A DNA stretch of 34,137 bases from a virus, in IMG/VR virus record IMGVR_UViG_3300007765_000021, positions 1 to 34,137 of that record. The stretch is one strand, 5' to 3'. A model generated the notes under the pieces. It was not told the origin of the DNA, searched no databases, and saw only the letters and a list, made by a program, of their open reading frames with translations. The position numbers and the translations under genes were made by a program. Shown here one piece after another: positions 1-34,137 of the stretch (the stretch's first letter is position 1; each line of letters starts with the position of its first letter).

Positions 1-2108
1 TAACTATAACCGGCGAAGATGCTAGCACGTCTAATAAGGGTGTGGCATCCTTTGATGCAACACATTTCGATGTTACGGCTGGGGCAGTAAATATACAGGC
101 TGATGCTATTGATGATACTCTTATTGATTGGGGTACAGGTACAAATCAGGTCAGCACAGATGATGTACCAGAAGGTGCAAGTAATCTTTGGTATACAGAT
201 GAACGTGTTGATGACCGTGTTAGTAACCTAGTTGTTGATGGTGAAGGTATCACCACAACTTATAACGATACTGCTGGTACATTTACCATTGATGCAGAGG
301 ACGCTACAGACTCCAACAAGGGTGTGGCATCATTTGCTAATACTGATTTTACAGTAACAACTGGTGCAGTTGGTATTAAGGCACTTGGTGTATCTAATGC
401 ACAACTTGCTGGTTCGATTGAGAATGCTAAACTAGTCAATTCTACTATAGTATTGGGTAGTGATACAGTTAATCTTGGCGATACGATTACAGATGTTAAT
501 GGTCTAACACAATTAGATGTAGACAACATTAGAATAGATACCAACACGATTAGTTCTACAGATGCAAATGGAGATATTGTATTAGATCCTAATGGAACTG
601 GATCAGTAGATGTTAACAGTGCAAGAATTATTAATCTTGCAGAACCAACTCAAACAACGGATGCTGTTACTAAACAATATGTCGATGCAGTAAAGAGTGG
701 TCTTGATATTAAAGATTCTGTAAGAATGGCTACAACAGCTGATTTGTCGGGCACATATGCTAACGGCACATCTGGTGTTGGTGCAACATTGACTAACAAT
801 AGTACCCAGGCTGCATTTGCAGTAGATGGTGTTACAGCATCTCTTAATGATAGAGTGCTGGTTAAAGATCAGACTGCACAGGCTGAGAATGGTATCTATA
901 CAGTAACAACACTTGGTGATGGTTCTACAAATTGGGTATTGACTAGAGCTACAGATGCTGATGGTGATCCATCACAAGAACTAGATGGTGGAACATTTGT
1001 ATTTGTTGAAGAAGGTACCATTGGACAAGATAATGGATACACATTTACTCATAATGGTGTACCAACAATCGGAACGACTGCTCTACCAGTAGCGCAGTTC
1101 TCTGGTGCAGGACAAGTAATTGCTGGTGATGCATTAACCAAAACAGGTAACACATTAGATGTTGCAGTAGATAATGCATCTATTGAAGTTGTTGCTGATG
1201 CGTTGCAAGTTAAGGCCTTAGGTGTAACTAATTCAATGCTTACTGGTTCTATTGATAATAATAAATTATCTAATAGTTCAGTAACAATAAACAGTCATTC
1301 ACTGTCCTTGGGTGGCACATTAACACTAGATACAGATGATTTTGCTGAGGGTACAAACATATTCTTCACTAATGAAAGGGTTGATGACCGCATTAATTCT
1401 TTGGTACAAGATGGTGAAGGTATTACCACAACATATGATGATGTTGCCAATACATTCACAATAGCTGCTGAAGATGCTACAGACACTAATAAAGGTGTTG
1501 CATCGTTTGCCAGTGGGGACTTTGCAGTAACAACTGGTGCAGTTGCGATTAAGTCCTCTGGTGTTGATAACGCACAGTTGGCTAATGATTCTGTTACTAT
1601 TAACGGTAACGTTATTGCATTGGGTGGTACATTAACTCTAGATTCTGATGATATTGCTCAGGGCTCTACAAACTTATATACAAGTCCAGAAGCTATTGAT
1701 GATCGGGTATCTCAGTTGGTACAAGATGGTGAAGGTATTACTACAACATATGATGATGCAGCTAATACATTTACGATTGCAGCTGAAGATGCTACAGACA
1801 CTAATAAGGGTATTGCTACGTTTAACACGGCAGATTTTAGTGTAACTAGTGGTGATGTTACTATTAAGAGTTTAGGTGTAACAAATGCCCAACTTGCAGG
1901 TAATATAGACTTAACTACGAAGGTAACAGGCACTCTGCCAATGTCAGAGGGTGGTACTGGAGTCACTACATTAACAGCTAATGGTATCCTTTATGGTAAC
2001 AATGGTACGGATATACAAGCAACAGCAGAAGGAACAGATGGTTACTTCTTATATTCAAACTCTGGGACTCCAGATTGGACTAATGTAATAGATGGTGGAA
2101 CATATTAA
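1..2108 (+). CDS. Repetitive tail fibre / fibritin-position structural protein (5' partial)
   Basis: The frame is open to the left edge (first full codon at position 3), so this is the C-terminal ~701 residues of a longer protein. It carries at least three copies of a ~50-residue beta-rich module with the cores DGEGITTTY, EDAT(D)xNKGVASF and TTGAVxIKxxGVxNAQL. These are spaced 105 codons apart in the last two copies, and a fourth copy is cut by the window edge. Between them is a domain found in many phage tail proteins (SGLDIKDSVRMATTADL, then DRVLVKDQTAQAENGIYTV). The end (LPMSEGGTG, ILYGNNGTDIQATAEGTDG) is the kind of C-terminal tail seen in marine phage fibres. It lies just upstream of the neck genes, where T4 has gp12 and wac, so a short tail fibre, whisker or baseplate-attached fibre is likely; the exact T4 equivalent is not clear. 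The stop overlaps the next start (TAATG). Confidence 0.75.
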   Translation, partial: TITGEDASTSNKGVASFDATHFDVTAGAVNIQADAIDDTLIDWGTGTNQVSTDDVPEGASNLWYTDERVDDRVSNLVVDGEGITTTYNDTAGTFTIDAEDATDSNKGVASFANTDFTVTTGAVGIKALGVSNAQLAGSIENAKLVNSTIVLGSDTVNLGDTITDVNGLTQLDVDNIRIDTNTISSTDANGDIVLDPNGTGSVDVNSARIINLAEPTQTTDAVTKQYVDAVKSGLDIKDSVRMATTADLSGTYANGTSGVGATLTNNSTQAAFAVDGVTASLNDRVLVKDQTAQAENGIYTVTTLGDGSTNWVLTRATDADGDPSQELDGGTFVFVEEGTIGQDNGYTFTHNGVPTIGTTALPVAQFSGAGQVIAGDALTKTGNTLDVAVDNASIEVVADALQVKALGVTNSMLTGSIDNNKLSNSSVTINSHSLSLGGTLTLDTDDFAEGTNIFFTNERVDDRINSLVQDGEGITTTYDDVANTFTIAAEDATDTNKGVASFASGDFAVTTGAVAIKSSGVDNAQLANDSVTINGNVIALGGTLTLDSDDIAQGSTNLYTSPEAIDDRVSQLVQDGEGITTTYDDAANTFTIAAEDATDTNKGIATFNTADFSVTSGDVTIKSLGVTNAQLAGNIDLTTKVTGTLPMSEGGTGVTTLTANGILYGNNGTDIQATAEGTDGYFLYSNSGTPDWTNVIDGGTY
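237..1880 (+). repeat. Dispersed in-frame repeats inside the fibre gene
   Basis: Near-identical DNA segments of roughly 140-190 bases begin with GATGGTGAAGGTAT at about 237, 1410 and 1725. A fourth, truncated copy occupies the first ~60 bases of the window. The 1410 and 1725 copies are 315 bp (105 codons) apart and differ mostly at third codon positions. The repeats are in frame and encode the beta-rich module of the fibre, so they are protein repeats rather than a mobile element. Confidence 0.8.
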
Positions 2109-2923
2109 TGGCTATACCAAATTCTAAATCTACATTGAAGGATTGGTGCTTGCGAAAATTAGGAGCACCTGTTTTAGAAATTAATGTTGATGACGATCAG
2201 GTCGATGATCGGATTGATGAAGCGCTTCAATACTTTTATACTTTTCAGTATAGTGGTATGGAGCGTGTATATCTTAAACATTTAATTACAGAAGCTGATG
2301 TTGCTAGATCCGGTACAGATGAAACGGAAACTTCAACTGATATATCGGATTCAGGAATAACAACAGATTGGAAAACAGGGAAGGGATTTTTAGTAATGCC
2401 TGATGCGGTTCAAAGTGTGTTAAGAGTTCTGCCGTTTAGTGATAGAGGCAATCTTAATATGTTTGATGTTCGTTATCAGTTAAGATTAAATGACCTCTAT
2501 GATTTTTCATCCGAATCAGTTATCCACTATCAAATGACCATGTGGCATTTAGATTATTTGGATATGATTTTAATAGGAGAAAAGCCTTTACAGTTTAATA
2601 CTCATAAGAATAGGCTTTATATTAATATGGATTGGGGTGATGATGTTCAGGTAGGAGAGCATATCATTATAGAATGTTATCGAAAATTAGATCCTACAAC
2701 CTGGACAGACGTATATGATAATTTATGGCTAAAAAAATATACAACAGCTCTCATAAAGAAACAGTGGGGTGAGAATCTTATTAAGTTTCAAGGAGTAACA
2801 ATGTTGGGCGGAGTTTCCATGAACGGTGAAACGATATATAATGAGGCTAAGGAGACAATTCAAAAATTAGAAGATGAATCAAGAACTACTTGGGAAGAAC
2901 CACTCCACTTTGACATTGGTTAA
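2108..2923 (+). CDS. gp13: Neck protein gp13 (head completion)
   Basis: This 271-residue protein matches T4 gp13 (309 residues) at both ends. The N-terminus has the pattern LKDWCLRKLGAP followed by DDQVDDRIDEAL, as in T4 (LKDVILRRLGAP, DQIYDCIQRAL). The C-terminus has LWLKKYTTALIKKQWGENL and a GGVSMNGE segment like the T4 GGVTIDGQ segment. gp13 and gp14 form the neck that closes the filled head and receives the tail. The ATG overlaps the stop of the fibre gene (TAATG), suggesting translational coupling. It is shorter than T4 gp13, mainly in the middle. The next gene, gp14, begins 5 bases after its stop. Confidence 0.88.
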   Translation: MAIPNSKSTLKDWCLRKLGAPVLEINVDDDQVDDRIDEALQYFYTFQYSGMERVYLKHLITEADVARSGTDETETSTDISDSGITTDWKTGKGFLVMPDAVQSVLRVLPFSDRGNLNMFDVRYQLRLNDLYDFSSESVIHYQMTMWHLDYLDMILIGEKPLQFNTHKNRLYINMDWGDDVQVGEHIIIECYRKLDPTTWTDVYDNLWLKKYTTALIKKQWGENLIKFQGVTMLGGVSMNGETIYNEAKETIQKLEDESRTTWEEPLHFDIG

Positions 2924-2928
2924 AAACT

Positions 2929-3855
2929 GTGCCTACTACAAATTTATATTTCTCTAAAGGGACGACCAATGAACAATTGCTTTATGAAGATTTAGTAATT
3001 GAAGCGTTGCAGATATACGGACATGAAGTTTATTATATACCTAGAATCCTTGTAAATGAAGATGATCTCTTGGGAGAAGATACTCTTAGTAAATTTGAAA
3101 GCGCTTATCCCATGGAAATGTGGATGGAAACTCCAGAAGGTTATCAAGGCGAAAAGGAAATTATTACAAGGTTTGGTCTGGAGATACGAGATGAAACCAT
3201 ATTTGTGGTTTCTCGTAGACGTTGGGAAGATATTTTAATTGCAGCATCAGGTACAGGGTCATCCACAGCTCTAACAGATACGGAATATTTAGATGGTATT
3301 CTTGGGACTGGGAGGCCGAATGAAGGAGATTTAGTATGGCACCCAGAAGTAAAAAAATTATTTGAAATAAGTTTTGTAGACCATGATGATCCATTTTATC
3401 AGATAGATAATCTCCCTGTATATAAATTATACTGTAGAACTTATGAATATTCAAGTGAAGCAATTGATACTGGAATTTCTGAAATTGATAATGTTGAAGA
3501 AGCCCACACACTTGATCCTAGAAATTGGCATCTTGTTGGCGAAAGTCCATTCACATATAACGAGGCAATTCGCTTGGAAGCAGGAACAGATATAACTAGT
3601 ACCGGACTAATAATAGATGAAACCGATGGTGATAATATAATTTGTGAAGATGAAGTTGGTGTTGATTCTATTCTTTATGAAGATGATGAAGGTGATGAAT
3701 ACTATATAATATTAGAGAACTTTAAAATGGAAGAACAAATGCCACAAGCGGATAATGATTTCTTTGAAGATGAAGCTATAGGGACCGAATCTATAGATGG
3801 AATACTTGATTTCAGTGAGAAGAATCCTTTTGGTGAACCTACGGAGGGTATGTGA
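2929..3855 (+). CDS. gp14: Neck protein gp14
   Basis: This 308-residue protein starts at GTG. The N-terminus (PTTNLYFSKGTTNEQLLYED, then YGHEVYYIPR and DDLLGED) has the pattern of the gp14 neck family in T4-like phages, where Tyr-Ile-Pro-Arg and Asp-Asp are hallmarks. T4 gp14 is 256 residues; the extra length lies in an acidic C-terminal half (D/E-rich from about residue 220). It acts with gp13 at the portal to join head and tail. It sits between gp13 and gp15 as in T4. The GTG has only a weak ribosome-binding site, so coupling to gp13 (5-bp gap) is likely. GTG was chosen because the family N-terminus begins here. Confidence 0.87.
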   Translation: MPTTNLYFSKGTTNEQLLYEDLVIEALQIYGHEVYYIPRILVNEDDLLGEDTLSKFESAYPMEMWMETPEGYQGEKEIITRFGLEIRDETIFVVSRRRWEDILIAASGTGSSTALTDTEYLDGILGTGRPNEGDLVWHPEVKKLFEISFVDHDDPFYQIDNLPVYKLYCRTYEYSSEAIDTGISEIDNVEEAHTLDPRNWHLVGESPFTYNEAIRLEAGTDITSTGLIIDETDGDNIICEDEVGVDSILYEDDEGDEYYIILENFKMEEQMPQADNDFFEDEAIGTESIDGILDFSEKNPFGEPTEGM

Positions 3856-4628
3856 TGCTCGGAGAACATTTTTATAATGAATCGTTTAGAAAAACTATTA
3901 TAGCTTTTGGTTCATTATTCAACAACGTAACTATATTTAGAAAAAATAAAGCAGGAACAAAGACACAATCTTTGAAAGTGCCTTTAGCATATGGTCCAAA
4001 ACAAAAATTTATTGCTAGATTAGAACAAGACCCAGCTGGGACACAATCTATAGCTATTACTCTTCCTCGTATAGGGTTTGAGATTCAAGGATTTACATAT
4101 GATCCTGATAGAAAATTAAATAGAATTATTAAACATAAAAAGGTTAATGATGATACTAGTAAAAAACTAAAGTCAATGACCTCACAGTATACACCCGTAC
4201 CTTACAATATGAATTTTGAATTGTTTGTTATGGCAAAAAATAGTGATGATGGTATTCAAATTGTTGAACAGATACTACCATACTTTCAACCAGAATATAC
4301 AGTAACGATTAAAGAAGTTCCTGAAATGGATCTCATTAGAGATGTTCCAATAATTTTAAATGATATTAATTATGAGGATACTTATGCTGGTGATTTTACA
4401 GAACGCAGGGCTATAATTTATACTATGAGTTTTAGTGCTAAAACATATGTTTATGGTCCAGTTTCTACACAAGAACAGATTACGAAAGCGCAAGTGGATA
4501 TATACTCAGATTTGCCAGCAGAAGCACCTTCACGGCACCATCGTATTGTTGTAGAAGCAACTAGTCCGCCATCATCAGCTGATGCGGATGATTTTGGATT
4601 TAATGAAACTATTAGTGAATGGACTTGA
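3855..4628 (+). CDS. gp15: Tail sheath stabilizer / tail completion protein gp15
   Basis: A protein of 257 residues, close to T4 gp15 (272). gp15 forms the hexamer that caps the tail tube and sheath and contacts the neck. Recognised from LGEHFYNESFRKTIIAFGSL at the N-terminus, the VPLAYGPKQKFIARL segment, and a central TLPRIGFEI. Position between gp14 and gp16 agrees. The ATG at 3855 is preferred over an in-frame GTG at 3852 because it overlaps the gp14 stop (TGATG) and is preceded at about 6 nt by the ribosome-binding site GGAGGG inside the gp14 coding sequence. The C-terminal ~40 residues (Ala/Ser/Asp-rich) look flexible. Confidence 0.88.
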   Translation: MLGEHFYNESFRKTIIAFGSLFNNVTIFRKNKAGTKTQSLKVPLAYGPKQKFIARLEQDPAGTQSIAITLPRIGFEIQGFTYDPDRKLNRIIKHKKVNDDTSKKLKSMTSQYTPVPYNMNFELFVMAKNSDDGIQIVEQILPYFQPEYTVTIKEVPEMDLIRDVPIILNDINYEDTYAGDFTERRAIIYTMSFSAKTYVYGPVSTQEQITKAQVDIYSDLPAEAPSRHHRIVVEATSPPSSADADDFGFNETISEWT

Positions 4629-5065
4629 TTATGAATAATGTTGATGATGCAATCAGTGATGCTCTTGGTGTAGCAAAAAATATAAAAAAAGAGGTATTAA
4701 ATCCTAAGCCTTTGGCTACACGGCCAGCAACGTCTGTAATGACTACCAGTGAACGGGAAATGGATACTGACGTAGACTATAGATATAGTCGGGAAAACTT
4801 CTACAATCTCATCGAGCGGGGTCAGGACGCCATTACAGGCATATTGCAACTAGCAGAAGAATCTGAACACCCTAGAACCTATGAAGTTGCAGGTCAATTG
4901 ATTAAGACTGTATCGGAAGTAACAGAAAGATTAGCTGACTTACAAGAGAAAATGCAAAGATTAAAGGAGGTTCCAGAAACAGGTCCGAAAAATGTTACTA
5001 ATGCTTTGTTTGTTGGTTCAACTAAAGAACTTCAAGCTCTCCTAAAAGATAAATCTGATGGTTGA
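4619..5065 (+). CDS. gp16: Small terminase subunit gp16
   Basis: A protein of 148 residues (144 if the second ATG at 4631 is used); T4 gp16 has 164. gp16 binds DNA and regulates the gp17 packaging motor. The central helical region (YSRENFYNLIERGQDAITGI, then HPRTYEVAGQLIKTVSEVTE) is predicted to form the coiled coil of this family. The C-terminal NVTNALFVGSTKELQALLKD matches the T4 pattern NIQNATVFMGSPTELMDEI. It overlaps both gp15 and gp17. Neither candidate ATG has a strong ribosome-binding site, so the start is uncertain by four codons. Confidence 0.85.
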   Translation: MDLIMNNVDDAISDALGVAKNIKKEVLNPKPLATRPATSVMTTSEREMDTDVDYRYSRENFYNLIERGQDAITGILQLAEESEHPRTYEVAGQLIKTVSEVTERLADLQEKMQRLKEVPETGPKNVTNALFVGSTKELQALLKDKSDG

Positions 5066-6704
5066 AATTTATAAGGGCAATCCTAATCTTAAATCAGCAT
5101 TAACCCAATCCGAATACGGAGAAGAGGAATTATCTGAGTTTATTAGGTGTTCTAAAGATCCAATCTATTTTATAGAAAATTATATAAAGATTATTAGTTT
5201 GGATGAAGGCCTTATTCCATTTAAATTATATCCATTTCAAAAAGAAATTATAGGTACGTTCCACAATAATCGTTTTACCATATGCAAACTACCCAGACAG
5301 TCGGGTAAGTCTACCACCATTATTGGTTATTTGATTCATAATGCAATCTTTAATGATTCAACAAATGTAGCTATTCTCGCTAATAAAGCTTCAACAGCTA
5401 GAGATTTGTTATCTAGATTTCAATTATCATATGAGAATCTTCCCAAATGGTTACAGATGGGAGTTTTGAACTGGAACAAAGGTTCACTTGAATTGGAAAA
5501 TGGTTCTAAAATTATAGCGGCATCAACGTCTGCATCCGCTATTCGCGGTATGACATTCAACATTATCTTCCTTGATGAGTTTGCTTTCATCCCCTCACAT
5601 ATAGCAGAACAGTTTTTCGCTTCCGTATATCCTACAATTTCATCAGGCAAATCATCTAAAGTGATGATTGTGTCCACACCACATGGGATGAATATGTATT
5701 ATAGAATGTGGATGGATGCTGTAAACAAAAAAAATGAGTTTGTTCCTATAGAGGTACACTGGTCAGAAGTACCAGGAAGAGATGAGAAGTGGAAAGCATC
5801 TACAATAGCAAATACATCGGAACGACAGTTTCAGCAGGAATTTGAATGTTCGTTTTTGGGATCTGTTGACACCCTTATATCAGTTCTTAAATTACAAGAA
5901 ATGCCTTATTGGGACCCCATAGAAAAAAATGCAGGGTTAGATATATATGAGAGGCCAGAAAAGGGACATGATTATTGTATGTCTGTAGATGTTGCAAGAG
6001 GTGGTACAAATGACTATAGTGCATTTGTAGTGCTTGATATTACATCTCTACCTTATAAATTAGTTGCTAAATATCGCAGCAATGAAATTAAACCTCTTGT
6101 ATTTCCTGAGATTATACATAAAGTTGCTCGTAATTATAATAATGCACACCTATTAATAGAAATAAATGATATTGGCGGCCAAGTTGCTGACTCTTTACAC
6201 CATGATATGGCTTATGAAAATGTCATAATGACACAAATGAGAGGACGCTTAGGTCAAGTTGTTGGTGGTGGATTTGGAGATTCTGCAACTGATTTAGGTA
6301 TAAGAACAACTAAAGCACTCAAGCGTATAGGTTGTTCTAATCTAAAACAATTGATAGAAGGTGATAAGTTAGAGATACACGATTTTGATGTTATAGTAGA
6401 GTTATCTAATTTCATACAAAAAGGACATTCTTTTGAGGCTGAAGAAGGAGCATCAGATGATTTGGTGATGTGTTTAGTGTTTTTTGCTTGGTTAACAGAT
6501 CAACAATACTTTAAAGAAATGACAGATGAAGATATCCGTAAGAGATTATTTGAAAGTCAAAAGGAAAATATAGAAGCTGATATGGCTCCGTTTGGATTTA
6601 TTGATGATGGAATTTTAGATTTGGATGGTGCGTTTGTTGATGAAGATGGAGATTATTGGAGACCTACTGATATGCCAAATACCTTTGATGTAGAAACATA
6701 TTAA
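5058..6704 (+). CDS. gp17: Large terminase subunit gp17 (packaging ATPase/nuclease)
   Basis: This 548-residue DNA packaging motor is shorter than T4 gp17 (610), mainly at the N-terminus. ATPase domain: Walker A LPRQSGKST at residues 78-86, Walker B IIFLDEFAF at 169-177, and coupling motif STPHG at 206-210. Nuclease domain (RNase H fold): D311 in SVDVARG, D371 in INDIGG, and D467/D468 in GASDDLV are the likely metal ligands. The start overlaps the end of gp16 by 8 bases. The stop codon TAA overlaps by two bases the stop of the small gene on the opposite strand, so the two are convergent with no space for a terminator. Confidence 0.96.
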   Translation: MVEIYKGNPNLKSALTQSEYGEEELSEFIRCSKDPIYFIENYIKIISLDEGLIPFKLYPFQKEIIGTFHNNRFTICKLPRQSGKSTTIIGYLIHNAIFNDSTNVAILANKASTARDLLSRFQLSYENLPKWLQMGVLNWNKGSLELENGSKIIAASTSASAIRGMTFNIIFLDEFAFIPSHIAEQFFASVYPTISSGKSSKVMIVSTPHGMNMYYRMWMDAVNKKNEFVPIEVHWSEVPGRDEKWKASTIANTSERQFQQEFECSFLGSVDTLISVLKLQEMPYWDPIEKNAGLDIYERPEKGHDYCMSVDVARGGTNDYSAFVVLDITSLPYKLVAKYRSNEIKPLVFPEIIHKVARNYNNAHLLIEINDIGGQVADSLHHDMAYENVIMTQMRGRLGQVVGGGFGDSATDLGIRTTKALKRIGCSNLKQLIEGDKLEIHDFDVIVELSNFIQKGHSFEAEEGASDDLVMCLVFFAWLTDQQYFKEMTDEDIRKRLFESQKENIEADMAPFGFIDDGILDLDGAFVDEDGDYWRPTDMPNTFDVETY

Positions 6705-6988
6705 TCTAAAATTATTACCATAGGCCATCTAGGGTCTTTATCTTCACCTATAAGTAATGCATAATATCTATTTTCTCGGCAGTGTAAGCAAACAGGTATA
6801 GATTGTTCTATTAACTTTTTAGCATATTTGAATTCTTCGGACCTTTTACCATATCGAAATATGTTGTGCCTTATCTTTTTATGATGAGGATACCACACCA
6901 AATTCTGCGGTTCTGGATGACCACATATTTCACATTCTAAACCATTAAATGTATTAATTAAATCTAATCTTCTTTGTTTAGTGTACAC
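6701..6988 (-). CDS. Small HNH-like zinc-binding protein, antisense to the virion genes
   Basis: This 95-residue protein is encoded on the opposite strand between terminase and sheath, with a GTG start. It has a C19-x2-C22 pair, a tandem His pair H35-H36 in WYPHHKKI, and a C67-x2-C70 pair (VCLHC). This is the Cys-His layout of the four-cysteine HNH nuclease family (CxxC, HH, CxxC). The final family residues after the last CxxC, usually CHxxxH, are here C-R-E-N-R-Y, so the last catalytic His is not in place; the protein may be inactive or non-nucleolytic. Two TATAAATA late promoters on the same strand sit just upstream. It could be a remnant or variant homing endonuclease, or a small zinc protein. 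Position of the start is reliable to about one base. Confidence 0.6.
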   Translation of the reverse strand: MYTKQRRLDLINTFNGLECEICGHPEPQNLVWYPHHKKIRHNIFRYGKRSEEFKYAKKLIEQSIPVCLHCRENRYYALLIGEDKDPRWPMVIILD

Positions 6989-7010
6989 TTGTGTAAGCCT
7001 GTTTAAAATT

Positions 7011-7028
7011 ATTTATATATATTTATAC
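7011..7028 (-). promoter_or_regulatory. Tandem late promoters (two TATAAATA) for the antisense HNH-like gene
   Basis: On the minus strand the sequence reads TATAAATA twice, 10 bp apart (plus-strand TATTTATA at about 7021-7028 and 7011-7018). This is a perfect match to the T4 gp55-dependent late -10 octamer. Transcription would start about 6 nt beyond each box and give a leader of roughly 15-30 nt before the GTG at about 6988. Coordinates may be off by one. Because the region is A+T-rich, one of the two could be fortuitous. Confidence 0.5.
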
Positions 7029-7069
7029 TCAAGTGTGCAAAAATCACTGTTTTGGAAAACAAGGAAATA

Positions 7070-7077
7070 ATAAATAA
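7070..7077 (+). promoter_or_regulatory. Probable late promoter for gp18
   Basis: AATAAATA matches 7 of 8 positions of the T4 late octamer TATAAATA. It lies about 60 bp upstream of the gp18 ATG and would give a leader of about 54 nt containing the AAGGAG ribosome-binding site. Together with the divergent boxes at 7011-7028 it would make the interval a two-way late promoter region. A second A+T-rich stretch (TATATAAAC) nearer to gp18 is an alternative. Confidence 0.4.
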
Positions 7078-7136
7078 CTATGAAAGAATTGAAGAACAGT
7101 TATATTATATAAACATAACCAAGGAGAAATAGAAAA

Positions 7137-9098
7137 ATGGTTGATCTAGTTTCACCTGGTGTTGCTGTAAAAGAAAAGGACGCTACGACTTCTGTAAGAA
7201 GTGAACCGACCGGTATTGGTGCTGTTGCTATTCCAGCCATTAAAGGCCCGATTGAGCAAGTTATCACAGTTTCTACTGAAAGTGAATTAGTAGAAATATT
7301 TGGTAAACCAAACGCCACAAATTTTGAATATTGGTTTACGGCGGCTTCCTTTTTGATGTATAGTAATACACTAAAGGTGGTAAGAATTTTAGTTTCGACG
7401 GCCATGAATGCTACTGAGCAGGGTTCTGGCCTTCTTATCAAAAACAAAACCCATTATATGGACGGTGACGGTTCAACCGGCCCCTATGCTGATGGGTCTG
7501 CACCGACGGCAAACGGTATGTGGGCTGCAAGAACAGCCGGCACTTGGGGCAATAGCTTAAGAGTAGCATACTGTAACGATGCAGCAGGATTTGAAGAAGA
7601 TGCTGTCGTAAAAGTTAATGATGCATCAGCATCTGCAGGCGATACTGTGATTACAGTGGACGACGGAACATTATTAAATGATAATGATATTATCTATTTG
7701 CAGGAAGCTAATGGGCAACATTATCAGGTAGTTAGTATTGCTACAAATGACGTAACAATTAAACGATATCCAGAAAGCGGCGCAACGGGATTATCTAGCG
7801 ACATAGCTGATGATACAGACATTGATCGGAGATGGGAATATGCTGATCAGTTCTCTAATCAACCTGGAACATCAACATATGTATCTGACCGATCAGGTGC
7901 AAATGATGAAATGCACATCATTATCATTGATAAAGATGGTAAGATTAGTGGTGTAGTTGGAGAAGTATTGGAGAAATGGGAATCAGTATCGAAAGCTTCT
8001 GATGCACTAACAGATGATGGTTCAAAAAACTATTATGCAACTGTTTTAGCTGATCAATCTGAATATATTTATTGGCTAGATCATCCAGCTGGAGGCACAA
8101 ACTGGGGCCAACCTGCTGCAGGTGTAACATTTGCTGACGCAACAAACGATTTTGAACGAACAGAAGGTGTAAATGGTGCTGGTGACACAACTAGTCCCAC
8201 GGAAGGTGATCGTCAGGTTGCTTATGATATGTTTGAAGATGCTGACACAGAGGATGTCAATCTCGTTATCGCTGGTCCCGCTTCAGTGGGTGGTACCGGT
8301 TCAATAACACAAGGTGTTTATATTACAGACCTTGTTGAGAAACGTAAAGACTGTGTTGGATTCATTTCTCCTGATCGGAGTGATGTTGTCAATATCGCCA
8401 AAAGCTACACACAATCGCAGAACGTTAAAAAGTATTTTGATGCTCTGTCAAGTTCATCCTATACGGTATTTGATAGTGGTTATACGAAGCAGTTTGATAA
8501 GTATAATGACGTTTATCGTTGGGTGCCTCTTAATGGTCATATTGCTGGGCTGTGTGCTCACACCGATGCAGTTGAAGATCCATGGTGGTCACCTGCAGGA
8601 ATAACTCGCGGACAGATCCGCGGATCAATTGCTCTTGCATTTAATCCAACTCAAACAGAACGTGATAGACTTTATCGTGCTCGTATCAACCCTGTTGTTA
8701 CGTTCCCAGGTGAAGGTACTATCTTGTTCGGTGACAAAACTGGACTATCTAAGAATAGTGCTTTTAGTCGCATTAATGTTCGTAGGTTATTCTTAACAGT
8801 AGAAGAAGCTTGTAAGATTGCTGCTCGTACAGTGCTCTTTGAGTTCAACGATCAATTTACACGGGACAATTTCAGAGCTATGGTAGACCCCTATCTAAGA
8901 GATATTCAGGCACGCCGTGGTATTACTGATTTTCTAACTGTTTGTGATGCATCAAACAATACCCCACAGGTAATTGATAACAATGAATTCCGGGCTGATA
9001 TTTACATTAAACCTGCACGTTCAATTAACTTTGTAACACTAACATTCATTGCAACACGAACAGGTGTTGATTTTGATGAAGTTGTTGGTCGAGTATAG
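7137..9098 (+). CDS. gp18: Tail sheath protein gp18
   Basis: This 653-residue contractile sheath subunit matches T4 gp18 in length (659). The N-terminal VDLVSPGVAVKEKD is the sheath-family start. The C-terminal domain, with INPVVTFPGEGTILFGDKT followed by INVRRLFLTVEE, is the most conserved part of contractile sheath proteins and forms the inner layer that contacts the tube. The middle (residues ~100-330) is the variable, surface-exposed part. The start has a strong ribosome-binding site AAGGAG about 10 nt upstream. gp19 follows after 13 bases, giving the usual sheath-tube pair. Confidence 0.95.
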   Translation: MVDLVSPGVAVKEKDATTSVRSEPTGIGAVAIPAIKGPIEQVITVSTESELVEIFGKPNATNFEYWFTAASFLMYSNTLKVVRILVSTAMNATEQGSGLLIKNKTHYMDGDGSTGPYADGSAPTANGMWAARTAGTWGNSLRVAYCNDAAGFEEDAVVKVNDASASAGDTVITVDDGTLLNDNDIIYLQEANGQHYQVVSIATNDVTIKRYPESGATGLSSDIADDTDIDRRWEYADQFSNQPGTSTYVSDRSGANDEMHIIIIDKDGKISGVVGEVLEKWESVSKASDALTDDGSKNYYATVLADQSEYIYWLDHPAGGTNWGQPAAGVTFADATNDFERTEGVNGAGDTTSPTEGDRQVAYDMFEDADTEDVNLVIAGPASVGGTGSITQGVYITDLVEKRKDCVGFISPDRSDVVNIAKSYTQSQNVKKYFDALSSSSYTVFDSGYTKQFDKYNDVYRWVPLNGHIAGLCAHTDAVEDPWWSPAGITRGQIRGSIALAFNPTQTERDRLYRARINPVVTFPGEGTILFGDKTGLSKNSAFSRINVRRLFLTVEEACKIAARTVLFEFNDQFTRDNFRAMVDPYLRDIQARRGITDFLTVCDASNNTPQVIDNNEFRADIYIKPARSINFVTLTFIATRTGVDFDEVVGRV

Positions 9099-9111
9099 GA
9101 GGATATAACAA

Positions 9112-9639
9112 ATGGCTAATTTAAATTCGTTTGTAAATAGACTCGCTGGTGGTGGTGCTCGTCCTAATCAGTTTGAAGTGTCTGTCTCTGGTTTAGGTGT
9201 ATCTCCAGAACCATTTTCATTCTTGTGTAAAGCAGCTCAAATGCCTGCGATGACAATTGGTGAAGTAACCGTACCGTATCGGGGCCGGCAGATTTTTCTT
9301 GCTGGTGATCGTACATATGATGCTTGGACCGTAACTATACTCAATGATGCTGGTTGGTCTGTTCGTTCTGGTTTAGAACGTTGGAGTCATGCTATTGCTG
9401 ACGTTGGATCAAGCACTACTGCTATGGGCGCTGGTTATTATGGCACAGCAGATGTGAGACAATTAAATCGTGAAGGTACTGTTATATGGACTGCAAAACT
9501 TTACAGTGTATGGCCTACTACAGTTGATGCTGTTGAACTTGCTTATGATTCAAATGACGTTGTAGAGGAATATGGAGTAACGTTCCGATTTAATTACATG
9601 ACTACAGGACCAGCAGGTACAGGTATTGGTACACCGTAA
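9112..9639 (+). CDS. gp19: Tail tube protein gp19
   Basis: A protein of 175 residues (T4 gp19 has 163). It polymerises as stacked hexamers to form the inner tail tube through which DNA is ejected. Recognised from the N-terminal RPNQFEVSVSG, then CKAAQMPAMTIGEVTVPYRG, which is the characteristic gp19 pattern (clamping loop Pro and the VPYRGR strand), and a C-terminal EEYGVTFRFNYM strand. It follows the sheath gene with an AGGAGG ribosome-binding site just upstream of the ATG, consistent with high expression. Confidence 0.93.
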   Translation: MANLNSFVNRLAGGGARPNQFEVSVSGLGVSPEPFSFLCKAAQMPAMTIGEVTVPYRGRQIFLAGDRTYDAWTVTILNDAGWSVRSGLERWSHAIADVGSSTTAMGAGYYGTADVRQLNREGTVIWTAKLYSVWPTTVDAVELAYDSNDVVEEYGVTFRFNYMTTGPAGTGIGTP

Positions 9640-9665
9640 ATAAAAAAAATCACTAGCTGAAGTTG

Positions 9666-9673
9666 TATAAATA
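9666..9673 (+). promoter_or_regulatory. Late promoter directly in front of gp20
   Basis: A perfect T4 late octamer TATAAATA. Only 5 bases separate it from the gp20 ATG at 9679. In T4 the octamer covers about -13 to -6, so transcription would begin at or next to the A of the ATG. No ribosome-binding site fits between them. Confidence 0.6.
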
Positions 9674-9678
9674 TTATT

Positions 9679-11310
9679 ATGGCAGATTTTTTTGGATACG
9701 AAATAAAACGGAAAAAAGAGGCGACGAAGGCTAAGTCCTTTGTCGCCCCTTCCGACGAGGAAGGCACCCTAGACATTTCTGGCGGTGCTGGTTTTTTCAG
9801 TCAGTACATTAACGTAGATAAGGCAGCAAAGAACGATTGGGATTTAATTAAAAAATATCGTGCAACTGCTGAAGCTCCCGAATGTGACCAAGCGATTGAT
9901 GATATAGTCAATGAGGCTATAACTGCGGATGAGACAGACGTTTCTATTAAGTTGAATTTAGATAATACTAAATTATCAACCGCAATTAAGAAAAAGCTTT
10001 TAGAGGAGTTTAACGAAATCTTACGTTTGTTAGACTGGAAAAATAATGGACACAACATATTCCGAAGATGGTATATCGACGGAAGAGTTTTCTATCACAA
10101 AATGATAGAAGATACCTCTCCGCGGAAAGGTATTACAGAAATTCGTTATGTTGATCCTAAATTTATCAAGAAGGTTCGTGTAGTAGAAAAGGGGAAAGGA
10201 AAGGACGGTGTCTCTAGAGAAGGTGTTTCTTTAGTTAGAAAAGTCCAAGAATTCTATATCTATAATGAAGCTGGAGTTTATCCTGCTTTTCAAGGTATAC
10301 CCGGAAATAAAGGAAGTGCTAATTCACAAGGAATTCAGATTTCTCCGGACGCTATTACATATTGTACTTCTGGTATATTTAACCCCACAACAAAACAGGT
10401 TTATGGCCATCTACACAAGGCAATTAAACCAGTAAACCAACTCCGTATGATGGAGGACTCTCTGGTTATTTACAGAATCAGTCGAGCTCCGGAACGTAGA
10501 ATCTTTTATATAGATGTTGGTAATCTCCCCAAGCCTAAGGCAGAAGCTTATCTTAAAGATATTATGAATCGCTATCGTAATAAGGTAGTGTATGATGCTT
10601 CTTCAGGTGAAATTAAAGATGACCGTAATCAAATGTCAATGTTGGAGGACTTTTGGTTGCCCCGTAGAGAAGGTGGTAGAGGTACCGAAATCACAACACT
10701 TGGTGGTGGTCAAAACTTAGGTGAAATAGATGATATCAATTACTTTAGGGAGAAGTTATATCGCTCACTGAACATTCCATCATCACGATTAATTTCAGAT
10801 ACAGGCTTTAATATGGGCCGGTCTGCTGAAATTACCAGAGATGAAATTAAATTTAGTAAATTCATTCAAAAAACACGAAAGAGGTTCTGTAATTTATTCC
10901 AAGATTTATTAAAAACACAATTAATACTTAAAGGAATTATAACTCCTGAAGATTGGGATAAAATTAAAGAGTTTATCATTTATGATTTTAATGATGATAA
11001 TCATTTTTATGAATTAAAGGACGCTGAGCTGTTAAAAGAACGTGTTGATCAGCTTAATGTTATTTCTGAATATATTGGTACATACTTTTCGGTTGAATGG
11101 GTTAGGAAGAATGTCTTGAAACAAACTGATGAAGAAGTTGAATTGATAGATAAACAAATTAAATCTGAGAAAGGAGATGGTACTATTGCGACAGATGCTG
11201 GAACAGATTTAGGTGGACCTGAAGGTGGGTTTGGCGAACCAGTTGGACAGTTTGGTCAAGACCCCGCAGATTTTGATGATGAAGATGATTCAGGATCTAA
11301 TTTTACATAA
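9679..11310 (+). CDS. gp20: Portal vertex protein gp20
   Basis: A protein of 543 residues (T4 gp20 has 524). Twelve copies form the head portal that starts prohead assembly and houses the packaging motor. It aligns by eye with T4 throughout: HNIFRRWYIDGRVFYHKMIE (T4 HFRRWYVDSRIFFHKII), GHLHKAIKPVNQLRMMEDS, VIYRISRAPERRIFYIDVGN, MNRYRNKVVYDASSGEIK and MSMLEDFWLPRREG. The N-terminal ~30 residues (Lys-rich) and the acidic C-terminus (residues ~500-543) are variable. The only ribosome-binding-like sequence is too far upstream, and a late promoter lies 5 bases before the ATG, so initiation may be leaderless or depend on read-through from gp19. Confidence 0.96.
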   Translation: MADFFGYEIKRKKEATKAKSFVAPSDEEGTLDISGGAGFFSQYINVDKAAKNDWDLIKKYRATAEAPECDQAIDDIVNEAITADETDVSIKLNLDNTKLSTAIKKKLLEEFNEILRLLDWKNNGHNIFRRWYIDGRVFYHKMIEDTSPRKGITEIRYVDPKFIKKVRVVEKGKGKDGVSREGVSLVRKVQEFYIYNEAGVYPAFQGIPGNKGSANSQGIQISPDAITYCTSGIFNPTTKQVYGHLHKAIKPVNQLRMMEDSLVIYRISRAPERRIFYIDVGNLPKPKAEAYLKDIMNRYRNKVVYDASSGEIKDDRNQMSMLEDFWLPRREGGRGTEITTLGGGQNLGEIDDINYFREKLYRSLNIPSSRLISDTGFNMGRSAEITRDEIKFSKFIQKTRKRFCNLFQDLLKTQLILKGIITPEDWDKIKEFIIYDFNDDNHFYELKDAELLKERVDQLNVISEYIGTYFSVEWVRKNVLKQTDEEVELIDKQIKSEKGDGTIATDAGTDLGGPEGGFGEPVGQFGQDPADFDDEDDSGSNFT

Positions 11311-11313
11311 ATA
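11306..11313 (+). promoter_or_regulatory. Possible late promoter for gp67-gp21
   Basis: CATAAATA matches 7 of 8 positions of the late octamer and overlaps the stop codon of gp20. It lies 17 bp before the gp67 ATG, leaving room for the AAAGGGA ribosome-binding site. Placement over an upstream stop codon is also seen at 16102 and 15080 in this window. A single mismatch in A+T-rich DNA keeps confidence low. Confidence 0.35.
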
Positions 11314-11330
11314 GATAAAAGGGAAAAATT

Positions 11331-11561
11331 ATGAGTAAAGGAAGTATACAGGGTATGGTGGACGCATTGACACAAGGTGATTTAGCCAAAGCTTCTGATG
11401 ATTTTAATGATGCAATGACGGCAAAAATTCAGTCTAGCTTAGATGATGCTAAAGTGCGATTAGCTAATACTACATTTACAGATATGAGTGCCGAAGTTAC
11501 ACATGAACCTATTGATACGGGAATTACAGGAGAACCTGAGGAAACTGAGGAAAAAGAATGA
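11331..11561 (+). CDS. gp67: Prohead core protein gp67
   Basis: A protein of 76 residues (T4 gp67 has 80). It is part of the internal scaffold and is degraded by the gp21 protease during maturation. It resembles T4 gp67 in having an amphipathic N-terminal half with ALTQGDLAKASDDFNDAM, matching the T4 pattern of Asp-Leu, Phe and Ala-Met, followed by an acidic tail ending EPEETEEKE. The location between portal and protease is the T4 location. A good ribosome-binding site (AAGGGA) precedes the ATG. The stop overlaps the gp21 start (ATGA). No gp68 counterpart is present before gp21. Confidence 0.75.
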   Translation: MSKGSIQGMVDALTQGDLAKASDDFNDAMTAKIQSSLDDAKVRLANTTFTDMSAEVTHEPIDTGITGEPEETEEKE

Positions 11562-12205
11562 AACTAATATCAGAACACGTTGAAAGTATAGAATATATTA
11601 CAGAAGCATCTGATGATGGTTCTAAAAGTTATAATATCAGAGGCGTGTTTATGCAATCTGATGTTAAAAATCGTAACAATAGAATGTATCCTTATTCTAT
11701 TTTAGAAAAAGAAGTTGGTAGATATAATAAGGAATATGTGAATCAAAAACGGGCTTTCGGTGAACTAGGTCATCCAGATGGCCCTACAGTTAATCTTGAA
11801 AGAGTGTCGCATATGATTACAAGATTATACCCCGATGGTAAAAATTTTATTGGTGAAGCTAAGATTATGGACACACCTTACGGTAAGATCGTAAAGAATC
11901 TTATTGATGAGGGTGCCAAACTTGGTGTTTCGTCAAGAGGTATGGGTTCATTAGAACCCAGACGAGATGGTTTGCAGGTTGTTAAAGATGATTTTTATTT
12001 AGCAACTGCAGCGGACATAGTTGCAGATCCATCTGCGCCTAATGCTTTCGTAGAAGGTGTTATGGAAGGTAAAGAATGGGTTTGGGATAATGGTATTGTA
12101 AAAGAAGTACGAATTGCAGAATACCGTAAAGAATTAGAGAAGAAAACAAAAAATCTAGAAGAAAAACAATTAAAATTGTTTGCAGATTTTATGTCAAACC
12201 TTTAA
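11558..12205 (+). CDS. gp21: Prohead core protease gp21
   Basis: This 215-residue serine protease matures the prohead (T4 gp21 has 212 residues). Conserved blocks: RAFGELGHPDGPTVNLERVS with H72 and H85, and KLGVSSRGMGS with S125/S126, which hold the likely catalytic His and Ser. The N-terminus has Ile-Thr-Glu before Ala17, fitting the T4 cleavage rule (I/L)xE before A/G/S, so self-removal of a 16-residue propeptide is plausible. It overlaps gp67 by 4 bases and is followed by a promoter and the scaffold gene. Confidence 0.93.
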   Translation: MKLISEHVESIEYITEASDDGSKSYNIRGVFMQSDVKNRNNRMYPYSILEKEVGRYNKEYVNQKRAFGELGHPDGPTVNLERVSHMITRLYPDGKNFIGEAKIMDTPYGKIVKNLIDEGAKLGVSSRGMGSLEPRRDGLQVVKDDFYLATAADIVADPSAPNAFVEGVMEGKEWVWDNGIVKEVRIAEYRKELEKKTKNLEEKQLKLFADFMSNL

Positions 12206-12209
12206 ATTT

Positions 12210-12217
12210 TATAAATA
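12210..12217 (+). promoter_or_regulatory. Late promoter for gp22-gp23
   Basis: A perfect TATAAATA octamer just after the gp21 stop codon and 39 bp before the gp22 ATG. Predicted transcription starts about 6 nt downstream, giving a ~34-nt leader with the ribosome-binding site AAAGGGAG. No other strong late box is seen before gp23, so this promoter probably drives the scaffold and major capsid genes up to the terminator at 14781. Confidence 0.65.
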
Positions 12218-12256
12218 ATCATTGTATTATAAACAAAAAAAGGGAGTTATCTAACC

Positions 12257-13402
12257 ATGACAGATAAAAATGCTGAACTAGAAGCTATTGCTGCTGAAGA
12301 ACTTACGGGTGAAGAGCAAATAGCTGAAGTAGCGGCAGATGAACCCACGAAACATGCTGCTAAAGCCATGCCACCCGAAAAGTTGCCTGGCGAACGGCAG
12401 GACATGGGACCTGCTGTTGTTTCTCCAGATGCTCCTTCCGATCCTGGTAAAGAGGCTTCGAAAAAAGCTTCTCAATCAAAAGACCTACCTCGCAAAGGTA
12501 AGCCTTCTGCTGCCTCTCCGAAACCTATGGGTGACGGTAGTGGTGAAATGAAGGCTGGTGCCCGTGAAGAAGTAGAACATGAAGAATCAGATGATTCTCA
12601 GATTGTATCCGAGGCAGATCAGGAAGAAGCTTACGAAGAAACTATTGAAGATCGAATCGCTAAGATGGATTTCAGTGACGATGTTGCTGCACTAACAGAA
12701 GGCGAGGATGATCTTTCGGATGAATTTAAATTAAAGGCTGCTACAATTTTTGAAGCTGCTATTAAAGCTAAGATTCGTGAAGAGCTTGAAGCAATTGATG
12801 CATCTTATGCTGAAAAGTTTAATTCATCTGTTGAAGATGTGCAAGAGGAACTATCACAAAAGGTTGATGGTTATCTCAATTATGTTGTAGAAGAATGGAT
12901 GAATAATAATGAAGTTGCTGTTGAGCACAAGCTCAAAACAGAAATTACAGAAAATTTCATTTCCGGCCTCAAAGCTCTTTTTGAAGAACATCATATTGCT
13001 ATTCCTGATGACCAGTTTGATATGCTTGATGCCGCAGCTGAAAATGCTAACGAGCTTGAAAGTAAATTAAACGAAGCTATGGAAAGTAATATTAAGTTAG
13101 TTCAAGAGAATAATATTCTAAAGAGGAACGAGATTCTTCTCGATGTTGCTTCTGATCTTGCTGATACAGAAGTGGAAAAGTTTGCAAGTCTAGTAGAAAA
13201 TATTGAGTACGAAAGTGAGGAAGATTTTCGTGAGAAAGTTGACCAAATCAAGGAAGGATATTTTCCAAAAGCTGTAGCAAGTAATGAAGAAACAGCGGCA
13301 ACAGTCGAGGGTTTGGATGATTCTGATATGTCCGATACTATGTCTGCTTATATGTCCGCAATTGCCCGTACCGAAAAGCGTGCTGGTAACGTGAACCATT
13401 AA
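12257..13402 (+). CDS. gp22: Prohead scaffolding protein gp22
   Basis: A protein of 381 residues; T4 gp22 has 269. It is the main internal scaffold around which gp23 assembles and is destroyed by gp21. The second half (residues ~150-350) is Glu/Lys-rich and helical, typical of the scaffold. The first ~140 residues are low-complexity (Ala, Pro, Lys and Glu-rich) and account for the extra length. Likely gp21 cleavage sites that fit (I/L)xE before A or G include LTE-G (residues ~146-149) and LNE-A in the NELESKLNEAMESN stretch. Its place between protease and major capsid is the T4 one. Confidence 0.85.
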   Translation: MTDKNAELEAIAAEELTGEEQIAEVAADEPTKHAAKAMPPEKLPGERQDMGPAVVSPDAPSDPGKEASKKASQSKDLPRKGKPSAASPKPMGDGSGEMKAGAREEVEHEESDDSQIVSEADQEEAYEETIEDRIAKMDFSDDVAALTEGEDDLSDEFKLKAATIFEAAIKAKIREELEAIDASYAEKFNSSVEDVQEELSQKVDGYLNYVVEEWMNNNEVAVEHKLKTEITENFISGLKALFEEHHIAIPDDQFDMLDAAAENANELESKLNEAMESNIKLVQENNILKRNEILLDVASDLADTEVEKFASLVENIEYESEEDFREKVDQIKEGYFPKAVASNEETAATVEGLDDSDMSDTMSAYMSAIARTEKRAGNVNH

Positions 13403-13425
13403 TTAAAATAGGGAGAAAATAAAAA

Positions 13426-14727
13426 ATGTTTCAAACGGAACACCTACAGGAAAAGTGGCAGCCAGTGCTAGAGCATCCTGAGCTCCCCGAGATCAAAGAT
13501 GCTTATCGTCGGGCAGTCACAACTGTAATCCTAGAAAACCAAGAGCGAGCTTTACAGGAAGATTCTGAATTTCTTAAAGAAGCTTCGCCTACAAACGCAA
13601 CCGGCTCAGCCGTTGCTAATTGGGATCCAATCCTAATTTCACTAGTTCGTCGTGCGATGCCTTCACTTATCGCCTATGACGTATGCGGCGTTCAGCCAAT
13701 GACAGGTCCTACAGGACTTATCTTTGCAATGAAAGCTCGTTATACTTCACAGTCTGGTACAGAAGCTCTGTTCAATGAAGCTGATACCTCATTTGCTGGT
13801 ACAGGTACTCATACAGGCACAGACGTACTAAAGGCCTTAACGACAACAAACTATAATTCAGGTACAGCAATGACCACAGCTGCTGCTGAAGCACTTGGCG
13901 ATTCCGCCTCAAATGCTTTCGCAGAGATGGCATTCAGTATTGAGAAAGCAACCGTAACTGCAAAGTCACGGGCCCTCAAAGCTGAGTACACAATGGAACT
14001 TGCTCAGGACCTCAAGGCCATTCACGGTCTAGACGCAGAAACAGAACTTGCTAACATTCTAAGTTCTGAGATTCTTGCTGAAATCAACCGCGAAGTAATC
14101 CGCACAATCTATGTCAATTCAAAACAGGGTGCAGCTGCTAACACAACAACTGCTGGTATTTTTGATTTAGATACGGACTCTAACGGTCGTTGGAGTGTTG
14201 AGAAGTTCAAAGGCCTCATGTTCGCAATTGAACGTGATGCAAACGTAATTGCTCGTGACACACGCCGCGGAAAGGGTAACATTATCCTTTGCTCTGCTGA
14301 TGTTGCTTCTGCTCTTACAATGGCTGGTCTACTTGACTACACATCTGGTCTATCAGATAGTCTTACAGTAGATTCCACAGGTAACACATTCGCTGGTACA
14401 CTGAATGGTCGCTTTAAGGTTTATGTTGATCCATATGCAAATATGGGTGTACCTTACACTGGATCTGGCGCTGCTGCTAACCAATTCTATGTTGTTGGTT
14501 ACAAAGGCACATCGCCTTATGATGCAGGCCTCTTCTACTGCCCATACGTCCCATTACAGATGGTCCGTGCAGTTGGCGAGAACAGCTTCCAGCCCAAGAT
14601 CGGATTCAAAACACGATATGGCATGCAGGTCAATCCTTTTGCTCAGTCAGCTGCTCAGACAGACGGCGCCGGCGCTCGGGATTCCAACGTGTACTACCGT
14701 CGTGTCCAGATCACGAATCTTATGTAA
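13426..14727 (+). CDS. gp23: Major capsid protein gp23
   Basis: This 433-residue HK97-fold shell protein is shorter than T4 gp23 (521). The conserved T4-type core is plain: LVRRAMPSLIAYDVCGVQPM then GPTGLIFAMKARY (T4 MVRRAIPNLIAFDICGVQPM), EYTMELAQDLKAIHGLDAE, and the C-terminal YRRVQITNLM. The gp21 cleavage site is visible as Leu-Lys-Glu before Ala53 (FLKE-ASPTN), at the same point of the N-terminal propeptide as in T4. Codons are visibly richer in C-ending forms than in neighbouring genes, as expected for the most highly expressed protein. The ribosome-binding site AGGGAG is about 13 nt upstream. A strong terminator follows. No gp24 vertex paralogue follows in this window. Confidence 0.97.
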   Translation: MFQTEHLQEKWQPVLEHPELPEIKDAYRRAVTTVILENQERALQEDSEFLKEASPTNATGSAVANWDPILISLVRRAMPSLIAYDVCGVQPMTGPTGLIFAMKARYTSQSGTEALFNEADTSFAGTGTHTGTDVLKALTTTNYNSGTAMTTAAAEALGDSASNAFAEMAFSIEKATVTAKSRALKAEYTMELAQDLKAIHGLDAETELANILSSEILAEINREVIRTIYVNSKQGAAANTTTAGIFDLDTDSNGRWSVEKFKGLMFAIERDANVIARDTRRGKGNIILCSADVASALTMAGLLDYTSGLSDSLTVDSTGNTFAGTLNGRFKVYVDPYANMGVPYTGSGAAANQFYVVGYKGTSPYDAGLFYCPYVPLQMVRAVGENSFQPKIGFKTRYGMQVNPFAQSAAQTDGAGARDSNVYYRRVQITNLM

Positions 14728-14780
14728 TTTGTTACAAAAAAACTACAACTATAACAACTATAAATGTAGTAACATTAAAG

Positions 14781-14808
14781 GACCCCTCTTCGGAGGGGTC
14801 TTTTTTTA
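14781..14808 (+). terminator. Rho-independent terminator after gp23
   Basis: A perfect 8-bp stem (GACCCCTC / GAGGGGTC) is closed by a TTCG tetraloop and followed by seven Ts. It ends the gp22-gp23 late transcript. Confidence 0.93.
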
Positions 14809-14810
14809 TC

Positions 14811-14818
14811 TTTAAATA
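14811..14818 (+). promoter_or_regulatory. Possible late promoter in front of the zinc-ribbon gene
   Basis: TTTAAATA matches 7 of 8 positions of the late octamer and lies directly after the gp23 terminator. It ends 6 bases before the ATG at 14825, so the predicted start of transcription is one base from the start codon, like the arrangement at gp20. One mismatch in A+T-rich DNA makes this tentative. Confidence 0.35.
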
Positions 14819-14824
14819 ATCTAT

Positions 14825-15088
14825 ATGTACAAGTTTGAAGATCAATACATATGTGGGGAGTGTTTAGAAATATATTTCCCATCTAAAGAGTCTAAGCGGG
14901 TGTGGAAGTCTTTAGAAGAAGTTAATTATACTGACCCCAATGTAAGAAAGGTTAAATCAGCATTAGCTCGAGCTGATAAAAACTCTAATGATAATGAGCA
15001 TGAGAGAAAAATAGCTCAAAGGCAAGCTGAAAAAATGATGGAGAAGTATGATTTTCATAAAGTTGTATGTAACTGGTGTAATAAATAG
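14825..15088 (+). CDS. Small zinc-ribbon-like protein of unknown function
   Basis: An 87-residue protein with a C-x2-C pair near the N-terminus (ICGEC, residues 9-12) and another at the very end (VCNWC, residues 82-85). This suggests one zinc site that brings the two ends together. The middle is a charged helix (SALARADKNSNDNEHERKIA). I do not recognise a family. It sits alone between the gp23 terminator and the next virion gene and has no ribosome-binding site, with a possible late promoter ending 6 bases before the ATG. A DNA-binding or assembly accessory role is possible but not shown. Confidence 0.65.
   Translation: MYKFEDQYICGECLEIYFPSKESKRVWKSLEEVNYTDPNVRKVKSALARADKNSNDNEHERKIAQRQAEKMMEKYDFHKVVCNWCNK
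15080..15087 (+). promoter_or_regulatory. Possible late promoter for the 15151 gene
   Basis: AATAAATA matches 7 of 8 positions of the late octamer. It overlaps the stop codon of the upstream gene and lies 63 bp before the ATG at 15151, which has an AAGGAG ribosome-binding site. It would give a leader of ~58 nt. Confidence 0.35.
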
Positions 15089-15150
15089 TAAAGAATGAAT
15101 AGTATTTTTCCGTATGATGAGCTCTACGGGTACTAAGGAGAAAAAATAAA

Positions 15151-15522
15151 ATGGCAACAACAACCCAAATTTTAAGAAACAGAAAACAAAGCAGCTACAT
15201 CATAAAGATCGAAGGTGATGATGCTGCTACAACAACAATTGATGCTTCAGATTCATCAACGAACCTACCTGAAGATGGTACAGCTACCATTCGGCGTATT
15301 ATGTGGACGATGGCTAGTGGAGATATTACTATAACATGGAAAGGCTCAGCTGACGCTGTGGCATGCAGACTATCAGGCAATGGCAATTGGAACTTTACAC
15401 AAAATCCTCCTGTGATTGCTAACAATGCAAATACACCAACTGGTGATATTCAGGTTGTTAAAGGAACAGCATCCGTTTATACTATTATTTTAGAGATCGG
15501 CACAGGTGCACTTGCGGAATAA
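15151..15522 (+). CDS. Putative virion structural protein (decoration- or fibre-like)
   Basis: A 123-residue, beta-rich protein dominated by Thr, Ala, Ser and Ile strands (SSYIIKIEGDDAATTTIDAS, then GDITITWKGSADAVACRLSG). There is no signal peptide, transmembrane segment or nucleotide-binding motif. The composition, the strong ribosome-binding site (AAGGAG, ~12 nt upstream) and the position among late virion genes point to a structural protein, perhaps on the head surface. The family is not recognised. Confidence 0.6.
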   Translation: MATTTQILRNRKQSSYIIKIEGDDAATTTIDASDSSTNLPEDGTATIRRIMWTMASGDITITWKGSADAVACRLSGNGNWNFTQNPPVIANNANTPTGDIQVVKGTASVYTIILEIGTGALAE

Positions 15523-15527
15523 AATAA

Positions 15528-16106
15528 ATGGGTAAAATAAATCCTTTACAGAGGCAACCAGATGTTTTGAATTATGCACAGAATAATCAATTTAAATTAT
15601 TCCTGCCTATTTTTCCAACAACTGAATATTTTTGCACTAGGGTTAATATACCTGGAGTTAGTTTAGGACAGGCTAATCAGCCGACACCTTTAGTAGATAT
15701 GCCTTTGGTTGGAGATAAGCTTCAATATGATACTTTTAATGCTTCATTTTTAGTAGATGAGGAGTATAAAAATTATATTGAAATGTATGGGTGGTTAAAA
15801 AATATTGGTTTTCCGGAACAACATAAACAATATAATAGTTTAGAGCGTCCTGATAATATAAACAGAAGCACTACTAAAGTCAATGAAGCTGGAATTGAGT
15901 TTGAGGATAGTGATAGAAATTTGTACTGTGATATCTTAGTAACAATTCTTAATAGTAAGAATAATCCTGTTGCTAAAATAACTATGTATGAATCTTTCCC
16001 AATTAGTGTGGGTTCACTAGAATATAGTCAACAAGAAACCGATACAACTTATTTAAGTTGTGATTTAACCTTTGCTTATAGTTGGTTTGATATAGAATCT
16101 GTATAA
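15528..16106 (+). CDS. Tail-tube-fold virion protein (gp19/gp54-like; gp3 position)
   Basis: This 192-residue protein has the pattern of T4 gp19-related tail proteins: NNQFKLFLPIFPTTEYFC, then VNIPGVSLGQANQPTPLVDM, then GDKLQYDTFNASFLVDEEY and YGWLKNIGFPEQ. The iPGvslg...tP, gDkl and FlvDEe...W.k.lgFP signature is shared by small tube-like proteins of marine T4-like phages. T4-like cyanophages carry the tail-completion gene gp3 before uvsY, so this gene may do that job, but the sequence itself favours a tube or tube-initiator fold. It starts 5 bases after the upstream stop. Its own stop is inside a late promoter octamer. Confidence 0.65.
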   Translation: MGKINPLQRQPDVLNYAQNNQFKLFLPIFPTTEYFCTRVNIPGVSLGQANQPTPLVDMPLVGDKLQYDTFNASFLVDEEYKNYIEMYGWLKNIGFPEQHKQYNSLERPDNINRSTTKVNEAGIEFEDSDRNLYCDILVTILNSKNNPVAKITMYESFPISVGSLEYSQQETDTTYLSCDLTFAYSWFDIESV

Positions 16107-16109
16107 ATA
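16102..16109 (+). promoter_or_regulatory. Late promoter for the RNA element / uvsY region
   Basis: A perfect TATAAATA octamer overlapping the stop codon of the tail-tube-like gene. Counting as in T4 (octamer at -13 to -6), transcription would begin at about 16115, one base before the GGAACAGCTCG that forms the 5' strand of the closing stem described in the next entry. Confidence 0.6.
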
Positions 16110-16114
16110 TTTTT

Positions 16115-16229
16115 TGGAACAGCTCGTTGAGCTATGCGTAAGTGATGAAATTGTTGTAAAATCTTTTAAAAATAATGTAAAAGATTACATAGATTTATAA
16201 TATATTCAGCGAGCTGATTCCTTTTTTTT
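16115..16229 (+). ncRNA. Candidate structured small RNA (or uvsY leader/attenuator)
   Basis: This 115-base non-coding stretch begins where the 16102 late promoter should start transcription. Its 5' end (from 16116, GGAACAGCTCGTTGAG) pairs with its 3' end (16205-16221, ending CGAGCTGATTCC). The result is a stem of about 16 bp with two G-U pairs and one bulged A (16217), followed immediately by T8 (16222-16229). Inside, 16160-16168 and 16178-16186 form a 9-bp hairpin (AATCTTTTA / TAAAAGATT) with a 9-nt loop. A local alternative hairpin (AGCTC-GTT-GAGCT, 16121-16133) competes with the closing stem. Promoter, closed ends and T tract look like a complete RNA gene of about 110 nt. The ~73-nt loop is long for an ordinary terminator. 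It could instead be an attenuator for uvsY, whose ribosome-binding site directly follows the T tract. Confidence 0.55.
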
Positions 16230-16239
16230 GGTGAAAATT

Positions 16240-16665
16240 ATGAAGATAGATGATTTATATAATGAAGTAGAACGTGATTTGAAAATTGATGATACTGAAT
16301 TAGATATGGAGTCAATTCGGACTCCACAACTACATAACAAGTATTTGAAATATTATACACAACAGTCATTGCAGTATAAAAAACTAAAGGATGACTATAA
16401 AATAATGTATCGTGAGAAGTGGGAGTATTATACTGGTAAGGCTTCAGCTGAAATATATGCTGAAAAACCATTTGATTTAAAAATACTCAAAGCTGATATC
16501 AACATTTATTTGGAAGCTGACAGTGAGTTACAACAATTAAGCCAAAGAATGGCTTATACTAAACAGATAGTAGACTATCTAGAAAGAATATTAAAGGAGA
16601 TTAATAACAGAAATTGGAACATTCGTAATACCATAGAATGGAAAAAGTTTTTACATGGTGAGTAG
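16240..16665 (+). CDS. uvsY: UvsY recombination mediator
   Basis: A protein of 141 residues from the ATG at 16240 (T4 UvsY has 137). It loads the UvsX recombinase onto gp32-coated single-stranded DNA. Recognised by size, Lys/Glu/Tyr-rich helical character (EKWEYYTGKASAEIYAEKPF, then QRMAYTKQIVDYLERILKEI), the ending RNTIEWKKFLHG, and position directly before uvsW as in T4. In-frame TTG (16228) and GTG (16231) codons exist upstream. The ATG is preferred because GGTGA lies about 6-8 bases before it and the upstream codons fall in the T tract of the RNA element. Confidence 0.88.
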   Translation: MKIDDLYNEVERDLKIDDTELDMESIRTPQLHNKYLKYYTQQSLQYKKLKDDYKIMYREKWEYYTGKASAEIYAEKPFDLKILKADINIYLEADSELQQLSQRMAYTKQIVDYLERILKEINNRNWNIRNTIEWKKFLHGE

Positions 16666-16667
16666 TC

Positions 16668-18134
16668 ATGTCTGTTATTATTGAAAGGTTTAATGAAGTT
16701 TTTATCCGAATCAAATGTGAGCCAGCTGTTGCCAAAGAGCTTTCAGAATTCTTTACCTTTGAAATACCAAATGCACGATTTATGCCGTCGGTGCGGAATC
16801 GTATGTGGGATGGTCGTATACGTTTATTCAGTCCTGCTACTGGTAAAATATATATGGGATTATTACCGTATGTTTGCAAGTTTCTCAAAAAGCAAGGCCA
16901 TAAAGTCCAACTCTCAGAAGAATTTAGGCCTAAAAATGTGGATAAAAACCTTACCAAAAAATTTATTAGGTCTATTGAAAAGGGAAAATTCCGAGCAAGA
17001 GATTATCAAATAGATGCTATTCATAAAATTATTTGTGACAATCGTGGCCTTATTCTTTCTCCTACCGGCTCAGGCAAATCTTTTATCATCTATGCTTTAG
17101 TTAGATACTACACACAGAAACTACAAGATAAAAAAATATTGATTGTTGTGCCGACTACTGGGTTGGTGGAACAAATGTATTCTGACTTTGCTGATTACGG
17201 TTGGTTCCCAGATGCATATTGCCATAAATTATATGCTGGTTCAGATAAAACCACCTCTAAAGAAGTTGTTATCTCTACATGGCAATCTATTTACAAACTA
17301 GATAAACGATATTTTAGTCAGTTCGGTGCAGTCTTTGTTGATGAGGCTCATCTGGCAAAGGCCAAATCATTAACTGGCATTATGACCAAGTTACATGATT
17401 GTAAATATCGTATCGGTCTTACAGGCACACTTGATGGTACAGAGATACATCGTTTAGTATTGGAAGGTTTATTTGCTGTGCATGAACAAGTCACCACAAC
17501 ATCTAAGCTGATAGAAAGAAAAGAGCTTTCTAATCTCCATATCCGTGTGTTAGTATTAGAACATACCAAGAGAAATAAAATGTTGATGAAAGGTAAGACC
17601 TATCAGCAAGAGATGGAATTTTTATCTACACATGAACCGAGAAATGATTTTATTACTAATTTAGTAACATCATTAGATTCTAATACTTTATTATTAGCTC
17701 AATATGTAGAAAAACAATTGTTGCCGTTGCATGAAAATATAGTTAATAAGTGTGCTGAAGATAGACCAGTATATCTAGTTCATGGAGCTACTCCAACAGC
17801 AGACCGAGAGGAAATTAGAGGGTTAGTAGAAAAAAATGATAACTGTATTATAGTAGCTTCATACGGAACATTCTCTACTGGTGTAAATATAAAAAGAATT
17901 CATAATATTATCTTTGCTAGTCCGTATAAATCGCAAATAAAAATTCTCCAAAGTATAGGCCGTGGCTTAAGAATAGCTGGAGATAAAGAAGAATTAGAGC
18001 TGTTTGACCTAGCTGATGATTTATGTTATAATGGAAAGAACAATTACACATTAAATCATTTATCTGAAAGGATTAATATATATGCTACACAAGATTTTGA
18101 TTATGATATTGTGTCGGTTAAATTGAAGAAATGA
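16668..18134 (+). CDS. uvsW: UvsW RNA-DNA / branched-DNA helicase
   Basis: This 488-residue superfamily 2 helicase is close to T4 UvsW (503). It unwinds R-loops and branched DNA and switches origin-dependent to recombination-dependent replication. Motifs: Q-like RDYQ at 111-114, Walker A SPTGSGKS at 131-138, DEAH box at 225-228, motif III LTGT at 251-254, and motif VI QSIGRGLR near residue 425. The N-terminal ~100 residues form the separate UvsW DNA-binding domain (SVRNRMWDGRIRLFSP). It begins 2 bases after uvsY and overlaps the next gene (ATGA). Confidence 0.96.
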   Translation: MSVIIERFNEVFIRIKCEPAVAKELSEFFTFEIPNARFMPSVRNRMWDGRIRLFSPATGKIYMGLLPYVCKFLKKQGHKVQLSEEFRPKNVDKNLTKKFIRSIEKGKFRARDYQIDAIHKIICDNRGLILSPTGSGKSFIIYALVRYYTQKLQDKKILIVVPTTGLVEQMYSDFADYGWFPDAYCHKLYAGSDKTTSKEVVISTWQSIYKLDKRYFSQFGAVFVDEAHLAKAKSLTGIMTKLHDCKYRIGLTGTLDGTEIHRLVLEGLFAVHEQVTTTSKLIERKELSNLHIRVLVLEHTKRNKMLMKGKTYQQEMEFLSTHEPRNDFITNLVTSLDSNTLLLAQYVEKQLLPLHENIVNKCAEDRPVYLVHGATPTADREEIRGLVEKNDNCIIVASYGTFSTGVNIKRIHNIIFASPYKSQIKILQSIGRGLRIAGDKEELELFDLADDLCYNGKNNYTLNHLSERINIYATQDFDYDIVSVKLKK

Positions 18135-18658
18135 ATATGAAGAAAGATATAAATAATTCGATGGAACGCTATTCAGACGTAACCCCTAAGCCACATCTTT
18201 CTGAATATAAGATAATTAAATTAATTAGCGGAGAGGATATTCTTTGTAAAATACTAAAAGAATATTCTGATGCCTTAATTGTGGACCTTCCTTTAATAAT
18301 TCGTAAACAAGAAGTAATGATCCCTGATAAGAAAGGAAACCAAGCACAAACAGTAGAGCATGTTGGGCTAGATCGTTGGATGAAATATAGTAAGAGTATG
18401 GAATCTGTAATATATAAAGATAAAATACTCTCCTTTGGGGATCTTTCAACCGAAGTGGTGGTTTATTATAAAATGATATCTTCTAAAATAAGGGAAGAAA
18501 TGATTATGACTGAATCTATAGCAAAAGATACTAATGAAGCTGAATTAAATGCTCGAATGAATAAATTAGCTAAAATATTAGAAGAAGCTTCTGAATTGGA
18601 AGATGAAGAGGATGATACTTTTGGACCACCTGATAATGCTCCAAAGATACTTCATTAA
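18131..18658 (+). CDS. Hypothetical protein with an Sm/LSm-like N-terminal segment
   Basis: A 175-residue protein coupled to uvsW by ATGA; an in-frame ATG at 18137 is an alternative. Residues ~26-110 show the pattern of short Sm-like beta-barrel proteins found in T4-like marine phages: IIKLISGEDILCKILKEYSD, then ALIVDLPLIIR, and later a strand ending EVVVYYKM. The C-terminal ~60 residues are helical and strongly acidic (EEASELEDEEDDTFGPPDN). An RNA-binding role would follow only if the Sm-like fold is real, and key Sm2 residues are not evident. Confidence 0.5.
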   Translation: MNMKKDINNSMERYSDVTPKPHLSEYKIIKLISGEDILCKILKEYSDALIVDLPLIIRKQEVMIPDKKGNQAQTVEHVGLDRWMKYSKSMESVIYKDKILSFGDLSTEVVVYYKMISSKIREEMIMTESIAKDTNEAELNARMNKLAKILEEASELEDEEDDTFGPPDNAPKILH

Positions 18659-18730
18659 CTATAGGTCTCTTTTCTTCCCGGGTCGTTAAGCTCAGGGTAT
18701 CATAGAAGCTAAGGAAAGTCAAGGTAAAAT

Positions 18731-18973
18731 ATGGAAAAAGATTTGAATATAATTTCCATCACGGATATTATTGAGAACAAAGTCCGTAAGCAAAGAGAAT
18801 TAGATGATTACAATGCTCGTCTAGAAGAATTACAAAGACAGAAGTTTTGGCTTGAAAAAGAAATACAGATGGCTGAGTTTATTATTGCCGCAGTTCAAAG
18901 TGAGATAACACCACAGGCTTTTGTGAAGGCATTGATAGAAGCAGAACTTGGTAAGGACGACAAAAACTCTTGA
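18731..18973 (+). CDS. Small coiled-coil protein of unknown function
   Basis: An 80-residue protein, almost entirely predicted helix. Residues ~15-55 (RKQRELDDYNARLEELQRQK, then WLEKEIQMAEF) carry coiled-coil heptads. No known motif. It has an AAGGT ribosome-binding site and follows a 72-bp spacer from the upstream gene. It ends just before a possible host-type promoter for the next gene. Confidence 0.6.
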   Translation: MEKDLNIISITDIIENKVRKQRELDDYNARLEELQRQKFWLEKEIQMAEFIIAAVQSEITPQAFVKALIEAELGKDDKNS

Positions 18974-18998
18974 CAATATCCTTTAATCATGTTAGCCT
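18970..18998 (+). promoter_or_regulatory. Possible host-type (sigma70) extended -10 promoter
   Basis: Perfect -35 TTGACA at 18970-18975, a 17-bp spacer ending in TGT, and a weak -10 TAGCCT at 18993-18998. It lies 35 bp before the deoxyribosyltransferase-like gene. The spacer and -10 resemble those of the better promoter before hsp20 (shared ATGTTA-x-CCTT at the same spacing), which raises confidence despite the poor -10. Confidence 0.45.
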
Positions 18999-19033
18999 TT
19001 AATAGTCTAAATGAAAAAAAGGATATTTTAACT

Positions 19034-19504
19034 ATGAAGAAGTATGTTTATCTCGCAGGCCCAATTGCAGGGTGTACAGAGAGTGAGGGAAATGGTTGGA
19101 GAAACGATGTTAATTTTATGTTGCCAGACAACATTATTGGCATATCTCCACTAAGGTGTGAACCTTTGAAAGAAGGTATGGTTTATACAGATGATGGCGC
19201 TACAGATCCAATGTGGTCAGATGCTCGTGCTATTAATGCAAAAAATTGGTTAGATACTGAATCAGCTGATTTGGTACTAGCTTACCTACCAAAGTATATG
19301 AATGATAGGAGACCATCTATTGGCACTATTATTGAAATTGGATGGGCTATTGGTTTGAGAAAACCTTTAATAGTTGTGTCTGATGATGAATATATGATGG
19401 AACATCCTCTTATTCAACGTAATGCATCGTGGAGATTAGATAACTTAGATGATGCTGTAGAAGTTATTATCGGTTTATTTAATGATTATGTAAATCCATA
19501 TTAA
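19034..19504 (+). CDS. Nucleoside 2-deoxyribosyltransferase-like protein
   Basis: A 156-residue protein from the ATG at 19034, chosen because the family N-terminus starts here and AAAGGAT precedes it; an in-frame upstream ATG adds 15 unrelated residues. Family signs: VYLAGPIAG at residues 5-13, a W-R-x-D segment, DLVLAYLP, and SIGTIIEIGWAIGLRKPLIV, which carries the catalytic-type Glu and Gly-Trp-Ala of this Rossmann-like fold. The family cleaves or exchanges the base-sugar bond of deoxynucleosides, so a role in nucleotide salvage or hypermodified-base metabolism is likely. It lies directly upstream of gp55. Confidence 0.75.
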   Translation: MKKYVYLAGPIAGCTESEGNGWRNDVNFMLPDNIIGISPLRCEPLKEGMVYTDDGATDPMWSDARAINAKNWLDTESADLVLAYLPKYMNDRRPSIGTIIEIGWAIGLRKPLIVVSDDEYMMEHPLIQRNASWRLDNLDDAVEVIIGLFNDYVNPY

Positions 19505-19517
19505 AAGGGCAAGCTGC

Positions 19518-19536
19518 GGGGTTAATTGGAGACCCT
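19518..19536 (+). promoter_or_regulatory. Hairpin over the gp55 ribosome-binding site
   Basis: GGGGTT at 19518-19523 can pair with GACCCT at 19531-19536 (six pairs with two G-U), leaving a 7-base loop. The GGAG ribosome-binding site of gp55 (19528-19531) lies in the loop and one stem base. The ATG is 2 bases beyond the hairpin, so it could tune translation of the late sigma factor. Confidence 0.35.
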
Positions 19537-19537
19537 A

Positions 19538-20026
19538 ATGGCTAAAAAAACAAAGAAGAAATCAATTCATTATGTAAACAATAAAGAGTTCTTAGCTGCA
19601 ATAATAGAAAGAAAAGAACTAATCAAAGAAGCTGAATCTGGTGGAGATCCTCTACCTCAGATTAGTAATTATTTAGGAGAATGTATCCTGAAGATTGCTA
19701 ATCATTTATCTTTTCGTCCAAATTTTATTAACTATACCTATCGTGAAGAAATGATTAGTGATGGTATTGAAAATTGCCTACAGTATATAGATAAGTTTGA
19801 CCCTGAGAAAAGTAAAAACCCATTTGCTTATTTTACTCAAATTATTTACTATGCGTTTGTTCGTAGAATTATAAAAGAAAAGAAACAGCAGCAAATTAAG
19901 GAGAAACTATTGAAAGAATCTAACATAGAATCTCGTATAGTTTTACAAGCACATGAAGATGAGGCTCAGTATCAACAACAGTTTGTGGAAATGCTAGATA
20001 AATATACTTTCCATCAAGATGAATAA
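19538..20026 (+). CDS. gp55: Late-transcription sigma factor gp55
   Basis: A protein of 162 residues from the ATG at 19538 (T4 gp55 has 185). It replaces host sigma70 on RNA polymerase and reads TATAAATA promoters when the gp45 clamp is loaded. Recognised by the region 2-like helix DKFDPEKSKNPFAYFTQIIY followed by FVRRIIKEKK, the upstream REEMISDGIENCLQYI segment, and an acidic, aromatic C-terminus (FVEMLDKYTFHQDE) where the clamp-binding tail lies in T4. An in-frame TTG at 19526 is rejected because GGAG fits the ATG. It ends 2 bases before gp47. Confidence 0.88.
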   Translation: MAKKTKKKSIHYVNNKEFLAAIIERKELIKEAESGGDPLPQISNYLGECILKIANHLSFRPNFINYTYREEMISDGIENCLQYIDKFDPEKSKNPFAYFTQIIYYAFVRRIIKEKKQQQIKEKLLKESNIESRIVLQAHEDEAQYQQQFVEMLDKYTFHQDE

Positions 20027-20028
20027 AT

Positions 20029-21087
20029 ATGAAAGTAGCGATAATAACAGATTCTCATTTCGGAGGAAAAAATGATAATATTTCCTTTGCGTCCTTCCAA
20101 CGAAAATTCTACCGAGACACTTTTTTCCCAATACTTGAAAGGGAAGGAGTTACAACGATTCTTCATTTGGGGGACGTGTTTGATCGTAGGAAGTATTCTA
20201 ATTACAATTCTCTTTCTTTAGCGAAAGAGATGTTTTTTGAACCAGCAAGGAACTATGATGTTCATATGCTGGTCGGTAATCACGACTGTTACTATAAGAA
20301 CAACAACGAGATAAATTCTATCTCATTGACTTGCGCTGAATATAATAATATTAAAGTTTATCAGGATATTCCAGAAGTTGCTACCATTGATGACTTGAAT
20401 ATACTTATGGTTCCGTGGATAGCATCCGCTCATTATGCTAAATCTATACATAAAATAAAATCAGCTAAAGCGGAAATTCTTATGGGCCATTTAGCTATTA
20501 TAGGAAGCGAAATGATTCCTGGATTTTATTGTGACCAAGGTTTAGAACGAGAGTTATTTAAGAGATATGAAAGAGTATTTTCTGGCCATTTTCACCAACA
20601 GCAAGACGATGGCCACATTTATTATATAGGTTCTCCATATGAAATGTATTGGAATGATTGGAATACTAAAAAAGGATTTCATATATTTGATACCGAAACT
20701 AGAGAGACGGAGTTTTATCAGAACCCAAACAGACTATTCAAGAAAATCTTTTATGACGATACAAAAGAAGATATGCTGAGTATGGACTTATCAGAATATG
20801 AAAACACATATGTAAAAATATTTGTGGTAAATAAAACTGACTTCTATACCTTTGACAGATTCGTGGAATCGTGTTATGATACAGGTAACTTTCTTGAATT
20901 AAAGATTGTAGAGGATTTTAGTGACCTTGACCCAAACGCTATTGCAGATGAAGAACTGGATGAAATTGAAGATACAATGTCATTGCTAGAAAAGTATGTA
21001 GGTGAGATTGATAGTGAGGCACTAGACAAACCAAAACTAAACAAACTACTAAGAGGTTTGTATGTAGAGGCACAAGAGATTGAATGA
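20029..21087 (+). CDS. gp47: Recombination endonuclease subunit gp47 (Mre11/SbcD-like)
   Basis: A protein of 352 residues (T4 gp47 has 339). It is the nuclease subunit of the gp46/gp47 complex that processes DNA ends for recombination. Phosphoesterase motifs: TDSHFGG with D8 and H10, HLGDVFDRR with D49, VGNHDCYY with N84, H85 and D86, and later GHLAI and SGHFHQQ. The start follows gp55 by 2 bases and the end overlaps gp46 by 4 bases (ATGA). Confidence 0.95.
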   Translation: MKVAIITDSHFGGKNDNISFASFQRKFYRDTFFPILEREGVTTILHLGDVFDRRKYSNYNSLSLAKEMFFEPARNYDVHMLVGNHDCYYKNNNEINSISLTCAEYNNIKVYQDIPEVATIDDLNILMVPWIASAHYAKSIHKIKSAKAEILMGHLAIIGSEMIPGFYCDQGLERELFKRYERVFSGHFHQQQDDGHIYYIGSPYEMYWNDWNTKKGFHIFDTETRETEFYQNPNRLFKKIFYDDTKEDMLSMDLSEYENTYVKIFVVNKTDFYTFDRFVESCYDTGNFLELKIVEDFSDLDPNAIADEELDEIEDTMSLLEKYVGEIDSEALDKPKLNKLLRGLYVEAQEIE

Positions 21088-22799
21088 TTATTTTTCGTAA
21101 GGTCAGTTTTCGTAATTTTTTATCAACAGGCAATACACCAACAGAAATAGAATTAGACAAACATAACACTACACTGATTATCGGTGACAATGGATCGGGT
21201 AAGTCAACCGTACTTGATGCATTGTGTTTTGGCTTGTTTGGTAAGGCGTTTCGTAATATTAAAAAGGACCAACTGGTCAACTCAGTGAATGAGCGTGACT
21301 GTAAGGTTGAGGTCTTTTTTAATATTGGGAGACAGAAGTTTCATATCATCCGGAGTATTAAACCCAATCGGTTTGAGATATACAAGAACGGCAAGATGTT
21401 GAACCAAGACGCCAGTGTTCGTGACTATCAGAAACATTTGGAGAATAATATTCTCAAGCTAAACTATCAGTCATTTACACAGGTAGTCATTCTTGGATCA
21501 TCATCATTCGTTCCGTTTATGCAACTGACTCCTAGAAATCGTCGTGATGTTGTAGAAGAAATCTTGGACATTAAAATATTTTCTATAATGAATATGATTC
21601 TTAAAACAAGAATCAAACTTCTGAAAGATGAACAGAAAGATATTGCACACCAGTATGAGATGGCCGAGACTCAGATTGATATGGCTGAACGACATATAGA
21701 AAAGAGCAAAGAGAATAGTAAAGAGAATAAGAAGGCACTTGAACAGAAGATTGCTCAGAATGAAATTGAAATGAACAACTTAACTGCTCAGATCAATATG
21801 TTACAAAATAAGATTGATGAATGGAATGAACATGTTTTGCCTAGACAACAAAAGTTACACGATGATGTATATGAATTGAATAGGATAAAAGATAAATTAG
21901 ATATGAAGTCTAATAAGGCCAAAGAAGAAATTACATTCTTTGAGGAGAATGATAACTGCCCAACTTGTGAACAAAACATTGACGAGGATTTTAAACAGAA
22001 AGCAATTGAAGAACGTACAAACAAGATGATAACAAATGCTTGCACCACAACACAACTCAAGGAAGAACTTACATCTATGGGCAATCGTGTGCAAGAATTT
22101 AAACAACATGAAGAAACTAATCGTAACCATGAAGTTGAAGTAGCAAAGAATACAGCATCATCAAATTCTATCATCACCTTTAATAAACAACTGATGCAAC
22201 AAATAGAGAATTTTAATAAGGCTGATGCTGAACTGGCAGAAGAAAAGACAAAACTTAAAACATATAAGAGCCAACTCAAGACAATTGAGAAAAAGAAAGA
22301 GAGACTAACAGAAGATAATAATTATCTAAGGATAGCAAGACAACTGTTACAGGACTCCGGTATTAAGACAAAGATTATTAAACGGTATTTACCAGTGATG
22401 AACAAACTAATCAATAGTTATTTGTCTGCACTTGAGTTCCCTGCACAGTTTAACCTTGATGAAGAATTTAATGAGACAATCAAGAGTAGATACCGAGATG
22501 TATTTTCCTATGCTAACTTTAGTGAAGGAGAGAAGATGCGAATAGACTTGGCACTTTTGTTTACATGGAGACAGATAGCCAAGATGAAGAACAGCACAAA
22601 CACTAACCTATTGGTGCTTGATGAAATATTTGATAGTAGTTTGGATTATAACGGAACGGATGAGTTTTTAAAGATTGTGAATAAATTGTCAGGAGAAAAT
22701 GTGTTTATTATATCACATAAAAGTGACCTTAATGTAGATAAGTTTGATTCTACAATTCGGTTTGAAAAACAAAATAATTTTAGTAAAATGGTAGGTTAA
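21084..22799 (+). CDS. gp46: Recombination endonuclease ATPase gp46 (Rad50/SbcC-like)
   Basis: A protein of 571 residues (T4 gp46 has 560). An SMC-type ATPase that partners gp47. Walker A GDNGSGKST at 34-42; long coiled coils flanking a zinc hook with C292 and C295 (NCPTCEQ); ABC signature NFSEGEKMRIDLAL near residue 480; Walker B LLVLDEIFDSS shortly after. Overlaps gp47 by 4 bases and is followed by peptide deformylase after 4 bases. Confidence 0.95.
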   Translation: MIIFRKVSFRNFLSTGNTPTEIELDKHNTTLIIGDNGSGKSTVLDALCFGLFGKAFRNIKKDQLVNSVNERDCKVEVFFNIGRQKFHIIRSIKPNRFEIYKNGKMLNQDASVRDYQKHLENNILKLNYQSFTQVVILGSSSFVPFMQLTPRNRRDVVEEILDIKIFSIMNMILKTRIKLLKDEQKDIAHQYEMAETQIDMAERHIEKSKENSKENKKALEQKIAQNEIEMNNLTAQINMLQNKIDEWNEHVLPRQQKLHDDVYELNRIKDKLDMKSNKAKEEITFFEENDNCPTCEQNIDEDFKQKAIEERTNKMITNACTTTQLKEELTSMGNRVQEFKQHEETNRNHEVEVAKNTASSNSIITFNKQLMQQIENFNKADAELAEEKTKLKTYKSQLKTIEKKKERLTEDNNYLRIARQLLQDSGIKTKIIKRYLPVMNKLINSYLSALEFPAQFNLDEEFNETIKSRYRDVFSYANFSEGEKMRIDLALLFTWRQIAKMKNSTNTNLLVLDEIFDSSLDYNGTDEFLKIVNKLSGENVFIISHKSDLNVDKFDSTIRFEKQNNFSKMVG

Positions 22800-22803
22800 G
22801 ATA

Positions 22804-23373
22804 ATGGAATTAGTCACAGAAAAAAATAAGATATTGAAAGAGGTTTGTGATCCTTTTGATTTTGAAAATCCAATTGTGGAACCAAAAGAACTTATAACTA
22901 ATATGCAAGCGATCCGGCAAGAAAAGGCTGGCCTTGGACTGGCAGCTCCACAAGTTGGAATAAATAGTAGAGTATTAGTTATTGGTTTAAGTGATATGAC
23001 AGTTGAAGGTGCTGAAGATTATGCTAAGGCTTTTTTTAATCCGCAGATTTTTTGGGATCAAACTGCAAATACATATCCAGATAATGAATTAAATTATATG
23101 GTCGAGGGATGTTTGAGTTTTCCTGAATTGTTTTTAAAGATTAAAAGACCAAATCATATTATAATGGAATGGTATACAGAAGAAGGTAAACAAGAGGTAA
23201 GTGAATTTAGCGGAATGACCTCCCGAATACTTCAACACGAAATAGACCATCTAAATGGTATTACCTTTGATACAAAAACTTCATTGTACCATTTACAACA
23301 AGCTAAAAGGAAGGTCAAGGCACGATTAAGAGCTCGAAAGAGATTTGAATTAATTAAAAAACGAGGATATTAA
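22804..23373 (+). CDS. def: Peptide deformylase
   Basis: A 189-residue enzyme that removes the formyl group from the N-terminal Met of new proteins, using a metal held by one Cys and two His. All three motifs are intact: GLGLAAPQ at 43-50, EGCLSFP with C103, and QHEIDHL with H145, E146 and H149. Marine T4-like phages often carry this gene. It keeps the longer, basic C-terminal helix (LQQAKRKVKARLRARKRFEL). It closely follows gp46, so it probably belongs to the same transcript. Confidence 0.95.
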   Translation: MELVTEKNKILKEVCDPFDFENPIVEPKELITNMQAIRQEKAGLGLAAPQVGINSRVLVIGLSDMTVEGAEDYAKAFFNPQIFWDQTANTYPDNELNYMVEGCLSFPELFLKIKRPNHIIMEWYTEEGKQEVSEFSGMTSRILQHEIDHLNGITFDTKTSLYHLQQAKRKVKARLRARKRFELIKKRGY

Positions 23374-23374
23374 T

Positions 23375-23758
23375 ATGTTTGATGGGAAATTATCAAAATA
23401 TATACTAAGCAGTATTGCAAATTATCTACCAAATGTTGAACCAAATTATAAAGATTTGACCGATGATGTCTATATTAGTTTATTAAGTTGGTGTGAAAAT
23501 TGGCCATCACAGAAGGTTTATGAAACTGCTTATAAAGAGTCGCATATGGATCCAATTCAAACTTGGGATGAATGGGCGTCTGATATGAAGCCATTTCCTT
23601 TGCCAGTTAGGCTGGAGTTGCGCCGAGCATTATCTATACATCAAGAAATGGGTAGTTTAAAACCATTGCGTACCATTAATTACTTTTTAATTCATGGCAA
23701 AAAAGTATTTCTTTGGTCCTTTTTAGGGTTTTTAGTGTGGTGGACTTTCATTCAATAG
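23375..23758 (+). CDS. Hypothetical protein with C-terminal membrane segment
   Basis: A 127-residue protein. Residues 1-100 are soluble-looking and Trp-rich (LLSWCENWPSQKVYETAYKE, then TWDEWASDMKPFPLPVRLEL). Residues ~107-126 are strongly hydrophobic (VFLWSFLGFLVWWTFIQ), suggesting a tail anchor in the inner membrane. No family recognised. A GAGG ribosome-binding site precedes the ATG, and the last 22 bases overlap the start of the radical SAM gene. Its place at the head of the radical SAM-carbamoyltransferase cassette suggests it acts with those enzymes. Confidence 0.6.
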   Translation: MFDGKLSKYILSSIANYLPNVEPNYKDLTDDVYISLLSWCENWPSQKVYETAYKESHMDPIQTWDEWASDMKPFPLPVRLELRRALSIHQEMGSLKPLRTINYFLIHGKKVFLWSFLGFLVWWTFIQ

Positions 23759-24552
23759 AAAATTATAATCAAATATTTGATAATAATGAATTGATAATGT
23801 GGCTCGATATATCGACCTACTGTAATGCTAAGTGTCCTCAATGCCATAGAACAAATGCTAATGGACTTGGAAAAGTAGATTGGCTTCCTCTTAAGCAATG
23901 GTCTTTAGAAGATTTTAAAAAAGCTTTCCCCAAACAAATTTTAGATAAGATTCATCATTTTGATTTGTGTGGCACGTGGGGAGATCCAATTTTAAATAAA
24001 GATATACTTAAAATTGTTGAGTATATTGTAGATAATTCTTTTTTGCCATGGGTACAGATAAACACTAATGGTAGTGTTAGAGATGAGGAGTGGTGGTGGG
24101 AGTTGGGGAAAGTAGGTGGTTCTCGGCTGGTTGTAGTTTTTGATATAGATGGCATCACACAAGAACAACATTCTTTATATAGACAAAACACCAATTTAGA
24201 AAAGATTTTAAATAATATGGAATCTTTTAGCAACACAAAAGCTAAAGCAATAGCGTTCTCTGTTATCTTTGAGCACAATAGAAAAAGTATGTATGATATA
24301 GCTCTGTTGTCAAAGCGGAGAGGGGCTGCTGGTATCACTTTTATAGAATCAGATAGATTTTTTAAATTGGATGATCCTCCAGGCACAGGCGAAAGGGGTT
24401 ATATACCAACTAAAGAATTTATGTTTGTTGATAAATCAGGCCAGAAACAAAAATTACATCAATCTAATTGGCAAGCGAATGATTTTTTTTGGGTTTGGTG
24501 GGATCTGTCTAATGATGAGCACTTGGAAAAAATAAGACATGCCAGCAATTAA
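23737..24552 (+). CDS. Radical SAM enzyme (core domain, split from its C-terminal twitch)
   Basis: A 271-residue protein from GTG 23737 (AGGG lies 8 nt upstream; TTG 23713 and GTG 23740 are alternatives). The iron-sulfur/SAM motif is C29-x3-C33-x2-C36 (YCNAKCPQCHR). Further radical SAM features are CGTWGDPI in place of the GGE-type motif, QINTNGS, and FDIDGITQEQHSLYR. Reading stops at 24552, just where a C-terminal auxiliary domain would begin; that domain is encoded in the +1 frame from 24539. Either the enzyme is naturally two polypeptides, or it is joined by frameshifting, or a single-base error is present. The substrate is unknown. Confidence 0.8.
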   Translation: MVDFHSIENYNQIFDNNELIMWLDISTYCNAKCPQCHRTNANGLGKVDWLPLKQWSLEDFKKAFPKQILDKIHHFDLCGTWGDPILNKDILKIVEYIVDNSFLPWVQINTNGSVRDEEWWWELGKVGGSRLVVVFDIDGITQEQHSLYRQNTNLEKILNNMESFSNTKAKAIAFSVIFEHNRKSMYDIALLSKRRGAAGITFIESDRFFKLDDPPGTGERGYIPTKEFMFVDKSGQKQKLHQSNWQANDFFWVWWDLSNDEHLEKIRHASN

Positions 24553-24883
24553 ATGTGAGTGGATGTTAAATAAAAGAATTGTGGTGAATGTGGATGGCCA
24601 GGTATGGCCGTGTTGTTTTTTTGCTAACAGTGCATTTAAAGTGATGAATACTAAAGGTTTGGATGGTTGGGAAAGGTCATCAAGCCATCCTGAAAGAGTA
24701 GGCTATTATAATATGAAAATAATATTGGAGTATTATAAAAACAAAGATGATTATAATATTTTTAAAAAACCTTTGGAAGAAATTATTAATTCAGACTGGT
24801 TTACAAAAACATTACCCGAATCATGGCAAATAGAAAACGATACTTGTGTCCTTTGTAAGAGGTTTTGTAGTGTTAAATCCTAG
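24539..24883 (+). CDS. SPASM/twitch-type domain protein (C-terminal half of a radical SAM enzyme)
   Basis: A 114-residue protein. The N-terminus IKCEWMLNKRIVVNVDGQVW followed by PCCFF is the auxiliary cluster-binding pattern that follows the core of SPASM/twitch radical SAM enzymes (Cys, then Gly-x-Val-x-Pro-Cys-Cys). Two further Cys pairs occur near the end (CVLCKRFC). It lacks the CxxxCxxC SAM motif and so cannot be a radical SAM enzyme alone. It begins 14 bases inside the upstream core gene in the +1 frame, with only a weak ribosome-binding site, and its end overlaps the next gene by 14 bases. A stand-alone partner protein and a frameshifted C-terminus are both possible. Confidence 0.7.
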   Translation: MPAIKCEWMLNKRIVVNVDGQVWPCCFFANSAFKVMNTKGLDGWERSSSHPERVGYYNMKIILEYYKNKDDYNIFKKPLEEIINSDWFTKTLPESWQIENDTCVLCKRFCSVKS

Positions 24884-25934
24884 ATGTATGCAGAGAGCAA
24901 TGATTAACTCATTAAAATTTATGTCCAATGGGTATATTGCTCCGTGTTGTTGGTTGACAGATAAGAATTCTGTCAGCGAACACCTAGGAATATATGATGA
25001 AGAACTAAAATTAAAAAATGTGGATACAGTAGAAGAAATTTTACTTTCAGACCAATGGGACGATTTTATTAATAAATTAATTTCTCACCATGACTGGCAG
25101 AGCTCTGACGGAAACTGGTTGCTGCCGCGGGAATGCCTGCAAGTATGTGGATCTGATGATAATGATGTTGATGTATTTGGTAACAAATACCACCACACTT
25201 TGCCAACTAAAGAGAAATTTTTTAAAAATATATTTAATCGTAATGTAGAAGAAACTATTATTAATAATGAAAAAGAAGGAAGTATAATTTCGATTGATTT
25301 AGGATATTCTTGCCCAATACAATGCCCCATGTGTATAAGGACACTTCAACCTGAATTAGTAAAAGAAGCTAAAAGGGAGTATGGTAACATACGGACTGAT
25401 GATTTAAAAAAGTTATGTAAATTTTTTGATGATTTAATTTTTTGCGGAAATTTGTCCGACCCAATATATCATCCAAAATTTATAGAATTGATGAAAATTG
25501 TTATAGAAAAATATAAAAGAAAATTAATGATAGTGACTAATGGGTCTGGTAAGAAAAGAGATTGGTGGGAAACTGTTTTTAAACTATCACGTCCAGGTGA
25601 AGGTGTAATAGTTCAAAATGCTCCAGTTCATTGGTTTTTTGCTTTAGATGGACTTCCACATCAGAGTTCAAAATATAGAGTCAATCAAAACGGAGAACAA
25701 GTGTTTGAGATGATGAAAATGGGCTCAGATATGGGGTGTTATATTGTTTGGCAGTGGATTGTTTTTGGTTATAATGAAAATTCTATTGAAGAAGGAAGAG
25801 AATTAGCTGCAAAACATAATATAGAATTCCGCATTTTAAATTCAGATAGATTTCATTCAGAATATGAAAGGGCAATGGACCCCACAGTATATGAAATGCT
25901 AAAACCTTCAAAGGAATATTATAATAAGGATTGA
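24870..25934 (+). CDS. Twitch domain-containing radical SAM enzyme (N-terminal twitch)
   Basis: A 354-residue protein from GTG 24870, preceded by AAGAGG at about 7 nt. The domain order is reversed from the usual. The N-terminus has a twitch/SPASM-like segment (LNPRC, then FMSNGYIAPCCWL with C26 and C27). The radical SAM core begins near residue 140 with C148-x3-C152-x2-C155 (CPIQCPMCIR). Further on are NLSDPIYHP, VTNGSG and FALDGLPHQSSKYR. This matches the family annotated as twitch domain-containing radical SAM protein, seen in bacterial polysaccharide loci and marine phages. It lies between the split radical SAM gene and the carbamoyltransferase. The substrate is unknown. Confidence 0.82.
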   Translation: MLNPRCMQRAMINSLKFMSNGYIAPCCWLTDKNSVSEHLGIYDEELKLKNVDTVEEILLSDQWDDFINKLISHHDWQSSDGNWLLPRECLQVCGSDDNDVDVFGNKYHHTLPTKEKFFKNIFNRNVEETIINNEKEGSIISIDLGYSCPIQCPMCIRTLQPELVKEAKREYGNIRTDDLKKLCKFFDDLIFCGNLSDPIYHPKFIELMKIVIEKYKRKLMIVTNGSGKKRDWWETVFKLSRPGEGVIVQNAPVHWFFALDGLPHQSSKYRVNQNGEQVFEMMKMGSDMGCYIVWQWIVFGYNENSIEEGRELAAKHNIEFRILNSDRFHSEYERAMDPTVYEMLKPSKEYYNKD

Positions 25935-25938
25935 CAAA

Positions 25939-27252
25939 TTGAAGATCCTAGGGTTTAGTGAGGGGTACCATGATGCTGGCGTAACGTTAATAGAGAACGG
26001 TGAAATTCTTTATGCATCTCATGCTGAACGTTACTCTAAAAAGAAGAATGATAGATTAATACACCCACAACAGATAAAGAAATCAGATGTGGTTGCTTTT
26101 TATGAGAAGTCTTTTTTAAAAAATACTCGTAGATTATATTCTGGCCAAGGATGGAAGAGAAGAAAGACTAGTATACCATATGATTATGCTTACTCACACC
26201 ATCAAAGCCATGCAGCTGCAGGATATTTCACATCACCTTTTGATGATTGTAATATTTTAGTAATAGATGCTATAGGTGAATGGGATACTATTTCTATTTG
26301 GGATGGTATACAGAAGGTTATTAGTTGGAAGTATCCATATTCTTTGGGTCTATTATATTCAGCTGTAACACATCGTATAGGATTAAAACCAAATGAAGAT
26401 GAATATATTACAATGGGTATGGCTGCATATGGAGAACCGATTTATGATTTGTCAGAATTACTATCAAGAAATAATCATAAAGGTTTGGGCAATTATAAAC
26501 CAAATGCTAGAGAGGAAGATTTAGCTGCATCAGTACAATTCCTTTATGAAAAAGAATTATTGAATTTGGTTGAATTGTGTCCTAAAGACAATCTTATATT
26601 GATGGGTGGTTGCGCTTTGAATTGTGTGGCAAATTCAAAGATAAAGAATAAGAACATATGGATAATGCCTAACCCCGGTGATGCTGGATCATCTTTAGGA
26701 GCTGCAGCATTATATTATGGAAAAAAATTAAACTGGGTAGATCCTTATTTGGGTTATGAATTACCGAGATCAAACCCAAAGAAGATTGTTAAAGAACTTT
26801 TGAAAAATGGTGTATGCGGTGTGGCATCTGGAAGAGCTGAGTTTGGTCCAAGAGCGTTAGGCAACCGATCTTTACTTGCTGATTGTAGATTGAATATAAA
26901 AGATAAAGTTAATGAAATAAAACGCAGACAAAAGTATAGACCTTTTGCACCTGCTATAATGGAAGAATATGCAGATGAATATTTTGATGGACCTATGAAT
27001 GAATATATGCAATTTGTATCTTATGCTAAACATGATTATGATTCTGTAACTCATGTAGACGGTACGGCAAGAGTACAATTGGTCAAACCAACTTGCAACT
27101 CAGTGATAAGACAAGTTTTGGAAGAGTGGTACGATAAAACTGGTGTACCTATGTTACTTAACACTTCACTAAATATTAAAGGTATGCCTATGGTTAATGA
27201 TGAAATGGACGTGAAACAATTTATAGAAACATATGGGGTTCAAGTTTTATGA
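25939..27252 (+). CDS. Carbamoyltransferase (NodU/CmcH family)
   Basis: A 437-residue enzyme of the family that transfers carbamoyl groups from carbamoyl phosphate to sugar or antibiotic hydroxyls through a carbamoyl-AMP intermediate. N-terminal Kae1-like part: ILGFSEGYHDAGVTLI, AERYSKKKND, and the metal-binding HHQSHAA. Later GMAAYGEP and MGGCALNCVAN. C-terminal part: SGRAEFGPRALGNRSLLADC, KYRPFAPAI and LLNTSLNIKGMPMV. It is shorter than typical members (about 550-600). LADCR and AERYSKKK depart from the usual LADPR and EERFTRxK. It starts at TTG with AAGGA 8 nt upstream. The most likely substrate is a surface glycan or a modified nucleotide sugar. Confidence 0.92.
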   Translation: MKILGFSEGYHDAGVTLIENGEILYASHAERYSKKKNDRLIHPQQIKKSDVVAFYEKSFLKNTRRLYSGQGWKRRKTSIPYDYAYSHHQSHAAAGYFTSPFDDCNILVIDAIGEWDTISIWDGIQKVISWKYPYSLGLLYSAVTHRIGLKPNEDEYITMGMAAYGEPIYDLSELLSRNNHKGLGNYKPNAREEDLAASVQFLYEKELLNLVELCPKDNLILMGGCALNCVANSKIKNKNIWIMPNPGDAGSSLGAAALYYGKKLNWVDPYLGYELPRSNPKKIVKELLKNGVCGVASGRAEFGPRALGNRSLLADCRLNIKDKVNEIKRRQKYRPFAPAIMEEYADEYFDGPMNEYMQFVSYAKHDYDSVTHVDGTARVQLVKPTCNSVIRQVLEEWYDKTGVPMLLNTSLNIKGMPMVNDEMDVKQFIETYGVQVL

Positions 27253-27359
27253 AAAAATTATATTTACGATTAAAAATAAAAATTATTCTTTTATATTATA
27301 GAATAAAAAGTAGAAACAAACCTAAAAAAGAAAGTCCAATTTTTATCTATGAAGAATAA
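27249..27359 (+). CDS. Small basic peptide, 36 residues
   Basis: A short open frame beginning with an ATG that overlaps the carbamoyltransferase stop (ATGA) and ending 11 bases inside the next gene. This is the same style of overlap as most gene pairs here. The peptide (MKKLYLRLKIKIILLYYRIK, then SRNKPKKESPIFIYEE) has an amphipathic, Lys/Arg- and Tyr/Leu/Ile-rich first half with net positive charge and an acidic end. No cysteines. It could be a membrane-associated small protein or a peptide substrate of the neighbouring radical SAM enzymes; there is no direct evidence for either. Confidence 0.45.
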   Translation: MKKLYLRLKIKIILLYYRIKSRNKPKKESPIFIYEE

Positions 27360-28182
27360 ACCCATTTTGCTGGCTTCTGGGTGCAGCTTTACTGAACACA
27401 CAATGACATCCTTTTTGGATCCAAAATTATCAACAGATTTTCCTAGATGGCCGGAACAGTTAGCTGAAAAATTAAATATGGAATGTGTGAATGTAGGTCT
27501 CAGCGGAAATGGTAACCAAAGGATTTTTACTTCTATATTTGAATATATAAAAGAAAATCCTAAAAAGAATATAGGATTGGTTTGTTGTTTATGGTCCAAT
27601 TATACTAGAACATCCCTTTACAATCTTCCTTATTGGCCATTAAATGTTAGTATTCTTTTGATTAAACATATGCTGTCGGCCCCAGGAATGGAATGGTGGA
27701 TGAAATTATCTACCGGTTTTGTGGATTTGCTTTGTGACCATTTAAATACAGGTAGACATTCTCATAGAGATGTATTAGAAGCAATAATAAAAAATAATTT
27801 TCAGTTGTTTTATAATATGGAATGTATATTAAATTTAAATAAAATTCCATATGTTTATTTTCAAGGAATACGGCCTTTAGATCCTCCGGCTGAACACCAG
27901 ATAGATGAAAATCATTTATTGAGGGATATATTACTTCCAAATGATTATGATTTAGCTTCCTGTTTTTTAGAATATGAACATTATTTTGATTCCGAAAACT
28001 TTATAGGATGGCCATCATTAAGTATTTTGGGTGGATATGATTCTATGGATCTTATGGATGATAGGTATTTTGTTTCTGATATTGATAGACATCCAAATGA
28101 AGAAGGACATAAGTTAATAGCTAAAGAATATTACCAAAGGATAGAGGAATTATATCCAAACTTAATTCCAAAAAAAGGTTGA
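27349..28182 (+). CDS. SGNH/GDSL-family hydrolase
   Basis: A 277-residue protein. SGNH blocks: SGCSFTEH at residues 10-17 with nucleophile S13, NVGLSGNGNQR at 48-58 with the oxyanion Gly/Asn, and DRHPNEEGH at 246-254 with the Asp/His of the catalytic set. Such enzymes remove or transfer acyl groups on sugars and peptidoglycan. It ends the radical SAM-carbamoyltransferase cassette, fitting a role in glycan decoration. Many Trp/Tyr residues in the middle (LPYWPLNV, GMEWWMKL). Its last bases overlap the -35 box of the hsp20 promoter. Confidence 0.83.
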   Translation: MKNKPILLASGCSFTEHTMTSFLDPKLSTDFPRWPEQLAEKLNMECVNVGLSGNGNQRIFTSIFEYIKENPKKNIGLVCCLWSNYTRTSLYNLPYWPLNVSILLIKHMLSAPGMEWWMKLSTGFVDLLCDHLNTGRHSHRDVLEAIIKNNFQLFYNMECILNLNKIPYVYFQGIRPLDPPAEHQIDENHLLRDILLPNDYDLASCFLEYEHYFDSENFIGWPSLSILGGYDSMDLMDDRYFVSDIDRHPNEEGHKLIAKEYYQRIEELYPNLIPKKG

Positions 28183-28207
28183 CATACCGCCTTAAAGATG
28201 TTATCCT
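28179..28207 (+). promoter_or_regulatory. Host-type promoter for hsp20
   Basis: TTGACA at 28179-28184, a 17-bp spacer ending in TGT, and -10 TATCCT at 28202-28207 (extended -10). Transcription would begin around 28213-28215. It abuts the late octamer at 28208. Confidence 0.65.
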
Positions 28208-28215
28208 TATAAATA
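28208..28215 (+). promoter_or_regulatory. Late promoter for hsp20
   Basis: A perfect TATAAATA octamer directly joined to the -10 box of the host-type promoter. It predicts a transcript start near 28221, within the 5' arm of the leader hairpin, so early and late messages would have different leader structures. Confidence 0.55.
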
Positions 28216-28218
28216 ATG

Positions 28219-28245
28219 GTGAGAGGTGCCTTCGGGACTTCTCAC
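28219..28245 (+). promoter_or_regulatory. Leader hairpin in the hsp20 5' UTR
   Basis: GTGAGAGGT-G-CC pairs with GGACTTCTCAC across a TTCG tetraloop: 11 bp with one G-U pair and one bulged G (28228). No T tract follows, so it is not a terminator. It lies ~23 nt before the AAAGGAGG ribosome-binding site and may stabilise the mRNA or take part in temperature-dependent folding. Confidence 0.6.
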
Positions 28246-28281
28246 TTATAAACCTTGCTTGATATAAAGGAGGATACTAAA

Positions 28282-28734
28282 ATGGTAACTACACAAGCAC
28301 TCGCAAACGTGTTCGATCACTTTGATCGAAATCTCTTAACCCCCTATGCCGTAGGATTCGACCGGGTCTTTGACCGACTGAATGACTATGCGCTCCACCA
28401 ATCAACCTCTACTGGCTTTCCGCCTTACAACATTCGTAAGGATGGCGACTACAATTTCGTCATAGAGTTAGCACTTGCTGGTCTCACCAAAGATGACCTT
28501 GAAGTTGAGGTCGCTGATGGTGTTCTTACAGTTCGTACTAAAGCTAAGAAGGAAGAGGCAGAAGGAGTAGAACTTTTACATCGTGGTATTTCATTCCGCC
28601 AGTTCAACCGCAAATGGACTCTGGCAGATGATATCGTTGTGAAAGAGGCAAAGATGGAAAACGGAATGCTCAGGATTGAACTTGAAAGAGTTGTTCCTGA
28701 GGCAAAAAAGCCTCGTTTGTTAGAGATTAGTTAA
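28282..28734 (+). CDS. Small heat-shock protein Hsp20 (IbpA-like)
   Basis: A 150-residue alpha-crystallin-type chaperone. N-terminal GFDRVFDRL is the IbpA-type element. The alpha-crystallin domain spans ~45-140 (PPYNIRKDGDYNFVIELALA, GLTKDDLEVEVADGVLTV, FNRKWTLADDI, and MENGMLRIEL). The C-terminal RLLEIS stands in for the I-x-I anchor. ATG 28282 is chosen because the perfect ribosome-binding site AAAGGAGG lies 8 nt upstream; an in-frame TTG at 28255 is rejected. Codon use is noticeably richer in G and C than the upstream cassette. It has its own promoters and terminator, so it is a single-gene unit. Hsp20 is common in T4-like marine phages. Confidence 0.95.
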   Translation: MVTTQALANVFDHFDRNLLTPYAVGFDRVFDRLNDYALHQSTSTGFPPYNIRKDGDYNFVIELALAGLTKDDLEVEVADGVLTVRTKAKKEEAEGVELLHRGISFRQFNRKWTLADDIVVKEAKMENGMLRIELERVVPEAKKPRLLEIS

Positions 28735-28745
28735 TAATCTTTCGT

Positions 28746-28774
28746 AAAAAACCCATCTTCGGATGGGTTTTTTT
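28746..28774 (+). terminator. Rho-independent terminator after hsp20
   Basis: Stem ACCCATC / GATGGGT with a TTCG loop, extended by A-T pairs from the flanking A run and T7 tract. The A-run/T-run symmetry means it may also work in the reverse direction. Confidence 0.93.
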
Positions 28775-28783
28775 ATAAAAGCC

Positions 28784-28812
28784 TTGACAAGCTTAGAAAA
28801 CTATGAGATAAT
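28784..28812 (+). promoter_or_regulatory. Host-type promoter for the ParB-like gene
   Basis: TTGACA at 28784-28789, a 17-bp spacer ending in TGA, and -10 GATAAT at 28807-28812: a strong extended -10 sigma70-type promoter. It begins 10 bp after the hsp20 terminator and gives a leader of about 70 nt. Confidence 0.75.
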
Positions 28813-28887
28813 ATATAGTTATATAACTTAGGATTTTTATATCTCAATACGACATATAATTTTCCGTTTTTATGAGAGGATAACATA

Positions 28888-29916
28888 ATGAAAAATCTAA
28901 TACCTTTAGGGGAGGTACAATCCCTTACAACTGAAGAAGCAGCAAATTTGTTTTCAATTCCTACACAATATAACCACGTAGGAGCTAAATGGAACCCCCA
29001 ACCTGTTTGGATTGAGTTTTCAAAAATTCGTGCATTGGATGAGCAACGAGGAGAAGGTCGATTAAACCCCCATACTCCAGAAGAAATCCAACAACTGAAA
29101 CATTCATTTCTTAATGGTATTCAAATATGGCAAGAATTGCCGGCCGTAACTTATAACACCGATCCGGCATTTGAAAAGTTTGATTATAATATGGTATTTG
29201 GATATGGTAGAGTTGAAGGTTTATTAGAAGCAGGTCAAACTGGCCATTGGTTTTGGATAGTTGAAGGTACTGAATATCAAATATCATGGATAAAAATTAT
29301 TGAAAATGTGCGTCTTGCTCCTGAATTTAAACAAGGAGAAGGTTTAATTGCACATCATCTAAATAATTTACTTGCTAAAGGTGTAATTTTAAATTCAGAA
29401 GATAAGATTAGGGCAGAGATTAAAAAACAAATGCCAAATATTTCTAAAACAAGTTTGGGTAGAATTACAACAACTATTTTTGAAACCCATGATACACCTT
29501 TAAGGTATCAAACTTGGGGAAAGGCTAAGATAAAAAAATGGTTAGAAGAGCGAGCTGACCAATCAGCCAGTTTTGAAACTGGAGGTAATTTTGATATTAA
29601 ACGCTCACGGCATGGTTATGCTACTAAAAATGTTTTAGATCCGTTGCATAATGCTCTTATGAAATATGCTTCTACTGGCAAAAAATCCTATGTTGTGCTT
29701 CATGTTAATGCTCCCCACGCTTCTGGTAATTTATACGACCTTAGGAAAGCTCAAGTAGATACTTTAAAGAAGTATGCAAACGCTTATTCAAAAAGTGGAA
29801 TGAAAAGTAACCCATTAGAAATATTGGGATTTATGCCACAAGATTTTGAAGGCGAGGACATGAGATTTTTAGTTGATGTTCATGGAAGACCTACAGGTAA
29901 AATTGGTTCTTTTTAA
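28888..29916 (+). CDS. ParB/sulfiredoxin-like domain protein
   Basis: A 342-residue protein. Residues ~41-125 resemble the ParB N-terminal nuclease/NTP-binding fold: VWIEFSKIRALDEQRGEGRL, then TPEEIQQLKHSFLNGI, a QELPAVTY strand, and MVFGYGRVEGLLEAG, where G-x-G/E-R is the ParB box II-like turn. Residues ~160-215 form a helical part. The C-terminal ~80 residues (GKKSYVVLHVNAPHASGNLY, FLVDVHGRPTGK) are of unknown type. It has an AGAGG ribosome-binding site and its own host-type promoter, so it is probably expressed early. A role in DNA binding or nicking is inferred from the family only. Confidence 0.65.
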   Translation: MKNLIPLGEVQSLTTEEAANLFSIPTQYNHVGAKWNPQPVWIEFSKIRALDEQRGEGRLNPHTPEEIQQLKHSFLNGIQIWQELPAVTYNTDPAFEKFDYNMVFGYGRVEGLLEAGQTGHWFWIVEGTEYQISWIKIIENVRLAPEFKQGEGLIAHHLNNLLAKGVILNSEDKIRAEIKKQMPNISKTSLGRITTTIFETHDTPLRYQTWGKAKIKKWLEERADQSASFETGGNFDIKRSRHGYATKNVLDPLHNALMKYASTGKKSYVVLHVNAPHASGNLYDLRKAQVDTLKKYANAYSKSGMKSNPLEILGFMPQDFEGEDMRFLVDVHGRPTGKIGSF

Positions 29917-29924
29917 TTTTAGCC

Positions 29925-29953
29925 TTGACTAGTAATTGATTTTATGATACTAT
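29925..29953 (+). promoter_or_regulatory. Host-type promoter for the DUF3310-gp45-gp44 operon
   Basis: TTGACT at 29925-29930, a 17-bp spacer ending in TGA, and -10 TACTAT at 29948-29953. Transcription would start about 7 nt later, at the ATG (29960) of the first gene. Confidence 0.72.
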
Positions 29954-29959
29954 AGATAT

Positions 29960-30247
29960 ATGTCTGAAATTAATTATGCATTTGGTGAAAATGAATCCAT
30001 ACAGGATTTAAAAGACTATGTGGATGGTACTTACTCACAGCATTATGCTAAGAGTAAGTACCAGGCCACAGAATTTATAGTAGACTGTGGCCATGGGCCC
30101 GGTTTTTGTTTGGGTAATATTTTAAAATATGCTCAACGCTATGGTCGTAAGGGAGGCAAGAATAGAGCTGATCTTATGAAAATATTACATTATGGAATAA
30201 TCATGTTGCATATACATGATATGGAGAATGAAGATGAAGTTAAGTGA
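29960..30247 (+). CDS. DUF3310-like small protein
   Basis: A 95-residue protein with the core FCLGNILKYAQRYGRKGG at residues 49-66 followed by RADLMKILHYG. This fits the phage DUF3310-type pattern (GN-x-x-KY-x-x-R-x-x-x-K-G, then DL-x-K-x-x-x-Y), a short helical family related in appearance to nucleotide pyrophosphohydrolase-like proteins but without a proven activity. It is the first gene of the clamp operon. There is no ribosome-binding site, because the promoter -10 box ends 6 bases before the ATG. It overlaps gp45 by 14 bases. Confidence 0.68.
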   Translation: MSEINYAFGENESIQDLKDYVDGTYSQHYAKSKYQATEFIVDCGHGPGFCLGNILKYAQRYGRKGGKNRADLMKILHYGIIMLHIHDMENEDEVK

Positions 30248-30893
30248 AAACACAGTAGATGTATTAAAGAATTTTTCTGAAATTAATCAGAACATTTTAA
30301 TTAAAGAAGGCAACGTTCTTAGTACAATGTCTACAATGAAAAATATTCTTGGTACAGCAGGTGTAGCTGAGAATTTTCCTAGAAATTTTGGCATCTATGA
30401 CCTAAATGAATTTTTAGGTGTATTGACTTTGGTTGATAATCCAGAGCTGAAGTTTGAAAATGATAGTTATCTTATAGTGAATGGAGGATATACTAAGATT
30501 AAATATTTTTATTCTGATCCATCTATTCTCACAACTCCTCCGGAAACTTTTAATCCTCCGGAAGTGGGGCAAAGTATTACTATCACCGAAAAGAAATTGA
30601 AAGATGTTTTGAAGGCATCAGCGGTGATGCAACTTCCTGATATTATCATACGTTCCGATAATCAAACTGTTCTTATAGAAGCAACTGATGTTAAAAACAC
30701 AACATCAAATAATTATACATTAGATTTGGGTGTAACCGGGGTTGGAGGAGATTTTAATTATCATTTTAAGGCAGATAATTTAAAATTAATTCCTGGAGAT
30801 TATGAATTATTTGGTTCGGAAGAATCAGGTGTTAGTAGTTGGGAAGGTAAAAAAGCTTCTTATTGGATTGCAATGGAGGCAAAAGCTGATTAA
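30234..30893 (+). CDS. gp45: Sliding clamp gp45
   Basis: A 219-residue polymerase processivity clamp (T4 gp45 has 228), which also activates gp55 late transcription. The start at 30234 gives MKLSENTVDVLKNFSEIN, matching T4 MKLSKDTTALLKNFATIN; an in-frame ATG at 30216 is rejected, and GGAG lies 8 nt before the chosen ATG. Other T4-like segments: FGIYDLNEFLGVLTLVDNPE and, near the end, YWIAMEAKAD. It is translated from within the end of the DUF3310-like gene and followed by gp44, as in T4. Confidence 0.93.
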   Translation: MKLSENTVDVLKNFSEINQNILIKEGNVLSTMSTMKNILGTAGVAENFPRNFGIYDLNEFLGVLTLVDNPELKFENDSYLIVNGGYTKIKYFYSDPSILTTPPETFNPPEVGQSITITEKKLKDVLKASAVMQLPDIIIRSDNQTVLIEATDVKNTTSNNYTLDLGVTGVGGDFNYHFKADNLKLIPGDYELFGSEESGVSSWEGKKASYWIAMEAKAD

Positions 30894-30904
30894 GGTGAAA
30901 AATT

Positions 30905-31840
30905 ATGACGAAAACATTACTCTGGGTGGAAGAGTACCGACCAAGGACAATTGAAGATTGTATATTATCTGATAATATTAAAAAATCTTTTAGGGAATTT
31001 GTAGAGAATAATGAGCTTCCTAATTTAATTTTGTCCGGGGGCTCGGGTGTTGGTAAGACAACAGTAGCACGAGCTCTTTGTGAAGAGCTTAACCGTGACT
31101 ATATGATTATCAATGGGTCAGAAGAATCTGGCATTGATATTCTACGGACAAAAATTAAGAATTTTGCTTCTACTGTATCACTACAGGGTGGACAGAAGGT
31201 GATAATACTGGACGAAGCAGACTACCTCAATCCTCAATCAACGCAACCTGCTCTCCGTGGGTTCATTGAGGAATTTCATAGGAATTGTAGGTTTATTTTT
31301 ACTTGCAATTATAAAAATAGAATTATTGCACCTCTTCATTCTCGTTGTTCGGTTATTGAGTTTAAGGTTAACGGTGGCAAACAGCAGTTGGCCACCGAAT
31401 TACTCGAGCGTTGTTGTAATATACTTAAAGAACAGAATATAGAGTATGAAAAGAAAGTTGTAGCAGAGCTTATAATGAAACACTTTCCGGATAACCGGCG
31501 AGTGTTGAACGAGTTGCAGCGGTATGGTGCTTCAGGCCAAATAGACTCCGGCATCTTAGTCAACCTTTCAGAAGTTAATATGAAAGATTTGACCCTCCAC
31601 CTAAAGGCAAAGGAGTTTTCAGAGGTTCGTAAATGGGTTGTTGATAACATAGACAACGACCCTACGAAAATATTTCGTAAGATTTACGACACACTATACA
31701 CATATTTGGAACCTAGCACCATACCCGCTGCTGTTATTATTTTAGGAGAGTATCAATATAAGGCAGCTTTTGTTGCAGACCAAGAAATAAATTTACTAGC
31801 TTGTTTAACAGAGGTAATGTCCCAATGTCGGTTCAAGTAG
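30905..31840 (+). CDS. gp44: Clamp loader large subunit gp44
   Basis: A 311-residue AAA+ ATPase (T4 gp44 has 319) that opens and loads the gp45 clamp. N-terminal LWVEEYRPRTIEDCIL is the clamp-loader start. Walker A GGSGVGKTT at 45-53, Walker B ILDEAD at 101-106, sensor 1 FTCNYKNRI, and the SRC arginine-finger motif follow. A good AAGGTGA ribosome-binding site lies 7 nt upstream. The end overlaps the methyltransferase by 16 bases. The small subunit gp62, next in T4, is not found in the rest of this window. Confidence 0.95.
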   Translation: MTKTLLWVEEYRPRTIEDCILSDNIKKSFREFVENNELPNLILSGGSGVGKTTVARALCEELNRDYMIINGSEESGIDILRTKIKNFASTVSLQGGQKVIILDEADYLNPQSTQPALRGFIEEFHRNCRFIFTCNYKNRIIAPLHSRCSVIEFKVNGGKQQLATELLERCCNILKEQNIEYEKKVVAELIMKHFPDNRRVLNELQRYGASGQIDSGILVNLSEVNMKDLTLHLKAKEFSEVRKWVVDNIDNDPTKIFRKIYDTLYTYLEPSTIPAAVIILGEYQYKAAFVADQEINLLACLTEVMSQCRFK

Positions 31841-32829
31841 ACAAAGAAATAATTGACCATGTCTACGACGAATGGAAAGAAAGGGGCTTTCCATATTACC
31901 CCACAGACTATAGTTGGCGAGCAAATGAATTTAATAAATTAATTAAGTTTGATAGATCAACCCTTTTTAAACCAAATACTAAAGCTGTGGGTTCTTCTGC
32001 TCACGGGTTATCTTTAGCGTGGAGTTATATGCCACACCATTGGGGTGTGGTGTGTGGGAAAATGAAAACTCCCATGGAGATTTGGAATGATGAAGAACAT
32101 TTCAAAAAAGGAATTAAAAAATTATTATCAGGTACATTTTGGGATCAAAAGGAATATCATAGAATAACAGCATCAGATATGAGATCATTACTCCGTAGAT
32201 ATTCAGGTACACAAGCCGTTTCCAATTTTAGACCCACAGCAGCCGCTATGTTATATGATAAATTTGTGGAGAAGGAGTCTCCACTACTTGGCACAAATTC
32301 TGGTGTTGTTTGGGATATGAGTTGTGGTTATGGCGGTAGGTTGTTGGGGTCTATTGCTGCCAATGTTAATTATATTGGTACTGATCCATGTACAGAAACT
32401 TTTGAAGGACTAAAAGAGATTCGTACCGATTGGGGCAATAAAAAAAGAACTATAGAATTACATAAACTAGGGAGTGAAATTTTTAGGCCGGATAAAAACA
32501 GTGTAGATTTTTGTTTCACTTCACCTCCTTATTTTGATTGGGAGAAATATTCTAATGAAGATACACAGTCTTATAAGAAGTATGAAACAACTGAAACTTG
32601 GATAGAAGAATTTTTAAGAAAGACTATAGAGAATTGTCATTATGGTTTAAAGCCAGGTTCTATTTTAGCAATGAATGTAGCTGATACAAAGAGAATTAAA
32701 AACTTTGAATCTGAAACTGTGCGGTTGGGTAAAGAAGTTGGATTTAAATTCATAGATACATGGCACCTTCAATTATCCTCACAAACAGGAAAGCCCAAAC
32801 ACGAACCAATTTTCCTTTTTAAAAAATGA
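31825..32829 (+). CDS. Site-specific DNA methyltransferase (amino type, TSPPY)
   Basis: A 334-residue protein from ATG 31825 (GAGGT ~9 nt upstream; a TTG at 31801 is rejected). SAM-binding motif I is WDMSCGYGGRLLGS at 163-176, and catalytic motif IV is TSPPYFDW at 232-239. S/T-P-P-Y is typical of enzymes that methylate the exocyclic amino group of cytosine (N4) or adenine (N6). Motif I precedes motif IV, the gamma-like order. The N-terminal ~130 residues are unassigned and may recognise the target. It is probably used to protect or mark phage DNA. It overlaps gp44 by 16 bases and the next gene by 4 (ATGA). Confidence 0.83.
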   Translation: MSVQVDKEIIDHVYDEWKERGFPYYPTDYSWRANEFNKLIKFDRSTLFKPNTKAVGSSAHGLSLAWSYMPHHWGVVCGKMKTPMEIWNDEEHFKKGIKKLLSGTFWDQKEYHRITASDMRSLLRRYSGTQAVSNFRPTAAAMLYDKFVEKESPLLGTNSGVVWDMSCGYGGRLLGSIAANVNYIGTDPCTETFEGLKEIRTDWGNKKRTIELHKLGSEIFRPDKNSVDFCFTSPPYFDWEKYSNEDTQSYKKYETTETWIEEFLRKTIENCHYGLKPGSILAMNVADTKRIKNFESETVRLGKEVGFKFIDTWHLQLSSQTGKPKHEPIFLFKK

Positions 32830-33269
32830 AACACGCAACACTAGAAGATTTTGAAAAGATTAAGGAAATTTTCTATCAATATAGAGATATATTTCCTCAT
32901 ATAAGAACAGATTATATAAGACGAGAACTGGAAGCGAATCATGTTATTTTTGAAGATGGTATAATTATTACGTTTAATTTTTATAGAAAACCTCAGAAAA
33001 TAGGTACAGTAGAAGCGAGGCCAGGCCATTGCATTTTACATCAGATTGTAAAAGATAAAAATAATAAAGAAGCTAATGCTTCAAAAGTATTGAAATCTTT
33101 TTTAGAGTGGACAAAAGCCGATGTTTGGTTATCAGTTAGACGAGACAATACAGTAGCGAAAAAGTTTTATGAGAAGAATGGCATGGTGAAAAAGGGAGAA
33201 ATAGATTGGGCTGATGGTAAACTTCCTGGAGATGTGTATCTTTTTCAACGAACAGTGCCATTGATATGA
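32826..33269 (+). CDS. GNAT-family acetyltransferase-like protein
   Basis: A 147-residue protein. The C-terminal half shows the GNAT signature of the acetyl-CoA fold: VWLSVRRDNTVAKKFYEKNG followed by MVKKGEIDW (strand 5, the N-x-x-A-x-x-F-Y-x-K-x-G helix, and the next strand). The N-terminal KHATLEDFEKIKEIF is the typical first helix. The central acetyl-CoA pyrophosphate loop is poorly conserved (HQIVKDKNNKEANASKVLKS). The substrate is unknown. Coupled by ATGA at both ends to the methyltransferase and the next small gene. Confidence 0.7.
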   Translation: MKHATLEDFEKIKEIFYQYRDIFPHIRTDYIRRELEANHVIFEDGIIITFNFYRKPQKIGTVEARPGHCILHQIVKDKNNKEANASKVLKSFLEWTKADVWLSVRRDNTVAKKFYEKNGMVKKGEIDWADGKLPGDVYLFQRTVPLI

Positions 33270-33451
33270 TAATTTGTAAAGATGTTGCCGGCAAAAATAT
33301 TTTAGCTTTGTCTGATGAGGAATTTAAGCGGTTAGGTTGGGACGAAAGAACGTTATTAGAATTAAATTTTGATGGGACTGGATGGAGAATAGAGCAAAGT
33401 AATGTAGCAGCTGTTAAGTACATAAAACAGGAGAACGATTATGTGGAATGA
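33266..33451 (+). CDS. Small AbrB/MazE-like protein
   Basis: A 61-residue protein. LSDEEFKRLGWDERTLLELN followed by a GWRIEQ strand resembles the swapped-hairpin pattern L-x-E-x-x-x-x-L-G-W-x-x-G-x-x-L of AbrB/MazE-type DNA-binding domains that occur as short phage proteins. The usual Glu-Gly-Asp is Glu-Arg-Thr here. No toxin partner is visible beside it. It overlaps both neighbours (4 and 11 bases). The family assignment is tentative; the gene itself is likely real from the overlaps. Confidence 0.5.
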   Translation: MIICKDVAGKNILALSDEEFKRLGWDERTLLELNFDGTGWRIEQSNVAAVKYIKQENDYVE

Positions 33452-34137
33452 TAGAAAATCTTACAACCCAAAAATTACTATAGTAACATCTTTATTTGAT
33501 GGCCGCTGTACGGGGATACCACATTCGGTAGGAATCTATAACGAGAAATGGGTGGATCGTCTTTATAGGGGCATAAGTAGAAATTATAATGACCCGTTTG
33601 ATTTTATTTGCTTAGTAGATAAGAATTATAAATTTAAAGAAGATATTAAAAGTGTTAGATTTAAGCGCTCAGTAGACCAGTATGGTTGGATGAGTCTTAT
33701 GGAAATGTATCATCCGGACCTATGTACAGGCAAGCGATTTACAGTAGGTCTTGATACAATTATCACTGGCCCCTTGGATGATATTTTTGAGTATGAAGCT
33801 AAAATAGCGGTGTGTACTGATCCATTAATCCCAAAAACTATATGTAATGCTGTTACTACATGTAATGATGAATTTTGTGAAGAATTTTGGAACTATTGGT
33901 TAGAAAATGAATACCAAGTAATTAGAGAGTGTGAACTTTTAGGTGCACCTTCAGAGATGGTTCTTTTGAGACAACTTCATAGTCATAGTCCAAGATTAGA
34001 TACAATATTTAAAGGTAGAATTTTGAGTTATAAAGTACATATTAAAGATCATTGGGAACGAGTTAAAGATTCTAGTATTATCTATTTTCATGGTGAGCCA
34101 AAACCACACCAGATTGATGAGAAGTGGATCAAGGAGA
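33441..34137 (+). CDS. Glycosyltransferase-like protein (3' partial)
   Basis: The frame runs off the right edge, with 232 residues visible. The layout fits a small family of phage and bacterial glycosyltransferases with a GT-A-like fold: PKITIVTSLFDG near the start, YRGISRNYNDPFDFICLVD, then GWMSLMEMY, FTVGLDTIITGPLDDIF, and IIYFHGEPKPHQI close to the end. The usual D-x-D is represented by G-L-D here, so the metal-binding pair is incomplete. It starts at ATG 33441 with AGGAG 7 nt upstream and overlaps the previous gene by 11 bases. It may glycosylate phage DNA or a virion or host glycan. Confidence 0.65.
   Translation, partial: MWNDRKSYNPKITIVTSLFDGRCTGIPHSVGIYNEKWVDRLYRGISRNYNDPFDFICLVDKNYKFKEDIKSVRFKRSVDQYGWMSLMEMYHPDLCTGKRFTVGLDTIITGPLDDIFEYEAKIAVCTDPLIPKTICNAVTTCNDEFCEEFWNYWLENEYQVIRECELLGAPSEMVLLRQLHSHSPRLDTIFKGRILSYKVHIKDHWERVKDSSIIYFHGEPKPHQIDEKWIKE

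Follow-up and report, generated by a model that had tools for sequence, protein, structure and literature searches.

Upstream of the DNA-repair gene uvsY in a marine T4-like myovirus (a source record of 34 kb, analysed over its full 34,137 nucleotides and referred to here as the window), a folded RNA element was found that probably acts in cis as the structured 5'-terminal leader of the late uvsY-uvsW-gp55-gp47/46 transcript, as judged from sequence comparison. The element belongs to a family, about 100 nt in length, of which 89 distinct elements were collected from contigs of marine T4-like phages and from Melnitz, an isolated phage of Methylophilales. In these marine phages, the RNA family sits where the virion genes give way to the block for recombination and the late sigma factor.

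Gene neighbourhood, promoter and fold

The element is placed exactly between the capsid and tail genes and the uvsY-uvsW-gp55-gp47/46 genes, and all features described here lie on the plus strand. On the upstream side, the tail-tube-family gene (phrog_45, 15528-16106) ends within the late promoter, whose octamer TATAAATA (16102-16109) takes in its stop codon. On the downstream side, uvsY (phrog_231, 16240-16665) begins with an ATG at 16240 preceded by GGTGA, and heads a block of the form uvsY-uvsW-...-gp55 (19526-20026)-gp47-gp46, in which gp55 is the late sigma factor. Elsewhere in the window, a textbook intrinsic terminator (14777-14804; 12-bp stem, TTCG loop, T tract) stands 3' of the major capsid gene, and the region downstream of gp46 (22804-27252) holds genes for a peptide deformylase, two radical-SAM-like proteins and a Nol-like carbamoyltransferase.

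The T4-type octamer has the same spacing as the octamer of all curated relatives; taken alone it is not significant, with TATAAATA occurring 7 times in the window against 5.5 expected. At T4 late promoters, the TATA box lies about one helical turn upstream of the transcription start (PMC2988020). By this rule, transcription is predicted to begin at 16115/16116, one helical turn 3' of the octamer, which coincides with the first base of GGAACAGCTCG and with the first paired base of the fold. The first-pass annotation had proposed this arrangement, a perfect late octamer with a predicted start near 16115 one base from a stem, and it was borne out, with the stem running from 16116. RNAfold also returned the closing stem described there, of about 16 bp with one bulged A and a following T8. 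In this stem, P1, the 5' strand (16116-16131) is joined to the 3' strand (16205-16221) by pairing of 16116-16119 with 16218-16221 and of 16120-16131 with 16205-16216, giving 16 bp with A16217 bulged. The T8 tract follows directly (16222-16229) and is terminator-like in the window's lineage.

Within P1, the internal hairpin P3 (16161-16185) was recovered with 8 bp (16161-16168/16178-16185) plus further pairs, where 9 bp had been noted before, and an equivalent hairpin is present in all groups of relatives. 3' of P3 lies ACATAG (16187-16192), a core motif present there in nearly all groups in the form ACAUAG, AUAUAG or AUUUAG. The hairpin AGCTC-GTT-GAGCT, previously suggested to compete with the closing stem, was located at 16121-16133; sister sequences have a local hairpin here too, made of other letters. 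The 123-nt stretch folds at -32.6 kcal/mol, compared with -19.1 +/- 3.0 for shuffles (z -4.5, 0 of 200 shuffles as good), and the trimmed element reaches a z of -6.0 against shuffles. A leader peptide was considered and rejected, the element in the window having only frames of 3-4 codons that are not conserved by eye.

A family of elements with a fixed architecture

Relatives were gathered by UvsY protein searches of viral contigs, followed by comparison of the stretch before uvsY. The 89 elements fall into six groups, namely W (window-like, 4 distinct sequences), A (17), B (21), C (8), D (13) and M (26, with the Melnitz isolates). In all of them the order is late octamer, P1, inner stem P2, hairpin P3, a motif like A-(C/U)-(A/U)-UAG, P2', P1' and uvsY, and the window shares with its relatives the features by which the family was tested: the late octamer, P1 at +1, an inner hairpin followed by A-(C/U)-(A/U)-UAG, and uvsY. 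The octamer of the relatives reads NATAAATA and rarely TATAAGTA (three elements). From its first base to the start of P1 the distance is 11-14 nt (sd 0.5), whereas from P1 to the uvsY ATG it is 10-28 nt (sd 3.9). Since P1 begins at a set distance from the promoter and at a variable distance from the ATG, the 5' end of the transcript appears to be the part held constant. The letters of P1 differ from group to group with pairing kept, for instance as GAAGCAGU/ACUGCUUC, GAGAAGGUAG/CUACCUUCUC, GAGAUGGUCA/UGACCAUCUC, GAGCAG/CUGCUC and GGAACAGCUCG/CGAGCUGAUUCC, and an internal loop (UAAG / CUCU), the inner stem and the core motif are kept over divergent lineages. Only 6 of the 17 members of group A, unlike the other groups, have a Shine-Dalgarno-like sequence separating the RNA from the start of uvsY; L022 and L032 are examples without it.

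A stem anchored at +1 with a stem score of at least 18 was found at 95 of 103 uvsY sites, compared with 48 of 2232 random positions; the count allows no bulge, and the window scores low in it because its A is bulged. Nearly all of the top-scoring other TATAAATA sites with a strong stem turned out to be further uvsY leaders, from lineages including L253, L232, L244 and L180. The exception, one site in L242, looks like a tRNA gene.

Covariation, covariance models and the place of the window

When sequences were aligned with no reference to structure, P1 and the inner stems covaried more than in shuffled or slid controls. In groups A and C together, 98.5% of the cells of P1 and P2 are paired, and 27 double-change cells were counted against 8.7 in shuffles, a value that 0 of 500 shuffles reached. 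Group A alone gave 13 such cells against 3.4, and group M (P1, P2 and P3) gave 16 against 3.5; these counts are not probabilities, because the shuffle control ignores relatedness. In each of these three sets the signal was lost when the partner strand was slid by 1-3 columns. In addition, group B contributes three more pairs with double changes. These results bear on whether the element could be a chance structure or a feature of the DNA, such as a recombination hairpin, which is very improbable. AT-rich sequence does yield many weak hairpins, and inverted repeats form in DNA too, but orientation and promoter spacing are fixed, and G-U pairs together with compensatory changes in excess of both controls recur in separate groups.

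Three covariance models were built. R1, from group A only, gave full-length matches exactly at the site in groups B and C and in most of D (E 7e-7 to about 0.2 in 393 kb), and R2, from groups A to D, matched the remaining tested members of D. R3, from group M, matched other members of M and, in the complete Melnitz genome, a single copy located at uvsY. Group M was not matched significantly by R1 or R2, nor were the other groups by R3. Antisense matches of R1 in group A were discarded as mirror images of the stems. A search for compensatory changes and a covariance model had been proposed as a check on the element, and its outcome was divided: the changes are present in relatives (A and C together, A, and M), whereas the element of the window itself has no significant model match. 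The right place was picked out, but with E values of 6 (393 kb), 2.4 and 0.32, the last being only the third best match within the window. For this reason, the window is tied to the family by position, promoter spacing, the UvsY tree and a short core (P3 with ACAUAG after it). Groups W and M thus owe their place in the family to context and architecture and not to a model score. In the UvsY tree (142 columns), the window and L012 were grouped with the A-type carriers L003, L005, L040 and L045 (support 99/95), and a single clade (100/99) comprised groups A, B, C, D and W; the placement of L010/L011 is weak.

Probable function as a late leader of uvsY

Conservation, position and covariation are taken from the sequence; the start of transcription, its termination and the control of uvsY are what we infer. 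The late transcript would start at 16115/16116 and run on into uvsY, uvsW, gp55 and gp47/gp46. P1 would pair its first nucleotides with the stretch just before the ribosome-binding region of uvsY, so that the mRNA would have no free 5' end and the RNA domain would adjoin the uvsY start. In this position, the leader would set in cis what share of the late transcript reaches the recombination and late-transcription block or is translated there, and it would protect the 5' end of the transcript. The fixed spacing to the promoter, combined with the free spacing to the start codon, implies that the transcript's 5' end is important.

In most relatives, 2-5 T are found in the 8 nt after P1, running straight into the uvsY start region. 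As most relatives thus lack a T tract, read-through into uvsY is likely the general state, and the RNA would usually belong to the uvsY message. In group W, by comparison, 7-8 of the 8 nt are T, and T-rich tails also occur in some lineages outside it (e.g. L231, L244 and L253). P1 in the window's lineage would form one long helix continued by T8, probably a leaky terminator (attenuator) there, and an RNA of about 110 nt may be released as a by-product of attenuation. The likeness to intrinsic terminators and attenuators, a strong stem leading directly into 7-8 T, is confined to the window and a few other lineages; the uvsY stem closes an internally folded domain of about 70 nt and not a short loop, and a terminator scan (loop 3-8) does not list the element of the window.

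The T8 tract also counts against the leader, as it would end many transcripts of the window before uvsY and fits a discrete RNA equally. The element could then be a separate small RNA of the phage, about 85-125 nt long and transcribed from a late promoter of its own, with targets in trans among the RNAs or proteins of phage or host, and followed by uvsY only through conserved gene order. Its 5' end is fixed by the promoter, the stem with T8 in the window and the T-rich tails in the three lineages named above resemble a terminator, and the conserved core lies within loops. Constant position alone is no proof of cis action, because gene order here is conserved anyway. Such a small RNA is nevertheless rather unlikely, since most relatives have no terminator-like tail and the element was never found away from uvsY. 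The first-pass annotation had favoured an independent RNA gene of about 110 nt; of this, a real RNA element stands, by its conserved position and the compensatory changes in relatives, whereas independence with a defined 3' end is conjectural, T8 being restricted to the window's lineage and a few others. The family is better accounted for by the alternative offered there, an attenuating leader of uvsY.

A stem at the 5' end is known to stabilise mRNAs, and the element might mainly be such a stabilising stem, or a terminator that insulates the recombination block from the virion genes, and in either case would neither sense nor bind a specific partner. Its exact position between these two sets of genes and the T8 of the window would agree with this. 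However, an inner stem, an internal loop and a core motif kept over divergent lineages would be superfluous in a plain stem, and most members have no T tract, which makes this explanation improbable. The cis-acting uvsY leader could also go beyond simple attenuation and represent a new class of regulatory RNA at T4-type late promoters, a switching leader that would sense a product of the phage (UvsY, gp55 or gp32, or the state of ssDNA) and couple late transcription to recombination; this extension is rather doubtful.

A possible helix switch in group M

Group M offers a candidate for such regulation at the level of RNA structure. In L132 (2893-2975) and other loci of the group, the 3' strand AAGUUC has two possible partners, GAACUU further upstream and GAAC close by. 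Read sequence by sequence, both of these mutually exclusive helices can form in all 26 members; three rows were anchored on an earlier GGT, and the GAACTTT/AAAGTTC pairing is visible there too. Both options are kept in L166, L179 and L213 despite changed letters, which suggests, short of statistical proof, that the helices could constitute a bistable switch. In groups B and C, no consistent counterpart of the 3' alternative helix was seen, and alignment counts for local alternative hairpins as a family-wide switch showed no excess over shuffles. A tRNA-like reading of the Melnitz group was rejected, as ARAGORN reported 0 tRNA/tmRNA genes in 8 loci.

Comparison with known systems

The view that no RNA had been described at this spot is consistent with database and literature searches. 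Rfam 15 at the gathering cut-off gave no match for the window or 8 relatives, permissive scans gave chance-level matches only, and a literature search found no paper describing a uvsY-leader RNA. The uvsY-leader family is therefore apparently undescribed. To our knowledge, only a few coliphage genes have had their T4-type leader control worked out in detail. The leader of the T4 gene 32 mRNA carries a 5' pseudoknot used in autogenous control and, like the uvsY element, is a structured 5' leader of a T4-type replication/recombination gene located upstream of the ribosome-binding site (PMC3014915). The uvsY element differs in its gene, its nested P1-P2-P3 fold and its late promoter. T4 gene e likewise combines an RNA structure at the start region with a late promoter (PMC3014915), but the 5' strand of that structure is missing from its late transcripts, whereas the predicted uvsY late transcript holds the whole element. 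Other structured RNAs of marine T4-like phages include the manA and wcaG motifs (PMC2864571) and the glutamine riboswitch (glnA motif) at ssrA in Melnitz (PMC9004378); these belong to different genes and places, and no Rfam model matches the uvsY element.

Distribution among phages

An exact scan with the core pattern over 2.9 million viral contigs of IMG/VR returned 49 stretches, 48 of them at the uvsY locus by inspection. In the relatives collected, the element is always followed by uvsY, and the complete Melnitz genome has a single copy. Nucleotide searches of isolate phages found no element. In the cyanophage records inspected, uvsY follows the upstream gene with hardly any gap or none, apart from S-P4 (about 120 nt), and the element is absent before uvsY in the pelagiphages HTVC008M and Mosig and in Mosig-like pelagiphage contigs. 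Because the isolate Melnitz has the element and HTVC008M and Mosig are without it there, its effect on expression is testable in culture. In the Mosig-like pelagiphage contigs (L292-L364), a strongly conserved sigma-70-like stretch resembling TTTACA-N17-TAGGAT stands immediately before uvsY in place of the late promoter and the RNA, which suggests that the timing of uvsY differs between clades.
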